In this document: piece after piece, positions 1 through 64,000 of the stretch
How positions within the stretch are numbered: the first letter of the stretch is position 1
Layout: each line of letters opens with the position of its first letter
Assembly (NCBI RefSeq): GCF_032051675.1
Contig: NZ_CP116968.1
Span: 620,001-684,000 of the forward strand
Reading direction: 5' to 3'
Length of the DNA: 64,000 nucleotides
From: Candidatus Nitrospira neomarina
GTDB taxonomy: Bacteria > Nitrospirota > Nitrospiria > Nitrospirales > UBA8639
The notes under the pieces: generated by a model
The model's database searches: none
What the model saw: the letters and a program-made list of their open reading frames with translations, nothing else
What the model was told of the DNA's origin: nothing
Translations under genes and position numbers: made by a program

Positions 1-470
1 CAATAACCTGTCTCGTTCCTGCCGGTTCGGCTATTGGGTTGCCTGAAACATGGCCCGGCTCTCACACTCCCTTATCCGGTATAACGAAAGATCCCGACAG
101 GAGTCTTGTGAATCAGGCAGGAGAACGTTGTTCGCCTCTGTCCTTTTTATGTTTATTGACGGCCTGAATTTACAGTGGAATTCATAGGTGATTGGCCTAT
201 GTGATGTAGTCCAACTCACGAAGGATATTCATATTGGACGAGTCTCAGTCTTTTATCACCCTTGGGGGACATGAATAAGCGGGACCTGGATGCATTCTCA
301 TGGAGACCGAAGTGTCTTTTCAGGCAGTTCCAGGGTTCCTTGCAGTGTTCGGATGAACAAAAAACCGTTACATTCCGGTGAAGTTTTTTTATGCGCGATG
401 AATTATAGGGTTGAGACGGCACGTATCGTTAGCAATACCACAATGTTCATGCCAGCAAGGGGTTACCGTT
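1..470. other. Left-edge intergenic stretch, no gene recognised
   Basis: Short open frames occur on both strands, but none has a good ribosome site, a recognisable domain or a sensible composition. The last part is presumably the leader of the DksA/TraR-like gene that starts at 471. I see no RNA gene or clear repeat here. Confidence 0.5.
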
Positions 471-872
471 ATGAAGGAGATGGCTCACGAAGTTATTTCT
501 GAAGGGCGAAACGAAGGACTACGGCAAATGCTGTTAGAGAAGAAAAATGAGGTTCAAAAACAAATTGATGATCTGATTCTCCAGCGTCGTGAAGAACAGG
601 AACGGTGGCGAGGGGAACCGGCCATGGATGATCAGGATATGGCTTACCGCGATAGTTCAGCCGATCAACTCCTTTCTTTACTGGAAATCCGTCACCGGAT
701 GAGAGTGACCCTTGATGAAGCCTTGACCCGCCTTCGGGAAGGGACCTACGGGTTTTGCAATGAATGTGGAGAGCCGGTCAGTAATGCCCGCCTCAAGGCT
801 TTACCGTTCGCAAAAACCTGTTTTGACTGTCAAAATGTGATCGAGGAACTGGAAAAAGTCGCACGAAGTTAA
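471..872 (+). CDS. DksA/TraR-family zinc-finger regulator
   Basis: This 133-residue protein resembles DksA/TraR proteins, which enter the RNA polymerase secondary channel and tune transcription with or without ppGpp. An N-terminal helical, probably coiled-coil part (about residues 10-90) is followed by a C4 zinc finger with C96, C99, C117 and C120, the family's CxxC-x17-CxxC spacing. A DxxDxA motif (D53, D56, A58) lies in the coiled coil, where DksA carries its catalytic-tip acidic residues, so polymerase modulation is plausible. The frame is open from 411. I chose the ATG at 471 because AAGGGG at 457-462 is well spaced, while the ATG at 480 has its purine-rich stretch directly adjacent. It appears monocistronic. 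Confidence 0.85.
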   Translation: MKEMAHEVISEGRNEGLRQMLLEKKNEVQKQIDDLILQRREEQERWRGEPAMDDQDMAYRDSSADQLLSLLEIRHRMRVTLDEALTRLREGTYGFCNECGEPVSNARLKALPFAKTCFDCQNVIEELEKVARS

Positions 873-963
873 GATGTACCCCCTTTAACAGGAGGAGGGG
901 AGATGAGTCGTTGCCGGGGCTGAACCAACCTGCTTGGGAATCTGTTTGAGGAGCTTTTGAAAT

Positions 964-1269
964 TTATCGGTTCCGTCTCTGGAAGGCCACCCCAAAAGTC
1001 GGCCGGGGACGAGGCACCCGCTCCGCTGGCGAAGGGGGATCCAACACTTCCTTCTGGTTCTTTAAGATCACCGGATCAATAACATTGCCGCATTGTATGC
1101 AGTGTTTGGTGGTGATCCATAATTCTCCTCCGGGGTTGGCGACATCCAAACAATGTCCCTTAATCAGGAGACCTCCACATCGATCACAAGACGATTGATT
1201 CATCATGTGGGCAATATCCCTCTCTATGGTATGGGCGTCACGAGTGGGTTTTTTTGTCGTCTGTGGCAT
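964..1269 (-). CDS. Small zinc-ribbon protein of unknown function
   Basis: This 101-residue hypothetical protein has two CxxC knuckles (C28/C31 and C57/C60) plus C40, as expected of a zinc ribbon. The N-terminus is basic and polar, and the C-terminus is rich in proline and arginine. The ATG at 1269 follows AGAGGTG at a reasonable distance. No enzymatic motif is visible. A protein with a similar two-knuckle layout is encoded at 53456-53608. Binding to nucleic acid or protein would be typical of such ribbons, but no function can be assigned. Confidence 0.65.
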   Translation of the reverse strand: MPQTTKKPTRDAHTIERDIAHMMNQSSCDRCGGLLIKGHCLDVANPGGELWITTKHCIQCGNVIDPVILKNQKEVLDPPSPAERVPRPRPTFGVAFQRRNR

Positions 1270-2134
1270 ATCACACCTCTTCTCTCGTTAAGCACATGAG
1301 TGGGAGTTGAACTCCCAATTTGAAGATTGGAACCTACCCTAAAGAGGAATCTCCCTCATGACAACTGCAAAAATCCCTGGTTTTTGGGAAAGAATGCCGA
1401 CCCTGGAATTCCGTCTGGAGGGGAAATCCAGTTTTCCTGAGCGTTGAAAACCCCAGCTCGTATTGAGGAACGCTTGGGCGTGCCTTTCCGGATTGGAAAA
1501 TCTCACTTCATACTTTAGGTTTGAGGCCGATCGATCATTTCCACCTCACTTGTCTCCCATGGGCTTGCATGTTAAACCAACGCTCGGTGGATGATACAGG
1601 TTCAGATCTGTTGCACGAGAGGTCTTCCCTTGAGCGTTCGTCTCTGAAAATTCAAACCAGTCACAGGGCTGCTGTCGGAACACTCACATACATCCCAACG
1701 TATCATCCGGGAAGATCGATATGTCTTCACGGAGTGTTGAGGAATAAAGATGTTCAAGGGCAAATTTGCCCAGGATTAGATTACTCATCAAAGGCTCCGG
1801 GTCGGTTCAAAAAAGTCCGTCCAGCAAGGCCGCAGCCGCTTTTTCGCGCGGAGCGTACGCTTAGTACGTGAGCACGGGAAAATGGCGAGAACGCCGCTGG
1901 TGGCTTTTTTCAACAGACCCCTTCACGATTCTCTGTGACTGACATTTTTCCGGAGGGTGCTCTTCTGGACTTATTCCTGAAGATCCGACCGGATTTGTCC
2001 GTTCACAGAAAAGTTGCTTCATGTTAATTATGGGGCAGATCACATGATTCCAGTACGAACCGTTCCTTGGGTCAAGCGGGGCATGTTGTATCCCGATCTT
2101 TTTTTACCCACAAAAATTTAACCGAGGAAACTTC
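1270..2134. other. Long intergenic stretch with one repeat-like element
   Basis: This 865-base gap has no convincing gene. The plus-strand frame at 1521-1871 runs into the repeat-like element at 1803-1920 and lacks a recognisable domain. The 3' part is the upstream region of the YtxH gene at 2135. Confidence 0.55.
1803..1920. repeat. Probable dispersed imperfect inverted-repeat element
   Basis: The left end (a run of A after GGTTC, then a CCGTCCAGCAAGGCCGC-like segment) is roughly the reverse complement of the right end (CGCCGCTGGTGGC followed by a T run and CAACAG). An inner pair of GTACG/CGTAC words surrounds the centre. The whole can fold into a long imperfect hairpin. I recall similar segments in intergenic spaces of Nitrospira genomes, but only one copy is in this window, so the repeat status cannot be shown from this sequence. 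Confidence 0.5.
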
Positions 2135-2452
2135 ATGAAACTATATGACAGAGATGCCGAACCAGTAAAAATGGTCAGTGTGTTTATCACGGGGATAATC
2201 ATTGGAACCGTGGCGACCTTTTTGTTATGCCCGCAATCCGGGCGGGAATCACGTGGTCAAATTCGTGATTATGTTCGTCGAAAAGGAGAGAATTTGAACG
2301 ATCTGCAGGAAAGAACAGTTGAGACATATCAAGACATCGTGTCCGGGACCCGGAAGGGGTGGGAAGACATTCAGGAGACGATCCAAGAGGCAGTACATGT
2401 TGGAATGGATGAATTTCGTAAGGAATTGAAAGATATAAAAAGCAAGGCATAA
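2135..2452 (+). CDS. YtxH-domain membrane-anchored protein
   Basis: This 105-residue protein has one N-terminal transmembrane helix (about residues 12-33, rich in I, G, V and F) followed by PQSG and then a long charged helix. That is the YtxH/general-stress family pattern, in which a GxxxGxxxxxLxxP-type anchor precedes an amphipathic apolipoprotein-like tail. Family members are small stress-associated membrane proteins whose biochemical role is poorly defined. The ATG at 2135 follows a GAGG-containing purine tract. The gene stands alone. Confidence 0.75.
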   Translation: MKLYDRDAEPVKMVSVFITGIIIGTVATFLLCPQSGRESRGQIRDYVRRKGENLNDLQERTVETYQDIVSGTRKGWEDIQETIQEAVHVGMDEFRKELKDIKSKA

Positions 2453-2912
2453 GGTTACATAGAAGTGTCGCGAAAGTGTCGCGTTCATAAAAAATTTCGG
2501 AGAATGGTCCTGTTTGAATATTGGGGTGATTCACGTGATTTTCCCTGTGGTCTTGCCACGGGACATTTATTGTTACTAGTGTATTAGATTGATAATTGTC
2601 CTTTGTTTCTCCCTCGCGTCCATTTCACACACCACAATCAAGAAGGCCATCCCGTTGGTGTTGCAGCTTGCACCACTATTTGGCCTGCTTTCTGCCCGCT
2701 GCACGTCAGCTCTGTCCAGGTTGTAAACGAACCCCAAATTTTATCTTAAAGTGCCGCGATCCTCCCGTATGCCCAAAAATGGGACGCCGTTTTATTTACT
2801 AGTTCAATGAAATCCGATAGGGCTGCTTGAAAGTCTTGCACATTTCTGTCGCCCGGGTTTCAGTGAGTGATTCCCGGGGTGGAGCCAGTGAGCAAGTGTC
2901 GGCTGGCGAATA
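2453..2912. other. Intergenic stretch, nothing recognised
   Basis: This lies between the convergent YtxH and CBS genes. The short frames inside have no domain and no good ribosome site. I see no strong terminator hairpin with a T run. Confidence 0.5.
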
Positions 2913-3296
2913 TTAGAATTCATCGATGGCTACTGGGTGAAGGAGGTCGCGAACTGACACGATCCCGACAATGTCATATTGGTGGGTGACGGCCAGATGG
3001 CGGATGCCGGATCGATCCATCACATCCGCCGCTTCGAATATCGGCGCATCTTGATCAATGCTGATCACGGGAGCGGTCATAATAGTTTCGACCGTGGTTC
3101 GTTCAGGTGACCGGTGGGTCGAGACCACTTTGCGGACAATGTCGGATTCGGTGACGATGCCCACAATATGTCCGTTTTGTTTGACGAATACGCTACCGAT
3201 TCGGCGAATCCGCATCAAGGTAGCAGCAAGAGACACGAGGTCCCCGCAATTCACTGACGCGAGATCCTGTTTCATGAGTTCTTCCACTCGAATCAT
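2913..3296 (-). CDS. CBS-pair regulatory protein (copy 1)
   Basis: This 127-residue protein consists of two CBS domains (about residues 5-60 and 68-123) and nothing else. CBS pairs form Bateman modules that bind adenine nucleotides and often act as energy sensors. Each repeat ends with the typical GIVTESDIVRK or GIVSVRDLL segment. The start at 3296 opens with MIRVEELM, matching the paralogue at 4538-4921, which starts with MVRVEQLM. The target is unknown. The context of PsiE and a second CBS protein suggests a local stress or phosphate theme, which is inference. Confidence 0.8.
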   Translation of the reverse strand: MIRVEELMKQDLASVNCGDLVSLAATLMRIRRIGSVFVKQNGHIVGIVTESDIVRKVVSTHRSPERTTVETIMTAPVISIDQDAPIFEAADVMDRSGIRHLAVTHQYDIVGIVSVRDLLHPVAIDEF

Positions 3297-3369
3297 AGGT
3301 GTGCTCCTTTCGTTATCACATTCATTAATCGGGAGATTTGAATTTCCTCGTCTTACTTAAGATCGATAG

Positions 3370-3525
3370 TTAGGCTACCAGCGAGAATTTCCCCTTCGGA
3401 CCCTGTCCATGCAAAATCGGATAGCACAGGCGTGGGCGTTTGGGAAGATGGAGAAGGGTATGAATGCCGTACAAGAGCGGCTGAAGGAGTATCAGTATTC
3501 CCAGAGTCATGACCATGAGTTTCAT
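3370..3525 (-). CDS. Possible 51-residue single-helix membrane peptide
   Basis: An ATG at 3525 follows GGAG (in AGCAGGAGACACACA) at good spacing. It opens a frame of 51 codons ending with TAA at 3370. The product begins with a hydrophobic segment (about residues 4-25, with MTLGILILLQPLLYG) and ends with a basic, proline- and lysine-containing tail. This is the pattern of many bacterial small membrane proteins. No family is recognised. The overlapping 67-codon frame lacks such features. Support is limited to the ribosome site, the membrane segment and the minus-strand neighbours. Confidence 0.4.
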   Translation of the reverse strand: MKLMVMTLGILILLQPLLYGIHTLLHLPKRPRLCYPILHGQGPKGKFSLVA

Positions 3526-4005
3526 TGTGTGTCTCCTGCTGAATGTGTTGTGTCATCGGTGATTGCTTCTTTCAGTATCATGACAGAGTGCTGTTACCAT
3601 AAAGTTTCCGAATCGTTAGCAGCCGGTAACATTTCATAATGTCTTGGTAAACCGGTGCTATTGACCACGATGTAATCAAGTGGGAACCAACAACCGTCGG
3701 AGGCAACGATTCGGGGAAAAAGGGTGTGCCTTTCATTGGTATAAAGAGGTTGTGAATGCCATGGCCTCGCAGGCTCCGCGGTGTGGTGATTTTGGAATTA
3801 TGGCCTGAAGGTGGTTGTGTACTATGTAAGGCGATTCAAGGGCCGGTTTTAATTTCCGCCTCTTCCCTTGCATGGGCGAGAAGGTGGGATGTGGCATTAC
3901 TTGAACGAATCCTTGATAGCAAGGTTGTGATAGGAATGATAGTGAAACAGTTTAGAACTTCATTCCGTTGCGAAGGGAGTGAGAAGTATTTATGCTTGCG
4001 TGAGA
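3526..4005. other. Intergenic stretch, nothing recognised
   Basis: This 480-base gap lies between the small membrane ORF and the PsiE-like gene. A plus-strand frame at 3756-4088 overlaps the real PsiE gene antisense and has no recognisable content. Confidence 0.45.
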
Positions 4006-4548
4006 TTAGTGAGATTTTTGGGTTGGTGCCCATTCCTGGGCATTTTCGGCTCGCGTCGGTGACCATTGAACGGCGACCACCCGGATAATGGCCAATACCA
4101 TTAATATTCCACCCAGGATCATCCATTGCTCCAGATGGGCTTCCGAAAACCATTTCGAGATAATTTCGGTAAGCATGACCACGAGAATCGTATCGACAAT
4201 GAACGTGACTTTGACTCGGCCCTCGGAAAAATAGGTGACGGTGGTTTTAAACACCTCGACGATCGCGAGAATAATCAACGTATCCACGATGAGTTGACGA
4301 AAGACCTGTTCAAGGGGTTCCGTGAACAGAACTTCTAAATTCAGGAAAATTCTCAGGACGCCTCCAGCGAGCCCGACGAGGATGGTGACAATTAATAAGC
4401 TCAGGACGGCTTTGATGCCTTTCATCCAGAAATGAGTCAGATCGGCTTCCAACGCTTTGGCCAGCCACGCGGATGACTGTTGAAGGGAGCTGTTAAACAG
4501 GGAAGGGTCGGTAGAGGGACTCGTGGCTTTCATGGGTTTATAATTCAT
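4006..4548 (-). CDS. PsiE-like phosphate-starvation-inducible membrane protein
   Basis: From the ATG at 4548 the product has 180 residues with four predicted transmembrane helices (starting near KAVLSLLIVTILVGL, LIVDTLIILAIVEV, KVTFIVDTILVVML and WMILGGILMVLAII). That layout and the TLIILAIVEVFK segment resemble the PsiE family, whose E. coli member is induced by phosphate starvation; its activity is unknown. The frame is open up to 4692, but that part overlaps the upstream CBS gene. The start at 4548 overlaps the CBS stop at 4538 by 11 bases. An ATG at 4533 is an alternative start. The overlap implies translational coupling with the CBS protein. Confidence 0.7.
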   Translation of the reverse strand: MNYKPMKATSPSTDPSLFNSSLQQSSAWLAKALEADLTHFWMKGIKAVLSLLIVTILVGLAGGVLRIFLNLEVLFTEPLEQVFRQLIVDTLIILAIVEVFKTTVTYFSEGRVKVTFIVDTILVVMLTEIISKWFSEAHLEQWMILGGILMVLAIIRVVAVQWSPTRAENAQEWAPTQKSH

Positions 4549-4921
4549 CCTTTGCAACAGGAGCCAATAAATCGCGAACCGAAAGCATCCCGAACACCTG
4601 GGACTCATTGCCGACCACCAAATGTCTTGTGTGAGCCGCCTGCATGATCCCGGCAGCCTCAAAGATCGACTCCGTTTCATCAATGGAGACAAGGGGACTG
4701 CTCATAATATCTCCGACCTGAATATACTCTGAAGGAAAGTGAAAGGCCACGACCTTTCTCACGATATCGCTTTCGGTCACAATGCCCACGAGCTCGTCCC
4801 CGCGTTTCACCAACAGGCTTCCGATTTTGCGAATTCGCATCAGGTTGGCGGCCACGGATACCGCCTGGGTGAACTCCACGCAGGCCAGTTCCCTCGTCAT
4901 TAATTGTTCAACTCGTACCAT
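4538..4921 (-). CDS. CBS-pair regulatory protein (copy 2)
   Basis: This 127-residue protein has two CBS domains, the same length as the copy at 2913-3296 and a clear paralogue of it (shared MRIRKIGS/MRIRRIGS, GIVTESDIVRKVV and SVRDLL segments). It presumably binds adenine nucleotides. Its 3' end overlaps the start of the PsiE-like gene, so the pair is probably co-transcribed. It may regulate that membrane protein, but this is inference from overlap only. The ATG at 4921 follows AAAGGAG at good distance. Confidence 0.8.
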   Translation of the reverse strand: MVRVEQLMTRELACVEFTQAVSVAANLMRIRKIGSLLVKRGDELVGIVTESDIVRKVVAFHFPSEYIQVGDIMSSPLVSIDETESIFEAAGIMQAAHTRHLVVGNESQVFGMLSVRDLLAPVAKDEL

Positions 4922-4995
4922 GTTTTTCTCCTTTGTTAATATGATTGTGCATAATGGAATGTACCGCTTTGGTATTAAATCTTCGTCGCAAGTCT

Positions 4996-5011
4996 GTGAC
5001 GCATGTGTAAC
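4996..5011 (+). promoter_or_regulatory. Possible Pho-box-like direct repeat
   Basis: GTGAC at 4996 and GTAAC at 5007 are direct repeats 11 bases apart, the repeat period of PHO boxes. They lie about 100 bases upstream of the lipoprotein gene at 5107 and upstream of the divergent CBS gene. A comparable pair occurs before the plus-strand pstS-like gene at 13949. The match is weak and visual only. Confidence 0.25.
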
Positions 5012-5106
5012 ATTTCGTCTGCTCCCCTCCTTTTACGGTGGAAGTCTAGGGTAGAATGATCCGGAAAGGGTGGAGGATGATCATGTTTGATTGGAGGCAT
5101 ATCGGA

Positions 5107-5838
5107 ATGAAACGATCGGCAAGTTGGATGGGACTGATGGTGGTGGGGGGTCTCTTTTTGGGAGGGTGTCAGACGCCCCAGTTTCAAACGTTAAAAATTT
5201 TAGACAGTCCCAATCGTGTGGTGGCGTTACAGGCTATGCGGGATGCCTATGACGGAAAAGGCTATGATCATCCCGTGTCTATCACGAACGAGGAAATGAT
5301 CCAAATTTTGCAGGGTATCCGGGCAGAACAAACAGGTTTATACAGTGCTTCGTCATCCGGTAATTCCTCGACCCATCCGGTATTCAGCCCATCAGAAATT
5401 CAATTTTTCGCTCCCTTGATTGTCAAAGGGTTGAGTCAAGCCACTCCGGAAGAGATGGTCACGTTCTTTGAAACGGCTGAAATTGAAACAGATGACCTTG
5501 AAAAGAATTTTGCAATCACCACCTCGGGCGGATTCTATGTAGCCGAGGGGAATTTTTACGTTGTCGTGAGTAATTTTTCCGTAAAAACCCCCCTCTGGCA
5601 GGACACGCAGAGATCGAGTTATGACGTAGACGCGGTTCGCACCAATTCTCTTGAGCAATTAAAACCTCAGCCCGGTCTGCTGGTTTTTGAGCCGCGGGAG
5701 TTTTTGGTGGAGTCTCCCGATGGAGAAATCGGAAGCTTTTTAAAAGGCAAGCCCTGGCAAGCCGCCATCCGGTATCGGGAGTTCTTGAGGCATTCCATCG
5801 CTCCCCAGGCACAGAAGAATGAACGGAAATCCGATTAA
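5107..5838 (+). CDS. Predicted outer-membrane or periplasmic lipoprotein, unknown function
   Basis: The 243-residue product starts with a basic, hydrophobic signal peptide and a lipobox ending LFLGGC with the lipidated cysteine at residue 21. The mature part has no recognised domain. It contains mixed alpha/beta-looking sequence, with a GGFYVAEGNFYVVVSNFSV stretch near the middle. The frame is open from 5056, but the ATG at 5107 follows GGAGG at 5093-5097 with good spacing, and it is the start that puts the lipobox correctly near the N-terminus. The gene sits alone before the broken phoU. Confidence 0.75.
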   Translation: MKRSASWMGLMVVGGLFLGGCQTPQFQTLKILDSPNRVVALQAMRDAYDGKGYDHPVSITNEEMIQILQGIRAEQTGLYSASSSGNSSTHPVFSPSEIQFFAPLIVKGLSQATPEEMVTFFETAEIETDDLEKNFAITTSGGFYVAEGNFYVVVSNFSVKTPLWQDTQRSSYDVDAVRTNSLEQLKPQPGLLVFEPREFLVESPDGEIGSFLKGKPWQAAIRYREFLRHSIAPQAQKNERKSD

Positions 5839-5932
5839 GGTGTTTCCTCACATATGCCTGCGGTATAGGTGAGGGAAGCCATTGGTCAGATTCTGAGGCG
5901 TCGTGAGTGCTTGGGTATGATGTCCGCCCCCT

Positions 5933-6468
5933 TCATGAAGCCTGCCCCCTGATTTTTGGTCGAGGGCCTTGCAAATGTAACCCGGTGACCATCAAATATA
6001 TTTCCTCCGCAATATCCGGCACATGATCGCCGGCACGCTCCAACCCCTTTGCGATAAATAAGAGTTGAGTCCCGTCTGCAATGTTCCTGGTTTCCCTACT
6101 CATTGTGCGGAGCAGATGCTGAAACAGATTGGCGTAGACGGTGTTCAATCCTCCTAAGCCACATTGGCTAACGGGGTATTATGGTGTCTGTAGGACTCCG
6201 TACCCTGGGATAACATGGATTGGATGCGTTTGCCCATCCATTGAAATTGGTCGGCCAATTCGACAGAAATGGACTGTGACAAATGCCGGCTGCGTTTGGC
6301 AGTATTTTTCGCGTAATCCCCGATCCGTTCCAAATGGATTGCGATGCGAGAAGCCGCCGGAATGGCCCTCTGGTCGTCAGCCATCGCCTCGGTAATCGGA
6401 TAGCGATGGCCGTCACAACAAGGGGCTTTGGAGTTTTCCTGGAAATTCTCCGTATGGGTCTGTGTCAA
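5933..6468 (-). pseudogene. phoU: Broken phoU, phosphate-signalling regulator remnant
   Basis: Two adjacent minus-strand frames match successive parts of PhoU. The first (6468-6154) contains a SRIAIHLERIGDYAKNTAKR stretch typical of PhoU's first helical repeat. The second (6148-5933) contains LLFIAKGLERAGDHVPDIAEEIY, typical of the second repeat. They are in different frames, separated by a stop and a few bases, and the join is shorter than expected. Roughly the first 60-70 residues of PhoU are missing, with an in-frame stop just upstream. PhoU normally restrains PhoR/PhoB signalling through PstSCAB. Its remnant lies downstream of the porins that follow the pst genes. A sequencing frameshift could explain the break but not the absent N-terminus. 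Confidence 0.75.
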
Positions 6469-6673
6469 ATGTATTTGGAGCAGATAGTAAATCTTGAAAG
6501 ATTCACCTTTCGACTATCCGAGGAGGAGATGACAGGTTCATGATCCTCTCGTCCAACAGGTTGAATGCTACTGGGGCCTACAGAACGAGTTCATTTTATA
6601 TTTCAGCAGTACTCGCAGGCTGGTCGTAAGAAATCACGCGAGTCTTTCATTTCATTGGCAAATACAAGGGAAG

Positions 6674-6712
6674 AACAGGCCTCTTCCGGATGAGAACCGA
6701 CAGAGGCCTGTT
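6674..6712 (-). terminator. Stem-loop after the porin gene
   Basis: AACAGGCCTCT at 6674-6684 pairs perfectly with AGAGGCCTGTT at 6702-6712, giving an 11-base stem with a 17-base loop about 40 bases past the end of the porin gene at 6753. There is no clear T run on the minus strand, so this may be a terminator or an mRNA-stabilising hairpin. Confidence 0.55.
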
Positions 6713-6752
6713 GGTGCGACGAGAGGAGGAGTGCCTTTGCGTCCCGATGAAG

Positions 6753-8126
6753 TTAGAACGAGACGTCCCATTGTAGACGGACCCGTTGTTCATGTTGGTT
6801 TTGACCAGCGGGTTGAGCCAGCGTCAGCCAGGACCCATCGAGGGTGATCTTGTTTCGATGCCCGGCAAAGAACCAATTGATGACGGTCGTATATTCCTGT
6901 CGCCGGTCATTGGGAGCGGAGATATTGGGATCGACGAATGCATAGCGGAAGGCCACTTCCAATGGTTTGGGCACCGCCGGAATGAGATAGTGGGGAAAAT
7001 ATCCGACCTGCGAATAACTCCCCATCATATTGGTCTTATGGCCCGGTGCCCCTTCCGGAAAGCTGTTGTCCTTGACCTCTTTCCAATGGTATTCATGTTG
7101 AATAGAGAGTCCCCGCCATTTGAACGCGAATTCCTCCACCATGCCCTGCACCCGGTATTGCCCGGCTTTCGCGTTGGAATCAGAGGTGTACGGCAAGCCG
7201 GCCGAGTTGTCTTCTTCCAAGGTTCCACATCCGCTTGAGGACCATCGGGTACATTTGCCGATCGTGGTATAGGCCCCGAAGGCCACGCTTCCGGTAGGTT
7301 GCTCATGAAACTCCACGTCACTTTGTGACCATTTCAGATCCCGGCCTAAAAAGTTCCATTGGTACCGTCCGAAATACATCATGTTGGCGTCGTCGTTGGC
7401 TTCTCCCCGGCCGGATCCGGTAAAGACACCGGCATAATACCGGGAGTCAAAGGCCGTCCCGGGTGCCAAATGCCCATACAGCATGGCTCCGACCTGTCGG
7501 TCGATGGTAAAAACCTCATTGACGATCGATCGTTCCACGAACTGCTGGTTGCCGGACGAGTCTCTTCGTTCCCGGTTGTAGTCGACTTTCCATTGTCCGA
7601 GTTGGAGTGAGAGAAATTTGAACTTTTCTAAGCTAATCCGCCAATCGATTAATCGAGTCGCTCCGGGTGATCCACCGGCATTGGATGTGGATTGCAAGTC
7701 CAATTCGAAATAGTACTTGATCCAGGGTTGATAGCCATGCCCGCCGATTTTCATTCGAACCCGGCGAAGTTCGAGGGTACTCTGGGGGTCATCATTGAAA
7801 TCTGCGAGGGATACCGGATCTCCGTTAGTGGGATACGTATAGCGACCCTGGAACCGCCATTGAATCTGAGTGGCAAATTTGCCATCCTTCGTTTTAAATT
7901 CAAACCCCTTATTGCCCCAACCGACTTCAACGGGAAATTTATCGTCAAAGGCTTTTTGTTGCTCCACAGCTTTCTTCTCTTCTGCAGCCTCAATCTTGAT
8001 CCAATCCTCTTTCGTGATCACCTCTTTTTCACGCAACACATCGATCAGGGCGTCACTTGCCTCGACATTCGGCTGAAGGAACAAGCTTAAACACGCCATC
8101 GTCGTGAACAACCAGAAAACTTTCAT
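6753..8126 (-). CDS. OprP/OprO-type phosphate-selective porin (copy 1)
   Basis: This 457-residue outer-membrane protein has a signal peptide (residues 1-23, ending VEAS). A charged lysine/glutamate-rich segment (about 33-62) follows, then a beta-barrel ending in the classic terminal phenylalanine (WDVSF). It resembles the phosphate-selective porin O/P family, which forms anion-selective trimeric channels. GGGGAGGT precedes the ATG at 8126. It is the downstream member of a tandem pair after pstB, which fits phosphate entry across the outer membrane. From about residue 175 to the end it is almost identical to the copy at 8400, while the N-terminal third is clearly diverged. Confidence 0.85.
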   Translation of the reverse strand: MKVFWLFTTMACLSLFLQPNVEASDALIDVLREKEVITKEDWIKIEAAEEKKAVEQQKAFDDKFPVEVGWGNKGFEFKTKDGKFATQIQWRFQGRYTYPTNGDPVSLADFNDDPQSTLELRRVRMKIGGHGYQPWIKYYFELDLQSTSNAGGSPGATRLIDWRISLEKFKFLSLQLGQWKVDYNRERRDSSGNQQFVERSIVNEVFTIDRQVGAMLYGHLAPGTAFDSRYYAGVFTGSGRGEANDDANMMYFGRYQWNFLGRDLKWSQSDVEFHEQPTGSVAFGAYTTIGKCTRWSSSGCGTLEEDNSAGLPYTSDSNAKAGQYRVQGMVEEFAFKWRGLSIQHEYHWKEVKDNSFPEGAPGHKTNMMGSYSQVGYFPHYLIPAVPKPLEVAFRYAFVDPNISAPNDRRQEYTTVINWFFAGHRNKITLDGSWLTLAQPAGQNQHEQRVRLQWDVSF

Positions 8127-8399
8127 GAAAACGACCTCCCCTTAAAAAGTAAGCTCCTATGGTTCGAAATCGAGTGGGAAAATGTATGCTTTCTGGAAAG
8201 GAGAGTACCCCGAGTTTGTTACGAAGGCGTTAAGTTGGGGTCAAGGAAAGGTAAAAAGGAGGGACTTAGTTTGTCCGTCTACTGAGTGGGATGAATTTTG
8301 ATGAGTTCGTTTGAGAAGGAATGGGTGTAGCAGAGAAAGGAAGAAGACAGAGAAAGTATGAAAGCGAGAAAGTGGAAGGGGGAGAGATGAACGAAACCT

Positions 8400-9782
8400 T
8401 TAAAACGAGACGTCCCATTGCAGGCGGACCCGCTGTTCATGTTGATTCTGACCTGCCGGTTGGGCCAGCGTCAGCCAGGACCCATCGAGGGTGATCTTGT
8501 TTCGATGGCCGGCAAAAAACCAATTGATGGCGGTCGTATATTCCTGTCGCCGGTCATTGGGAGCGGAGATATTGGGATCGACAAATGCATAGCGGAAGGC
8601 CACTTCCAATGGTTTGGGCACCGCCGGAATGAGATAGTGAGGGAAATATCCGACCTGCGAATAACTCCCCATCATATTGGTCTTATAGCCCGGTGCCCCT
8701 TCCGGAAAGCTGTCATCCTTGACCTCTTTCCAATGGTATTCATGTTGAATGGAAAGCCCCCGCCATTTGAAGGCGAATTCCTCCACCATGCCTTGCACAC
8801 GGTATTGTCCGGGTGTGGCAGCAGAATCGGACGTGTAGGGCACACCGGCGGAATTGTCTTCGGGCAACGTGCCGCATCCGCTTGAGGACCATCGGGTACA
8901 TTTGCCGATCGTAGTGTAGGCTCCGAAGGCCACACTTCCTGTGGGTAGCTCATGAAATTCCACATCGCTTTGTGACCATTTCAGGTCCCGGCCAAAAAAG
9001 TTCCATTGGTACCGTCCGAAATACATCATGTTGGCGTCGTCGTTGGCTTCTCCCCGGCCGGAGCCGGTAAAGACACCGGCATAATACCGGGAGTCAAAAG
9101 CCGTCCCGGGTGCCAAATGGCCATACAGCATGGCTCCAACCTGCCGGTCGATGGTAAAAACCTCATTGACAATCGATCGTTCCACGAACTGCTGGTTGCC
9201 GGACGAGTCTCTCCGTTCCCGGTTATAGTCCACTTTCCATTGCCCCACCTGCAGGGAAAGGAACGAAAATTTTTCGAGCGAGATCCGCCAATCTAGCAAT
9301 TGGGGACTTGCATTGGAGCTGCCGGATTCCGAAGTGGACTGCCAATTTATTTCGAAATAATATCTAATCCAGGGCTGAAAGCCATGCCCGCCGACTTTCA
9401 TCCGAACCCGTCGAAGTTGAAAGGTACTCTGTGGGTCTTCATTAAAGTCTGCAGCAGAGATAGGATCTGAATCCGTCGGATAGGACCAACGCCCTTGGAA
9501 CCGCCATTGAATTTGTGTGGCAAATTTCCCATCCTTGGTTGCAAATTCGAACCCCCTTCTTCCATATCCCACGGTAACCGGAAACTCTTGATCCATACGG
9601 GTATTGAGTTCCTGCTCTCTTTTTTCCTGCTCGGCCTGAATACGGACCCAATCTTCTTTGGTAATGATTCCTTTTTCCAGTAACACATTCTCCAGACTGT
9701 CCTCATAGAGGGGGTCCACGGCCCAGGCTTGCGTTTGGGCGAACAGACCGCAACATACCAATGCCATACACAGGTGTTTCAT
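8400..9782 (-). CDS. OprP/OprO-type phosphate-selective porin (copy 2)
   Basis: The product has about 460 residues from the ATG at 9782 (MKHLCMAL...), which follows GGAG at good spacing; the frame continues to a TTG at 9797. A signal peptide ends near QAWA and is followed by a charged helical segment and a beta-barrel with terminal phenylalanine. It lies 85 bases after pstB on the same strand, so it probably belongs to the pst transcript. It is the paralogue of the 6753-8126 gene. The C-terminal two thirds of the two proteins differ at only a few positions, whereas the N-terminal part differs widely. The intergenic space between the two (8127-8399) has a purine-rich tract and no gene. Confidence 0.85.
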   Translation of the reverse strand: MKHLCMALVCCGLFAQTQAWAVDPLYEDSLENVLLEKGIITKEDWVRIQAEQEKREQELNTRMDQEFPVTVGYGRRGFEFATKDGKFATQIQWRFQGRWSYPTDSDPISAADFNEDPQSTFQLRRVRMKVGGHGFQPWIRYYFEINWQSTSESGSSNASPQLLDWRISLEKFSFLSLQVGQWKVDYNRERRDSSGNQQFVERSIVNEVFTIDRQVGAMLYGHLAPGTAFDSRYYAGVFTGSGRGEANDDANMMYFGRYQWNFFGRDLKWSQSDVEFHELPTGSVAFGAYTTIGKCTRWSSSGCGTLPEDNSAGVPYTSDSAATPGQYRVQGMVEEFAFKWRGLSIQHEYHWKEVKDDSFPEGAPGYKTNMMGSYSQVGYFPHYLIPAVPKPLEVAFRYAFVDPNISAPNDRRQEYTTAINWFFAGHRNKITLDGSWLTLAQPAGQNQHEQRVRLQWDVSF

Positions 9783-9867
9783 TCCTCTGTTCTCCAATGA
9801 GTCGTGACGGAAGGCGACCGAAGTTGAAGTAAGAAATTACAATATTAACGGGTGTGGCACAAGAGAT

Positions 9868-10737
9868 TTATCCTCTGGCACCCGAAATATAGGCTGCGGT
9901 GAGTTCATGTGCGGGAGTTTCAAATATGGCTTGGGCGGTGTCATACTCGATGAGTGTGCCAACCCCGTCACATGACCAGAAAAACGCGATGTGGTCGGCA
10001 ATGCGTCGCGCCTGGGCCAAGTTGTGAGTGACAATAATGACGGTCACATGACCTCGCAAGGCGACGATCAAATCTTCAACGATTCCGCTGGACAAGGGAT
10101 CCAGCGCACTGCAGGGCTCATCAAGCAGAATGACATCCGGCGCTAACACCAGTGCTCTTGCCAGGCAGAGTCTCTGTTGTTGTCCTCCTGACAAGGCTTG
10201 CGCGGGATGGTCAAGCCGGTCTTTGACTTCATCCCAGAGACCAACTTGCTGGAGGACCTTTTCCATGGCGGAGGCCAAGAGCATGCGGTCATACGTTCCG
10301 TGTTCACGGAGGGGAAGCTCCAGATTTTTGCGGATCGAAAATGGGAAGACAGTGGGTTTTTGAAAAATCATTCCCACGGTACGACGCAATTGAAGGACAT
10401 CGGTCGTCGGGGCGAGGACATCCAGTTCCTGCATGTGCAGGTTCCCCGAAACCCGGCATCCTGGTATCAAGTCCGTTAAGCGATTGAGGCTCGTGAGAAA
10501 ACTGGTTTTCCCGCAACCTGACGGCCCAACTAACGCCGTAATGCATCCCCGATGGATTTCAAGAGTGACATTCTGAAGGACCTGATGACCCTGATAGGCG
10601 ATAGAAAGATTGTTCGCGCGAATATGGGGGACAGGATCACAGCAGGGTTCCGTGGATGGGTAGGGAAGCCACGCTCTCCATCCCGACCATTCGTCGGGAT
10701 CAGGGATTATGCGGGAAGTTGATTGCCTGCCATCCAT
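9868..10737 (-). CDS. pstB: Phosphate ABC transporter ATPase PstB
   Basis: This 289-residue ABC ATPase powers the PstSCAB phosphate importer. The Walker A motif GPSGCGKT, the signature LSGGQQQR, the Walker B ILLDEP and the H-loop IIVTHN are all present. The ending (AAYISGARG) matches the PstB C-terminal pattern. The Q-loop region reads FQKPTVFPFSIRKN rather than the commoner FQxPNPFPMSI, suggesting a divergent PstB lineage. An N-terminal extension of about 35 residues precedes the ABC core. Its start overlaps the end of pstA by about 31 bases, implying coupled translation. Confidence 0.9.
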   Translation of the reverse strand: MDGRQSTSRIIPDPDEWSGWRAWLPYPSTEPCCDPVPHIRANNLSIAYQGHQVLQNVTLEIHRGCITALVGPSGCGKTSFLTSLNRLTDLIPGCRVSGNLHMQELDVLAPTTDVLQLRRTVGMIFQKPTVFPFSIRKNLELPLREHGTYDRMLLASAMEKVLQQVGLWDEVKDRLDHPAQALSGGQQQRLCLARALVLAPDVILLDEPCSALDPLSSGIVEDLIVALRGHVTVIIVTHNLAQARRIADHIAFFWSCDGVGTLIEYDTAQAIFETPAHELTAAYISGARG

Positions 10738-11561
10738 CGTGTGGCCATCCTGGAAGAAGAAAAGTTAATGATGAACAAGAGACTCACCAGAACGAGAGCG
10801 GTGGCATAGGCATGGGGATTGCCCCCGGCCACATTCATGGCCAGATCGTAAATGTGCACAGCAAGAGATCGTCCTGAGTCCATCAACGATTCCGGCATCC
10901 GATCCACGTATCCACTGGTAAAAATCAAGGCTGCCGTTTCTGCAATGGCTCGTCCGAGTCCGAGGATGACTCCTACGAGAAGGCCGGGCATGGCTGCAGG
11001 GAGGAGGATTGTTCGAATAGTGGTTGGTTTGGAAAGGCCAAGAGCTGCTGCCGATAATCGTTGTTCATTGGAAATGGCGCGAAAACTTTCTTCCACCGTG
11101 CGAATTAAAATAGGTAACACCATGCAGGCCAATGTCAGCCCACCAGAGAGAATGGAAAATCCCAATCCGAGGATTTGGCAGAACAGGGCGTTGCCAAACA
11201 ATCCGAAGACTATGGATGGCACGCCTGCCAGCACATCCAGTGAGCCCCGGATCAGCCGGCCCAGGACATATTCATGACGGGTGTATTCGGCAAGAAACAG
11301 TGCGGTCCCCAATCCCATAGGTAAGGCCACTCCCATACAGACTCCGAGGATCAATAACGTGGATATGAGGATGGGGCCGATTCCGCCTTCCCGCCCCGCA
11401 TTCTGTGGAGCAGAGAACACGAAGCTGAATGACAGATGGTTCAACCCGTTCCAGAGTAAATCACCTATCATGCAGAAAAATGGTACGGCAACCAGGGTGG
11501 CCGCCATCCAGATAATCGCGGTCGTGCCATATTCTTGTAGGTACCTATTTTGCCGGGACAT
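10707..11561 (-). CDS. pstA: Phosphate ABC transporter permease PstA
   Basis: The product has 284 residues from the ATG at 11561 (MSRQNRYLQ). The frame is open further to 11687, but that part overlaps pstC and looks non-coding. It has six predicted transmembrane helices and the inner-membrane permease loop (AAALGLSKPTTIRTILLPAAMPG) that contacts PstB. It forms the channel with PstC. The start overlaps the pstC stop by 17 bases, consistent with a tightly packed pstSCAB transcript. Confidence 0.9.
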   Translation of the reverse strand: MSRQNRYLQEYGTTAIIWMAATLVAVPFFCMIGDLLWNGLNHLSFSFVFSAPQNAGREGGIGPILISTLLILGVCMGVALPMGLGTALFLAEYTRHEYVLGRLIRGSLDVLAGVPSIVFGLFGNALFCQILGLGFSILSGGLTLACMVLPILIRTVEESFRAISNEQRLSAAALGLSKPTTIRTILLPAAMPGLLVGVILGLGRAIAETAALIFTSGYVDRMPESLMDSGRSLAVHIYDLAMNVAGGNPHAYATALVLVSLLFIINFSSSRMATRWMAGNQLPA

Positions 11562-12432
11562 AAAAATTCCGATGTCGCAAGCCCTCTGCCACGCTGACAA
11601 CCAGGACGACAAGTCCCATGAGGAAGAGCCCACTGACAAACAATGCGGCCCGGTGATCGGCCAACGCATAGGACATTTCCAAAGCAATGTTTGCTGTCAG
11701 GGTTCTGATCGGATCAAACAAATGGGACGGGGTTTGCACGACGTTTCCACAAACCATCAGCACGGCCATGGTTTCTCCTAACGCTCGTGCCAATCCCAAC
11801 AGGATACCGGTGAAGAGTCCAACTTTTGTTGTGGGAAGAACCACATGCCAAATCAATGACCCTCGACTGAATCCCAAGGCTGAGGCACTATGAATATAGG
11901 CGATGGGAATATGGGCAATGCTTGCGTGGGCCACTAACATGATGGTGGGTATGATCATGAACGTCAGGATGAGGATGCCGGCCAGCAGACTGGTTCCGGG
12001 AGGATGCCAGCGGCCGATGATCGGGACCAGAACCACGAGACCCCAGAAGCCGAAAACGACTGAAGGAATTCCTGCCAAAAGTTCGACCATGCGCCGATAC
12101 CATCGGCTTAGTAGAGGGGGGGCATAAAAGTGACAAAAGACGGCTGACAGAATGCCAAGCGGGGCTGAGAGGAGGACCGCTCCGGTGGTCGTCAAAAGGG
12201 TTCCCCAAATCATAGCCGTTAGCCGATATGATCGATCAAGAGGGTACCAGTCGGGGTCATGGAAAAAACGCGCAAAACCAATATCCTGCAGGGCCGGCCA
12301 GGATTCATGAAGGAGAAATGATACGACCATGAACAAGAGTCCGCCAGCCATCAACGCGAGGAGGCGCACACTCCACAAGAGCAGGAAATTACCCTTGGAG
12401 CGGGACGAAATATTGTTTAAGGATGAGCTCAT
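11545..12432 (-). CDS. pstC: Phosphate ABC transporter permease PstC
   Basis: This inner-membrane permease of about 295 residues has six predicted helices. The conserved PstC segment GIPSVVFGFWGL lies near the middle, followed by an EAA-type loop (SALGFSRGSLIWHVVLPTTKVG). It pairs with PstA to pass phosphate delivered by PstS. The ATG at 12432 (MSSSLNN) lies inside the end of pstS and an upstream in-frame start exists at 12459. Both overlap pstS, so the choice is uncertain by nine codons. Confidence 0.9.
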   Translation of the reverse strand: MSSSLNNISSRSKGNFLLLWSVRLLALMAGGLLFMVVSFLLHESWPALQDIGFARFFHDPDWYPLDRSYRLTAMIWGTLLTTTGAVLLSAPLGILSAVFCHFYAPPLLSRWYRRMVELLAGIPSVVFGFWGLVVLVPIIGRWHPPGTSLLAGILILTFMIIPTIMLVAHASIAHIPIAYIHSASALGFSRGSLIWHVVLPTTKVGLFTGILLGLARALGETMAVLMVCGNVVQTPSHLFDPIRTLTANIALEMSYALADHRAALFVSGLFLMGLVVLVVSVAEGLRHRNFYVPAK

Positions 12433-13234
12433 TGGCCTGCGAGGACCGCGCGAAATCAATAAAGGTTTTAATGAGTCCTGTCGGAAGAGATTTTGTTACA
12501 AGTGTCAGGGGACGTGAGAGGGGAAACCTGCCTTCCCGGACTGTTTCAATGGTGGCCGGAATGTGTTGCAGGGGTAATAATCGGATCGGTATGCCGTGGA
12601 TGGCATCATACTGTGCGGTTCCAATGGAAACATATCCAATCGCATGGGGGTTGCCGGCCACGGTTTTAATGCCTTGTTCATTGTCTCCGATGACCACATG
12701 AGCGTGAATGTCGCGATTGGAGATTTGGAAATAGTCCAGAAATAATTCCAAGGTGGAACGTCCTTCTGCTTTATTCACGACGGTAATGGGTGCATCAGAC
12801 CCCCCAACCTGGTTCCAATGGGTGATTCCACCGGTATAAATAGCCTTAATTTGGTCATCGGTTAATTCCTGAACAGGATTTGATCGATGCAGGATGACGG
12901 TGATGCCATCATGGGCAATGACGGATCCATGCAGATGGTGTTCTTGAGATTTCAGAGCACGGGATGCCATCCCAATGTCCGCGACTCCATTGATGACGTC
13001 AGCAATGCCGCGAGAAGAACCTCCCGTTTGGATATCGACCCTGATCCCCGGATGACGCATCTCAAATTTTTTGCCGATTTCCGCGATCAGGGGAGCCATG
13101 GTACTGGATCCGGTGATGACAAGCTTGTGTCCTTCAGCCTGCGCAAGCGAGTCATCTAACAAATCTATTGTGCAGAGGGCGATGATTCCTATGGTTGCAA
13201 GAAAGAGGACGGCAATATAAATGTTTTTCACCAT
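12389..13234 (-). CDS. pstS: Phosphate-binding periplasmic protein PstS
   Basis: This 281-residue PstS-like protein has an N-terminal signal or anchor segment (about residues 4-32). The TGSSTMAPL segment near residue 42 and the GGSSRGIADV segment near 72 are phosphate-contacting loops in the family. The mature protein is shorter than E. coli PstS, as is common in this group. It lies 30 bases after the arsR-like gene, so the ArsR protein probably heads the same transcript. The 3' end overlaps pstC. Confidence 0.88.
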   Translation of the reverse strand: MVKNIYIAVLFLATIGIIALCTIDLLDDSLAQAEGHKLVITGSSTMAPLIAEIGKKFEMRHPGIRVDIQTGGSSRGIADVINGVADIGMASRALKSQEHHLHGSVIAHDGITVILHRSNPVQELTDDQIKAIYTGGITHWNQVGGSDAPITVVNKAEGRSTLELFLDYFQISNRDIHAHVVIGDNEQGIKTVAGNPHAIGYVSIGTAQYDAIHGIPIRLLPLQHIPATIETVREGRFPLSRPLTLVTKSLPTGLIKTFIDFARSSQANELILKQYFVPLQG

Positions 13235-13264
13235 AAATTTTTTTCCAACAATCCAGAAACGATC

Positions 13265-13564
13265 TTAGCCAAAAGAGATTTTGCAGCATCCAAGGTTGAT
13301 GGCTTTACCGCTCGTAGAATCGGCGACATGTTCCGGGAGTTTGTAGATCATGGTTTTTCCCTCCCGTGTGGCTTCCACCAGGCCGTTATCCCGCAACACA
13401 CTTAAATGATGGGATAATAAACTTTGTTCTACTTCCAAGTGTTCCATCAATTCCCCGACATTTTTTTGTCCGGACATAAGAGCTTCAAGAACCGCCAATC
13501 GTGTTGGATCTGATACAACCTTTAATTTGCTTGCACAGGAAGGAGAAGTGTTTCTGATTTTCAT
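13265..13564 (-). CDS. ArsR-family repressor heading the phosphate operon
   Basis: This 99-residue winged-helix regulator has a helix-turn-helix around residues 35-58 (VGELMEHLEVEQSLLSHHLS) and a wing near 62-75. Cysteines occur at 10, 93 and 94. The adjacent C-terminal pair recalls metalloid-binding cysteines such as C95-C96 of the Acidithiobacillus ArsR, which is known family chemistry, but their role here is unproven. The gene is followed 30 bases later by pstS, so it likely regulates itself and the pst/porin genes. A palindromic operator candidate lies upstream at 13601-13620. PhoB-type control would be expected for pst genes, so an ArsR regulator at the head is unusual. Confidence 0.85.
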   Translation of the reverse strand: MKIRNTSPSCASKLKVVSDPTRLAVLEALMSGQKNVGELMEHLEVEQSLLSHHLSVLRDNGLVEATREGKTMIYKLPEHVADSTSGKAINLGCCKISFG

Positions 13565-13600
13565 GGCACGGGAAAATAGTGAATGGAAAGTCTAGATAAA

Positions 13601-13620
13601 TGAATATGTATTCATATGAA
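13601..13620 (-). promoter_or_regulatory. Candidate ArsR operator
   Basis: TGAATATGTATTCA (13601-13614) is a palindrome with six-base arms. It overlaps the perfect palindrome TTCATATGAA (13611-13620). A further ATATGAAC half-site occurs at about 13630. The site is 37 bases upstream of the arsR start, where an autorepressor would bind, and such AT-rich imperfect palindromes are typical of ArsR/SmtB operators. Confidence 0.55.
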
Positions 13621-13792
13621 CAGTATTTAATATGAACGGTTGTTATGAGTCAAGGTCAATTGGCACGGTCCCTCCGGAAGGTCTTGTTTCTGCCCGTGTG
13701 TATCCGGATGATCTGAATGCACCGGATAGCAAACTTCTCTCGTCGTGAAAAATATGGGTTGCAAGAGAAATTTAACTCATTTGTAACATGCG

Positions 13793-13809
13793 TGACATTT
13801 GGCTGACAT
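13793..13809 (+). promoter_or_regulatory. Candidate Pho box
   Basis: TGACAT occurs at 13793 and again at 13804, an 11-base period as in PhoB-binding PHO boxes (consensus built on CTGTCAT direct repeats). The second copy reads CTGACAT, one mismatch from the half-site. It lies 140 bases before the pstS-like gene at 13949. Function is inferred from spacing and the neighbouring gene. Confidence 0.4.
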
Positions 13810-13948
13810 ACGTCAGCGGTAAATTTGGCCTGAAGAGCCTGAAGAGATGGTATGGGAAGGACAAGACGGATGATGCCACTCCTGATGTCCAAGAAATTTG
13901 TGGCACCATGGCCTATCAAATCGGTCAATCATTCAACAAGGAGCGAAT

Positions 13949-14995
13949 ATGAGATTGGAGAGAATTAAATTCCTTGAGGGTGCGATGCTGTTCGGGTTGC
14001 TCTTCGTGGTGCTGAGTACTCCAGCCCTGGGGGCAGACGACTTGTTTCCCAATGTGGACCAACAGATTCCCCGGTATTCTCCACAAAGCCGTGTGTCGGG
14101 AAAGATCGAAATCGACGGGTCTACGACCATGAAAACGATTTTGGAAACATGGAAGGATAAGCTGGAGAACATTCATCCTGATTTGGAAATCAGTTTGAAG
14201 ACGGACGGATCCAACACGGGCCTTGAATCGTTAATGAGCGGGAAGACGAAGATCGCGGCCATGTCGCGTACGATAACGAAAGAAGAAATCGAGAAATTTA
14301 CCAAACAATCAGGTCACGCTCCCACGGCGATTCCCGTTGCGGTCGATGCGTTTGCGATCTTTGTTCATAAGGATAACCCACTTGATCACATTACATTACA
14401 ACAATTGGATGCGTTGTTCTCCTCGGACAGGCGCCGTGGGGCTCCGGAGTCCATCGACACGTGGGGGCAGTTGGGACTTACCGGGGTATGGGAAAAAACT
14501 TCCATTGTATCTCACATCCGGGATGCGAAATCAGGGACCGGACAGTTTTTCAGGGAATTCGTCTTGTTGAATGGGCAAAACAAAGAGATGAGTATTGTTC
14601 AACCTGGTGCCGCCTCGGTTGTTCATGCGGTCATGAATGATCCTTATGCCGTCGGCTATAGTGGAATCGGCTATCGCACCAATTCCGTGAAACCCTTACA
14701 TGTAGCAGCCGGTGATGGCGCCCCATTTGTCGAACCGACCTTTCAATCCGCAACGAATGGATCCTATCCACTTCATCGACGGTTATACCTCTATGTAAAT
14801 GAATCTCCAGATATGAAACATGCACCGCTCCTCTCCGAAATCATTACATTCGCGGTGAGTCTGGAAGGCCAACAAGTGGTTGCGAAATCGGGATTTTTTC
14901 CCCTTCCTACTAAAGACCTCATGGCTTTATCAGCAACCTGGTCCAGGCCGATGGCTTCGGTCTCTAACACGAAGGGACCGAAGAATTTCAAATAG
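13949..14995 (+). CDS. Second PstS-like phosphate-binding protein
   Basis: This 348-residue protein has a signal peptide (about residues 1-31, ending PALGA) and a PstS/PBP-like fold. The DGSTTMKTILE segment near residue 58 and the DAKSGTGQFFREF segment near 197 correspond to anion-binding loops. AAGGAG precedes the ATG at 13949 at good spacing, so the upstream in-frame start at 13898 is rejected. It is transcribed away from the arsR-pst operon and stands alone. A role in phosphate scavenging is likely; sensing of another oxyanion cannot be excluded. Confidence 0.8.
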   Translation: MRLERIKFLEGAMLFGLLFVVLSTPALGADDLFPNVDQQIPRYSPQSRVSGKIEIDGSTTMKTILETWKDKLENIHPDLEISLKTDGSNTGLESLMSGKTKIAAMSRTITKEEIEKFTKQSGHAPTAIPVAVDAFAIFVHKDNPLDHITLQQLDALFSSDRRRGAPESIDTWGQLGLTGVWEKTSIVSHIRDAKSGTGQFFREFVLLNGQNKEMSIVQPGAASVVHAVMNDPYAVGYSGIGYRTNSVKPLHVAAGDGAPFVEPTFQSATNGSYPLHRRLYLYVNESPDMKHAPLLSEIITFAVSLEGQQVVAKSGFFPLPTKDLMALSATWSRPMASVSNTKGPKNFK

Positions 14996-15018
14996 TCCGA
15001 CCGTCTTGGGAGAAATTG

Positions 15019-15037
15019 CCGGCAGCAAGAATGCCGG
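15019..15037 (+). terminator. Weak hairpin after the second pstS
   Basis: CCGGCA at 15019-15024 pairs with TGCCGG at 15032-15037 across a 7-base loop, shortly after the pstS-like stop codon. The following bases are pyrimidine-rich but there is no uninterrupted T run. Confidence 0.35.
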
Positions 15038-15280
15038 GCTTCCTCTCAGACTCTTGCATAGCCTCACGTCTGGAAGGCGGGAGTCAATCTCTGTTCAGGA
15101 GCCGGGTGGCAGACCGTATACCATTCATAACGATTTCGTTTAATAGAATGAGAAGGTCTTCCTCACAACGGGAAAGTGCTGGTGACATCTTTTTGGTCGA
15201 CAAGGAATGGAAGAGCGAACCCTGACAGCACCTGAGGCAGGGATTCACGAAAAAAAATTCTTATTGGAGCAGAATCGGGA

Positions 15281-16171
15281 TTATACCAGTGATGGATGTG
15301 GAACGGGGCTGACGTCCACGGATACGGCGAGCGTATGCTGTCCGCCCCCAACCATAAAGCCATTGATTGGACTGACATCCCCATAGTCTCTTCCCCACGC
15401 CAAGGTGATGTGTTCATCACCGGGAATGATATTGTTGGTGGGATCAAAGTCGACCCAGCCAAGACCGGGACTCCATGCCGCGACCCAGGCGTGTGAGGCA
15501 TCGGCGCCCACCAGTTTTTCCTGTCCTTCCGGTGGATGCGTCAGCAGGTACCCACTAATATACCGTGCAGGTAAACCCAGGCTGCGGAGTGCGGCAATTT
15601 CCAAATGGGCAAAGTCCTGGCAAACACCCTTTCGTGAGGTGAGGACATCATGAACCGGTGTGGACACGTCGGTCACGCCTCCTTCGTAGGTGAATTCCTC
15701 AAAAATTCGACTGGTTAATTCCATCACACCGGCCAGAAGCGGACGCCCGGATGGAAAACATTCACGAACAAAATCATACGTGGCATCGTCAATAGTGATG
15801 TATGGGGAATCATACATAAATTGTTGGGCTTCCAGATTCGGCGGATCCAAGGGATTTTGAAGTTGTTGGACGACCTGTTCCCAAGGCGGACTTTGATCCA
15901 ACGGTATGGGCTCCGGCTTGATGACCTCCACGAGGGTATTGGCGTCGACAATCAATTGGGGATGGGGGGTTTGAATGGTCAGGTGAGTAATGGCATTGCC
16001 AAAATAATCCTCGCCTTCTGAACGAACCGATGGCGTGGGTTCCAACGACACGGTCGACCGGAGGCAATGTTGTCGGGGATGGGACCGTGGAGTAAGACGT
16101 AAGACATGATGAGAAATGGCAACCGGCTGGGTGTAGGCGAAGGTGGTTCGGTGTGTCACCTGATAGATCAT
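15281..16171 (-). CDS. Transglutaminase-like protein (N-terminal Bact_transglu_N type)
   Basis: This 296-residue protein has an N-terminal beta-rich region (residues 1-100, starting MIYQVTHRTTFAY). A transglutaminase/papain-like core follows with a full triad: C184 in GVCQDFAH, H228 in DASHAW and D243 in DFDPT. No signal peptide is seen, so it is probably cytoplasmic. The start overlaps the preceding ATP-grasp/alpha-E gene by four bases (ATGA), so they are translationally coupled. In amidoligase clusters such enzymes are thought to cleave or transfer amide bonds made by the ATP-grasp partner. The substrate is unknown. Confidence 0.85.
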   Translation of the reverse strand: MIYQVTHRTTFAYTQPVAISHHVLRLTPRSHPRQHCLRSTVSLEPTPSVRSEGEDYFGNAITHLTIQTPHPQLIVDANTLVEVIKPEPIPLDQSPPWEQVVQQLQNPLDPPNLEAQQFMYDSPYITIDDATYDFVRECFPSGRPLLAGVMELTSRIFEEFTYEGGVTDVSTPVHDVLTSRKGVCQDFAHLEIAALRSLGLPARYISGYLLTHPPEGQEKLVGADASHAWVAAWSPGLGWVDFDPTNNIIPGDEHITLAWGRDYGDVSPINGFMVGGGQHTLAVSVDVSPVPHPSLV

Positions 16172-18753
16172 GGAATGCCCTCAAGCCATTGAGGCCCTGA
16201 AATCCGTTGGGTTAACGAATGACTGAAAAAGGTATGAGCCACCACATCGGAGAGTTGATGCACATGTTGGTCCAGTTGTTTAAGGAGTCGTTCAAGGTTG
16301 ACTCGCACGCCGGTTTTCGTCGTGAAGTGAGCAAGTTCCATCATGTCGGCCAATCGAATATCCGTGCACCCGCGTGTGGTGATCCGCTGTGCCGGGTTAA
16401 GGGAAGCAGAGGCCTCCTCCCGGGGCAACGCGTTGATGTGTGCCTCAATCGTCAATAACTGGAAAATAATTGAACGGGGGTTGGTATCATCGGCCAAAAG
16501 TAAATCCAGGACTGCAGCGAGTTTGGCTTCAGCCTTGTATCGGGTTCGGTAGGTAATGGTGGCGTCGGCTAATTCCAGAAGCAGATTGAGGGCGCCGGTG
16601 GTCTCCGGCGTTCCCCGTGATGCTAAATGATGCATGAGTTTGGATAAGTGTCTCACGCGTTCCAGGCGTCGTCCCATTTCCAGAAAACGCCAGGCATAGC
16701 TGCGGGTCATATTTTCCATGACCATGCCGTTGAGCGCTGCCAGATGTTGAATCATCCGGCTCAACAGTCGAATTGCATCATCGATGCTTTGTCCTTTTGT
16801 CTGTGCCCATTCCTTTGGCACGCTGGTGAGTTCCATGAGAATATTCCAGGTGTCGAGGGACAACCGGTGACGAACCAGTTCCGCGGTGCGTCGCACATTC
16901 TGGAGAATAGTTGCCAAGCCGTCCGGGGAATCCGGATCAAATAAAATCGTTCGAAGTTCTGCCTCCACCGCGCTGGCTCCGCCTTCCACGGCCCGTTTAG
17001 CGCGTCGGGGCGATAAATGTTTTTGCATCACGAGAAGAGAAACCAGGCGATGCAGGGTCTCAGGATCATCTCCGATTCCCGCCTCTCCGCTCATGCGTGA
17101 CACCAAACTTCGTAATAAACGGATCGCGCCTTCAGCGCGTTCGGTGTAGCGCCCCAGCCAGAAGAGATTGTCAGCGGTTCGGCTGGGTAGATCCCGTCCT
17201 CCCCGCCGAAGCTGAAGCGTATGATGGGGCAGGGTGACGGCTGCCGGAATATCAAGCGGACCGTTCGACTTCACCCAGGTGTCTTTACTGAAATCACCGG
17301 GTTCATGCCAGTGCCCACGAGGATCCGATCGAACCGACACGCGCGCGAGTCCACCCGGCATGACGGTATAGCCGTCCTTTGTGGCTGTCAGATAGATGCG
17401 GACAGTCATGGGGACCGGTTTGAGCTCATCCTGAGATGTCCAAAAGGGAGTCGTGGAGGGCGAAACGATTTCCCGTCCCACGTATTCATGCCCACGCCGG
17501 GCAATGGCTTGGGCCAGGGCTCCACGGTCTTCTTCGGTCAAGTCAGGCCCGAAGGAGGAGAGACGGTCGTGCGTGAGGCCATGCTTGGGTGTCAAGACAC
17601 GACGAATTAATAATCGGTTTATATTATCGAGCACGTAGGCGCGCTCGTTGGCCTGTCCACACCACCAGGTGGCGACACTGGGAATTTTCAGTCCTTCACC
17701 GAAAAAGAATTTGGATAATGTCGGCAGAAAGCTTAAGAGGACTTCGCTTTCGATCAATCCACTGCCGAGCGCATTGGCTAATGTGACGTGTCCGGCTCGA
17801 ATGGCTTGGAGTAACCCTGGGACACCGGTTGTGGATTCGGTCATCAATTCGAGAGGGTCGCACAGGTCCGAATAAATCCGGCGTAAGACCAGATCAACGG
17901 GCTTCAGACCATCAACCGTTTTCAGGAACAGCCGTTCATCGCGTACGGTCATGTCCGACCCTTCGACAATCGGGTACCCCAGATACCGGGCCAGATAGGC
18001 ATGCTCAAAATAGGCCATATTTTCCGGGCCCGGCGAAAGCACGACCGCCAGGGGATCTTCACGTTGGGAACACTGGAGAAAACTCTCGCTGAAGGTCTGG
18101 AAAAAAGAGGAGAGTCGTTGGACCTGAGTTCGGGCAAACAGGTTGGGTAAAGACCGTGAGACAATAATGCGATTTTCGAGAGCAAATCCGGCACCGGTAG
18201 GTGCTTCGGTGCGATCACGCAGGACCCACCATTTTCCATCTGGCGCTCTCGCCACATCGAATGCCAGAAAATGTAAATAGGTGCCTCCTGCCACCGGGAC
18301 GCCATGGCAGGGCTGCAAAAACTGGGGATTCCCGAACACGACAGCAGGGGGTAAAGTTCCGTTTTTCAGCAATTGTTGCGGGCCATACAAATCGTTCAAA
18401 ATATGGTTGAGGAGACGGGCTCGTTGAATCAAACCTGCTTCGAGATGGTGCCATTCCTCCTGGCTGATTAACAGTGGGAATAAGTCAAGCTGCCAGGGTC
18501 TGTCGCGTTGTCGTTCATTCTGGCCGGCAAGATAGGTCATGCCGTCATCTTTCAACATTCGTGCGGCGGTTTCGTGAGCCAGACAGCGTTGGGTAGCGTC
18601 CAGGCTCTCGAATTGTTTCAACAGATTTTCCCAATGCGGACGAACAGAGCCGTCAGACGCCACGAGTTCATCAAAGATATCCGGTTGAGGCGGGTACATC
18701 GTGGTGGGTGGGGAAAGGGAGTCCGCTGGTTCGGGAGAATGGAAGGAGGCCAT
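16168..18753 (-). CDS. Circularly permuted ATP-grasp fused to alpha-E domain
   Basis: This 861-residue protein joins two parts. Residues about 20-490 form a circularly permuted ATP-grasp (DUF404/DUF407 type), predicted to make amide bonds between a carboxylate and an amine using ATP. Residues about 515-850 form an alpha-E (DUF403) helical domain, recognisable by NLFWLGRYTERAEGA. The same two domains are separate proteins in the divergent genes at 22464 and 23928, so this is a natural fusion or a second paralogous set. It lies between the DUF2126 giant and the transglutaminase on one strand. Amidoligase function follows the published prediction for this family; the product is unknown. Confidence 0.85.
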   Translation of the reverse strand: MASFHSPEPADSLSPPTTMYPPQPDIFDELVASDGSVRPHWENLLKQFESLDATQRCLAHETAARMLKDDGMTYLAGQNERQRDRPWQLDLFPLLISQEEWHHLEAGLIQRARLLNHILNDLYGPQQLLKNGTLPPAVVFGNPQFLQPCHGVPVAGGTYLHFLAFDVARAPDGKWWVLRDRTEAPTGAGFALENRIIVSRSLPNLFARTQVQRLSSFFQTFSESFLQCSQREDPLAVVLSPGPENMAYFEHAYLARYLGYPIVEGSDMTVRDERLFLKTVDGLKPVDLVLRRIYSDLCDPLELMTESTTGVPGLLQAIRAGHVTLANALGSGLIESEVLLSFLPTLSKFFFGEGLKIPSVATWWCGQANERAYVLDNINRLLIRRVLTPKHGLTHDRLSSFGPDLTEEDRGALAQAIARRGHEYVGREIVSPSTTPFWTSQDELKPVPMTVRIYLTATKDGYTVMPGGLARVSVRSDPRGHWHEPGDFSKDTWVKSNGPLDIPAAVTLPHHTLQLRRGGRDLPSRTADNLFWLGRYTERAEGAIRLLRSLVSRMSGEAGIGDDPETLHRLVSLLVMQKHLSPRRAKRAVEGGASAVEAELRTILFDPDSPDGLATILQNVRRTAELVRHRLSLDTWNILMELTSVPKEWAQTKGQSIDDAIRLLSRMIQHLAALNGMVMENMTRSYAWRFLEMGRRLERVRHLSKLMHHLASRGTPETTGALNLLLELADATITYRTRYKAEAKLAAVLDLLLADDTNPRSIIFQLLTIEAHINALPREEASASLNPAQRITTRGCTDIRLADMMELAHFTTKTGVRVNLERLLKQLDQHVHQLSDVVAHTFFSHSLTQRISGPQWLEGIP

Positions 18754-18834
18754 GAAATTTATCAGGGTGTTTCTCGTCGAGGGATGATCAAAATTACCTT
18801 ACCGTTTCCTGGATACACTGTCCATTGTATGTGA

Positions 18835-21800
18835 TTAGGCAGGCCATCGGAGGTCCAGCGTGCAAGGAAACTCCGGCCGGGAGGTATCTGGTGGTTCGGC
18901 ATAGGGTCCCGCGGTATGACCAAAGGAATGAAATCTGGCCAACCGGCGGCTTTCGGCTTCATAGGCGTTGACGGGGAAATGTTCAAAATTTCGTCCGCCC
19001 GGGTGAGCCACATGATAGGTACACCCGGCAACCGCCCGCCCGGCCCATTGATCGTAAATGTCAAAAGTCAGCGGGGCGTCAATTCCGATCTTCGGATGTA
19101 AACAGTTGGGAGGCTGCCAGGCTCGATATCGCACGCCGCCGACCGCCTCTCCTTGTCGTCCGGTTGGTATCATGGGCACGCGTTTGCCATTGCAGGCAAT
19201 AATATAACGGTTTTCAGTTAAGCCGGACAGCTTGATCTGTAGACGTTCAACCGAGGAATCCACATATCGTACGGTGCCGCCAGGTGCCCCTTGCTCTCCC
19301 ATGACATGCCATGGTTCCAGAGCCTGTCGAACTTCCATCACCAGACTGCCATAGTTGATTGAGCCAAAGAGGGGAAAACGGAACTCCAGATGAGGTGCGA
19401 ACCAGTCGTTTTGCAGTTCGTACCCGGCGCGATTCATTTCCTGGATGACTTCATGGAGATCCTGAGAGAGAAAGTGGGGGAGCATAAAACGATCATGAAG
19501 TTGTGTCCCCCATCGAACGAGGTTTCCCTGGTCCGGAGTTTTCCAGAAACGCGCAACGAGGGCCAGGAGCAGAACCTGTTGAGCCAGACTCATGCGTTCG
19601 TGGGGAGGCATTTCGAAGGCCCGGAATTCTACCAGTCCGAGTCGACCGGTCGGGCCATCCGGGGAATAGAGTTTGTCGATACAAATTTCCGTGCGATGCG
19701 TATTCCCCGTGACATCAATGAGCAAATTTCGAAAGATCCGATCGACCAACCATGGCGGTGGTGGTGCCCCGACGTTGGGAGCGGGGACTTGGGCAAATCC
19801 CAGTTCCAGTTCGTACAAGGAATCATGACGGGCTTCATCGATGCGGGGAGCCTGACTGGTCGGGCCGATGAAGAGACCGGAAAAGACATAGGAGAGGGAA
19901 GGATGCCGTTGCCAGTAAGCGATCATGCTGCGCAGGAGATCGGGCCGACGCAGAAAAGGACTGTCAGCAGGAGTGTTGCCTCCCATAACCACATGATTGC
20001 CTCCCCCGGTTCCCGTGTGTCGTCCGTCCAACATGAACTTTTCCGTGCCTAATCGGCAGAGCCTCGCTTCTTCATAGATGGCCGTAGTAATCGCGACCAT
20101 GTCCGCCCAATTTTTCGCGGGGTGGATATTCACCTCGAGCACTCCTGGATCAGGAGTGATTTTCAACACGTTGAGGCGAGGGTCATAGGGGGGCGTGTAG
20201 CCTTCCAGGTGAATCGGCTGGTGTAATTCCGCAGCGGTGTCCTTAATGACGGCGACCAGATCAAGATAATCTTCAGCCGATTCCAGGGGCGGCATGAACA
20301 CACAGAGGTGCCCGTTACGAGGTTCCACCGTGAGAGATGCGCGAACCACACCTCCTGCGCCGATCCCGCTCTGCTGTCCCATGACCACTTGAGCCGGTTC
20401 ATGTTGCCCCCCTTCTCCCCGTAGTTTTGGAAGCCGGTGTTCCTGAAGAGAGGATACCTGAATTGGATCCGGTAAGGGTCCCCGGATATCGAATGGGTCA
20501 GTCGGGATGATATAGGGATAGTCTTTGGGATCAATAACCGGCAATGACGGGAGAGGCAATCGAAAGCCGATTGGCGAGTCACCGGGGACCAAAAACAAGT
20601 GCTGACTGCGTGTGGTCCATGCGGCAGTGATCCAGCGACGAGGTCCGTCCTTGGCATTCCAGCGTTGCAATGGCAGGACATAGCCTGCCGGTTTGCCCAG
20701 ACCGCGTTCATACACTTTAGCGAGCCGGGCACGCGCCATGGGGTCGTCGAGATTATTGGTGGCCGGTTCGAGATTTTCTGGCAGCTTTCGTTCCTGACCG
20801 ATGAAATGCCAGGGATCCTCATAGACGGGTTGAATGGTTTTGGTGCCGACTTCTACCCGTTTGGCGATTCCCTGAATGAAATGGTTGGCATCATCGGCGG
20901 AAATGTTTGAGGTCTGATTTTCTTTGGCAAAGAGTTGGTCTTCCTGCCAGATCGGTTTCCCGTCCTGCCGCCAATAGAGGCTAAAGGCCCAGCGTGGCAA
21001 CGGTTCGCCGGGATACCATTTCCCTTGGCCAAAGTGCAGAAGTCCTCCAGGGGCGAAACGCTCACGTAAGCGTTTGATGAGATTCGCCGCCAATGGTCGC
21101 TTCGTATCACCGACAGCCTCGGTATTCCATTCAGGCGCATCGGGATGATCAATGGAGATAAAGGTGGGCTCTCCGCCGATTGTGAGCCGGACATCGTTGC
21201 TTGCCAATTCCTGATCCAGTCGTTGTCCGAATTGATCGATCGTCTGCCATTGTTCCTCTGTGTATGGTTTGGTCACCCGTGGCGTTTCAACAATACGGGT
21301 GACCGACATTTCATGCGAAAACGTCGTTTCACAAATCTCCATCGCTCCACTAATCGGCGCAGCGGTCAAAGGGTGAGGTGTGCAGGCTAGCGGGATGTGC
21401 CCTTCTCCAGCCATCAGTCCGGACGTGGCGTCCAATCCCACCCACCCGGCCCCCGGCAGATAGGCCTCCACCCAGGCGTGAAGGTCTGTAAAGTCCCGAT
21501 CGGTTCCGGACGGACCATCCAACGATGGCACGTCGGCGACAAGTTGAATCAAATAGCCGGAGACGAATCGACTAGCAATACCCAGGTGGCGAAGGATCTG
21601 CACGAGGAGCCAACCCGTGTCCCGGCACGATCCACGTCCCAGTTGCAATGTTTCATCAGGGGTTTGCACGCCGGGTTCCATGCGGACGACATAGTCGATT
21701 TGAGACTTCAGTTGCTGATTGAGACCCATTAAGAAGGGAACGGTAGGATCATCGTGTGGCGCGGTGAACTGTCGCAGCCACTCTTGCAGCCGCGGGCCTG

Positions 21801-22167
21801 GTGGTTCTGTGGCCAAATACGGCAGCAGGTCATCTTTGACCAGGGGATCATAGTTGAAGGGAAGTGTCTCGGCGTCCGGCTCCAAAAAAAAGTCAAAGGG
21901 ATTATAGATGACCATGTCGGCCACCAGGTCGACTTCCACATGAAATTCCTGAACCTTTTCAGGATAAATAATCCGTGCCAGATAGTTGCCGTGAGGATCC
22001 TGTTGCCAGTTCAGGAAATACCCGGTGGGCTCAATCTTGAGTGCGTAACTCAGAATGGGAGTCCGGCTATGGGGAGCCGGCCGCAACCGGATGACGTGAG
22101 GCCCCATCTGAACCCGGCGATCGTAGCGATAATGCGTTTGGTGATTGAGTGCGACGTGAAGTGCCAT
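18835..22167 (-). CDS. Giant transglutaminase plus DUF2126 protein
   Basis: This 1110-residue protein has a transglutaminase-like N-terminal part (about residues 1-290) with C181 in GRGSCRDTGW, H230 in DLHAWVE and D246 in GLDATSG. A long DUF2126 region (about 330-1105) follows, rich in conserved motifs such as GGEPTFIS and DGRHTGTGGGNHVV. The second segment is typical of a family related to amidoligases of the glutamine-synthetase fold, which is known from comparative studies. No signal peptide is visible. It is the first gene of the minus-strand set. The start at 22167 faces the divergent ATP-grasp gene across about 296 bases. Confidence 0.85.
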   Translation of the reverse strand: MALHVALNHQTHYRYDRRVQMGPHVIRLRPAPHSRTPILSYALKIEPTGYFLNWQQDPHGNYLARIIYPEKVQEFHVEVDLVADMVIYNPFDFFLEPDAETLPFNYDPLVKDDLLPYLATEPPGPRLQEWLRQFTAPHDDPTVPFLMGLNQQLKSQIDYVVRMEPGVQTPDETLQLGRGSCRDTGWLLVQILRHLGIASRFVSGYLIQLVADVPSLDGPSGTDRDFTDLHAWVEAYLPGAGWVGLDATSGLMAGEGHIPLACTPHPLTAAPISGAMEICETTFSHEMSVTRIVETPRVTKPYTEEQWQTIDQFGQRLDQELASNDVRLTIGGEPTFISIDHPDAPEWNTEAVGDTKRPLAANLIKRLRERFAPGGLLHFGQGKWYPGEPLPRWAFSLYWRQDGKPIWQEDQLFAKENQTSNISADDANHFIQGIAKRVEVGTKTIQPVYEDPWHFIGQERKLPENLEPATNNLDDPMARARLAKVYERGLGKPAGYVLPLQRWNAKDGPRRWITAAWTTRSQHLFLVPGDSPIGFRLPLPSLPVIDPKDYPYIIPTDPFDIRGPLPDPIQVSSLQEHRLPKLRGEGGQHEPAQVVMGQQSGIGAGGVVRASLTVEPRNGHLCVFMPPLESAEDYLDLVAVIKDTAAELHQPIHLEGYTPPYDPRLNVLKITPDPGVLEVNIHPAKNWADMVAITTAIYEEARLCRLGTEKFMLDGRHTGTGGGNHVVMGGNTPADSPFLRRPDLLRSMIAYWQRHPSLSYVFSGLFIGPTSQAPRIDEARHDSLYELELGFAQVPAPNVGAPPPPWLVDRIFRNLLIDVTGNTHRTEICIDKLYSPDGPTGRLGLVEFRAFEMPPHERMSLAQQVLLLALVARFWKTPDQGNLVRWGTQLHDRFMLPHFLSQDLHEVIQEMNRAGYELQNDWFAPHLEFRFPLFGSINYGSLVMEVRQALEPWHVMGEQGAPGGTVRYVDSSVERLQIKLSGLTENRYIIACNGKRVPMIPTGRQGEAVGGVRYRAWQPPNCLHPKIGIDAPLTFDIYDQWAGRAVAGCTYHVAHPGGRNFEHFPVNAYEAESRRLARFHSFGHTAGPYAEPPDTSRPEFPCTLDLRWPA

Positions 22168-22463
22168 GAAAAATCAATAGCCCATGAAATGCCTGTCTTG
22201 GTGAAAGAAAAGCGGAAAAATGAAATGACCATCTTCACATGACGGATCAACGGATCTTAGCACTCTCCTTCGTTCTTTGCACCATTCTCATTCACCTGAA
22301 CCATTCCCTCAAAGATTCAATCACCGCGTCAGGACAAGCTTTGTTTGGTCCGTGTTCTCTTGTTGAAATTGCTATTGTGTCGGTCGCCTATGCTACACTC
22401 TACACCGTAATTTTCGGTGAGATCGTCTTCTTGCCCAGAGGCCACTGATTAAAGGATAGGGTT
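22168..22463. other. Divergent promoter region of the amidoligase cluster
   Basis: This space separates the minus-strand DUF2126 operon from the plus-strand ATP-grasp/alpha-E pair. A 69-codon hydrophobic frame at 22239-22448 is considered spurious. Both promoters presumably lie here, which would allow shared regulation. No clear operator was recognised. Confidence 0.5.
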
Positions 22464-23924
22464 GTGAAATCGTTATTTGACCGCTATCAAATGAAGCCGG
22501 GATTCGATGAAATGTTCGAGTCGGCCGGCGTTCCACGCCGTCATTACCGGCGTCTCGTCGAACGGTTACGGAATTTCTCTTCGAAGGATCTGGAGTTGAA
22601 ACGGCGTCAGGCCGATCAGGCGTTTTTGCGGCAGGGGATTACCTTTACCGTCTATGGCGATCTCCAGCAAACGGAGAAGATTTTTCCTTTTGATCTGATG
22701 CCACGAATTATCCCGGATCTCGAATGGCGAGTTATTGAAGAGGGAATCCGCCAGCGCGTCATGGCCCTGAATATGTTTTTAGTGGACTTATATAGCGAGC
22801 AACGGATTCTGAACGATCACGTGGTGCCTCGGGAGCTCATAGAAAGTTCCGTGCATTTTCAAAAAGATTTAGTGGGGTTTTGTCCTCCCAAAGAGGTGTT
22901 CATCCATGTATCGGGAGTTGATTTGGTCCGGAACCATGAAGGCCAATACTATGTCCTGGAGGATAATCTCCGGACACCATCCGGCGTGTCGTACGTTCTG
23001 GAAAACCGACTGGTCATGAAGCAACTGTTTCCCAACCTGTTTGCCGACATGCAAGTCCGGCCTGTCGATCAATATCCGACGCAACTCCTGGAGAATCTCA
23101 AGTGGCTGGCTCCCCTCAGTAAAGAAAACCCGACCGTCGTCCTCCTGACTCCCGGTGTGTTTAACTCCGCCTACTTTGAACATTGCTTTTTATCCTTACA
23201 GATGGGGATTCAAATGGTGGAAGGCCGGGATCTGGTGGTGGAATCCGATGATAAGGTCTATATGAAGACCACCCAAGGTCTTCAACAGGTTGATGTGATT
23301 TATCGCCGGGTAGATGATACCTTCCTCGATCCGGAAGTGTTTCGCAAAGATTCCGTGTTAGGCGTTCCCGGCCTGGTCCGGGCCTATCGAGCAGGGAATG
23401 TGGGCCTGGCCAATGGTATCGGGAACGGGATCGCCGATGATAAAGCGGTGTATACCTTTGTGCCGAAAATGATCGACTACTATTTAAGCGAGAAACCCAT
23501 TCTGCAAAATGTCCCCACGTATTTGTGCGGGAATCCTGACGATCGAAAGTATGTATTGGAACACCTGGGATCATTGGTTGTGAAAGCCGTGGCGGAATCC
23601 GGCGGTTATGGGATGTTGATGGGACCCAGCTCGACCAAGGCCGAACAGGAGGAGTTTCGGAAGAAAATAGAGACCGATCCACGCAGCTACATTGCCCAGC
23701 CGGTGGTCACTCTCTCGCATCATCCGTGTGTCGTGGATGGAGAAGAGAATATGCGATTGGTCGGGAGGCATGTCGATCTTCGTCCCTTTGTGCTGTGGGG
23801 GGAAGAGATCTCCTTGTCGTTGGGAGGATTGACCCGTGTCGCCTTGAAGGAAGGCTCCCTGGTCGTGAATTCTTCGCAGGGCGGGGGAAGCAAGGATACA
23901 TGGGTGCTTTATGGAGATGAATGA
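22464..23924 (+). CDS. Circularly permuted ATP-grasp protein (stand-alone)
   Basis: This 486-residue protein starts with GTG at 22464, preceded by AAAGGATAGGG. It belongs to the DUF404/DUF407 circularly permuted ATP-grasp family. Conserved elements include [21 protein letters not shown] near residues 165-185, a ribose or metal-binding segment around [19 protein letters not shown] near 315, and [11 protein letters not shown] near 380. It is homologous to the N-terminal part of the fusion at 16168. Only 3 bases separate it from the alpha-E gene at 23928, so the pair is an operon. The predicted activity is ATP-dependent amide ligation of an unknown substrate. Confidence 0.85.
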
Positions 23925-23927
23925 ACC

Positions 23928-24929
23928 ATGTTAAGCCGGACGGCAGAATCGTTTTTCTGGATCGGGCGCTCGGTGGAGCGGGCCGAATATACGGCCAGGT
24001 TCGTGGATGTGCATTTTCATTTGCTGACGGAGATTGCGACCCAGGAAGACCAGGCTAATATTTGGACTCGATATTTGGAAGACACCGGTGAGCTGGAAGC
24101 CTTTACCAAAATTTTTGGGGAAGTGCAGACCAGACCGGTTATGGAATTTGTTACGCTTTGCCGGGACAATCCGAATTCGCTGACGAATCTTATTGCGGCC
24201 GCCAGAAACAGCGCCCGCGGGATCCAGGATCAGTTATCCAGCGAAGTCTGGCATTTTATGAATGATTTTTATCTCAGCCTCAAGGGAAAAACCGAATTTG
24301 ATCTGTGGTCGGATACCCACGATTTGCTCAGGTATGTGCGGAATACCTGCTACACGTTGGACGGGGTTGTCGGCAGCACGATGGTCCACGATGAGGGATG
24401 GAATTTTTACAGGTTGGGGCTGAATATTGAACGGGGTGGACGGACCGCTCGACTCATTGATATTCCTGTCCTCAGTGACCCTACGACGGAACCCAGGAGA
24501 ATTTCCGAATACCACCAGTGTTTAGCCGCGTTGAAATCGGCCAGTGCCTTCGAGGCCTATCGGAAATTTTATTCCACACAGTTGGTGCCGAAACGAATCG
24601 TTGAATTTCTCCTTTTTCATGATAAGTTCCCTCGATCGGTCCGGTATACGACGGCGCAAATCAGTAAAGTCGTGGAACGCTTGGCAGGAAGTAGTCGAAG
24701 GGCTGAAACCCGTCAGGCGATCCGATTAAGTGGGGCCTTGGCGGCGGATCTGGAATTCGGCAGTCTGCAAGAGGTCTATTCTACAGGCTTATCGCATTTT
24801 CTGACGCAGGTCCTTGAGCATTTTGACCAGCTTTCCAACCTGATCGCATTGGCCTTTTTTCGCACGAGTGGTTATTCCGCCGCTTCTCAATCCCAAACCC
24901 AATCCCAAACCCAATCTCAAACCGTATAA
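23928..24929 (+). CDS. Alpha-E domain protein
   Basis: This 333-residue, mostly helical protein starts with LSRTAESFFWIGRSVERAEYTAR, the hallmark of the alpha-E (DUF403) family. It is homologous to the C-terminal half of the fusion at 16168. It accompanies circularly permuted ATP-grasp proteins in many bacteria, presumably as a partner or substrate-binding subunit. The C-terminus ends in a serine/threonine/glutamine repeat encoded by three 12-base units (24888-24923). It lies directly after the ATP-grasp gene. Confidence 0.85.
   Translation: MLSRTAESFFWIGRSVERAEYTARFVDVHFHLLTEIATQEDQANIWTRYLEDTGELEAFTKIFGEVQTRPVMEFVTLCRDNPNSLTNLIAAARNSARGIQDQLSSEVWHFMNDFYLSLKGKTEFDLWSDTHDLLRYVRNTCYTLDGVVGSTMVHDEGWNFYRLGLNIERGGRTARLIDIPVLSDPTTEPRRISEYHQCLAALKSASAFEAYRKFYSTQLVPKRIVEFLLFHDKFPRSVRYTTAQISKVVERLAGSSRRAETRQAIRLSGALAADLEFGSLQEVYSTGLSHFLTQVLEHFDQLSNLIALAFFRTSGYSAASQSQTQSQTQSQTV
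24888..24923 (+). repeat. Three 12-base tandem repeats in a gene end
   Basis: The unit CAATCCCAAACC occurs at 24888-24899 and 24900-24911, and a one-base variant at 24912-24923. It encodes QSQT repeats at the end of the alpha-E protein, so copy-number change would alter tail length in-frame. Confidence 0.8.
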
Positions 24930-25124
24930 AAGCAGTTTCCCTTGGGGAGAGGATCTCGAATCTCCCTTGAGAATTCCCCGATAGCCTCTTCTGTTCTATG
25001 TTGTAGTCCAGGTCGAACTGGGGTAAGCTTTCTCCGTTTCCTTGACAAGGCCTTGCCACTCTCATACATAGGCGAATAGCGAATCATTGGTATTCGTGTT
25101 GTTCCCCCAGAATCTCACCATACC

Positions 25125-27329
25125 ATGTCTAATCTATCTATCCTGTTGGTGATTCCTCCTCTGACTCAACTCAATACGCCGTATCCGTCCACGGCCTATT
25201 TGACGGGGTTCTTGCGGTCCCAAGGGTATCGCACGCATCAGGCTGATGTGGGCATTGAAATGGTGTTGGCCCTTTTCTCCCGTGGTGGCCTGAGCCGGGT
25301 CTTTGCCGAACTCCGGAAGACTTCCATTGACGGACTGCCTGGTGAGGCGCGGCAAATGATAAGTCTGGAGCGGGCCTATGTCGAGACAATTGATCCGGTG
25401 ATTAGCTTTTTACAGGGTCGAAATCCCACCTTGGCTTCGCGCATTTGTCAGGGCACCTTCCTTCCCCAAGGTCCACGCTTTTCCTTAATGAGTTCAGAAA
25501 ATCAACATGGAAGACATCGTGCATCCAATCAAGCCGACCAGGCTAAGCATCTGGCAACCTTGTATCTTGAAGATCTTGCCGATCTGGTTCAGGCCACCAT
25601 TACGCCCCACTTTGCGTTGAGTCGCTATGCCGAATCCATGGCCATGCAGGCGAATTCCTATGATCGTCTTGAGGAAGCCCTGGCTCAACCCATGAGTCTC
25701 ACTGACGAGTGGATGGTAGACGCGCTCTGGGGGCATGTGGACCGGCATCAACCCGCTGTCGTCGGGTTTTCGGTGCCATTTCCAGGCAATCTGTATGGCG
25801 CTCTTCGGATGGGTCAACAATTGCGGGGCAGAAGGCCGGAGATCAAAGTCGTGCTTGGGGGAGGGTATCCCAATACGGAGTTACGCCGGGTGCGGGACCC
25901 ACGACTGTTTGAAGTCGTGGATTTCGTGACCCTTGACGATGGGGAGCGGCCCTTTCTCTGTCTGTTGGAATACCTGGAAGGAAAACGGAGAGAGCCCGAT
26001 CTGTGCCGGACATTTCTTCGTTCAGGGCAGAATGTCGTCTGGCAGAATGGAGCCAGCGAGCCGGATGTTTCGCAGGCCGAAGTGGGAACCCCGACGTACG
26101 AGGGATTGCCTCTCAATCAGTATATTTCCGTGCTTGATACATTGAATCCCATGCATCGGCTCTGGTCCGATGGACATTGGAATAAATTGACGGTGGCGCA
26201 CGGGTGTTACTGGAAACAATGTACGTTCTGCGATGTGGGGCTGGATTACATCGGCCGGTATGAAGTCTCACCGGGCGAAGTGTTGGTGGATCGAATCGAA
26301 GCCCTGATCGCCGAAACGGGATGTTGTGGGTTTCACTTCGTGGATGAGGCCGCTCCGCCGGTGGGATTAAAAAATCTTGCGCTATCTCTGCTCGAACGGG
26401 AGGTCACCATTTCCTGGTGGGGAAACGTCCGGTTTGAACCGGCATTTACCCCCGACCTCTGCCGTCTGCTCGCCGCCTCCGGCTGCATTGCCTTGAGCGC
26501 CGGTTTGGAAGCGGCGTGTGATCGTCTGTTAGCCTTGGTCAAAAAAGGTATCACCGTCGATCAGACGGTTCGGGTGGTTCAGGCCTGCCGGAACGCGGAG
26601 ATTCTGGTGCATGCCTATCTCATGTACGGGCTTCCCAGTGAGACGATCGGGGAAACCATTGAAAGCCTCGAACGGGTGCGCCAATTGTTTGCGCATGATC
26701 TCATCCAATCGGCCTTCTGGCATCGGTTTACCACCACCGCCCATAGTCCGATCGGCTTACAGCCTCAAGCCTATGGTATTCACCTCATTGGACCGGGATT
26801 TGGAGGGTTTGCGGAAAATGATCTGGTTCATGTGGATGACCTGGCATCAATGCCGGAATGGATCGGGGAAGGTCTGAGAGCGGCTCTATGGCATTACAAG
26901 GAAGGGTTGGAATTGACCCGGGATGTTCGTGAATGGTTTCCGGAACGCGTCCCGAAACCAAAGGTAAAACGCACCTGGGTCAAGCAGATCTTGGAAAGCG
27001 AAGAGCGGGAAGATCATTCCAGGTTAGAGCGGAAATTCGTCTGGATCGGCGGGCAGCCGGATGTTGATCGAGGAAATGGCGAGCAATACAAAATCATTTT
27101 GCCGAATCGAACAACAGATGAAGAAGTGAGGCTGAAGCGAGGCCAAGGGGAATGGTTTCTGAATCTGATCGAACGTGCCGTGCCGGTGCATCAAGCGGGG
27201 GGACATCGGTATCCTATTTATAAAGAAGTTCGGGCGGGCTTTCCGTTTGGCGGACCAAAGGGTTTTGATAAGTGGTGGCAGTCCGCTTCTGCCCACAAAG
27301 CCAGAGCCGTCGGCCTGCTGTTGGTGTAG
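25125..27329 (+). CDS. B12-binding-type radical SAM protein, unknown substrate
   Basis: This 734-residue protein has an N-terminal Rossmann-like, probably corrinoid-binding region (about residues 5-300; PLTQLNTPYPSTAYLTGFLRS near the start, VVLGGGYPN near 245). A radical SAM core follows around residues 360-560 with the cluster cysteines in CYWKQCTFCD. A C-terminal extension of about 170 residues has no recognised domain. Such enzymes carry out methylations or rearrangements with radical chemistry. It lies 195 bases after the alpha-E gene on the same strand, so a link to the amidoligase cluster is possible but unproven. Confidence 0.8.
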   Translation: MSNLSILLVIPPLTQLNTPYPSTAYLTGFLRSQGYRTHQADVGIEMVLALFSRGGLSRVFAELRKTSIDGLPGEARQMISLERAYVETIDPVISFLQGRNPTLASRICQGTFLPQGPRFSLMSSENQHGRHRASNQADQAKHLATLYLEDLADLVQATITPHFALSRYAESMAMQANSYDRLEEALAQPMSLTDEWMVDALWGHVDRHQPAVVGFSVPFPGNLYGALRMGQQLRGRRPEIKVVLGGGYPNTELRRVRDPRLFEVVDFVTLDDGERPFLCLLEYLEGKRREPDLCRTFLRSGQNVVWQNGASEPDVSQAEVGTPTYEGLPLNQYISVLDTLNPMHRLWSDGHWNKLTVAHGCYWKQCTFCDVGLDYIGRYEVSPGEVLVDRIEALIAETGCCGFHFVDEAAPPVGLKNLALSLLEREVTISWWGNVRFEPAFTPDLCRLLAASGCIALSAGLEAACDRLLALVKKGITVDQTVRVVQACRNAEILVHAYLMYGLPSETIGETIESLERVRQLFAHDLIQSAFWHRFTTTAHSPIGLQPQAYGIHLIGPGFGGFAENDLVHVDDLASMPEWIGEGLRAALWHYKEGLELTRDVREWFPERVPKPKVKRTWVKQILESEEREDHSRLERKFVWIGGQPDVDRGNGEQYKIILPNRTTDEEVRLKRGQGEWFLNLIERAVPVHQAGGHRYPIYKEVRAGFPFGGPKGFDKWWQSASAHKARAVGLLLV

Positions 27330-27638
27330 GTTCCCGGCGCCCAATTAAAATTTCCTTAATAAGAAAGTGATGGCGATAGGTAATTGTCAGTCGCGCTGGA
27401 AACAGATCCTTCGATTCTCTCAGGATGACAAACAGATAACTGAGGCGGGTGCCAGCCTCTGAGTCGGGCGAAGCATCTAGCTTCACACAAAGACGGGACT
27501 AGATGTCGATTGTTAGCTACGGGTGGTCACAAGACGAAAATCATTGGCTCTTTCGTTTCGTCCCTTTCACAAGGTATAACCAGTTCAATACGCATTTCGG
27601 TAGACTATGTCTAAGCACTAATATTATAAGGAGGCATC
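27330..27638. other. Intergenic stretch with a short dispersed-repeat-like segment
   Basis: This gap has no gene. A segment near 27400-27435 (CTTCGATTCTCTCAGGATGAC and flanks) resembles small repeats seen between genes in many bacteria, but no second copy was seen here. The gap ends with the strong GGAGG ribosome site of the DUF5069 gene. Confidence 0.4.
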
Positions 27639-28076
27639 ATGACCACAGCACAATATCCACGCAGTCCAAAAGAACAAGTCGGCGGGCTTTGCCATCTCGG
27701 ACGGTTTATCGACAAAGTCCGGATGCGGCATGCCGGACAAATTCAAGATTACAATTATCTCACCGTCGGCTTCGATAAATATTTGTTGGATAAATTGGAA
27801 ATCAAAGGAGAGGATTTTGAAAAGCGTGTGCTGCAAGGCGGGACGGACGCAGAGATTGCCGACTGGGTGAAATCTAACGGGAAAAGCCTGAGCGATGCGG
27901 AAAAAGCCGAATGGAATGACATGGTGCTGACATTCGGCCCGAAAGCTCCAATGGCGCAGAAAGCCTTCGACGAGTATAAAGCCGGTCTGGCGAAAAAACG
28001 TGGTGTGTCGGTGGAGTCCCTTTCCCATATCACCACGTGGTTCAGTCTCATCGAACACGACGAAGGCCGGATGTAG
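27639..28076 (+). CDS. DUF5069 domain protein
   Basis: This 145-residue protein matches the DUF5069 family in outline: GLCHLGRFIDKVRMRHAGQI near the start, an NYLTVGFDKYLLD segment, then helical sequence and a SLIEHDEGRM ending. Function is unknown. Strong GGAGG precedes the ATG at 27639. A truncated piece of a paralogous gene lies about 730 bases downstream (28809-28940). Confidence 0.8.
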   Translation: MTTAQYPRSPKEQVGGLCHLGRFIDKVRMRHAGQIQDYNYLTVGFDKYLLDKLEIKGEDFEKRVLQGGTDAEIADWVKSNGKSLSDAEKAEWNDMVLTFGPKAPMAQKAFDEYKAGLAKKRGVSVESLSHITTWFSLIEHDEGRM

Positions 28077-28102
28077 CCGGATAACTGCATCGGGTTTTCA
28101 TG

Positions 28103-28119
28103 GGGGCATTGGGTGCCCC
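28103..28119. terminator. Hairpin between convergent genes
   Basis: GGGGCA at 28103-28108 pairs with TGCCCC at 28114-28119 across five bases, between the convergent DUF5069 and exported-protein genes. It could terminate both directions, although neither side has a strong T run. Confidence 0.4.
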
Positions 28120-28140
28120 GTAGGTGTGGAAACCCAAGAT

Positions 28141-28584
28141 CTACAGGGGAATTTTCGGCGGACCGGAAATATCCTCGTAGGAGAGAATATGGCGGTGACC
28201 TTTGCCGTCGTCCTGGACGATCAGTTCCAGAGGCAGCCCTTTTGAAAGGGTTGACAGTTTTTCCCATTGCTCGGAATCCCGGGGTTGGACAGCTAAGGTG
28301 GCATCCCCGGGGACGAGCTTCCATCCTGAGTCAAACAACGGTCTTTCATCCGATCGTTGTTCCCAATTCAACCAGAGTGTCTGCCGGTCCTTTTCAATAT
28401 ATCGCACCGTGCCCCGGATACCCGTGGGTTGAGAAAAATTGGTGATCCCTTTTATGAAGGTGTCCAGCGGATGAGGTTCAGTTTCGAGCTGTGCCTGAAC
28501 AATGCCAACCGTCAAGCCCAACCCCAGGCATGCGGCAAAGCTCAGGAGGAGAGTGGAAATCCGAGAGAACCGTCGTGTCGCCAT
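28141..28584 (-). CDS. Exported protein of unknown function
   Basis: This 147-residue protein has a clear signal peptide (basic MATRRFSR, a hydrophobic core, cleavage near VQAQ at about residue 32). The mature domain is about 115 residues and appears beta-rich (GIRGTVRYIEKDRQTLWLNW near 57-76). It may be an OB-like or small-barrel fold, but that is a guess. No family is recognised. Confidence 0.65.
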   Translation of the reverse strand: MATRRFSRISTLLLSFAACLGLGLTVGIVQAQLETEPHPLDTFIKGITNFSQPTGIRGTVRYIEKDRQTLWLNWEQRSDERPLFDSGWKLVPGDATLAVQPRDSEQWEKLSTLSKGLPLELIVQDDGKGHRHILSYEDISGPPKIPL

Positions 28585-29373
28585 GGGTTACCTCACAGGT
28601 GAGAGGAAGGATGACATTCCCGACTGTTTAATTTAATCATAAGCAGGGACGATTCACAAATGCCCGGATTTCGAGTTTGACCTGAACTGGGCTTGGACTG
28701 TTTTTGAGGAACAGGGATTCAAAACTTTGGATTAGTGATGGAAGAGGGCATGAATCCCGATGATGCTCGCCTGCAATTCGAAAAATGAATAGTTCAGGAA
28801 AGTCTATAATGGCTTTAAGCTTTAGGTCCTCAAAAAAGGTCGTGGTTTCAGTGGGTCAGCCTTTTGAAATGGCAACCTGGGTTGAACTTATTGACCACGA
28901 CGAACGACGGATGTGGGTTAGGAAAGAGTTCAAAAGATAGTGGGTCGGGAATCCAACTTTGGCGCAGTCATCAAGACCTAAAGTATTTGGGTGTGGTGTT
29001 ATTGAACGCGGGCGCGTTTTTAGTTTGGAGACATGGGGACATTGATCCTCTTTGCCAGCCAAAAATCCACTTCATACTCCTTGAGGGGGATCTTGTAAAA
29101 TGAAAGCACTCAGTGTGTGTCTTGGCCTTTTCCCAAAGCATCTAAAAGCTCCTCAGATTCTAAAAATAAAGGCGCGTCTCAAATATTGCCGGTTCAACGC
29201 TTCAATAAAGTCAGACGGTTTTGGAAGTTTTTTAGGACACCCTTTGTGATTTGGCGTTCAATGAGGTCCCACGTTGGTTTAATATTTCCCACGGTCCCAA
29301 ACATCAAAGATGTTGCTTGTGAGGGGACCGGCCACCTAACGGCTAGTCTGAAAATTGAAAAAAAGCCTGACGA
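28585..29373. other. Intergenic stretch with a gene remnant
   Basis: This 789-base gap is AT-richer than its surroundings by eye. It contains the DUF5069 remnant at 28809-28940. Other frames (for example 29117-29377 plus strand) have no recognisable domain. Confidence 0.5.
28809..28940 (+). pseudogene. Truncated C-terminal fragment of a DUF5069 gene
   Basis: A 43-codon frame contains KKVVVSVGQPFEMATWVELI followed by DHDERRM. It aligns with the last part of the intact DUF5069 protein just upstream (KKRGVSVESLSHITTWFSLI followed by EHDEGRM). The rest of the gene is absent. This is probably the relic of a tandem duplication or of a second, lost gene copy. Confidence 0.6.
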
Positions 29374-30816
29374 TTAGGTAGCCACCCATCCATATGCATG
29401 GTGGCTGGGGGATGGGCCTTCTTCCATGTAGGCCATTTTGATGTGGCTGAGATAGTCCTTGGGGACGTCCTTCCGTTTGGCTTCGACTTCTACCTTAAAC
29501 AGTTTAGCCGCATTGAGCCCGAAGACTTTCGCTTTGAGATCCTTGTTCAAGGCAGGGTAGTGGAACTTTTCCTGGAGTTCTTCAGGAATTTGAAACCGCC
29601 GGAAGGCTTCGATCTGCCATTGAGGCGTGCCATACCAAATTGAATCCGTTCCCCAGAGAAGATGATCTTCTCCGAATGCCAAAAGAATCTGTCCAAGCAG
29701 GTGGGCGCAGACGACGGGTTCGGTGATGACGAGTTGACCAAATGTCGAGCCCATTTCCATATACACATTGTTGAGTTTTTGTTGCTTATGTTTTAAACGG
29801 CAAAATTCGCTGGTCCAGGGAATCTCACCTTTTTTGGCTTCTTCAAGATTGATGCGAGGTATGCCTAGAAATCCGGAATGGTAGATCAGAAAATTCAATT
29901 TGGAGAAATCTTTTGCGGCCTGGAGGATGTCGCGTGGATGGTTGTAATCGGGCACCGGGCCGAGCGGCAGACCTTTGTGCGCGCAAACGTTGGTGATGTT
30001 GAGGGCCTGCGCTTTTTCCAGCATGGGATAGGCGATCTTTTCATCGTTCAGCCACCAGCCGTGCTCGAAGCCTTTCGGCGGCGAGCCGGTATAACATTTC
30101 CAGGCATCGACCTTGAATGTCTCCGCCTGCTGATCCATGTAATCAAGGTCGACCTTGCCTAACTGGGGCATGACCAGCCCATGGGCGAGCATGCGTTGGG
30201 AAGCGGTGAGGCGGTTAATTTCATCACGGATGTGCGTCATTTCTTTAGGCGGGACGACGGCTTCCCATGGATAGGGCCCAGGCGGAGTACTGATGAGCCC
30301 GATTGAAGTGTCGCTGTCCAGAAACACTTCTTTGATGTAGTTTTCCAGGCTCAGGTCTTCGATCGTTCCACGATCGCCGGAGAGCTTGGGATTCAGGCCC
30401 ATCTCTTTTGCCCGCCGTCGCAGGCTCAGAAGTCCTTCTTTCCAACCCGGCTGGTTGAAGGAGGAGCTGACGTAGTGTGTTTGCACATCGAAGATGAACG
30501 GAATGTTCCCTTTGCGTGCCTGAACCGCTTGGGGTTCCGCCGCTTCAACGTCAAGCACATCGAAGAATTTTCCAAACACCTGATTCATGGCCAAAAAAGC
30601 CAGTGCCATTCCACCGGTGGTTTTGAGGAAATCACGCCGGTTCATGCCGAGACGGCTGCTCAGCCGTTTGCTGCTTTGGTGGATCAGCCACTCGACCTGG
30701 CTTTGTTTGACGGATTGTGAGGGCGGAAGAAATTCTTCGCTGGCGACGACCTGCGTGGGAAGGGGTGAGGCCGAGGTGTATCCTTGCTGAATGCGGAGAG
30801 TGGGTCGATGCTTCAT
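29374..30816 (-). CDS. Tat-exported amidohydrolase-2-type protein
   Basis: This 480-residue protein has a twin-arginine motif (NRRDFLKTTGG) at about residues 59-69, followed by a hydrophobic stretch, so export of the folded enzyme is likely. The mature part resembles the amidohydrolase-2 family of metal-dependent TIM-barrel hydrolases. AHKGLPLGP near residue 285, a YHSGF segment near 320 and a WGTDSIWYG ending near 400 fit the metal-ligand regions. The long N-terminal region before the Tat motif is, from recall, common in this subfamily, so the ATG at 30816 is kept over the internal ATG at 30645. The substrate is unknown. Confidence 0.75.
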   Translation of the reverse strand: MKHRPTLRIQQGYTSASPLPTQVVASEEFLPPSQSVKQSQVEWLIHQSSKRLSSRLGMNRRDFLKTTGGMALAFLAMNQVFGKFFDVLDVEAAEPQAVQARKGNIPFIFDVQTHYVSSSFNQPGWKEGLLSLRRRAKEMGLNPKLSGDRGTIEDLSLENYIKEVFLDSDTSIGLISTPPGPYPWEAVVPPKEMTHIRDEINRLTASQRMLAHGLVMPQLGKVDLDYMDQQAETFKVDAWKCYTGSPPKGFEHGWWLNDEKIAYPMLEKAQALNITNVCAHKGLPLGPVPDYNHPRDILQAAKDFSKLNFLIYHSGFLGIPRINLEEAKKGEIPWTSEFCRLKHKQQKLNNVYMEMGSTFGQLVITEPVVCAHLLGQILLAFGEDHLLWGTDSIWYGTPQWQIEAFRRFQIPEELQEKFHYPALNKDLKAKVFGLNAAKLFKVEVEAKRKDVPKDYLSHIKMAYMEEGPSPSHHAYGWVAT

Positions 30817-30888
30817 ATGGTCAATTCTGCCTGTTTTATGGTGCCAAGGGCAAACATCGAAGAGATGAATGGGGGCGGGGGTGCCGAA

Positions 30889-31296
30889 CTATTTCGACCC
30901 GAATTCAAACATTTTAATCAACGGTTTTTCCTCCCGTTCGATCATATCATAGTCGGATGAATTCCCTGGCTGGTATCGAGGGAACAGTTCAATGGTTCGT
31001 CGGGAGGGGGATGTTTTCGATTCCGCGGATTGTGGGGTTCGCCAGCCAACGGGAGGAGGGGGAGGTGGTAATCGCCAATCCCGTTTCTCTTCTTGTGGAA
31101 TCCTCCATCGGTTGGATTCGAGGAGGTTTTCCGAGAGAGGAGATCGGTACGAGTCTTCATCCGGGAGCGATAGCTGGGTGCCGGATTGTTCAAGGGCAGC
31201 CGCTGCGAGCAGTGCCGGAAGGAGGAGAAGCATGCCCATCAACCCAAAAGAGAAAGAGGGCTGTCCCTCAACAAGAAGCCGTTCTGCGCTCGTCAT
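30889..31296 (-). CDS. Small membrane-anchored protein, unknown function
   Basis: The 135-residue product from the ATG at 31296 has one hydrophobic segment (about residues 17-42, with LMGMLLLLPALLAAAA) and a long polar, proline-rich tail with a run of seven prolines. The start overlaps the stop of the solute-binding protein gene (ATGA), so it is probably co-translated with it. No family is recognised. A frame is also open to 31323, inside the upstream gene. Confidence 0.55.
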   Translation of the reverse strand: MTSAERLLVEGQPSFSFGLMGMLLLLPALLAAAALEQSGTQLSLPDEDSYRSPLSENLLESNRWRIPQEEKRDWRLPPPPPPVGWRTPQSAESKTSPSRRTIELFPRYQPGNSSDYDMIEREEKPLIKMFEFGSK

Positions 31297-32168
31297 GGCT
31301 TCGTGCCCACCTGCTTTCTCCACTCGACTCCTTCGAACCAGTATTTGTGAGCGGAGTCCAACCAGGTATCGGCGTTATGGCTGATAATCCACGCGTTGAG
31401 AAAGTGAATGAAGTCGGGGTCGCCTTTGTTAACCGCAAACCCTGTCTTGGTCTCGAGCAACGGTTTCGATAATGGTTCATCCACAGTTTTGGGATGTTCC
31501 AGGGCCACAAATGTCGTAATGGGCTCGTGCTCGACGTAGCCATGTACCTTTCCGCTTGTAAGGGCCTGTATGGCATCCTGACTGGAGGCAAAGGTTCTAA
31601 TGGTGGCTTTTGGAAATACCCGACGGGCAAGATCTTCCGCCACGGTTCCGGTGACGGCGGTGATGACGACCTCCGGTTGATTCAGGTCCTGGGGGCCACG
31701 AAAGCTTTTCGTTAACGGAATATTGGTGACCAGTCCGATCCCGGCAGAATCATAGGGATCGCTGAAGTTGACTTTCAGGGCACGTTGCGGGGTAATGACC
31801 ATGCCGGCCGTAATAATATCGATCTTCCGATCTAGAAGAGCCGGCACAATATTCTGCCATTCGAAGACATGAAACTCTGCTTGGACTCCGAGGTCTTTGG
31901 CTAATTGACGGGCGATATCAATTTCAAAGCCCGTTAATTGGTCATTGCGGTCTCTGAGGGTCCAGGGGGGAAATAACGAGACACCCACCCGTAATCTCTT
32001 ACTTTCAATCACATGTTGCAGGGTGCCGGGTTGGCTGTCGGGCGACGTACTTGATGGGGATTTTGCGGGGAGCTCAGCCCGGGCTGCTGCCAGAGCGACC
32101 AGAGACCAGTAGAGGACTGCTGCGAAACAATTCAGTAGGGTGCCAAAAGACCGTTGGTGTGTGTGCAT
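31293..32168 (-). CDS. Periplasmic solute-binding protein, family 3 type
   Basis: The 291-residue product from the ATG at 32168 has a signal peptide ending near AARA. It shows the family 3 amino-acid-type binding fold: RVGVSLFPPWTLRDRNDQLT near residue 62, FEIDIARQLAKDLG near 85, and DIITAGMVITPQR near 118. Such proteins deliver amino acids or other small ligands to ABC permeases, or act as sensors. No permease is adjacent, so it may be an orphan receptor. The frame also has an upstream ATG at 32180. Its 3' end overlaps the small membrane gene. Confidence 0.75.
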   Translation of the reverse strand: MHTHQRSFGTLLNCFAAVLYWSLVALAAARAELPAKSPSSTSPDSQPGTLQHVIESKRLRVGVSLFPPWTLRDRNDQLTGFEIDIARQLAKDLGVQAEFHVFEWQNIVPALLDRKIDIITAGMVITPQRALKVNFSDPYDSAGIGLVTNIPLTKSFRGPQDLNQPEVVITAVTGTVAEDLARRVFPKATIRTFASSQDAIQALTSGKVHGYVEHEPITTFVALEHPKTVDEPLSKPLLETKTGFAVNKGDPDFIHFLNAWIISHNADTWLDSAHKYWFEGVEWRKQVGTKP

Positions 32169-32302
32169 TATGACCGCCATGGTTGTGATTCGCGTTTATG
32201 AAAGAAGTCACTGTACCATAGGGCTTCCATCCCTGAAAGTAGGCCAATTGCAGTCGAATGGGAACCAAAGCACAGAAAGAGTCATGGTGGCGGGAGGGGC
32301 AT

Positions 32303-33712
32303 ATGAAATGTAGAAGTTCGATGAGTTGGATTTTTTTGCTGGTGATAATTTTTTGCGTCAGTGTCGTATCGGCCGAGCCTGTGTTGCAACCGTGGACCAA
32401 AAATCCCTGGTATTGGAGTGATCACGGAGAACCGGTGTTGCTGTTAGGGGGAAGTGATGACGACAGTCTATTTCAATGGCCGGAAAAAGATCTTCTTGCT
32501 CAGCTTGATCGGCTGGAGGCCGCTGGTGGCAATGTCATCCGGAATACAATGAGCAGTCGACAGGATCGGGGTTTTGAAGTCTTCCCGTTTAAACAGATGC
32601 ACGATGGCCGGTATGATTTAGAGCAGTGGAATGACGAGTACTGGGCACGCTTCGACCGGATGCTGAAAGAATCGGCCAACCGCGGCATCATCGTGCAAAT
32701 CGAGATTTGGGACCCTTTTGACTACATGGGCGACACCTGGCACATTCAGCCGTACAACTCGCGGAATAATATCAATTACACAGCCGAAGAATCCGGATTG
32801 GCGGACCGTTATTCCGAAACGCCTCATCAAAACAAACAACCGTTTTTCTTTACGACGCCAAGGCAGCGAAACAATCGTGTGGTTTTGCGGTACCAACAAC
32901 GATTTGTCGATAAAATGTTGGAATATACCCTGCCATATGGTCATGTTCTTTATTGCATGGACAACGAAACAAATGGCGAGGAAGAATGGAGCCGTTACTG
33001 GGCGACCTACCTCAAACATCGCGCGGACAAGGAAAACAAAAGGATCTTTGTCACCGAGATGTGGGAGAATAAGGATATTACGGCCGAGATCCATAGGCGA
33101 ACGTTCGATTATCCGGAGATATACGATTTCGTCGACGTCTCGCAGAACAATCACCAGAGCGGACAAAAGCATTGGGACCAATTTCTCCGTACGCGGCATT
33201 ACCTGGCCAAACATCCGAGACCTATCAATACGACCAAGACCTATGGTGCCACCGGTAACCGATTCGGCAACGACCAGGACGGGATCGAACGCTTCTGGCG
33301 GAATCTGTTGGCCGGTGCCGCATCCATTCGTTTCCATCGTCCCACGGCAGGATTGGGACTCAATGACAAGGCGGTGGCCAGTATTCGTGGGGCGAGAAAG
33401 TTGGAGTCGCAGATACCATTGTGGACCGTGGAGCCCGCAAACGATCTGCTCATAGACCACCAGCCGAATCACGCGTATCTGGCTGCCGACAAGGGCCAGG
33501 CCTTCGTCCTCTACCTGCCCGTTGTGGGTGAAGTGCAAATCGATGTGTCCAGCACAACAGAGCCGCTGGTGGTCCGTTGGATCGAAATTGCCACAGGTGC
33601 ATGGGGACCCGAACAACATATTCAAGGCGGCGGAACGGCTTATCTGACGTCTCCTGACTCCGGCAATTGGGCGGCGGCAATTACTCCGGAACGTTCCGGG
33701 AGAATTAACTGA
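32303..33712 (+). CDS. Secreted glycoside-hydrolase-like protein with collagen-binding-like end
   Basis: The product has about 469 residues from the ATG at 32303, preceded by GGGAGGGG. A signal peptide (about residues 1-24, ending VVSAE) is followed by a TIM-barrel-like region (residues about 30-380). WDPFDYMGDTW near residue 135 and YCMDNETNGEEEW near 218 look like active-site loops with acidic residues. The end (GQAFVLYLP to the final GNWAAAI segment) resembles the putative collagen-binding domain found after DUF4038-type hydrolases. It probably acts on polysaccharide outside the cell; the substrate is unknown. Confidence 0.65.
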   Translation: MKCRSSMSWIFLLVIIFCVSVVSAEPVLQPWTKNPWYWSDHGEPVLLLGGSDDDSLFQWPEKDLLAQLDRLEAAGGNVIRNTMSSRQDRGFEVFPFKQMHDGRYDLEQWNDEYWARFDRMLKESANRGIIVQIEIWDPFDYMGDTWHIQPYNSRNNINYTAEESGLADRYSETPHQNKQPFFFTTPRQRNNRVVLRYQQRFVDKMLEYTLPYGHVLYCMDNETNGEEEWSRYWATYLKHRADKENKRIFVTEMWENKDITAEIHRRTFDYPEIYDFVDVSQNNHQSGQKHWDQFLRTRHYLAKHPRPINTTKTYGATGNRFGNDQDGIERFWRNLLAGAASIRFHRPTAGLGLNDKAVASIRGARKLESQIPLWTVEPANDLLIDHQPNHAYLAADKGQAFVLYLPVVGEVQIDVSSTTEPLVVRWIEIATGAWGPEQHIQGGGTAYLTSPDSGNWAAAITPERSGRIN

Positions 33713-33808
33713 GTAAGGTGATGGAGCAACGTTGTCCCGAGCGGTGTTCTATACCATGCGGCACACTTAAAGGACGTGGTTGTACTTAGTCAGAAGAAGA
33801 GGGCATAC

Positions 33809-35371
33809 ATGAAGCGGGCCTTAGCAATATTGGGTACAGGCTCCGATGTCGGAAAAAGTCTGGTCACGGCCGGCTTGTGCCGATTATTGCATCGGGCTGG
33901 AGTCAGCGTGGCGCCGTTTAAAGCACAAAATATGTCCCTGAATTCCTTTGTCACGACGAATGGAGGAGAGATGGGACGGGCTCAAGTGCTTCAGGCTCAG
34001 GCTTGTGGGTTGGCTCCGCATGTGGACATGAATCCGATTTTGCTGAAGCCGGAAGCCGACGCGAAATCTCAAGTGATTGTTCAAGGGCAAGTGTGGCGGA
34101 GTGAGAATGCCCGGGACTTTTTCGAGCGGAAATCCAATTTATTTGAATTTGTGAAGGGGAGTTATGACCGGCTGTCCAAGCAGTATGACGTGATGGTGAT
34201 TGAAGGGGCGGGGAGTGCCGCAGAAATGAATCTGCGGGATCGCGATATTGTGAACTGGCCGATGGTCGAGATGGCCGATGCGGCAGTGGTGTTGGTGGCG
34301 GATATCGATCGGGGGGGCGTGTTTGCGCAGGTCATCGGGACAATGGATTTATTAGCGTCGGAAGAACGGCAGCGGGTGATCGGGGTTGTCATTAATAAAT
34401 TTCGAGGGGATCTGACGTTGTTCGAAGATGGTGTCATCATCATAGAAGAACGTACGGGCGTCCCGGTGTTAGGCGTATTGCCGTATCTGCGCAATCTGGA
34501 ATTGGATCAAGAGGACAGCGTGGATATTGATCGATTGCGAAAGACGCCTTTCGAAGCAGATACCGTCAATATCGCAGTGGTGTTGCTGCCTCATATGAGT
34601 AACTTTACGGATTTCAATCAGGTGGCTGCGGAACCGGATGTGGCACTTCGCTTCGTGGCGTCACCCCAAGAGCTTCATGGAGCGGATGCTGTTATTCTGC
34701 CGGGAAGCAAAACGACGATTGCCGATTTGGTATATCTCCGCAAGGTTGGATTCGAAGAGGCGCTTATGGCGCATGTCCAACGTGGAAACGAGATGATGGG
34801 TGTCTGTGGTGGATTTCAGATGCTAGGCAAGGAGATCACGGATCCACAGCATGTGGAAACCGGCGGTTCGACGAAAGGATTAGGGTTGCTGGAGGTCGAG
34901 ACTAAATTGCTCGCTCACAAAACAACCGTGCAAGTCCGTGCCCGCTCCTTACCGGAGTCCTGGGGGCATGAATATGTGATTGAGGGGTATGAAATTCATA
35001 TGGGTGACACGAGGACTGTGAATCCCATTTCATCCTGCTTCCGGATTCTTACGGGTCAGGTGCCACATTCTGGTGATGAGCCAGAATCAAGGGTCGATGG
35101 AGCGATGAGTCTGGACGGGCGCGTCTGGGGGACCTACATTCATGGGGTCTTTGACCAACCGGAATTTCGTCGTCAATGGTTGAATCGGGTGCGGGTTCGC
35201 AAGGGTCTCGCGCCCCTTGGCGTAGAAATTTCAGAGAAGGTTTCACAGCGAATGTCACAGGCATTGAATCGTTGGGCTGACCATCTAGAGGCTCATCTTG
35301 ATGTGAATGTCATTTTTTCGGCATTGGGGTTAGACAATTCTTCTCCAGACCGGCCCCGTACATCGAAATGA
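33809..35371 (+). CDS. cobQ: Cobyric acid synthase CobQ
   Basis: The 520-residue enzyme amidates adenosylcobyrinic a,c-diamide at b, d, e and g using glutamine and ATP. An N-terminal P-loop-like domain (GSDVGKSLVTAG near residue 8, FKAQNMSLNS near 40) is followed by a class I glutamine amidotransferase domain. The nucleophile cysteine is in GVCGGFQML near 331, and the histidine is in GTYIHGVFD near 440. The start at 33809 is chosen over the open frame from 33776 because it gives the family N-terminus and has AGAGGG upstream. It is the first cobalamin gene of the region. Confidence 0.93.
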   Translation: MKRALAILGTGSDVGKSLVTAGLCRLLHRAGVSVAPFKAQNMSLNSFVTTNGGEMGRAQVLQAQACGLAPHVDMNPILLKPEADAKSQVIVQGQVWRSENARDFFERKSNLFEFVKGSYDRLSKQYDVMVIEGAGSAAEMNLRDRDIVNWPMVEMADAAVVLVADIDRGGVFAQVIGTMDLLASEERQRVIGVVINKFRGDLTLFEDGVIIIEERTGVPVLGVLPYLRNLELDQEDSVDIDRLRKTPFEADTVNIAVVLLPHMSNFTDFNQVAAEPDVALRFVASPQELHGADAVILPGSKTTIADLVYLRKVGFEEALMAHVQRGNEMMGVCGGFQMLGKEITDPQHVETGGSTKGLGLLEVETKLLAHKTTVQVRARSLPESWGHEYVIEGYEIHMGDTRTVNPISSCFRILTGQVPHSGDEPESRVDGAMSLDGRVWGTYIHGVFDQPEFRRQWLNRVRVRKGLAPLGVEISEKVSQRMSQALNRWADHLEAHLDVNVIFSALGLDNSSPDRPRTSK

Positions 35372-35442
35372 AGAGGTGTGGAAATTTGTTAAAAGCCTGT
35401 CCTACTCAGATTATACCCGGCTATGGGGTATAAAACAGACCG

Positions 35443-36369
35443 ATGAAGTCCGATCAAAAATTTTTATGGAAACTTGATGAGCCGGGGCCGGGCAACCATA
35501 AATCGGCTTGGCCCAGAAGGCCTGGGAGTTGGTGGGCATTGACGAAAGAGGTGTGGGCCGCCTCATGGGATGACGATGTGTTCGGACGGGCGGCACAACT
35601 GGGATTTTATTTTTTGTTAGCGCTATTTCCCGCCATGCTGGGAGTGACGGCGCTCATTGGCATGTTACCCAGACAGGTGGTTGTGCCCAATGTCATGCCA
35701 TACGCCCGGGAAGTGCTTCCCGCAGAATCCTTGGTTCTCGTTGAACGCTACGTCGAACAGATGATTCAGGGCAGTGGGGGGGGACTTTTTTCCCTGAGTC
35801 TTCTCGGTTCACTGTGGGCGGCTTCCTGGGGAATGATGGCGATTATTAATACCTTAAATGCGGTTTATGGGGTAAAAGAAACCCGACCGATTTGGAAAGC
35901 CGGGATGACTGCCGTCCTGCTGACGCTAGGAGCTGCGGTGTTTTTTATCACCTCGTTAATCTTGATCCTGGCCGGTGAAGAGGTAAGTCAATGGGTAACG
36001 GCAGTGACGGGCTTGGAGTGGTGGTCAACGCTAGGCTGGCCCCTGTTGCAGTGGCCGATCATTGTGTTGCTTATGCTGATGGCTATTAACCTGGTCTATT
36101 ATTGGGCGCCGAACAGCGATCATGAATGGCAGTGGATAAAGCCGGGCTCCATGCTTGCGGTTTTTCTCTGGATTATCCTCTCCCTGGGGCTGAAATTTTA
36201 TGTGGAGAATTTCATTAATTACAACGCGGTCTATGGACCCATTACCGGAGTGATTATCCTCATGATGTGGCTGTATGTCTGTGGTTTGACTCTTTTGATA
36301 GGAGGAGAGCTTAACTTCATCCTCCAACGTCCTGACACCATGGATGAATCTGTTTCGTCAGAAACCTGA
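35443..36369 (+). CDS. YihY/BrkB-family membrane protein
   Basis: This 308-residue protein of the YihY/virulence-factor BrkB family (formerly called RNase BN) has six predicted transmembrane helices. Typical segments are LGFYFLLALFPAMLG near residue 50 and the final GVIILMMWLYVCGLTLLIGGELN. A general membrane or transport role is likely; the RNase label for this family is not supported. It sits between cobQ and the first cobalamin riboswitch and has no obvious link to cobalamin. Confidence 0.85.
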   Translation: MKSDQKFLWKLDEPGPGNHKSAWPRRPGSWWALTKEVWAASWDDDVFGRAAQLGFYFLLALFPAMLGVTALIGMLPRQVVVPNVMPYAREVLPAESLVLVERYVEQMIQGSGGGLFSLSLLGSLWAASWGMMAIINTLNAVYGVKETRPIWKAGMTAVLLTLGAAVFFITSLILILAGEEVSQWVTAVTGLEWWSTLGWPLLQWPIIVLLMLMAINLVYYWAPNSDHEWQWIKPGSMLAVFLWIILSLGLKFYVENFINYNAVYGPITGVIILMMWLYVCGLTLLIGGELNFILQRPDTMDESVSSET

Positions 36370-36634
36370 CCTGTGAATCTGTGCGTCTTTGTATCCACCA
36401 CCGCTTGATCCATAATGCGCAGGGCGAGGCGTCATCACTGGTGAGCTGAAAGGGAATCACCTTTTCAGGAGCCGGTTGAGTTCGGGAGCTTCCTATAGGT
36501 CTGGGTGGATTGCAAATGCCGGTTTGGGGATTGTTCAAAAAGGCAACCCTATGCAGGTCGACAATTCCTGCAATGCGATTTCTTGACAAAGCGGCTCCGT
36601 CCCTCCTACATTCTCCCAAAACATATGCGGAATG
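36370..36634. other. Leader upstream of the first cobalamin riboswitch
   Basis: This spacer between the YihY gene and the riboswitch contains no gene. The promoter of the btuF-btuC-btuD unit presumably lies here, and parts of the outer riboswitch stem may extend into its 3' end. Confidence 0.45.
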
Positions 36635-36781
36635 AATGATGGGAAGCGGGTGCAATTCCCGCGCGGTCCCGCCGCTGTAACTGAGGACGAACCCCGCGAA
36701 AGCCACTGTCCGAATCTGGTCGTGATATTCGGATGGGAAGGCGCGGATAGTAGGTTACTCACTCAGGAGCCAGAATACCTC
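36635..36781 (+). promoter_or_regulatory. Cobalamin riboswitch (upstream of btuF)
   Basis: The conserved order is visible: GGGAAGCGGGTGCAATTCCCGC, a CCGCCGCTGTAACTGAGGACG-like core, the B12 box with AAGCCACTG, then a GGGAAGGCGCGGATAG arm and a closing CTCAGGAGCCAGAATACC. These match the class-I cobalamin riboswitch. It lies 48 bases ahead of the btuF-like start, so it likely shuts off translation or transcription when adenosylcobalamin is high. Confidence 0.9.
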
Positions 36782-36829
36782 ATTCGTTCCAAGACCAATG
36801 TTCCCTCGTGGGCTGGGGAAGTGGTGAGG

Positions 36830-37879
36830 ATGAAGAATCGGGTGCAATCCTCAAGGTTGTGTAAGCCTTGGGGATTTTTTATTTTGAGCCAATGTGTTCG
36901 CCATTTGGTCTTCGGAATCGTGGCCTGGTGGGCCATCTTTCACTGCGCGTGTTCGGGTGATGTGGTGTTGGCCTTTGAGGGAGAGATGATGAAACGGCGC
37001 CAACAGGGTATTTTAACGGGTATGCCCTTCATGGCCAACGTGGCTCCACGCACGTTTGTCGATGATCTTGGCCGAAAGCTCTATCTGGCCAACACTCCTC
37101 AGCGTATTGTCTCCCTTGCCCCAAGTGTCACGGAAATTCTGTTTGCTATCGGGTTGAATGAGGAAATTGTGGGGGTGACCGAATTCTGCGATTTCCCTCC
37201 CGAGGCCTTGACCAAGCCGAAGGTGGGTTATGCCACTCCCAATCTTGAGAGTATTGTGGGTCTGCAACCACAGCTGGTCTTGGCGCCTCGATCGTTTCTG
37301 CGTGTGGATCTTCTCAATAAATTGGAACAATTGAAGATTCCCACCTTTATTTTCGATCCGCATACGGTTGAAGACATTTTCGCCCACATTCAGTTGTTGG
37401 GGCGCATGGTAGGCCATTCTGAAGAAGCGAATGCCCAGGCGGCCCTCATGCGGAAGGAATTAAGCCATTTATCAATTCTATTGGCGGACCTGCCTCGTCC
37501 CTCATTGTTGTATGTCTTGAATTCCGAACCCTTGATCACCGTGGGTCCCGGTAGTTTTATTCACCGTCTCATTGAACTGGCGGGTGGCAGAAATGCCGCG
37601 GATCAGACGAGCGCACCGTATCCACGTCTGACAATGGAAGAAGTCCTGCGACAAAATCCGGATATCCTCCTCTTTCCGTCCGGTCGGCAGGAAGGGATCC
37701 CCCAGTCGGAACAGGATTCCTGGCGACGGTGGACCACGCTTTCCGCAGTCCAACACGGCAAGCTGTTTCAAGTGGACAGCGACCTCCTGAATCGTCCCGG
37801 CCCACGGATTATTGAAGGGCTGAAGGAATTAGTGAAGATCCTGCACCCGGAGGTCAATCAGGGTGAAATGTCGAATTGA
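36830..37879 (+). CDS. btuF: Cobalamin/siderophore-type ABC substrate-binding protein (BtuF-like)
   Basis: The 349-residue product from the ATG at 36830 has an N-terminal hydrophobic export segment (about residues 18-45). The BtuF/FecB-type periplasmic domain follows: RIVSLAPSVTEILFAIG near 85-103, EIVGVTEFCDFP near 107 and IFDPHTVEDIF near 175. It delivers corrinoid to the BtuCD transporter encoded next. The longer open frame from 36632 runs through the riboswitch and is rejected. The riboswitch directly upstream supports a cobalamin ligand. Confidence 0.85.
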   Translation: MKNRVQSSRLCKPWGFFILSQCVRHLVFGIVAWWAIFHCACSGDVVLAFEGEMMKRRQQGILTGMPFMANVAPRTFVDDLGRKLYLANTPQRIVSLAPSVTEILFAIGLNEEIVGVTEFCDFPPEALTKPKVGYATPNLESIVGLQPQLVLAPRSFLRVDLLNKLEQLKIPTFIFDPHTVEDIFAHIQLLGRMVGHSEEANAQAALMRKELSHLSILLADLPRPSLLYVLNSEPLITVGPGSFIHRLIELAGGRNAADQTSAPYPRLTMEEVLRQNPDILLFPSGRQEGIPQSEQDSWRRWTTLSAVQHGKLFQVDSDLLNRPGPRIIEGLKELVKILHPEVNQGEMSN

Positions 37880-37998
37880 AGCCTCCCACCTGGATCATCA
37901 TGATTCGGCAACGGAGCACATCATCTTATTCCCGCTCCTGAATCGATTGCGCAGTCGTGTTTAGCGATTCCAAGAAGAAAACCCTGGTGGTGAAACCC

Positions 37999-39141
37999 AT
38001 GGCAAAAGTTCCGCCATTCACCATTTCCCCACCTTCAAAGGTGTCGAGTGAGTGGGATCATAGATCTCCGCCCTTGCCATTTGCGATATCATCATTACCC
38101 ACGCTGACGATCCGTGGCTGGCTCGTGTCTGTGGGTATCTCGTGTGTAATGGCTGTCGTGGCACTTCTCGTCTGTCTGGGTTTTGGGACCGAGCCGATTC
38201 CCTTCTCACGGATCTGGTCCATTCTGGTTGGATCACTGCCGGGGACCGGGTCCACTCGTGCCGGGACAGACCCGACAACGGTCATTCTGCTTCAGGTTCG
38301 TTTGCCCCGGCTGCTATTGGCATTTTTCGTTGGGGGCAGTCTGGCGATGGTTGGCGTCGCACTCCAGGCCTTGTTGCGAAATCCCCTGGCCGATCCGTTT
38401 ATCATTGGGATCTCCAGCGGGGCGGCGTTAGGGGCTGCGATTGCGCTGTTGTTTGGGGTGGGGATTTCTGTCTTGAGTGTGTCGGCTTTGCCGGTATGTG
38501 CCTTTGCCGGGGCGTTACTGTCTTTGGTGATCATGTATCGGATTTCATCCGTGGGATTTGGTTTTTCGATCTATACCCTGTTGTTGGCCGGGGTGGTGCT
38601 GAATGCGATTTTTTCCGCGTTCATCATGTTTCTGACCAGTGTGGCTGATCCCAATCGGGCGTTCGGGATGTATGCCTGGTTGATGGGATCGTTAACCGGG
38701 CCTGACTATTCCACACTTGGTGTCCTGGGATTGTATCTTGGAGTGGGTTTGGTGATTTTGGCGACGCAAGCGCAATCCTTGAATCTTCTGACTCTTGGGG
38801 AGGAAACGGCCCGATCGTTAGGTGTGGAAGTTGAGCGAGTCAAAAAACTGGTGTTTGTTGCTGCGGCGCTTCTGACCGGGGCGGTAGTGAGTTTTAGCGG
38901 GATTATTGGGTTTGTGGGGCTGATCGTGCCGCATGCCGTCCGCCTGGTTTTAAGTGCCGATCATCGCCTTTTACTCCCGGCTGCGGGATTTGTAGGAGGC
39001 ATGTTTCTGATGTTGGCCGATACGGTGGCGCGGACAGCCTTGAGTCCAAGTGAATTTCCTGTCGGTGTGGTGACGGCACTGGTGGGGGGACCGGTGTTTT
39101 TATACCTACTCACGACTCGTAGCCTGCGGGTGGGGATGTAA
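37999..39141 (+). CDS. btuC: Cobalamin ABC permease (BtuC/FecCD type)
   Basis: This FecCD-family permease has about 380 residues from the ATG at 37999, though an in-frame GTG at 37957 is possible. It has about ten predicted helices with the family segments RLPRLLLAFFVGGSLAMVG, LADPFIIGISSGAALG and GFVGLIVPHAVRL. It imports the ligand captured by BtuF. The stop overlaps the start of the ATPase gene at 39141, indicating coupled translation. Confidence 0.87.
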   Translation: MAKVPPFTISPPSKVSSEWDHRSPPLPFAISSLPTLTIRGWLVSVGISCVMAVVALLVCLGFGTEPIPFSRIWSILVGSLPGTGSTRAGTDPTTVILLQVRLPRLLLAFFVGGSLAMVGVALQALLRNPLADPFIIGISSGAALGAAIALLFGVGISVLSVSALPVCAFAGALLSLVIMYRISSVGFGFSIYTLLLAGVVLNAIFSAFIMFLTSVADPNRAFGMYAWLMGSLTGPDYSTLGVLGLYLGVGLVILATQAQSLNLLTLGEETARSLGVEVERVKKLVFVAAALLTGAVVSFSGIIGFVGLIVPHAVRLVLSADHRLLLPAAGFVGGMFLMLADTVARTALSPSEFPVGVVTALVGGPVFLYLLTTRSLRVGM

Positions 39142-39971
39142 TGATGGACTCCGGAAATTTACTCCCTGGACCGGCGTATGTTCTTCGAGACGTGACCTTT
39201 GGCTATGACACCCGTTTCCGCGATCACTCGGAGTCGGTACTGAATGCCGTCACATGCTCGATTGATTCCGGAAAAATCCTTGGCATTCTTGGCCCCAATG
39301 GTTCCGGAAAAAGTACGTTACTGAAGCTCCTAGCGCGAGTGTTACGTCCCCGGTCCGGTACCGTTGAGTTGTTCGGGAATCCCCTCTCACGTCTGTCCCA
39401 AGTTGAGGTGGCCAAACAGGTCGCGTTGGTTCCGCAAGAGACCATGCAGATTTTCCCCTTTACCCTTGCAGAAATGGTTCTGATGGGACGATTTCCTCAT
39501 CATCGGGGTTGGGGTGGATGGCATTGGGAGGATTCCGACGACCGGCGAATTGCACATCAGGCTATGGAAGATCTGGATGTCCTCCATCTGGGTTCGCGGC
39601 TTGTTACGGATGTGTCCGGAGGGGAACGTCAGCGTGCGGTGATTGCTCGTGCCCTTACGCAGATTCCTCAGGTATTACTGTTGGATGAACCCACCGCCTT
39701 TTTGGATTTGCATCATCAGTTGGATATTGCGCGAATTCTCCGGCGACTGAACAGGGAGCGTGGCCTGACGGTGATTCTGGTGTCTCATGATTTAAATCTG
39801 GCCAGTCAATACTGTGATCGACTGATGTTGTTACACCATGGACAGATTGCGGAAGTTGGATCGCCCCTAGAAGTCCTGCGCCCTGACCTGTTGGAATCGG
39901 TGTACGGGTGTCAGGTTCTGGTAGATGGTCATCCTCAATCAGGATTGCCCCGAGTATCGTTGCCGGTGTGA
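39141..39971 (+). CDS. btuD: Cobalamin ABC ATPase (BtuD/FepC type)
   Basis: This 276-residue ABC ATPase has Walker A GPNGSGKST near residue 52, the signature VSGGERQR and Walker B VLLLDEP. A FPFTLAEMVLMGR Q-loop region is typical of iron-siderophore and B12 importers. It energises the permease encoded just before it. The ATG at 39141 overlaps the permease TAA by one base. Confidence 0.9.
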   Translation: MMDSGNLLPGPAYVLRDVTFGYDTRFRDHSESVLNAVTCSIDSGKILGILGPNGSGKSTLLKLLARVLRPRSGTVELFGNPLSRLSQVEVAKQVALVPQETMQIFPFTLAEMVLMGRFPHHRGWGGWHWEDSDDRRIAHQAMEDLDVLHLGSRLVTDVSGGERQRAVIARALTQIPQVLLLDEPTAFLDLHHQLDIARILRRLNRERGLTVILVSHDLNLASQYCDRLMLLHHGQIAEVGSPLEVLRPDLLESVYGCQVLVDGHPQSGLPRVSLPV

Positions 39972-40039
39972 GCGAGTGTATCAATGCCGTGCCTTGTGTG
40001 TGGGTGTCAGGATTAACCATTTAATAAAGGAGTAGGGTT

Positions 40040-40197
40040 ATTTAGAAGAACATCGACGGTTGTGACGGGGAAGCTGGTGTAAATCCAGCACGGTGCCGCC
40101 ACTGTAAGCGGGGAGTAATTCTGCAAGAGTCCATTGTGGACATGGTGTCCATGAGAAGGCGCAGAAACGCGATAATCCGCAAGTCAGGATACCCGAC
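40040..40197 (+). promoter_or_regulatory. Cobalamin riboswitch (upstream of btuB)
   Basis: This shows GGGGAAGCTGGTGTAAATCCAG, GGTGCCGCCACTGTAAGCGG, then AAGAGTCCATTG at the B12-box position, a GAAGGCGCAGAAACGCGATA arm and AAGTCAGGATACCCGAC at the end, the standard cobalamin riboswitch order. It lies 48 bases before the BtuB-like receptor gene, which has its own strong GGGAGGTGGAGT ribosome site. It probably controls the long cobalamin gene string downstream as well. Confidence 0.92.
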
Positions 40198-40244
40198 AAT
40201 CAGTCTCTTCCATAAGACCCCTTCGTGCGAAAGGGAGGTGGAGT

Positions 40245-42272
40245 ATGTTTTCAGGATTTCTGTGTTCATGTTTTTTCGTCGGATGTTTTCGGAGTGTGGG
40301 CTTACTTATCATAACTCTATTCTTTCCAATCATGGTTTCGGCAGCGGATTCTCAACATTCTGAGCCTGTCACGGAATTAGACCCCATGGTGGTGACGGCT
40401 ACTAAGACGCCAGTTCCTCTTAGCCAAGTCACGAGTGCAGTTGAGGTCATAACAGAAGAGAGCATGCAGCGCCGACACAGTCGAACGCTGGTGGATGCGC
40501 TCAATTTAAGCCAAGGTCTGGCGACGTTTTCCTCCGGTGGTCCAGGCACGAATAATACCGTGAGGATTCGTGGAGGGAGTTCCGCTCAAACGTTGGTGCT
40601 GATTGATGGGGCCATTGTGAACAGTGCGACACTGGGCGAATTTAATTTCGGTACCGTGACCACGGATAATATCGAATCCGTGACCGTCTTACGCGGGGCG
40701 CAGAGCATGCTGTGGGGTTCTGATGCTGCCGGTGGGGTAGTCGATATCCGAACCAAGCGGGGTTCCGGTGATCCGGTCGCCAGAATCTTCTCAGAATATG
40801 GATCGTTTAATTCTATTCGGGAAGGAGGGAGTTTTGCCGGACAAGTGGGTCCGGTAGATTTTTCCGCCACGTTGACGCGGTGGGATATGAGCAAATTTTC
40901 AGCGGTGAATTATCGGCGGGGAGCGGTTGAACGCGATGCCTTTCGCAATTGGCAGGCGTCTTCTTTGCTTGGCGTGAAGGGGCCGTGGGACGGGCGGTTG
41001 GAATTGGCGTTCCGCTGGATCAATAACGACATCGACCTCGATAATTCCAGCACCTTTGGCGGACCCTTCGATGTGTTTAAAGCGCAGTCTTCTGGTGAAC
41101 AATTTATTTATAGCGGGAGTTATCATCAACCGATCACCGACTGGTGGGACCAGAAGATGACCCTCGCGCATGCCCAGGAAACGTTAATCACTCAGGCGGG
41201 GGATAATCAACGCAGCATAACCACGGGGTTGGAAAGTACACCTGCCGCGTTTGGCAATTCAGATATACGAACCAAAAGCAATCGAATTGAATGGCAGAGT
41301 AATTTTCAAATTGGAAAGCCTCTTCTTTTGACCGTTGGCTATCAATATCGAGAACAACGGGGAGAAAACAAAGGCACGTTTTCTGAAAAAACCCTCTCAA
41401 GCCATGCCGGATTTGCGCAACTCCAATTAAATCTGTTTGACCGGTTTTTTGCCACCGGGGGCTTTCGGCAGGATTCCTATAATACCTTTGGCGATGCGAC
41501 GACCTATCGTGTGACGGGGGCGTATCGTATTAAGGAAACGGGCACGAAATTCCGGACCAGTTATGCCACCGGGTTTCGAGCCCCTTCGATTAATGAATTA
41601 TTTTTTCCGAATTTCGGAAACCCGGATCTCAAGCCGGAAAAAAGTCAAAGCTTCGATGTCGGGATCGATCAACATTTTTGGGACAAGCGAGTGACGATAA
41701 GTGGGGGATATTTCTGGAACCGCTATCGGCAACTGATTGTCACGGCATTCGACCCCGTGGGTTGTACGCCATTCACGCCTTTTGGGTTTTGTGCGCAAAA
41801 TGTGGGATCTGCGAAAAGTCAGGGGTGGGAGGGGAGCGCGAAACTTGTCCTGGCTGAAGGGCTTCCCTATATGCAGTTGCTGGATCTTCAGGGACAATAC
41901 ACCTATACGATCACGAGAGACCTGGAGACGGGGGCCCGGCTGCCTCGCTGGCCGGTTCATCAAGGCAGCGTCGTGTTAACATATCAACCCATCACTCCCT
42001 TGAGTATGACCACAACCTTCCGCTATGTGGGTTCCCGTTTTAACACGACTGGCGACCAACAGCCACTCCCGGATTTTTATGTCATCAACTTCTCCGTGTC
42101 GTATGACATTACGCCTTCCCTGCAAGGATACGTGCGCGTGGATAATATTCTAAACCGGCATTATGAAGAAGTGCTGTACTTCGGTACTCCGGTGCGGTCG
42201 GTGTTCGGTGGTGTTCGAGTGACGTTTGATTTGCCGGGTTCAAAGCCTTCCAGTGCGAGCGGAAACTCATGA
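40245..42272 (+). CDS. btuB: TonB-dependent cobalamin receptor (BtuB-like)
   Basis: This 675-residue outer-membrane receptor has a signal peptide to about residue 33. A TonB box-like VVTATKTPVP segment lies near 48-57, a plug domain follows (VLIDGAIVNSATLG near 120), and the 22-strand barrel runs to an RVTFDLPG segment, with a polar tail of about 12 residues after it. BtuB proteins carry vitamin B12 across the outer membrane. A cobalamin riboswitch sits directly upstream. Its stop overlaps the cobB start by four bases. Confidence 0.92.
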   Translation: MFSGFLCSCFFVGCFRSVGLLIITLFFPIMVSAADSQHSEPVTELDPMVVTATKTPVPLSQVTSAVEVITEESMQRRHSRTLVDALNLSQGLATFSSGGPGTNNTVRIRGGSSAQTLVLIDGAIVNSATLGEFNFGTVTTDNIESVTVLRGAQSMLWGSDAAGGVVDIRTKRGSGDPVARIFSEYGSFNSIREGGSFAGQVGPVDFSATLTRWDMSKFSAVNYRRGAVERDAFRNWQASSLLGVKGPWDGRLELAFRWINNDIDLDNSSTFGGPFDVFKAQSSGEQFIYSGSYHQPITDWWDQKMTLAHAQETLITQAGDNQRSITTGLESTPAAFGNSDIRTKSNRIEWQSNFQIGKPLLLTVGYQYREQRGENKGTFSEKTLSSHAGFAQLQLNLFDRFFATGGFRQDSYNTFGDATTYRVTGAYRIKETGTKFRTSYATGFRAPSINELFFPNFGNPDLKPEKSQSFDVGIDQHFWDKRVTISGGYFWNRYRQLIVTAFDPVGCTPFTPFGFCAQNVGSAKSQGWEGSAKLVLAEGLPYMQLLDLQGQYTYTITRDLETGARLPRWPVHQGSVVLTYQPITPLSMTTTFRYVGSRFNTTGDQQPLPDFYVINFSVSYDITPSLQGYVRVDNILNRHYEEVLYFGTPVRSVFGGVRVTFDLPGSKPSSASGNS

Positions 42273-43666
42273 ACTTTCCCAGGCTCGTCATTGCGGGCAC
42301 ACAGAGTGGCGTCGGGAAAACGACGGTGACGTTGGCGTTGTTGTCGGCCTTTCGGGCTCTGGGTCGCAGAGTTCAACCGTTTAAAGTCGGGCCGGATTTT
42401 CTGGATCCAGGGCATCATCAGTTGGCCAGTGGCCGGGAATCCCGGAATCTCGACGGGTGGATGCTCGGGGCAGTATTGAACCGGACAATTTTTCAAGAGG
42501 CGGCTCACGGAGCCGACCTCTCGATCATTGAAGGCATGATGGGTCTCTTTGATGGGAGTTCTCCGGTCAAGGAAACAGGGAGCACGGCTGAATTGGCTCA
42601 CCAACTGAACGCGCCGGTTCTCCTCGTCGTGGATGGGAGTGCCATGGCCCGCTCGGCAGCCGCAATGGTCTATGGCTATGCAAAATTCGATTCTTCCTTG
42701 CAGGTCGCCGGTGTGATTTTTAACCGCCTTAACAGTGAAGGCCATTTCCTGTTATTAAAGGAGGCCGTAGAAAAAGAAACCCGTATTCCAGTTGTGGGTT
42801 ATCTCCGCACTGATTCGGACGTGACCATTCCTGATCGGCATTTGGGATTACGGACGGCTTTGGAAGGTTCCAGGACTGCATTGTATTCCAAACTCGGTGA
42901 ATTGGCTTCCGCAACTATCGATTTGGTTCGCGTTGAACAGTTAGCTCAGGCCAGTCCGGAAATGCCCGTCACGAATTCCGGGATGCCGGCTCAGGGCTCC
43001 AGGCCGGTGAATCGATCTGTAAGAGTCGGAGTGGCTTTTGATCCGGCTTTTTGCTTTTACTATCCGGAGAATCTCCAACTCCTTGAAGAGGCGGGTGCGG
43101 AGTTGGTCCGGTTTTCTCCCATGTGTGATCCGTCACTTCCCGATGTGGATCTGGTGTATCTGGGAGGAGGCTATCCTGAGATCTACGCGGACGTGTTACA
43201 ACGGAACATGTCCATGCGTCAGTCTATTCAGGCATTTTCAGCAAGGGGCGGAGTGGTCTATGCAGAATGTGGCGGGTTGATGTATTTGGCAAATACCCTC
43301 AGAGATTTTGATGGAACGGTGTACGACATGGTCGGAGTGATCCCGGCTGAAACGGTCATGAGCCGGACACAGATGACATTGGGGTACCGTGAGTTGACCG
43401 TGACTTGCGGAGGACTACTTGGGGACCAGGGAGTGCGGATTCGTGGGCATGAATTTCACTATTCGATCTTTCACCCTGAGGGAGATCTGGAATATCTCGG
43501 CCATCTTACCGATGCGCAGGGACGGGACCGGGGAGAGGATGGCATTACGGTCGGGAATGTCATCGCCCTGTATACGCATTTACATTTTTCCAGTCACCCT
43601 CATGTACCTGTGGCTTTGGTCGAATCGGCAAGGGGTGCAACTGCGATGAGAGGGAATAGACTATGA
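42269..43666 (+). CDS. cobB: Cobyrinic acid a,c-diamide synthase
   Basis: This 465-residue enzyme amidates the a and c side chains of cobyrinic (or hydrogenobyrinic) acid. A P-loop domain (AGTQSGVGKTTVTLAL near 10) precedes a glutamine amidotransferase domain with the nucleophile in YAECGGLMYL near 335. It is similar to CobB/CbiA; whether the aerobic or anaerobic substrate is used cannot be decided. It overlaps btuB upstream and cobO downstream, so it is part of one polycistronic unit. Confidence 0.92.
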   Translation: MNFPRLVIAGTQSGVGKTTVTLALLSAFRALGRRVQPFKVGPDFLDPGHHQLASGRESRNLDGWMLGAVLNRTIFQEAAHGADLSIIEGMMGLFDGSSPVKETGSTAELAHQLNAPVLLVVDGSAMARSAAAMVYGYAKFDSSLQVAGVIFNRLNSEGHFLLLKEAVEKETRIPVVGYLRTDSDVTIPDRHLGLRTALEGSRTALYSKLGELASATIDLVRVEQLAQASPEMPVTNSGMPAQGSRPVNRSVRVGVAFDPAFCFYYPENLQLLEEAGAELVRFSPMCDPSLPDVDLVYLGGGYPEIYADVLQRNMSMRQSIQAFSARGGVVYAECGGLMYLANTLRDFDGTVYDMVGVIPAETVMSRTQMTLGYRELTVTCGGLLGDQGVRIRGHEFHYSIFHPEGDLEYLGHLTDAQGRDRGEDGITVGNVIALYTHLHFSSHPHVPVALVESARGATAMRGNRL

Positions 43667-44259
43667 GCGGTCAAGGGCATCAGGCCCGCATGGAACGGTT
43701 AAAAGCCTCTGTGGATCGACGGATTGCTGCGGCACAGGAAGAAAAGGGACTCTTGATGGTCCATACGGGTGCAGGCAAAGGAAAAACCACCGCGGCATTG
43801 GGTATGGCCATCCGATGTCTCGGACATGGCATGAACGTGGCGATGGTGCAATTTATTAAAGGGGCCATAGATACTGCGGAAGAACGAATACTGAAGAGCT
43901 TTGGTCAGCAGGTGGTATTTCTTCGAATGGGTGAAGGGTATACCTGGGAAACCCAGGATCGGGAACGGGATGCACAGGTGGCTCAAATGGCTTGGGCAGA
44001 AGTCGAAAAGCTTCTTCAAGACCCATCCTTTGGCATGGTCATTCTGGATGAACTGAATATTGCCATCCATCATGAATATGTCTCGCTTGAACAAGTGCTG
44101 AAGGCCGTAGCTCAGCGTCCTCCCACACTTCATGTGGTCATTACCGGACGGGGTGCGAAACCGGAGCTGATCGAAGCCGCCGACCTGGTTTCGGAAATGA
44201 AGATGATTAAGCATCCCTTTCGCAATGGCATCAAGGCTCAAAAAGGAGTCGAATTTTGA
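43663..44259 (+). CDS. cobO: Cob(I)alamin adenosyltransferase, CobO/BtuR type
   Basis: This 198-residue enzyme transfers the adenosyl group of ATP to cob(I)yrinic a,c-diamide or cobinamide. The P-loop GAGKGKTTAALGMA near residue 38 and the MVQFIKGA segment near 60 are family-typical. It overlaps cobB by four bases and bluB by four. A second, unrelated adenosyltransferase (PduO type) is encoded at 45807, so corrinoids can be adenosylated by two routes. Confidence 0.92.
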   Translation: MSGQGHQARMERLKASVDRRIAAAQEEKGLLMVHTGAGKGKTTAALGMAIRCLGHGMNVAMVQFIKGAIDTAEERILKSFGQQVVFLRMGEGYTWETQDRERDAQVAQMAWAEVEKLLQDPSFGMVILDELNIAIHHEYVSLEQVLKAVAQRPPTLHVVITGRGAKPELIEAADLVSEMKMIKHPFRNGIKAQKGVEF

Positions 44260-44975
44260 AACAGAGTATCTCTCAAAACGGGACAGGCTTTTCCGCTGAA
44301 GAGCGGGAGGCCGTTTATCGTGCGATTTTTGAACGACGAGATGTTCGCAGGGATTTCCTCTCTGATTCGATTCCCGACACTATTCTTCAACGGCTGTTAT
44401 TGGCCTCTCATCATGCCGGTTCCGTGGGGTTTATGCAGCCATGGGATTTTCTGGTCATTCGTCACCCCGAGACCAAACAAGCCGTGAAAGACCTGTTCCT
44501 TCAGGCGAATAAAGAGGCGGCTCGTCGGTATGAAGGACCGAAAGCCGATTTGTACCGTGGGCTCAAGCTGGAGGGCATTCAGGAAGCTCCCGTTAATATC
44601 TGTGTGACCTGTTCCCGTGACCGAGGTGGCCCATCCGTGTTAGGTCGTGCCACGGCTCCCGAAACCGATTTGTATAGTACATGCTGTGCCATTCAAAACC
44701 TCTGGCTTGCGGCACGCGCCGAAGGTATTGGGGTCGGTTGGGTGTCCATTCTGGATTATGATCTTTTAAAAAAAGTCTTAGGCATTCCTCCAGCTGTTTG
44801 GGTCGTTGCCTATTTGTGTGTTGGATATGTGAAGAGCTTTGCTCATCAACCGGATCTTGAAAAAGCAGGATGGCGGAAACGAATGTCACTTGAGGAACTC
44901 GTGCATTATGAGAGGTGGGGAAAGCGCGGTGGTGATGAGTCCGCTCTTTCTGGTCCTGACCTCAAGGCCAGATAA
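44256..44975 (+). CDS. bluB: 5,6-Dimethylbenzimidazole synthase BluB
   Basis: This 239-residue flavin-destroying enzyme makes dimethylbenzimidazole from reduced FMN and oxygen. The FERRDVRRDFLSDSI segment near residue 25 and SHHAGSVGFMQPWDFLVI near 55 match BluB. AAGGAG (44243-44248) sets TTG at 44256 as the start, overlapping the cobO stop. Its presence means the lower ligand is made aerobically. It forms the supply for cobT encoded further on. Confidence 0.92.
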   Translation: MKQSISQNGTGFSAEEREAVYRAIFERRDVRRDFLSDSIPDTILQRLLLASHHAGSVGFMQPWDFLVIRHPETKQAVKDLFLQANKEAARRYEGPKADLYRGLKLEGIQEAPVNICVTCSRDRGGPSVLGRATAPETDLYSTCCAIQNLWLAARAEGIGVGWVSILDYDLLKKVLGIPPAVWVVAYLCVGYVKSFAHQPDLEKAGWRKRMSLEELVHYERWGKRGGDESALSGPDLKAR

Positions 44976-45012
44976 GACGGTGGTCGTATGCTTGGAGTCC
45001 GGGAGGACATAA

Positions 45013-45720
45013 GTGGATGAAGAGATGATCTCTCCACTTCAGATCGATCTGCGACCCAATTGTCTGGTTGCGCGGTTTCCAGGGTTGTTCACGTGTCTGA
45101 GTTGGGCGCCCTGGAATGGTGGGGAAGCTTCTGCTTCCGTGGTCGCCAATTTACAAGTAGGCCTTAACGGATCTTCCGCGGCGGCCTCGCCGGCGGAGGA
45201 TTGGGAAGTTTTATTTCAAGCCCACTCTCTTATTCCCGAAGAGACCATCGGATTAATGACTGCTGCGACTGTGAGTGCGTTTGCCAACCGTTTTCGCTTT
45301 GCATCCGGGGCCTGGGTGCATGCCCTTGCGACGGTCGGATTATCGAATGCCCGCTCCGTCCTTGATCATGCCGATGTTGAGCTGGGACAGCAAACCCCTT
45401 CGTCCGGAACGGTCAATGTGGTGGTGGCGACCAATGCCCTTCCGACAATTGCCGGACGAATCGAGGCGATACATATTGCCTCCTCAGCAAAAACTGCAGC
45501 CTTTCGGGATAGCGGTGTCACCAGTCGCAAGTCCAATCTTCTTGCGGACCTCACAGGTACCGATTGTCTCGTGGTAGGGGCCAGCGGTAAAATTGAAGAA
45601 GATCAGTGTGGCCTTCACACGATTCTTGGGGAAATGATTGCTCGCACCGTATATACGTCGGTGTCAGAAGGGATCGCGAGATGCAGGAAGGCTGAAGTCT
45701 TAAGGTCGTATAATAATTAA
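45013..45720 (+). CDS. cbiZ: Adenosylcobinamide amidohydrolase CbiZ-like
   Basis: This 235-residue CbiZ-family protein is predicted to cleave the aminopropanol arm of adenosylcobinamide or adenosylpseudocobalamin, letting imported corrinoids be rebuilt with the preferred lower ligand. Segments such as GLMTAA and VNVVVATNALPTIAG are typical. GGGAGG precedes the GTG start at 45013 at good spacing. It lies between bluB and pduO, which fits corrinoid remodelling. Confidence 0.85.
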   Translation: MDEEMISPLQIDLRPNCLVARFPGLFTCLSWAPWNGGEASASVVANLQVGLNGSSAAASPAEDWEVLFQAHSLIPEETIGLMTAATVSAFANRFRFASGAWVHALATVGLSNARSVLDHADVELGQQTPSSGTVNVVVATNALPTIAGRIEAIHIASSAKTAAFRDSGVTSRKSNLLADLTGTDCLVVGASGKIEEDQCGLHTILGEMIARTVYTSVSEGIARCRKAEVLRSYNN

Positions 45721-45806
45721 CAATACGATGGTGATCACATGTCTCTTAGCCCCGACACGACTAAAGACCAAGCCAATTATTCAACTTTTTCCTGGAGACT
45801 TCTACA

Positions 45807-46406
45807 ATGCGCATATCTAAAGTGTATACCCGTACAGGTGATGCGGGGAAAACCCGATTGGCTGGAGGACAGGAGGTCTGGAAAGATTCCGTTCGGGTGG
45901 AAGCCTATGGCACCGTGGATGAATTGAATTCAATGCTTGGTTTGGCTCGGGTGTCGAATGGACAAGCCGCAACGAATGTTGAGGTGTCTGCGCGTATGGG
46001 AACCATCTTAAAGTGGGTGCAAAATAAACTGTTTGATTTGGGTGGGATCCTCGCCACAGCCCAGGGGGAATCGTTTCCGAATATGCCGACGGTGACATCG
46101 GAAGATGTCGTCCACTTGGAACATCTTATTGATGAGTGCCAAAAAGACCTGACCCCCTTGAAAGAATTTATTTTACCTGGCGGGGGGCAACTCGCCGCAT
46201 TACTGCATGTGGCCCGCACAATTTGTCGTCGTGCTGAGCGGCTTTGCGTCACCCTGTCGAAGGAAGAATCCATGGACAAGGAATTGGTCGTTTTTCTCAA
46301 TCGGCTGAGTGACGCGCTGTTTGTGTTTGCGCGTTGGGTCACGAAAAAACAGGGAGAAGCTGAATTTCTGTGGGAACGGGAACCGGCAACCTCTCAAAAG
46401 TCGTAA
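45807..46406 (+). CDS. pduO: Cob(I)alamin adenosyltransferase, PduO type
   Basis: This 199-residue PduO-type enzyme has YTRTGDAGKTRLAGGQ near residue 7, ATP-binding RRAERLCVTLSK near 137 and NRLSDALFVFAR near 158. It adenosylates cob(I)alamin using a helical-bundle fold unrelated to CobO. GGAG precedes the ATG at 45807. It is one of two adenosyltransferases in this operon. Confidence 0.92.
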   Translation: MRISKVYTRTGDAGKTRLAGGQEVWKDSVRVEAYGTVDELNSMLGLARVSNGQAATNVEVSARMGTILKWVQNKLFDLGGILATAQGESFPNMPTVTSEDVVHLEHLIDECQKDLTPLKEFILPGGGQLAALLHVARTICRRAERLCVTLSKEESMDKELVVFLNRLSDALFVFARWVTKKQGEAEFLWEREPATSQKS

Positions 46407-46485
46407 CGTAGTCCCCTTTCGGGTATCGGTGTTCAGAGCGTATACCGGGATGATTGCACAGTTTGATGCGAGGAGGAGTAAGGTC

Positions 46486-47103
46486 ATGCGTTCCGTCCGT
46501 CAATCACATCAGCGTTCGGGGGGAGATTCGCTCTCTTCGCCGGTAGCTGTTTCCGGTCCTCGCTTAGCCCAGAAACAAACTCATGTGCCATCAAAGCTGA
46601 TTTTTGTCCTTGGAGGGGCGCGGTCCGGAAAAAGTTCTTTTGCCTTACAACAGGGAAAGGTCAAATCCCCTCGAGCATTCGTCGCAACGGGAGAGCCGAT
46701 CGATCAGGAAATGGCCGGTCGAATTCAGAAACATCAGCGGTCGCGGGGCCGTGGTTGGGTGACCATTGAAATGCCTACCGGAATTTCCGAATGGTTGGCC
46801 GAGCAGGGTTCAGGCTATCCCAGTATTGTGGTGGATTGTTTAACACTGTGGCTGAATAATCTCTTGCGAAATAAGGTGCGACCTTCGCAAGTCCCAACAT
46901 ATGTCAGGGCCTTCCTTCGGTCGGCTCGCGCCTGTCCCGGTCAGATTGTCGTGGTCAGCAATGAGTTAGGACTCGGGTTGGTGCCCGGGGATGCGATCAG
47001 CCGGTCATTTCGGGATGTGGCGGGCCGGATGAATCAACTCGTGGCGGCTGAAGCTGATGAAGTCTATTTTCTGGTGAGTGGGCTGCCCCTCAGACTGAAG
47101 TAG
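46486..47103 (+). CDS. cobU: Adenosylcobinamide kinase/guanylyltransferase CobU
   Basis: The 205-residue enzyme from the ATG at 46486 phosphorylates adenosylcobinamide and transfers GMP to it. The P-loop GGARSGKSSFA near residue 43 is typical, and a histidine in the QKHQRSRGRGW segment matches the site that carries the guanylyl intermediate. AGGAGG just upstream fixes this start, so the longer open frame from 46309 is not used. About 35 residues precede the P-loop, longer than in the E. coli protein. Confidence 0.9.
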   Translation: MRSVRQSHQRSGGDSLSSPVAVSGPRLAQKQTHVPSKLIFVLGGARSGKSSFALQQGKVKSPRAFVATGEPIDQEMAGRIQKHQRSRGRGWVTIEMPTGISEWLAEQGSGYPSIVVDCLTLWLNNLLRNKVRPSQVPTYVRAFLRSARACPGQIVVVSNELGLGLVPGDAISRSFRDVAGRMNQLVAAEADEVYFLVSGLPLRLK

Positions 47104-47106
47104 CCG

Positions 47107-48195
47107 ATGAGCTATTCTTCTCCATTCATTCAGGAAACTCTCTCGGCGATTCAACCGGTCGCACAGGCGGATATGTGTCGCGCTCAAGTGTTATGGGACC
47201 GACTGACGAAACCTCCGGGCAGCCTTGGCCGACTTGAGTCCTTAGGGGCTCAGTACGTGGCGATAACTCTGTCGCTTCCCGTAAAAAATCCGGATGCAAT
47301 GATGTTCGTTCTGGCTGCCGATCACGGTGTGACAGGAGAAGGGGTGAGCGCCTATCCCTCATCCGTCACGGTTCAAATGGTCAAAAATTTTTTACAAGGC
47401 GGGGCAGCGATCAATGTCCTAGCGCGTCAGGTTGGAGCCCAGGTTCGCGTAGTGGATATGGGCGTTCAAGAGGACATGGGTGCACCACCCGGTTTGTGGG
47501 TGAGAAAGGTCGGGTTGGGAACCCGCAATATGTGTGAAGGTCCTGCTATGAGTCATGACCAAGCCGTCCAAAGTGTGGAAGAAGGTATCCGTCTTGTCCA
47601 GGAAGCCTATGCTGACGGGATCCGGTTAATCGGAATCGGAGAAATGGGCATTGGGAATACCACTATCAGCAGTGCCATTACGGCAGTCATGACGCGTCAT
47701 CCTGTGGCCGACGTGACCGGGAAAGGCACAGGAGTTGATGCGTTGCAATTGGCGAAAAAGATTCAGGTGATTGAACGGAGCATTCAACGAAATGCACCGG
47801 ACGCGCAGGAGCCTTTGGATGTGCTGGCGAAGGTCGGAGGATTTGAAATCGGCGGATTGGTAGGAATTCTTCTGGGTGGGGCGGCATGTCGCGTGCCTGT
47901 GGTCCTGGATGGGTTCATTACCGGAGCCGCCGCCTTGCTGGCCGTCGCCCTGGAACCCCATTGCCAGGCCTACATGATTCCTTCTCATGTCTCTGCGGAA
48001 CCCGGACATCGTTTGGCCATGGACTCGTTAGGGTTTCGTCCGCTGTTGGATTTGGACCTTCGGCTTGGGGAGGGCACAGGAGCCTGTTTGGCTATCGGAT
48101 TGCTTCAATTGAGTTTGGCCTGTCTGACGCAAATGGCCACATTCGAAAGTGCAGGCGTGGATGAGGCCGTACGCCCCTTTCCGGAAATGGCATGA
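47107..48195 (+). CDS. cobT: Nicotinate-nucleotide:dimethylbenzimidazole phosphoribosyltransferase CobT
   Basis: This 362-residue enzyme makes alpha-ribazole phosphate from dimethylbenzimidazole and nicotinate mononucleotide. The segments TKPPGSLGRLE near residue 35, AADHGVTGEGVSAYP near 70 and GEMGIGNTT near 178 are typical. It begins three bases after the cobU stop. The glutamate expected at the active site lies within the C-terminal LGEGTGA segment. It uses the product of bluB. Confidence 0.94.
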   Translation: MSYSSPFIQETLSAIQPVAQADMCRAQVLWDRLTKPPGSLGRLESLGAQYVAITLSLPVKNPDAMMFVLAADHGVTGEGVSAYPSSVTVQMVKNFLQGGAAINVLARQVGAQVRVVDMGVQEDMGAPPGLWVRKVGLGTRNMCEGPAMSHDQAVQSVEEGIRLVQEAYADGIRLIGIGEMGIGNTTISSAITAVMTRHPVADVTGKGTGVDALQLAKKIQVIERSIQRNAPDAQEPLDVLAKVGGFEIGGLVGILLGGAACRVPVVLDGFITGAAALLAVALEPHCQAYMIPSHVSAEPGHRLAMDSLGFRPLLDLDLRLGEGTGACLAIGLLQLSLACLTQMATFESAGVDEAVRPFPEMA

Positions 48196-48968
48196 GGAGT
48201 CTATGGGCTTCGTTTTCTTTGGCGTGGCACCTTCTGACGACCATTCCTCTTCCAGGAGGTTCGGGTACGAAGATTCCATTAGAGAGGTTCGGAGCTTCCC
48301 TTCGCTGGTTTCCTCTGATTGGTTTTCTGCTTGGCGCGAGCCTTGTCATGATCGATCGATTGTTGGAGAGCGTCTTTCCTCCCGTAGTTGTGAATTTGGT
48401 GATGCTGACTCTCTATGTGCTGGTCACGGGAGGCCTCCATCTTGATGGTTGGGCGGATACGGTTGATGCACTTTCAGGGGGAAGGGATCCCGATCATCGG
48501 CTGAAGATTCTCCGGGATTCTCGAATCGGTGCCCTTGGAGCTACAGGGTTGGTGTTGATTCTTGGACTTCGCTATGCCGGATTTCTGACCCTGCCAGTAG
48601 GATTTCGAGAGGGCATGTTGTTCTGTATGCCGGCTATTGGGCGATGGGCGATGGTGATCGGTTGCTGGGGTGTTGTCTATCCACGATCGGAAGGATTGGC
48701 TGCGCAGTTTATTCGGACGGTGACGTGGCGCGATGTTCTGGTGGCCACAACGGTTGTGGGATTGGGGTTGTGGGGAATGTTCGATGCGGTCACAGCCGCT
48801 ATGCTGATGATAGTTGTGTGCCTTGTGGTTCGATCTGTAGTCTGGTGGATCTCCAAAAAGTTTGGCGGTATCACGGGAGATATACTGGGAGCGATGAATG
48901 AGGGGATCGAAGTGCTCTTTCTGATCTTGGGTCCGGTCCTCCTCGTGTATTCGAAGTTTGGAGAATAA
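48192..48968 (+). CDS. cobS: Adenosylcobinamide-GDP ribazoletransferase CobS
   Basis: This 258-residue inner-membrane enzyme joins adenosylcobinamide-GDP to alpha-ribazole (phosphate), the last step of the nucleotide loop. The segments TTIPLP near residue 15, GGLHLDGWADTVDAL near 80 and DPDHRLKILRDSRIGALGA near 97 are typical, and several hydrophobic helices follow. Its start overlaps the cobT stop by four bases. Confidence 0.92.
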   Translation: MRSLWASFSLAWHLLTTIPLPGGSGTKIPLERFGASLRWFPLIGFLLGASLVMIDRLLESVFPPVVVNLVMLTLYVLVTGGLHLDGWADTVDALSGGRDPDHRLKILRDSRIGALGATGLVLILGLRYAGFLTLPVGFREGMLFCMPAIGRWAMVIGCWGVVYPRSEGLAAQFIRTVTWRDVLVATTVVGLGLWGMFDAVTAAMLMIVVCLVVRSVVWWISKKFGGITGDILGAMNEGIEVLFLILGPVLLVYSKFGE

Positions 48969-49005
48969 TTAACAGGGCCATTCATGAACGGGAGGCCGAT
49001 GTATC

Positions 49006-49212
49006 ATGACACGAACCTATCCTAAGCAGTGCGAACGTTGCGGTCGACCTTTTGAGTGCGGACTCTCCCGATGTTGGTGTAAAGATGTCCCTGTGAGCGA
49101 TGCCCAATATGACAGTATCGCGAAACGTTATGATGACTGCGTGTGTCCGACTTGTCTTGCAGAATTGACTGGAAACAACTCTGCCCCTTCCGGTTCAAAA
49201 ATCCCGGGCTAA
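49006..49212 (+). CDS. Cysteine-rich CWC-family protein
   Basis: This 68-residue protein has eight cysteines, among them a CxxCG pair (CERCG), the CWC triplet around CWCKDV that names the family, and a CxxC pair (CPTCL). Zinc or other metal binding is likely; no activity is known. It lies between cobS and cbiB in the same direction, with only a few bases to cbiB. A link to cobalamin maturation is possible but based only on position. Confidence 0.7.
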   Translation: MTRTYPKQCERCGRPFECGLSRCWCKDVPVSDAQYDSIAKRYDDCVCPTCLAELTGNNSAPSGSKIPG

Positions 49213-49214
49213 CG

Positions 49215-50171
49215 GTGGCGGATGACCTGACGGGGTTCAAATTTCTGGCGGTGTGCGCCCTTGATCTGATGATAGGCGATCCCCGCTGGTTGCCTCATCC
49301 CGTTCGCCTGATGGGGTTCATCATTCACGCATATGAACGCCTGACGTTAGAGCGAATCTCTAGCCCATGGACAAAAAGAACAGCCGGGTTTGTATTGGCC
49401 GTGGGGCTTCCCCTTGGATGCTTTTTTGTGACCCAGGGCATCCTGGAATGGGCTGAACTGGTGCATGAACAATTCGGCACAGTGATATGGGTGGTCCTGG
49501 GCTCTACCACTCTTGCTGGGCGGGATTTGTGGGTTCATGCCATGCGGGTCCATCGGGCATTGAGAATGGGATCACTCGTATCGGCTCGGGTTGAGATAGG
49601 CCGGTTAGTCGGGCGGGACACTGCCGACCTTTCAGAAGAAGGGATTGTTCGGGCGACAGTGGAATCCGTATCTGAGAATACCTCCGATGGCATCGTGGCG
49701 CCGATAATTTATCTCGCGTTGGGAGGACCTGCCTGTGCCATGGCCTATAAAGCAATCAGTACGTTGGACTCGATGGTTGGTTATCGTACCGATCGCTATC
49801 GTGACTTTGGATGGGCATCCGCACGAGCCGATGATCTCGTCAATTGGGTCCCGGCTCGGCTTACAGCGGTGGCTATGAGTGTCGCGGCGGCGATTCGATT
49901 GGGCTCCGGCGTCTCAGCCTGGCAAATCTGTCGACGGGATGCGTGGCGTCACCCCAGCCCGAATAGTGGATGGCCCGAAGCGGCCATGGCCGGTGCTCTT
50001 GGGGTGCAACTCGGTGGAGGTAATATGTATGGAGGGGTGCTAGAAGTACGCGCCAGGTTAGGTGATCCGATCACATCCTGTTCCATGGCGCTCATTCCTG
50101 TGGCGTTACAAGTCATGGGGATAGCCTATGGGATACTGGTTATGGGGATCATGGCTTGGGTGATGTGGTGA
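49215..50171 (+). CDS. cbiB: Adenosylcobinamide-phosphate synthase CbiB
   Basis: The 318-residue inner-membrane protein from GTG at 49215 attaches the aminopropanol phosphate arm to adenosylcobyric acid. The segments DLMIGDPRWLPHPVRLMG near residue 17, SENTSDGIVAPIIYLALGG near 155 and SPNSGWPEAAMAGALG near 255 are typical. The frame is open upstream inside the CWC gene, which argues for the later start. It overlaps the following cobD-like gene by a few bases. Confidence 0.92.
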   Translation: MADDLTGFKFLAVCALDLMIGDPRWLPHPVRLMGFIIHAYERLTLERISSPWTKRTAGFVLAVGLPLGCFFVTQGILEWAELVHEQFGTVIWVVLGSTTLAGRDLWVHAMRVHRALRMGSLVSARVEIGRLVGRDTADLSEEGIVRATVESVSENTSDGIVAPIIYLALGGPACAMAYKAISTLDSMVGYRTDRYRDFGWASARADDLVNWVPARLTAVAMSVAAAIRLGSGVSAWQICRRDAWRHPSPNSGWPEAAMAGALGVQLGGGNMYGGVLEVRARLGDPITSCSMALIPVALQVMGIAYGILVMGIMAWVMW

Positions 50172-51292
50172 CCCAGCCGGTTGTGCATGGGGGGCAGGTT
50201 CATCAAATCGCAAAGGCGCTCGACCGGCCGGTGGACTCCTTTATTGATTTCAGTGCCAGTATTAATCCGTTTGGTCCACCCACCCCAGTGTTGAATGCGA
50301 TGCAGCAAGCCTTACCTGCTTGCGGACATTATCCCGATCCAACTGCTGAAAAATTGCGCACACGCCTGGCCAAAGAGCATGGGATCTCATCGGACTCGAT
50401 TGTGTTGGGTAACGGGTCATCTGAATTAATTCGGATCTTACCTCGGGCTCTGTCCCTTTGCCAGGGATATGTGGCAGGTCCTACGTTCATGGAGTATGAG
50501 GCGTCTCTTCATATCGCGGGCGCGCGCTGTACGTATGCCCTGGCCACGTCTGCGGAAAAGTATACTCCTCCCATGGGACAGCTTTCGCTTTTGGTGGACG
50601 GTATCCGTTCCGGTTCTCAGAAGGATGCGTTCAGTCACGAGGAATCATTTACGGCTGTGTTTGTGTGTAATCCGAACAGTCCAACGGGAAGAGTGGTTTC
50701 GGCCCGATCTCTTCGAACCCTTTATCGGCAAATTGAACAAGCCGGGCTTTGGATGGTGGTTGACGAAGCCTTTATTGATTTTTGCCCCTCCCATTCCCTC
50801 ATTAAAGAAATTCCGAACGCCAGACGATTGCTTATTCTCAGAAGTTTTACGAAATTTTTTGGTATGCCGGGAATTCGTCTCGGGTACTTGGTGGGGGCGC
50901 CGGAGACGGTTTCCAAAATCCGCCGGTTGCTCCCTCCGTGGTCGGTTAGCCAGTTTGCCCAGGAGGCCGGTGTCGCGGCATTGGATGACGTCAAGTACCG
51001 ACTGCGAAGTGTGAAGTTTATTCAACAGGAACGACAACGATTTATGACGCGATTACGTGGAGTCCCTGGACTGCGGATCATTCCGGCATCCGCGAATTTT
51101 GTGATGGTGGAGTTACCTTCGAAATGTGTGACAGCCAATCTTGTTTCACAACTGACACGACAGGGAATCCTCGTTCGGGATTGTCAGACATTTTCCGGAA
51201 TGACTCAGCCGGCACTTCGCATTGCCATTCGCTACCCACGTGAGAATAATAGGGTGATACATGCCTTAAAAAAGGCATTACGAGACAGCTGA
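50168..51292 (+). CDS. cobD: Threonine-phosphate decarboxylase CobD (aminotransferase fold)
   Basis: This PLP enzyme of about 374 residues makes aminopropanol phosphate from threonine phosphate, the substrate for CbiB. HGGQVHQIAK near the start and the PLP-lysine region SFTKFFGMPGIRLGY near residue 232 match the CobD/HisC group. CNPNSPTG near 165 is typical as well. GTG at 50168 overlaps the cbiB TGA by three bases; the TTG at 50156 is less likely. It ends the cobalamin gene string. HisC-like specificity cannot be excluded, but context favours CobD. Confidence 0.87.
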   Translation: MTQPVVHGGQVHQIAKALDRPVDSFIDFSASINPFGPPTPVLNAMQQALPACGHYPDPTAEKLRTRLAKEHGISSDSIVLGNGSSELIRILPRALSLCQGYVAGPTFMEYEASLHIAGARCTYALATSAEKYTPPMGQLSLLVDGIRSGSQKDAFSHEESFTAVFVCNPNSPTGRVVSARSLRTLYRQIEQAGLWMVVDEAFIDFCPSHSLIKEIPNARRLLILRSFTKFFGMPGIRLGYLVGAPETVSKIRRLLPPWSVSQFAQEAGVAALDDVKYRLRSVKFIQQERQRFMTRLRGVPGLRIIPASANFVMVELPSKCVTANLVSQLTRQGILVRDCQTFSGMTQPALRIAIRYPRENNRVIHALKKALRDS

Positions 51293-51301
51293 AATCAAGA
51301 A

Positions 51302-51323
51302 CCGGCAGACTGCCGATTGCCGG
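51302..51323 (+). terminator. Hairpin after cobD
   Basis: CCGGCA at 51302-51307 pairs with TGCCGG at 51318-51323, just ten bases past the cobD stop. A smaller alternative hairpin nests within. No T run follows, so it may be a weak terminator or a processing signal. Confidence 0.4.
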
Positions 51324-51502
51324 ATAGGCCTATGTATTCAGTCAGGGGGATGTTAGAGGGAAAAGTTAAGCGGAGGAGGCACGTAGGAATCATGTGTGCT
51401 ATAACACCAAGAGGACGCCGGTCGCCACATGATCGGATGTCTCTGGATCCGGAATGATGTTCTCATAAAGAAGTTTTTCAAAAACTACAATGGATAATAA
51501 GC

Positions 51503-51988
51503 ATGTCGACTCAATTTAAAAAGATCATCGGGTATCTTCTCGTTATTTTCCTGGTCATAGGATTTTTTCTGCTGTATCGCTATGTCCAGCCGGCGGGGTA
51601 TCACCTTCCAGATGACCCGCTTGCGTTGGAAGCGTTGGAGTTGGTCAAACAGCACCGATCCCGGCAAGGCTATACGCTGGACGAAGCGGTTCAGTTAATG
51701 GTGGATGATTTGAAAACTAAAGGTATTCCGTTTCATGAAGGAGATTGGCAGGTAGCCGCACAGGGCGAGGATAAATATATGGTACGTAAAATTGTGCGGG
51801 AGAAGGGTTCCGTGGAGTGGATCGAGCGGGAATATGCCTGGAGAGTGGATAGCAAGGAAAAGTCTATTCGCGTGATCTCGTTAGCCGCCCAACAATTGAT
51901 GCCGTTTGAGAACTTGCCGCCCCTCCCCCATGGGGATCAAATTTCATCCCTTCCGGACATGATGCTGAATTTACCTGTTTTGGGCTAG
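51503..51988 (+). CDS. Membrane-anchored protein of unknown function
   Basis: This 161-residue protein has one N-terminal transmembrane helix (about residues 8-25) and a soluble, mostly polar tail with a helical stretch near 50-80. The tail has a strand-like WIEREYAWRVD segment near 115. No family is recognised. It lies downstream of the cobalamin operon, with a 210-base gap that has no gene. Confidence 0.6.
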   Translation: MSTQFKKIIGYLLVIFLVIGFFLLYRYVQPAGYHLPDDPLALEALELVKQHRSRQGYTLDEAVQLMVDDLKTKGIPFHEGDWQVAAQGEDKYMVRKIVREKGSVEWIEREYAWRVDSKEKSIRVISLAAQQLMPFENLPPLPHGDQISSLPDMMLNLPVLG

Positions 51989-52144
51989 TTCGAAGAAGAA
52001 TCTGCTAAGGGCATTCTCCTCATGTAAACAGCGTACTGGATCTACCTGGATGTCTCGGAGTGACCGCGATCTGTGTTGTGGTGAATAGGCAGTGAAAGGT
52101 GTTGGTAGAAAGGGCTTATTCCAAATTCCAGAGTTGTTAGGATT

Positions 52145-52483
52145 CTATAATTGCCTATTCTCTGGTGTTGGTGGGGCGATATGGATGATGCCATCAACCA
52201 CCTGTACTTTATAACACGGCACGTTCCAGCTCGGGCTCGGGTTTTTCTGGCAAACCCCTGTTTTGATATCAAACTTCCATCCGTGCCAGGGGCATTCGAC
52301 GAGGTTTCCCTCTACAAAACCCTCTCCCAGTGGCCCTCCGGCATGGGGACAGGTATTATCAAGGGCATAGATCACACCTTCCACATTAAATAAGGCAATA
52401 CCGTGGTCCTGGAACTCAATACTTTGGCAGGTGCCTGGAGGGAGATCTTGAATCTTGGCAACTGGATGGAAGTTCAAGGACAT
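52145..52483 (-). CDS. Rieske [2Fe-2S] ferredoxin-like protein
   Basis: The product has about 112 residues from the ATG at 52483 (MSLNFHPV). The Rieske motifs CPHAGGPLGEG (CxH, near residue 45) and CPWHGWKFD (CxxH, near 65) bind a [2Fe-2S] cluster. It resembles nitrite-reductase-small-subunit or dioxygenase-type ferredoxins. It is probably a soluble electron carrier with no partner seen nearby. The TTG at 52489 is a less likely start. Confidence 0.85.
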   Translation of the reverse strand: MSLNFHPVAKIQDLPPGTCQSIEFQDHGIALFNVEGVIYALDNTCPHAGGPLGEGFVEGNLVECPWHGWKFDIKTGVCQKNPSPSWNVPCYKVQVVDGIIHIAPPTPENRQL

Positions 52484-52631
52484 GGTCAACTCTAAGCGGC
52501 CAAAACCCCTAATATATCAACTTCTTCCTGGCGCAACAAGAGCCCTATGGTCTCTCTTGATTCTCTGGATTCGTCGGTGATATAGGAACAGGGTTTCCTT
52601 CAACCCGGCGAGGTCTCTGGAGTACGTTTGT

Positions 52632-53168
52632 ATGGAAATGACTCTCCTACTCAATGCTACCTATGAGCCATTGCGAGTTGTGCACTGGCAAAAGGCCATC
52701 AATTTGTTATGGCAAGGAAAAGTCGAAGTCCTTGAATTTTATGATCGGGATATTCGAGGGGTGTCCATTTCCTTTAAATTGCCTTCCGTGATGCGTCTTC
52801 TCAACATGGTCAAGCTTCGTTCGAATCATCATGCGGTGAAATTTTCTCGTATCAATATTTTTACCCGTGACCGGTATACCTGCCAATATTGCTATGCACG
52901 GTTTCGCACCGAAGAATTGACGTTTGATCATGTGGTGCCTATTGCCAAAGGTGGGAAGAAAACCTGGGAAAACATTGTGACAGCATGTTGGCGATGTAAT
53001 AACCGGAAAAGCGGGCGTGTTCCCCATGAGGCAGGGATGAAACTACTCAAGGAGCCCGTCAAGCCTAAATGGACCCCCCGGCTGACACTGATGATCGGTA
53101 TCCGCCACGCTCCGGAAAGTTGGCGGGATTATTTATATTGGAATGTGGAATTGGATGCGGATTCCTAA
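52632..53168 (+). CDS. HNH endonuclease
   Basis: This 178-residue protein has a C-terminal HNH nuclease domain (about residues 75-130). Zinc-binding CQYC near residue 84 and CWRCNNRKSGR near 119 flank the FDHVVPIAKGG motif that carries the catalytic histidine. The N-terminal part (VVHWQKAINLLWQGKVEVLE) matches a conserved family of house-keeping-like HNH proteins of unclear role rather than a homing nuclease. No mobile element is nearby. Confidence 0.85.
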   Translation: MEMTLLLNATYEPLRVVHWQKAINLLWQGKVEVLEFYDRDIRGVSISFKLPSVMRLLNMVKLRSNHHAVKFSRINIFTRDRYTCQYCYARFRTEELTFDHVVPIAKGGKKTWENIVTACWRCNNRKSGRVPHEAGMKLLKEPVKPKWTPRLTLMIGIRHAPESWRDYLYWNVELDADS

Positions 53169-53455
53169 ACCTTCCTGCTCTCCTGGTTCCTGATGGGGTC
53201 AGCGGGGCCATCTTTTTTTGGTTCCCGGTGACGGACCACCTAACGCGGAACTTCATGCTCTCCCAAGAAGCGAATCCGAGGTCTTTCTCGGACCCGAGCA
53301 GGAATGGTGCGCGATGAGACGAGGCATCCCTGCTCCGTGTCTTATTCCCCGATTCCCTGAAAATGTTCATCAATGCATCAATGACCCGAATAGGCAGGAC
53401 GCTCAGGAGTTATCTGCCAATCCGGGTCAAAGGATTGAGGAATCGAGCGCTTGCG

Positions 53456-53608
53456 CTACGATACTTCGATGAGAGGAATCGGTGCCCGCTCAGCTTGTTT
53501 CCGTAGGCCACAATTAATACACCAGAAAACCAGAAGAGACATTCCTGATTCCATGTCGACTTCCCGATCGAGCAACATCGTTCCTTGGCATTTTTCACAG
53601 CGATACAT
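53456..53608 (-). CDS. Short zinc-ribbon protein (50 residues)
   Basis: An ATG at 53608 follows AGGAG at nine-base spacing and opens a 50-codon frame ending with TAG at 53456. The product has CEKCQG at residues 4-9 and CINCGL at 30-35, a tight two-knuckle zinc ribbon. It parallels the larger zinc-ribbon protein at 964-1269. The competing frame at 53410-53598 has no such pattern. The cysteine pairs and ribosome site make this a credible, easily missed gene of unknown function. Confidence 0.65.
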   Translation of the reverse strand: MYRCEKCQGTMLLDREVDMESGMSLLVFWCINCGLRKQAERAPIPLIEVS

Positions 53609-54017
53609 AGATGAATCTCCTGTGGTTCTACCGGTCAGGCTTTAAGGAGTCGTCAGAATCAACAGGGAAAAGAGCGTACAGGCGTTTGGCCGAGAAAATG
53701 AATGAGGACCAAAAAAATGAATAAAGCCTTGGGCACTGATTCTTCAGACGCGCTGACTCGGAGTGTGAATAAAAAATTGCATGGTCCTGAATGAAGGAAT
53801 CCTAAAAAAGAGGGGCAATCTACCATAGGCAAAAAGGTAAAAGCTATGGAATTCAAGTGTGAAAATGAGAATAGGGGAGGCATGGTCCAGGTTTTGACTT
53901 AGAGAGGAAATGGAGTGAAGATTTGAGCATCATCCGGCGATTGATGCGGAAGATTCTGTCAAGGGAGGATAGTCTGATTCTCACGAAAGGGTTTTTGATG
54001 ATGATTCAAAACCGACG
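53609..54017. other. Gap before the metallopeptidase gene, with a short possible peptide frame
   Basis: Most of this 409-base stretch has no recognisable gene. A hydrophobic minus-strand frame (53659-53883) is compositionally odd and is rejected. The last part contains a possible 37-codon frame described separately (53923-54036). Confidence 0.45.
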
Positions 54018-54036
54018 ATGGTATGGGAGGTTGTGA
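53923..54036 (+). CDS. Possible short peptide frame before the metallopeptidase gene
   Basis: A TTG at 53923, seven bases after GGAG, opens a 37-codon frame (or 30 codons from the ATG at 53944) that ends inside the start region of the metallopeptidase gene. The product is basic and hydrophobic (IIRRLMRKILSRE near the start, MMIQNRRWYGRL at the end). It might act in translational coupling or be a peptide substrate of the neighbouring enzymes, but nothing beyond position and ribosome site supports this. Confidence 0.25.
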   Translation: MSIIRRLMRKILSREDSLILTKGFLMMIQNRRWYGRL

Positions 54037-55088
54037 GTTTGGATCTTTTGCCGGACTTTCAGACCCCGGTCCCCGAAGAGCCTGAATGGGTTTCCTGGAC
54101 TGATGAACAGTTGTTGAATCTCCGATTGTCCGATTTGAAGATCCGCATTTCCGGAACTGAATTGGGTCAATGCGTCCGTCAGTTATACCGCGAATTGAAG
54201 GATCACGGGTTAGTGTTTCGCCCCCATGTCTGGTTGTCCGACGATTGGTATTCACCTGATGGCACGCCGGGTCTTGCCGTGCCGTTCTATATGGGGCATC
54301 CGCGGTTGGCGAAGCTGGAACTAAATCAAATGTTGGAAGTGGAGGGCGGGACCCCGGAATGGTGTATGCGGATTCTTCGACACGAAACGGGCCATGCGAT
54401 TGAGAATGCCTACCGCTTACGGCGGCGGCGCAGTCGGCAACAAATGTTCGGGCATACTTCGGTTCCGTATCCCGATTGTTATTTGCCAAAGCCCTATAGT
54501 AAAAGTTTTGTGTTGCATCTTGATATGTGGTATGCCCAGAGTCATCCAGACGAGGATTTTGCCGAAACCTTTGCCGTCTGGCTCACCCCGCACTCACATT
54601 GGCGTGAGCGTTATGCCGGATGGCCGGCACTGAAAAAATTGGAATATATGGACGGGCTGATGAAGGGGTTGGCCGGGGTTGCGCCAATTGTGACGACCAG
54701 GGAACAGGTGGACCCTATTCAGCGACTGCACAAAACGCTTCGGGAACATTATCAGGACAAGCGGGAACGGTATGGGCTGGACTACCCAAACTTTTATGAC
54801 CGCGACCTGCGGCGTCTCTTTTCCGGGGATCCGGATCAATCGGCGAATCCGTCCGCGGAGAATTTTATCAGGAAATTCAGGAAAGAAGTTCGCAGGAAAG
54901 TCGCGGCATGGACGGGAGAGTATCAATATACCATTGACCAAGTTTTACAAGATATGATGGCACATTGCCGTGAACGGAATTTGCGGTTAGCTGTACCTGA
55001 AGAGCAGGCAAAGGTGGATTTTACGATTTTATTGACGGTGCAAACGATGAACTATTTGCATGGTGGACGACATCGGGTGGTGTTATGA
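54018..55088 (+). CDS. Putative zinc metallopeptidase (HETGH)
   Basis: This 356-residue protein carries RHETGHAIENAYR, a gluzincin-like HExxH motif with H122, E123 and H126. The DEDFAETFAVWL segment (E183 region) follows and can supply a third metal ligand. No signal peptide is seen, so it may act in the cytoplasm. The annotated ATG at 54018 lacks a ribosome site; a TTG at 54039 preceded by GGGAGG is an alternative start. It overlaps the following ATP-grasp gene by four bases, a tight two-gene unit. The substrate is unknown. Confidence 0.75.
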   Translation: MVWEVVSLDLLPDFQTPVPEEPEWVSWTDEQLLNLRLSDLKIRISGTELGQCVRQLYRELKDHGLVFRPHVWLSDDWYSPDGTPGLAVPFYMGHPRLAKLELNQMLEVEGGTPEWCMRILRHETGHAIENAYRLRRRRSRQQMFGHTSVPYPDCYLPKPYSKSFVLHLDMWYAQSHPDEDFAETFAVWLTPHSHWRERYAGWPALKKLEYMDGLMKGLAGVAPIVTTREQVDPIQRLHKTLREHYQDKRERYGLDYPNFYDRDLRRLFSGDPDQSANPSAENFIRKFRKEVRRKVAAWTGEYQYTIDQVLQDMMAHCRERNLRLAVPEEQAKVDFTILLTVQTMNYLHGGRHRVVL

Positions 55089-56107
55089 GGAAGCTTCGCG
55101 TCATGGCCCTTATGCATCAGGATCTCGTGCCCCCCGATGATGTGGAGCATGCCGATTTGGCTGAGGTTGAATGGAAAACCGAATTTGATGTGGTCTCCAC
55201 TTTACGGGATCTTGGCCATGAGGTTATGGCTGTCGGTGTCAGAGATGATTTAAGCGTGATTGATAACCTGGTAACGGATTGGAAGCCGCACATTGCGTTC
55301 AATCTGCTGGAAGAATTTAATGGCAATCCGGAGTTCGATCAAAATGTCGTGTCCTATTTGGAGCTCCTGGGAGTTCCCTATACCGGGTGTAATCCCAAGG
55401 GGCTCGTGCTCACTCGGGATAAAGGCTGGTCAAAAAAGATTATGGCCTACCATGGCATCCGATGCCCGGAGTTTGTGGTCTATCCACTGGGGCGAGGGAT
55501 TAAGTGGGCAGAAGAATTTCCCTTTCCGGTCATTGTCAAATCCATTAGTGAAGAAGCGTCCCTCGGCATTTCTCAAGCATCTATCGTCCATGACGAAGAC
55601 AAACTCAAAGAACGTGTTGAATTTGTGCATCAGAGTGTGGGCACGAGCGTCATCGTCGAGCGGTACATTGAAGGACGGGAACTCTATGTGGGTGTGTTAG
55701 GTAATCGACGATTACAAGCCCTGCCGGTTTGGGAGTTGCACTTAAAAAATCTTCCTCCTGATGCTCTGCCGATTGCCACGGCCCGGGTGAAATGGAGTAC
55801 GAAATATCAAAAAAAATACGGGATTCAATCGGGTGAAGTTGAAGGGTTACCTCCTAAGCTGGTGCGACATATTCAACAAACGGCCAAACGGGTCTTTCAT
55901 ATTTTGGGATTAAACGGCTATGCCCGCATGGACTTTCGGTTAGATCCCAAGGAACACCTGTATATATTGGAAGCCAATCCCAATGCCCAACTGGCATATG
56001 GCGAAGATCTCGCCGAGTCGGCTGAACGAGCCGGTATTTCCTATGAAGCGCTGATTCAACGAATTCTGAATATCGGCTTGAGCTGGAAGCCTGAAAGCCA
56101 GCGATAA
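55085..56107 (+). CDS. D-Ala-D-Ala-ligase-type ATP-grasp protein
   Basis: This 340-residue ATP-grasp ligase resembles D-alanine-D-alanine ligase in arrangement: FNLLEEFNG near residue 78, PFPVIVKSISEEASLGIS near 148, VERYIEGRELYVGVLG near 190, and LEANPNAQLAYG near 305 with metal-binding E and N residues. The overlap with the metallopeptidase suggests that an amide-forming and an amide-cleaving enzyme act together. It is not the cell's obvious Ddl, because no cell-wall gene is near. Confidence 0.8.
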   Translation: MRKLRVMALMHQDLVPPDDVEHADLAEVEWKTEFDVVSTLRDLGHEVMAVGVRDDLSVIDNLVTDWKPHIAFNLLEEFNGNPEFDQNVVSYLELLGVPYTGCNPKGLVLTRDKGWSKKIMAYHGIRCPEFVVYPLGRGIKWAEEFPFPVIVKSISEEASLGISQASIVHDEDKLKERVEFVHQSVGTSVIVERYIEGRELYVGVLGNRRLQALPVWELHLKNLPPDALPIATARVKWSTKYQKKYGIQSGEVEGLPPKLVRHIQQTAKRVFHILGLNGYARMDFRLDPKEHLYILEANPNAQLAYGEDLAESAERAGISYEALIQRILNIGLSWKPESQR

Positions 56108-56304
56108 CGGGGATTCTGAAAAACCTGCCAGGAGCGAAGTCGAAGGGCTGTCGGTAGGACGTTGTGCCCATTGTCTTTTGCTCTTAGATGTGGGCTGCAG
56201 AATGATTTCCTTGGGTCTGAGTTTTATTTCACAGAAAAGCGGAACTTTCTAACATTATTGTAAAATTTCAAGAGTTGATTCGTGTATTTGAGCGCAGAGC
56301 AGGG

Positions 56305-58830
56305 TCATGAGTTCTTTAATCCTGCTTGCCAAGTCGCAAGGGCCAATAATGGAAAGTAGTGCGAGTACAAATGGTATTTCAGATAGAAAACGTTAGGGAA
56401 TCCGGTTCCTGTCATGAGTTCCTCGTCCCACCCTCCTTGCTGGTTCTGATGAGTGAGCAGCCAGTCGATTCCACGATGAACGGGTTTTGAGGTGCGATCG
56501 CCAGCCGCTTCAAGTGCAAGTAAGGCCCAGGCTGTTTGTGAAGGTGTGCTTGGGGCTGGAACAAATTCCTGCTTTTCATAGCTAGCACAGCTTTCCCCCC
56601 ATCCGCCATCCTGGTTTTGGATTGACCGCACCCAGGTGGCAGCACGCTGGATTGCGGCGTTTGCAGTCGGGGAGCCACTTGCGCGAAGGCCACGCACGGC
56701 CAGGAATGTGCCATAGGTATAATTCACCCCCCAGCGTCCATCCCAACTCCCATTAGGTTGTTGATGGCCCAATAGAAATTGGACAGCACGCGCGATTGCC
56801 GGGTGTTGGTATGTATAATCACGCCGACAGAGTGCCTCCAATACCCGCCCGGTTATATCAGGGCAGCTGGGATCAAGCATGGCATTGTGGTCTGCAAATG
56901 GGACCTTATTCAGTAAGGCCCAATTATTATCGACATCAAAGGCAGCCCAACCCCCGTCTGAGGATTGCATCCCTAATAACCAGTTGATGGCACGACCTTC
57001 GGCGCGGGTCTGCCGGTCGGGATCAGAGGCCTTGGCATGCTGGAGGGCCAACAAGACCATGGCGGTGTCGTCGATATCCGGGTAGAGTTCATTCGCAAAT
57101 TGGAAAGGCCATCCTCCAGGCTGCAAATCCGGTCGCTTGACCGACCAGTCTCCTTTTCGGCGAATCTCTTTGCTTAATAACCAATCGGCTGCCCGCTGCA
57201 TGGCTTGCGGTTCACCAACACCGAGTTCTCCTAATGCAAACATTGAGATAGCCGTATCCCATACCGGGGACAAGCTTGGCTGAAACTGCAGAGCATCTTC
57301 TTTCTCAAGAATGAGCCCTTCAAGCTGGCCAAGTGTGTCAATGAAGTCCGGGTGGTCCCGCTCATAACCCAGAGCATCCATTGCCATGAGGGCATACATC
57401 ATTCCGGGAAAAATCGCTCCCAATCCATCCGTGAACCGCATGTGATCGAGCATCCACTTCTCCGCTTCGCGTATTGCTTTGGCGCGAACATCCTTAAAGC
57501 CCCGCTTTTCCCAGAGTTTCAATATCTTGTCCACCTGATGGAACAGGAGAGAAAAGGGATCTTTTCTTGGGAGCCTCAGTTTTCGATTGGGCACCATGAG
57601 TTCGTCAACGGTCCAATTTCCGGGCACTTGGTGTTGTACTCCCGACGCCTGAAGAATAGAGAGGGGGACGACGATGGCCCGACTCCACGATGAAATTTCA
57701 TACAAGACATTTCCCGGGATAAGGACCAGTTCAGGTGGAACACTCGGTGTGTACTTTCTTGGGAAGAGACCAAACATGCTCAGGTTATTCTTTGTGTAGC
57801 TATTGGTGGCTTGAAGACCTCCGAGGGCAAGGATGCGTTCACGCGCAAGCTGCATAAGTGGTTGATCGGGATCATAGCCCCCAACTCGAAGCGCCACATA
57901 TGCGCGGGTCGTGGCGTTTACTTCGGCCGGTCCTTCCGTATAAATGTTCCATCCACCATCTGAAAGTTGCCGGTCAAGGATGGTGCGGATGGCTTCCTTG
58001 ACTTTGGTCTGAATTCTTGGCTTCCACACACCGTTCTCTGGTGGATAGAGCCAGAGTAAAAGCAATACGTAGTCGGATTCCAATGTTGTGTCGGCGGTCA
58101 AATCGCCCTGCCAAAACCCTCGCGGATTTTGTTTCGCCAGTAGTGCACGCGCAGAGGTTTGGGTGGGTTGGTAGGCTTGGCGTTCGAGTTCCTCCACATG
58201 TGACTTAAAGGAAGCCAATTCCGCGAAGGCATCATTAGGCGGTGTGGGTATGGTGGTGGCGGACGTGTCTCTCATAGGTTCTCCTGATTGTGTGTGAGAT
58301 TGGATCTCCAAAACAAATGTGGCTCGTTGCTCACGCGTGGGAGGCGCTAATCCTAGGGCCTCGCTGAACCAGAGCCCTTCGACAGCCAGCCGCCCTAAAA
58401 GGGAACGAGTCGGATCAATGGTGCTGGCCAGAAAAATGCTCTGCCAATTTTGGTACCGCTCTCGAATGGGCTCGAGTAGATGTGGGTTGATGGAAAAAGC
58501 TGCCATGAGAATGGAGGCAATTTCTTCTCCTCGAAGGGACCGATTTTGGACGGGATTGTCGATAATCTCATGGCTAAAAGCCATGCCGGGATGCTCCTCA
58601 TGAATGGAGCTAGTGAGAAATTCTCCAACCTGTTTGCGATCCAAATCCTGTATGAGTAACTCTATGAGCCCCGCAAGTAACTGTTCTTTTCCCTCAAAAT
58701 GATAGAGTAAGCCACCTTTACTGATTCCGGCTTCTCGAGCGACATGCTCGAGTGTCAACGCACTGACCCCGTTTCGTCCCAACAGGTCTATGGCGGTCTC
58801 AAGGATCAAAAAGCGGGTCGAAGTTAACAT
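56305..58830 (-). CDS. shc: TetR-type regulator in one frame with squalene-hopene cyclase
   Basis: The single 841-codon frame contains a TetR-type helix-turn-helix (residues about 8-50) and ligand domain to about 185. A full squalene-hopene cyclase follows from M186 (656 residues, the usual family size). The cyclase has the acid motif DIDDT at 585-589 and QW-type repeats such as QLSDGGW and QSSDGGW. It makes hopene for hopanoid membranes. A cyclase-specific AGGAG with ATG lies at 58275, and a one-base shift would give an ATGA overlap of two genes. So it may be a true fusion, two genes read from a shared frame, or an indel. TetR probably controls the unit. Confidence 0.85.
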   Translation of the reverse strand: MLTSTRFLILETAIDLLGRNGVSALTLEHVAREAGISKGGLLYHFEGKEQLLAGLIELLIQDLDRKQVGEFLTSSIHEEHPGMAFSHEIIDNPVQNRSLRGEEIASILMAAFSINPHLLEPIRERYQNWQSIFLASTIDPTRSLLGRLAVEGLWFSEALGLAPPTREQRATFVLEIQSHTQSGEPMRDTSATTIPTPPNDAFAELASFKSHVEELERQAYQPTQTSARALLAKQNPRGFWQGDLTADTTLESDYVLLLLWLYPPENGVWKPRIQTKVKEAIRTILDRQLSDGGWNIYTEGPAEVNATTRAYVALRVGGYDPDQPLMQLARERILALGGLQATNSYTKNNLSMFGLFPRKYTPSVPPELVLIPGNVLYEISSWSRAIVVPLSILQASGVQHQVPGNWTVDELMVPNRKLRLPRKDPFSLLFHQVDKILKLWEKRGFKDVRAKAIREAEKWMLDHMRFTDGLGAIFPGMMYALMAMDALGYERDHPDFIDTLGQLEGLILEKEDALQFQPSLSPVWDTAISMFALGELGVGEPQAMQRAADWLLSKEIRRKGDWSVKRPDLQPGGWPFQFANELYPDIDDTAMVLLALQHAKASDPDRQTRAEGRAINWLLGMQSSDGGWAAFDVDNNWALLNKVPFADHNAMLDPSCPDITGRVLEALCRRDYTYQHPAIARAVQFLLGHQQPNGSWDGRWGVNYTYGTFLAVRGLRASGSPTANAAIQRAATWVRSIQNQDGGWGESCASYEKQEFVPAPSTPSQTAWALLALEAAGDRTSKPVHRGIDWLLTHQNQQGGWDEELMTGTGFPNVFYLKYHLYSHYFPLLALATWQAGLKNS
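58275..58290 (-). promoter_or_regulatory. Internal ribosome site and start of the cyclase part
   Basis: AGGAG lies six bases before the ATG at 58275, inside the long TetR-cyclase frame. This means the 656-residue cyclase can be made separately from the regulator, whatever the status of the fusion. Confidence 0.65.
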
Positions 58831-58880
58831 AGATTGTTACTGTACCGTCTGGCTGGTTTAGTTTCAATCGAAAAATTTTG

Positions 58881-58892
58881 ATTGTAAACAAT
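58881..58892 (-). promoter_or_regulatory. Candidate TetR operator
   Basis: ATTGTAAACAAT has five-base inverted arms with a two-base spacer. It lies 50 bases upstream of the TetR start. TetR regulators often bind such palindromes in their own promoter; the match here is short and unverified. Confidence 0.35.
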
Positions 58893-59104
58893 TAGGTATG
58901 AAGAGAGATTGATCCGGGCTGGTTTAAAGTCGGGGCGGCAAAAAATTTATGAAAATGGCATTCACCATGCCAATCAGGCCTCTTTCTGAGGTCAATGTAG
59001 TAATAGGAAACTAGCCATGGTTTTTGTCCACAAAATAACTGCCTCGAATATCTGGGACTTTGTATCATTTGGCAGAAGCTCAGAGAAGGAAGCGGGGCGG
59101 GAGG

Positions 59105-59458
59105 TTAATTAAACGCCAGGAAACGGTCGCACCCGTCGATGATGTTTGAGAGAATTACCAAGCCGCAAAAGGTCACTTCTTTGCCATACCCGTCGGTGGA
59201 GATGTGGTGTTGCTGGCATCCATAGGCGCACACAAATAGTTTCAGTCCGTTCTTCGCCAACTCCGAAAATCTCGGGTCTTCTAGGTTTTTGACTCCCTCA
59301 TCAATAAAATACAAATAGGTATCCACCTTATTCGCTAACGCGGTTTTGGAGAGGTGGTAGACTGTTTCTGCATTGGGATGTTCGGGTGAGGTTGAGAGCA
59401 GCAGGCCTAATTTTTTGTTGGCGAGAGTAGGATTGGCTAAATTGGTGGTGGATTCCAT
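59105..59458 (-). CDS. DsrE/DsrF-like protein
   Basis: This 117-residue protein has the DsrE fold signature: KLGLLLSTSPEHPNAETVYHLSKTAL near the start and a cysteine pair in VCAYGCQQHH near residue 77-86. DsrE proteins are small subunits of sulfur-transfer complexes. No Dsr or Tus partners are near, so its role may be general thiol or sulfur trafficking. The ATG at 59458 is followed by a short polar tail before the domain. Confidence 0.75.
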   Translation of the reverse strand: MESTTNLANPTLANKKLGLLLSTSPEHPNAETVYHLSKTALANKVDTYLYFIDEGVKNLEDPRFSELAKNGLKLFVCAYGCQQHHISTDGYGKEVTFCGLVILSNIIDGCDRFLAFN

Positions 59459-59621
59459 GGGAGAAACTCTCTGAATAATAAGGTTTTATGACTGTTTATA
59501 GGTGGAATGAGCTTGGCTGTCAAGGGATTATTCAGGAGGGATGTTTTGCTTGACGTCGTTTTTCCCCTGTCTTTATAATTTACTGATTTTCAAAAGAAAT
59601 TTTCATCTCTGACTATTTTTG

Positions 59622-60128
59622 ATGATGGCAAATCTAACGCATTTTAATGAGTCCGGACGGGCTCGAATGGTAGATGTGACGGACAAGCCTCCGACCGAGC
59701 GTGTAGCGGTGGCAGAGGGAAAAGTGTTTGTCTTGCCGGAAACCCTTGAAAAAATTCATGCAGGTCGGATTGCGAAGGGTGATGTGCTGGCCGTGGCTCA
59801 AGTGGCCGGCGTGATGGGGGCCAAACGGACTCCGGATCTGATCCCCATGTGTCATCCTCTACTTCTCACAGGAGTGGATGTTGACTTCAAAGAAGACCCC
59901 CAGCCTAATTCCGATGGACGGTGTGTCATTACGATTGTTGCAACGGTGAAAACCACCGGAAATACCGGAGTAGAAATGGAGGCCATGACAGCTGTTTCTG
60001 TGGCTGCTCTGACGATTTATGATATGTGTAAGGCGGTAGATAAAGGCATGGAGTTTGGAGAGATAGCCCTGGTTTCAAAATCCGGAGGAAAGTCAGGAAC
60101 GTATGTCCGTGTGCAAAAGGGCAGGTAG
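59622..60128 (+). CDS. moaC: Cyclic pyranopterin monophosphate synthase MoaC
   Basis: The 168-residue protein from the ATG at 59622 helps convert the MoaA product to cPMP in molybdenum cofactor synthesis. The segments [14 protein letters not shown] near residue 80, [20 protein letters not shown] near 115 and SGGKSG near 155 are typical. A TTG lies one codon upstream. It heads the moaC-moaD-moaE-moaA group. Confidence 0.93.
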
Positions 60129-60177
60129 GAAAAAGATGAGGCCCATTCTTCGAGCTTGATCGTGGGAGTTGTAAATT

Positions 60178-60438
60178 GTGAAGATTAAATTATTCGGGAT
60201 GTTAAAGACCATGATTCCTGGAGGTAAGGATTTGGAAGTGGCCTTTTCCGAAGGTGAACAGGTCAAGGATCTGGTTTATACCATACAGAGGGAGTATCCT
60301 CAGGTTGGTGAATTGCTCGAAAAGAAAAAAGTGCTGGTGTCGGTGAACCAAGAAATTGCTCATTGGGACACGGTGCTGGACACGGCTGATGAGGTCGCAT
60401 TATTGCCTCCCTTTGCGGGAGGATCAGGCGAATTATGA
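60178..60438 (+). CDS. moaD: Molybdopterin synthase small subunit MoaD with extended tail
   Basis: This 86-residue protein starts with GTG at 60178 and has the ubiquitin-like MoaD fold, ending ALLPPFAGG and then SGEL. MoaD normally ends in Gly-Gly, which is thiocarboxylated. Here four residues follow the GG at 81-82, so a processing step or a different use of the tail is implied unless the stop is misplaced. It lies directly before moaE. Confidence 0.87.
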   Translation: MKIKLFGMLKTMIPGGKDLEVAFSEGEQVKDLVYTIQREYPQVGELLEKKKVLVSVNQEIAHWDTVLDTADEVALLPPFAGGSGEL

Positions 60439-60460
60439 GCTCAGGAGAAAGGGCAATCCG

Positions 60461-60904
60461 ATGGCTGTTGAATTAGAAGAAAGTATGCTGGTTCGGGTGC
60501 AAATGGAAAATTTCTCAATTGATGAAGAATTGCAACGAGTGAGATCTCGGTCCCGTCGAATCGGGGGTATTGCCATGTTTTTGGGGACGGCTCGTGATCG
60601 CTCCAAGGGTCGAGACGTGAGTTCCATGAGTTTTGATCACTACGAAGGGATGGCCCAGAAAAAACTTAAAGAAATCCGAGAACAGGCACTTCGTGATTTT
60701 GCCATTATTGAGGCATTGGTCCTCCATCGCTATGGTCCCATTGAAATTGGTGAGAATATTGTGCTGATCATTGTTGGGGCTGAACATCGTGCCGATGCGT
60801 TTAAGGCTTGCCAATGGTGTATTGATGAACTCAAAAAAATTACTCCAATCTGGAAAATGGAAACGACGCCGGAAGGCGAAGTATGGGTGGAGGAACACCC
60901 ATAA
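60461..60904 (+). CDS. moaE: Molybdopterin synthase large subunit MoaE
   Basis: The 147-residue protein from the ATG at 60461 inserts dithiolene sulfur into precursor Z with MoaD. GGIAMFLGTARDRSKG near residue 35, YEGMAQKKL near 61 and HRADAFKACQWCIDELKK near 108 are typical. AAAGGG with nine-base spacing supports this start; the longer frame from 60356 lies in the moaD region. The stop overlaps the moaA start by one base. Confidence 0.93.
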   Translation: MAVELEESMLVRVQMENFSIDEELQRVRSRSRRIGGIAMFLGTARDRSKGRDVSSMSFDHYEGMAQKKLKEIREQALRDFAIIEALVLHRYGPIEIGENIVLIIVGAEHRADAFKACQWCIDELKKITPIWKMETTPEGEVWVEEHP

Positions 60905-61965
60905 TGGATGGGGAGGGGGCCGTGACTCTGCCGCATGCGGTCAAAGATGTCTGGGGACGTCCCTTACGATCCTTGCGGGTGTCCGTGACCGATCGATGCA
61001 ATTTACGGTGTCAGTACTGTATGCCTGAGGAAAATTATGTGTGGCTTCCTCGGGAAAATCTGTTGACGTTTGAAGAAATCGCCTTCCTGACGAATGTATT
61101 TTCCGATCGGGGAATTGATCGCGTGCGTATTACCGGAGGCGAGCCTCTATTACGCAATAACGTGGCTGAACTCATCAAAATGCTTCGTCAAAACTCTCGC
61201 ATTCATGATATTGCAATGACCACCAATGGGGTGTTGTTGAATGAACAGGCGCAGGCCCTTTTTGATGCCGGACTCCATCGGGTCACGGTGAGTCTGGATA
61301 CGTTGAAGCCCGAGCGGTTTAAAGCGCTGACTCGACGCGATACGTTGGACAGAGTGTTGGAAGGCATTGCTTCAGTGGAGCGGGTCGGGTTCACAGGGTT
61401 GAAGCTGGATACGGTCGCCATGAAGGGATACAACGAGGATGAAGTCATTCCCTTGATTGAATACGGCAAGCGGGTCAACGGAGAAGTGCGTTTTATCGAA
61501 TATATGGATGTAGGCGGAGCCAATGACTGGTCAGCGGAAAAGGTTCTTTCCCGGAAAGAGATCTTGAAGATGGTCGGTGAGTATTATGGTTCGGTCGAGC
61601 CGGTGGAAGAGGTCAGTTCGGCTCCTGCGCAGCGATTCCGGTTATCAGATGGAACTATATTTGGTATTATTTCTTCCACTACTGTGCCTTTCTGTTCGAC
61701 ATGTGACCGGAGTCGGTTGACGGCTGACGGGATGTGGTATTTGTGCTTGTATGCCAAAACCGGCCTTGACCTTCGCAAGCTCCTTCGCATGGAACGATCA
61801 CGAACAGAAATTCTCTCCATCATCCAGTCTGTCTGGGAAACCCGAAAGGATCGGGGGGCAGAAGAACGCAAAGAGCTTGAACAGGTCAGTGGCCGTGGCC
61901 GGTACATTGACATTGAGCGATTGCGCCAAGATCCGCATTTGGAAATGCATGCAAGGGGAGGCTGA
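60904..61965 (+). CDS. moaA: GTP 3',8-cyclase MoaA
   Basis: The 353-residue radical SAM enzyme from the ATG at 60904 makes the first intermediate of molybdenum cofactor synthesis. The N-terminal cluster motif is CNLRCQYCMPEE near residue 31. The C-terminal cluster cysteines are in CSTCDRSRLT and the later C of MWYLCLY. The end is HARGG, the usual double glycine. The TAATG overlap with moaE fixes this start over the frame from 60883. Confidence 0.94.
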   Translation: MDGEGAVTLPHAVKDVWGRPLRSLRVSVTDRCNLRCQYCMPEENYVWLPRENLLTFEEIAFLTNVFSDRGIDRVRITGGEPLLRNNVAELIKMLRQNSRIHDIAMTTNGVLLNEQAQALFDAGLHRVTVSLDTLKPERFKALTRRDTLDRVLEGIASVERVGFTGLKLDTVAMKGYNEDEVIPLIEYGKRVNGEVRFIEYMDVGGANDWSAEKVLSRKEILKMVGEYYGSVEPVEEVSSAPAQRFRLSDGTIFGIISSTTVPFCSTCDRSRLTADGMWYLCLYAKTGLDLRKLLRMERSRTEILSIIQSVWETRKDRGAEERKELEQVSGRGRYIDIERLRQDPHLEMHARGG

Positions 61966-62236
61966 TCCCCCGCATTTCCTCCATATTCGGTGTCTCGTCC
62001 TCCTTCTGCCAATATACCCCAACAGTCTGGGAGTGAGAGGTGCTTCTTCGACTGATTCTTGCCGGTTCATCCTCCCTATGGTAATGTCGTGTGTCGTGAT
62101 CGAAGACTTTGTCGGAGTCCATGATCCTTGTTGTGTACTTTCCCTGCCTTTTTCGCATTTTCTTTATCTCAACCAGATCAATATCTAGATTCGCGTGCGA
62201 TGCGTTCATAATAGAAGCTTAAGGATAGACTGATTT

Positions 62237-63097
62237 ATGGGATGGTTTAAACGGAATAAAAGCACGGATCCCGAAGGTACGTCCATTAAAATCGTGGAAG
62301 GGATGTGGATTAAATGCGCTGTGTGTCGCGCCATTATTTTTAAGCGCGAGATTGAGCGAAATTTAAAAGTCTGCCCGAAATGCCAATACCATTTTCCGCT
62401 ATCGGTTGGTGAGCGATTGGAACTGATTGTTGATCCTGGTTCATTCGAGGAATGGGATAAAGATTTAGTTCCAGGAGATCCCCTACAATTTGTGGACACT
62501 TTGCCGTACCGCAAGCGCATTCACAAGGCCCAAGAAAAAACGGGAAAAAAGGAAGCAATTTTGACCGGGCGATGCCAAATTGGCAGGAAGCCCGTGGCGC
62601 TTGGAATTTTTGATTTTTCATTTATGGGTGGGAGCATGGGATCGGTGGTCGGCGAGAAAATTTGTCGGGCAATCGACCACGCGCTAACGGCGCATATGCC
62701 ATTTTTGTTGGTCACGACTTCCGGTGGCGCACGCATGCAAGAGGGGACTTTGTCACTCATGCAAATGGCCAAAACCGCGTCAGCTTTGGCGAAATTGCAA
62801 GAGGCTCGAATGCCCTTTGTTGTCCTGTTAACGGATCCGACCTTTGGGGGGGTCACTGCCAGTGTCGCAATGTTGGGTGATATCATTCTCGCGGAACCGA
62901 AGGCGCTGATTGGGTTTGCCGGCCCACGGGTCATAGAGCAAACGATCAAAGAACATTTGCCTGAAGGCTTTCAGCGTGCTGAGTTTTTGTTGGAACATGG
63001 CATGGTTGATCATATCGTGGAACGAAAAACTCTCAAGCCAACCCTGGAAACGTTGCTTTCGCATTGTGTCACAGAACTCTCTTCCTCTTCGGCGTAA
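62237..63097 (+). CDS. accD: Acetyl-CoA carboxylase carboxyltransferase beta subunit AccD
   Basis: This 286-residue subunit moves the carboxyl group from biotin to acetyl-CoA for fatty-acid synthesis. The zinc ribbon is at C27, C30, C46 and C49. The crotonase-like carboxyltransferase part follows with TTSGGARMQEGTLSLMQMAKT near 155 and GGVTASVAMLGDIILAEP near 197. AAGGA precedes the ATG. It is followed by folC, as in several bacteria. Confidence 0.95.
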   Translation: MGWFKRNKSTDPEGTSIKIVEGMWIKCAVCRAIIFKREIERNLKVCPKCQYHFPLSVGERLELIVDPGSFEEWDKDLVPGDPLQFVDTLPYRKRIHKAQEKTGKKEAILTGRCQIGRKPVALGIFDFSFMGGSMGSVVGEKICRAIDHALTAHMPFLLVTTSGGARMQEGTLSLMQMAKTASALAKLQEARMPFVVLLTDPTFGGVTASVAMLGDIILAEPKALIGFAGPRVIEQTIKEHLPEGFQRAEFLLEHGMVDHIVERKTLKPTLETLLSHCVTELSSSSA

Positions 63098-63247
63098 TGG
63101 CCGAAAGGTCAGGCTCTCCTTGTGTCCAGGTGGATCTCAACAGCCATGACGATGGGCTATCCCCTTCATGGTGAGAGCCATACGTTGTAGTTATTATTGA
63201 TACGAAAACTCCTTCCCTTTATTGTCTCCCGCCCAGTTTCGATTCCT

Positions 63248-64000
63248 GTGGCTAGCTATCCAGAAACGCTTAACTATCTTTTTTCCTTGCACCGGTTTGG
63301 CATCAAGCTCGGCCTGGAAGCTATTACCGATACTCTTGCCAGGCTAGGGAATCCTCAGCACCGATATCCTACCCTGCATATTGCCGGCACGAACGGGAAG
63401 GGTTCTTCCTCAGCCATGCTAGCCAGGATCCTTGAAGCGAGCGGGTACCGGGTTGGTCTGTATACGTCCCCGCATTTGATTGATTTCCGAGAGCGCATTC
63501 GTGTTCAGGGAACAGACATTTCGCAAGAATCGGTTTGTGCCCTGACCGAGCAGATTCGGCGAACCGCCAATCCCCTCACAACCCTCACCTTTTTTGAATT
63601 TACGACCGCGCTGGCTTTTCTCCATTTTAAAAACCAACAAGTGGACATGGCGGTGGTAGAAGTCGGGATGGGCGGACAGTTTGATGCGACCAATGTGTTG
63701 AGCCCCATGGGTGCTTTGATAACGGGGATTAGTTTCGATCATGAGGCCTATTTGGGAGATTCTCTTCAGAAGATTGCGAGGGAGAAAGCCGGCATCATTA
63801 CACAAAAGGCTCCGGTGGTTTTGGGACCCATGCCGGAAGATATTCTTCAGATTTTTGAGACTCAGGCCAGGAAGTGGCAGGCGCCCTGCTTTCGTATGGG
63901 GCAGGACTTTTTCCTTCTGGAAACCAGCGCAACGACTTTTACCTATCAAGGGCCGGGATGGACTATTCCAGGCCTACAGACGAATTTGCCCGGCCGGCAT
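63248..64000 (+). CDS. folC: Folylpolyglutamate/dihydrofolate synthase FolC, partial
   Basis: A frame starting with GTG at 63248 stays open to the right edge, so the gene continues outside the window. It encodes the Mur-ligase-like FolC: LFSLHRFGIKLGLEAI near residue 11, the ATP loop AGTNGKGSSSAM near 51, YTSPHLIDFRERIRV near 75 and EVGMGGQFDATNV near 138. FolC adds glutamates to folates and often the dihydropteroate step as well. About 250 of the usual 420-430 residues are present. No ribosome site was seen for this GTG. Confidence 0.9.
   Translation, partial: MASYPETLNYLFSLHRFGIKLGLEAITDTLARLGNPQHRYPTLHIAGTNGKGSSSAMLARILEASGYRVGLYTSPHLIDFRERIRVQGTDISQESVCALTEQIRRTANPLTTLTFFEFTTALAFLHFKNQQVDMAVVEVGMGGQFDATNVLSPMGALITGISFDHEAYLGDSLQKIAREKAGIITQKAPVVLGPMPEDILQIFETQARKWQAPCFRMGQDFFLLETSATTFTYQGPGWTIPGLQTNLPGRH

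Follow-up and report, generated by a model that had tools for sequence, protein, structure and literature searches.

Based on our findings we propose that, in Candidatus Nitrospira neomarina and related nitrite oxidisers, a TetR_C_28-type regulator and an accessory squalene-hopene cyclase are joined in one real two-domain protein, that this fusion would repress its own promoter, and that in most species a free cyclase is additionally produced from a separate start within the same mRNA. We assign a probability of about 0.68 to this explanation as a whole. The gene lies in the window, i.e. the complete stretch of 64,000 nucleotides that was analysed, and its translation is a single frame of 841 codons without internal stop on the minus strand (positions 56305-58830, stop codon included), which is kept in 16 genomes.

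Both parts of the frame are recognized well above the respective thresholds. Residues 1-185 (58276-58830, minus strand) harbour the Pfam domains TetR_N (residues 9-53; 50.6 bits, cut-off 24) and TetR_C_28, the C-terminal ligand/dimer domain (residues 102-173; 65.1 bits, cut-off 26.4). The cyclase part, residues 220-835 (56326-58173, minus strand), consists of SQHop_cyclase_N (225-511) and SQHop_cyclase_C (520-835) and reaches 607 bits with the NCBIfam equivalog for squalene--hopene cyclase, TIGR01507 (cut-off 431). Its catalytic DXDDTA motif, which reads YPDIDDTA, and its C-terminal aromatic stretch TGTGFPNVFYLKY both align with their counterparts in 1gsz, a squalene-hopene cyclase of solved structure. 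The fusion is predicted to be an active cyclase. The original prediction, a TetR part of about 185 residues running into a full-length cyclase within one frame, therefore holds. The structure models (AlphaFold, shallow alignment) are poor, with pLDDT values of 69/68 and pTM values of 0.55/0.64, i.e. too weak for conclusions on domain packing, and a fold search with the predicted structure matched numerous TetR structures, which superposed poorly. The best PDB sequence matches of the TetR part are the 2yvh/2zoz group, which we take to be CgmR.

The uninterrupted frame is present in 16 distinct genomes, 13 from the same genus and three from a second genus of the family. Contig ends cut some of the frames, and two of the genomes (G000 and G019) are closed. 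In the more distant carriers the identity to the window protein drops to about 69-77%. Among 236 genomes of Nitrospirales, close homologues of the TetR part were encountered in fused form only; the next best TetR proteins (about 30% identity) stand alone and adjoin an apparent RND pump in the regions read. Likewise, 396 genomes sampled across the phylum yielded no further TetR-cyclase fusion, and a search for a close unfused ancestor within Nitrospirota remained without a candidate in the sampled genomes.

The window genome, a single contig of 4.80 Mb, contains a second, canonical cyclase at C1:4040629, adjoining a phosphorylase-family gene, and in the tree the fused cyclases form a deep clade of their own, separate from the canonical Nitrospira cyclase. 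A third cyclase homologue with about 38-40% identity is additionally present in two genomes of the genus (G007:C70:19837-21633 and G010:C49:108038-109867). Compared with window positions 56106-59104, one genome (G009, locus L114) shows a clean empty site, the whole 3.0-kb block of gene and promoter being missing: the ligase gene found left of the fusion in the window is followed by 4 bases and then by the DsrE gene found on its right. As, moreover, the fusion block is located at other loci in the distant carriers, it has evidently been gained or lost as a unit, like a cassette.

Both halves of the protein are under purifying selection, and the linker is loose. Restricted to pairs with unsaturated dS, the pairwise dN/dS values are 0.02-0.11 for the HTH, 0.03-0.21 for the C-terminal part of TetR and 0.04-0.07 for the cyclase, with 0.06-0.66 just before and 0.24-1.09 just after the internal start. 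This start is contained in the variable linker (approximately residues 174-219; 58174-58311, minus strand), which is stop-free in every genome. When codons 174-185 were simulated under neutrality along the fourfold-site tree, 16 stop-free rows occurred in 0.3% of the runs (P = 0.003) and on average 7 of 16 rows contained a stop; the simulation assumes an unconstrained end of the TetR domain, and the surprise is overstated if this end is constrained. Since no stop codon lies between TetR and cyclase in any of the 16 genomes, TetR can be produced solely in fused form, and the constraint on its HTH indicates that this form works.

The internal start consists of a Shine-Dalgarno sequence, AGGAG (58281-58285, minus strand), five bases upstream of an in-frame ATG (codon 186; 58273-58275, minus strand), the probable start of a 656-residue free cyclase. 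The original prediction included a ribosome site and an ATG of the cyclase's own at 58275, and the arrangement is indeed kept beyond this species: ATG and AGGA are invariant in 13 of the 16 genomes, with G as fifth base in 12. The residues encoded there vary across these 13 genomes (S/P/Q/E, G, A/D/E/N), and at least 7 of the 8 columns of AGGAG plus ATG are invariant (permutation within codon position, P = 8e-5). Because ribosome site and ATG are kept, the internal ATG is probably used as second start in these 13 species, yielding the candidate free cyclase in addition to the fusion. In G007, G010 and G005 AGGAG-ATG is absent, with ACA/ACG in place of the ATG, and we read these three as a fusion-only state. 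Gain and loss of the internal start are not separated by the tree, whose root is uncertain owing to a long outgroup branch. The junction reads ATGA in 12 of the 13 genomes, in line with a scenario in which a small indel removed the TetR stop of two overlapping genes. The idea that the usual ATGA overlap is the ancestral state is plausible, as exactly this arrangement is present in Cupriavidus.

How much each start contributes may be viewed differently. The free cyclase could be the main product and the long fusion just a low-level autorepressor with its cyclase half as incidental cargo; a good ribosome site and conserved bases mark the internal start, a ribosome site is missing at the first ATG, and leaderless initiation is frequently the less efficient kind in bacteria. 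However, the fusion and a constrained cyclase are retained in G007, G010 and G005, which lack the internal ribosome site and ATG at this place, i.e. in these three species the fused enzyme must suffice. We consider a free cyclase as main product possible, although unlikely. Conversely, the internal AGGAG-ATG might be an unused relic of the cyclase start that existed before the fusion, as it is missing in one group without visible harm and gain and loss are indistinguishable in the tree. Yet its bases are fixed across 13 genomes even where the encoded residues change, more than a relic would show, and we regard disuse of the site as unlikely.

A protease might also cut the translated fusion within the loose linker, resulting in two ordinary proteins. 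This would agree with the variability and the low predicted confidence of the linker, but the linker alignment shows no conserved cleavage motif and the internal start would be redundant, rendering such processing very improbable. Finally, a local indel or sequencing error might mask two separate genes, one of the two alternatives in the original prediction, the other one being a genuine fusion. The ATGA at the junction and the ATGA-overlapping pair in Cupriavidus do show how close both states are. The relatives, however, decide for the genuine fusion: rather than having two separate genes, 16 separately assembled genomes with identities down to 69%, the two closed ones (G000 and G019) and 14 others, keep the same open frame, by which an error is ruled out for practical purposes. 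We regard it as likely that the fusion is made and functional and that it is accompanied by a separately initiated cyclase in most species.

The region upstream of the first ATG suggests how the gene is controlled. An operator-like imperfect palindrome, ACTAAACCAGCC/AGACGGTACAGT (58839-58862, minus strand), overlaps a -10-like hexamer, TACAGT (58839-58844, minus strand), which precedes the first ATG by 8 nt in a leaderless arrangement, and extends to a -35-like hexamer, TTGAAA (58862-58867, minus strand), the spacer being 17 nt. A site of this type, ACTATACCGKCT/AGACGGTATAGT, is found directly before the first ATG in all 16 genomes, flanked by the -35 (TTGAAA-like) and -10 (TAYAGT-like) elements, i.e. 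in the promoter spacer. The palindrome scores 9-11 of 12 in the six members outside the main clade, 10 of 12 in G018 and 7-8 of 12 in the remaining carriers, the window species being weak with 7 of 12; for random 24-mers at least 10 palindrome matches have a probability of 2e-5. The -10 element ends 6-8 nt before the first ATG in 13 of the 16 genomes, and a ribosome site before this ATG is lacking in nearly all carriers, G018 having TAAGG. G017, G019 and G004 contain extra or duplicated promoter/operator bases between the first -10 element and the ATG. Altogether, the promoter layout points to a leaderless mRNA that may be self-repressed.

With a stricter search pattern the palindrome occurs once per genome in the eight carriers tested, including the window genome, and it is absent from the non-carrier G008. 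A regulon beyond the own promoter was considered and rejected: a looser pattern gave 18 matches as compared to 22 in the control, and the stricter one recovered the own promoters only. The single palindromic extra match of the looser pattern is situated inside a coding frame resembling an NAD-dependent DNA ligase. In Pseudomonadota, similar ATACCRTC half-sites precede TetR_C_28 genes that are accompanied by shc or SMR pumps, and the palindrome hence agrees with the kind of operator used by this TetR group. The fusion gene thus probably controls its own promoter, and the suggestion that a hopanoid enzyme is tied to its own repressor gains support from the palindrome. We assume that the TetR head represses; TetR proteins can also activate.

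Taking these features together, the fused repressor would bind the palindrome between the -35 and -10 elements of its own promoter and silence its own leaderless mRNA. A ligand typical of those sensed by this TetR group, most likely lipophilic cations or membrane-active compounds, may then release the repressor, which would result in more cyclase and finally in a membrane stiffened by hopanoids. In 13 of the 16 species the internal ribosome site on the same mRNA would also yield free cyclase, i.e. the output would be a mix of regulator-enzyme and enzyme alone. Repression, leaderless translation, the ligand class, the two products and the cyclase activity are all deduced from sequence, and the ligand class is argued by analogy, since the trees do not place the Nitrospira TetR and cyclase as sisters of the shc-associated genes of Pseudomonadota.

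Unfused TetR/shc neighbours were found by a protein search of plasmid records. The TetR-shc bicistron of Cupriavidus metallidurans CH34 has the same gene order as the fusion and the same promoter layout (TTGAAA-17-TATCTT, 8 nt to the ATG, site in the spacer); in contrast to the fusion, a stop codon is present and the TetR end and the shc start share one ATGA, an overlap of 4 bases, resulting in separate proteins. In Cupriavidus sp. EM10 (L104:4543-6521) the shc frame is broken, with a 438-residue frame from the ATG and the rest in another frame, i.e. it is a pseudogene or contains a sequencing error. On pCMU01, a conjugative plasmid of Methylorubrum extorquens CM4, SMR efflux pump, TetR_C_28 and shc genes adjoin (L105:3405-6481), TetR and shc being 105 bases apart, and this trio suggests a combined membrane-drug defence unit. 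In Burkholderia strains related to B. cenocepacia a TetR_C_28 gene and shc are divergent. In B. cenocepacia itself the divergently oriented genes BCAS0167 (shc) and BCAS0168 (TetR) are both induced by chlorpromazine, and loss of shc raises chlorhexidine sensitivity (PMC3155924). This pair resembles the fusion in that a TetR_C_28 regulator, as read in the related strains, adjoins shc, with a ATACCATCC-type site between both genes, but it differs in being two divergent genes, which are not the nearest relatives in the tree.

The TetR proteins checked at these Pseudomonadota loci all belong to TetR_C_28, and genes of this type adjoin SMR pumps and, in Cupriavidus, Burkholderia and Methylorubrum, shc. 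Stand-alone CgmR/QacR-like repressors share their Pfam domains with the fusion and a related palindrome occurs in SMR loci; these proteins differ from the fusion in that they regulate efflux pumps. Descent from a Pseudomonadota TetR-shc pair is supported by neither the TetR nor the cyclase tree, both having long branches, and the pairing could be ancient or could have originated repeatedly. The Pseudomonadota pairs thus illustrate how such a system works rather than prove membership, and the fusion seems to represent a known regulator-target pairing in a new architecture.

Proteins that combine a catalytic and a DNA-binding domain in one chain and regulate their own pathway, like the TetR-cyclase fusion would, are exemplified by PutA, BirA and NadR, in which the state of the enzyme is known to set DNA binding; to our knowledge none of them contains a TetR head or a terpene cyclase. 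Internal starts give rise to long and short products in Tn5 Inh and McrBS, the short one being devoid of the N-terminal DNA-binding part, and the difference is that the short form of the TetR-cyclase fusion would be the enzyme. One may speculate about a membrane-seated feedback switch, in which the cyclase half holds or releases its own TetR head depending on the membrane state or the substrate, and in which free cyclase pairs with fused monomers, keeps two TetR heads apart and thereby acts as an anti-repressor tuning hopanoid synthesis. We deem this extension rather improbable.

The control of the synthesis of hopanoids, membrane lipids that resemble cholesterol, is little known, and geology makes wide use of hopanoids as biomarkers. 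In marine nitrite oxidisers a conserved protein unites the regulator with the key enzyme, a candidate DNA site is defined, and the likely inducer class can be borrowed from the Burkholderia pair, which makes hopanoid control directly testable in vitro. The literature searched, which leaves many journals outside, yielded no earlier description of a TetR-terpene cyclase fusion. Within the partial text of PMC10579370, on 'Ca. Nitrospira neomarina' and 'Ca. N. allomarina', shc is mentioned and the fusion is not.

A separate fusion, for which the literature searched contained no match, was observed elsewhere. A frame of 1146 residues (L118:663-4103, G033:C16) combines a squalene epoxidase-type FAD monooxygenase (PF08491, PF01494) with an oxidosqualene cyclase-like domain that contains VSDCTAE; it scores 737 bits with TIGR03463, below the cut-off of 851. 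Another frame of the epoxidase-cyclase kind, with 1211 residues, is found at L119 (G023:C22), and these frames may unite the two initial steps of sterol synthesis in a single Nitrospirota protein.
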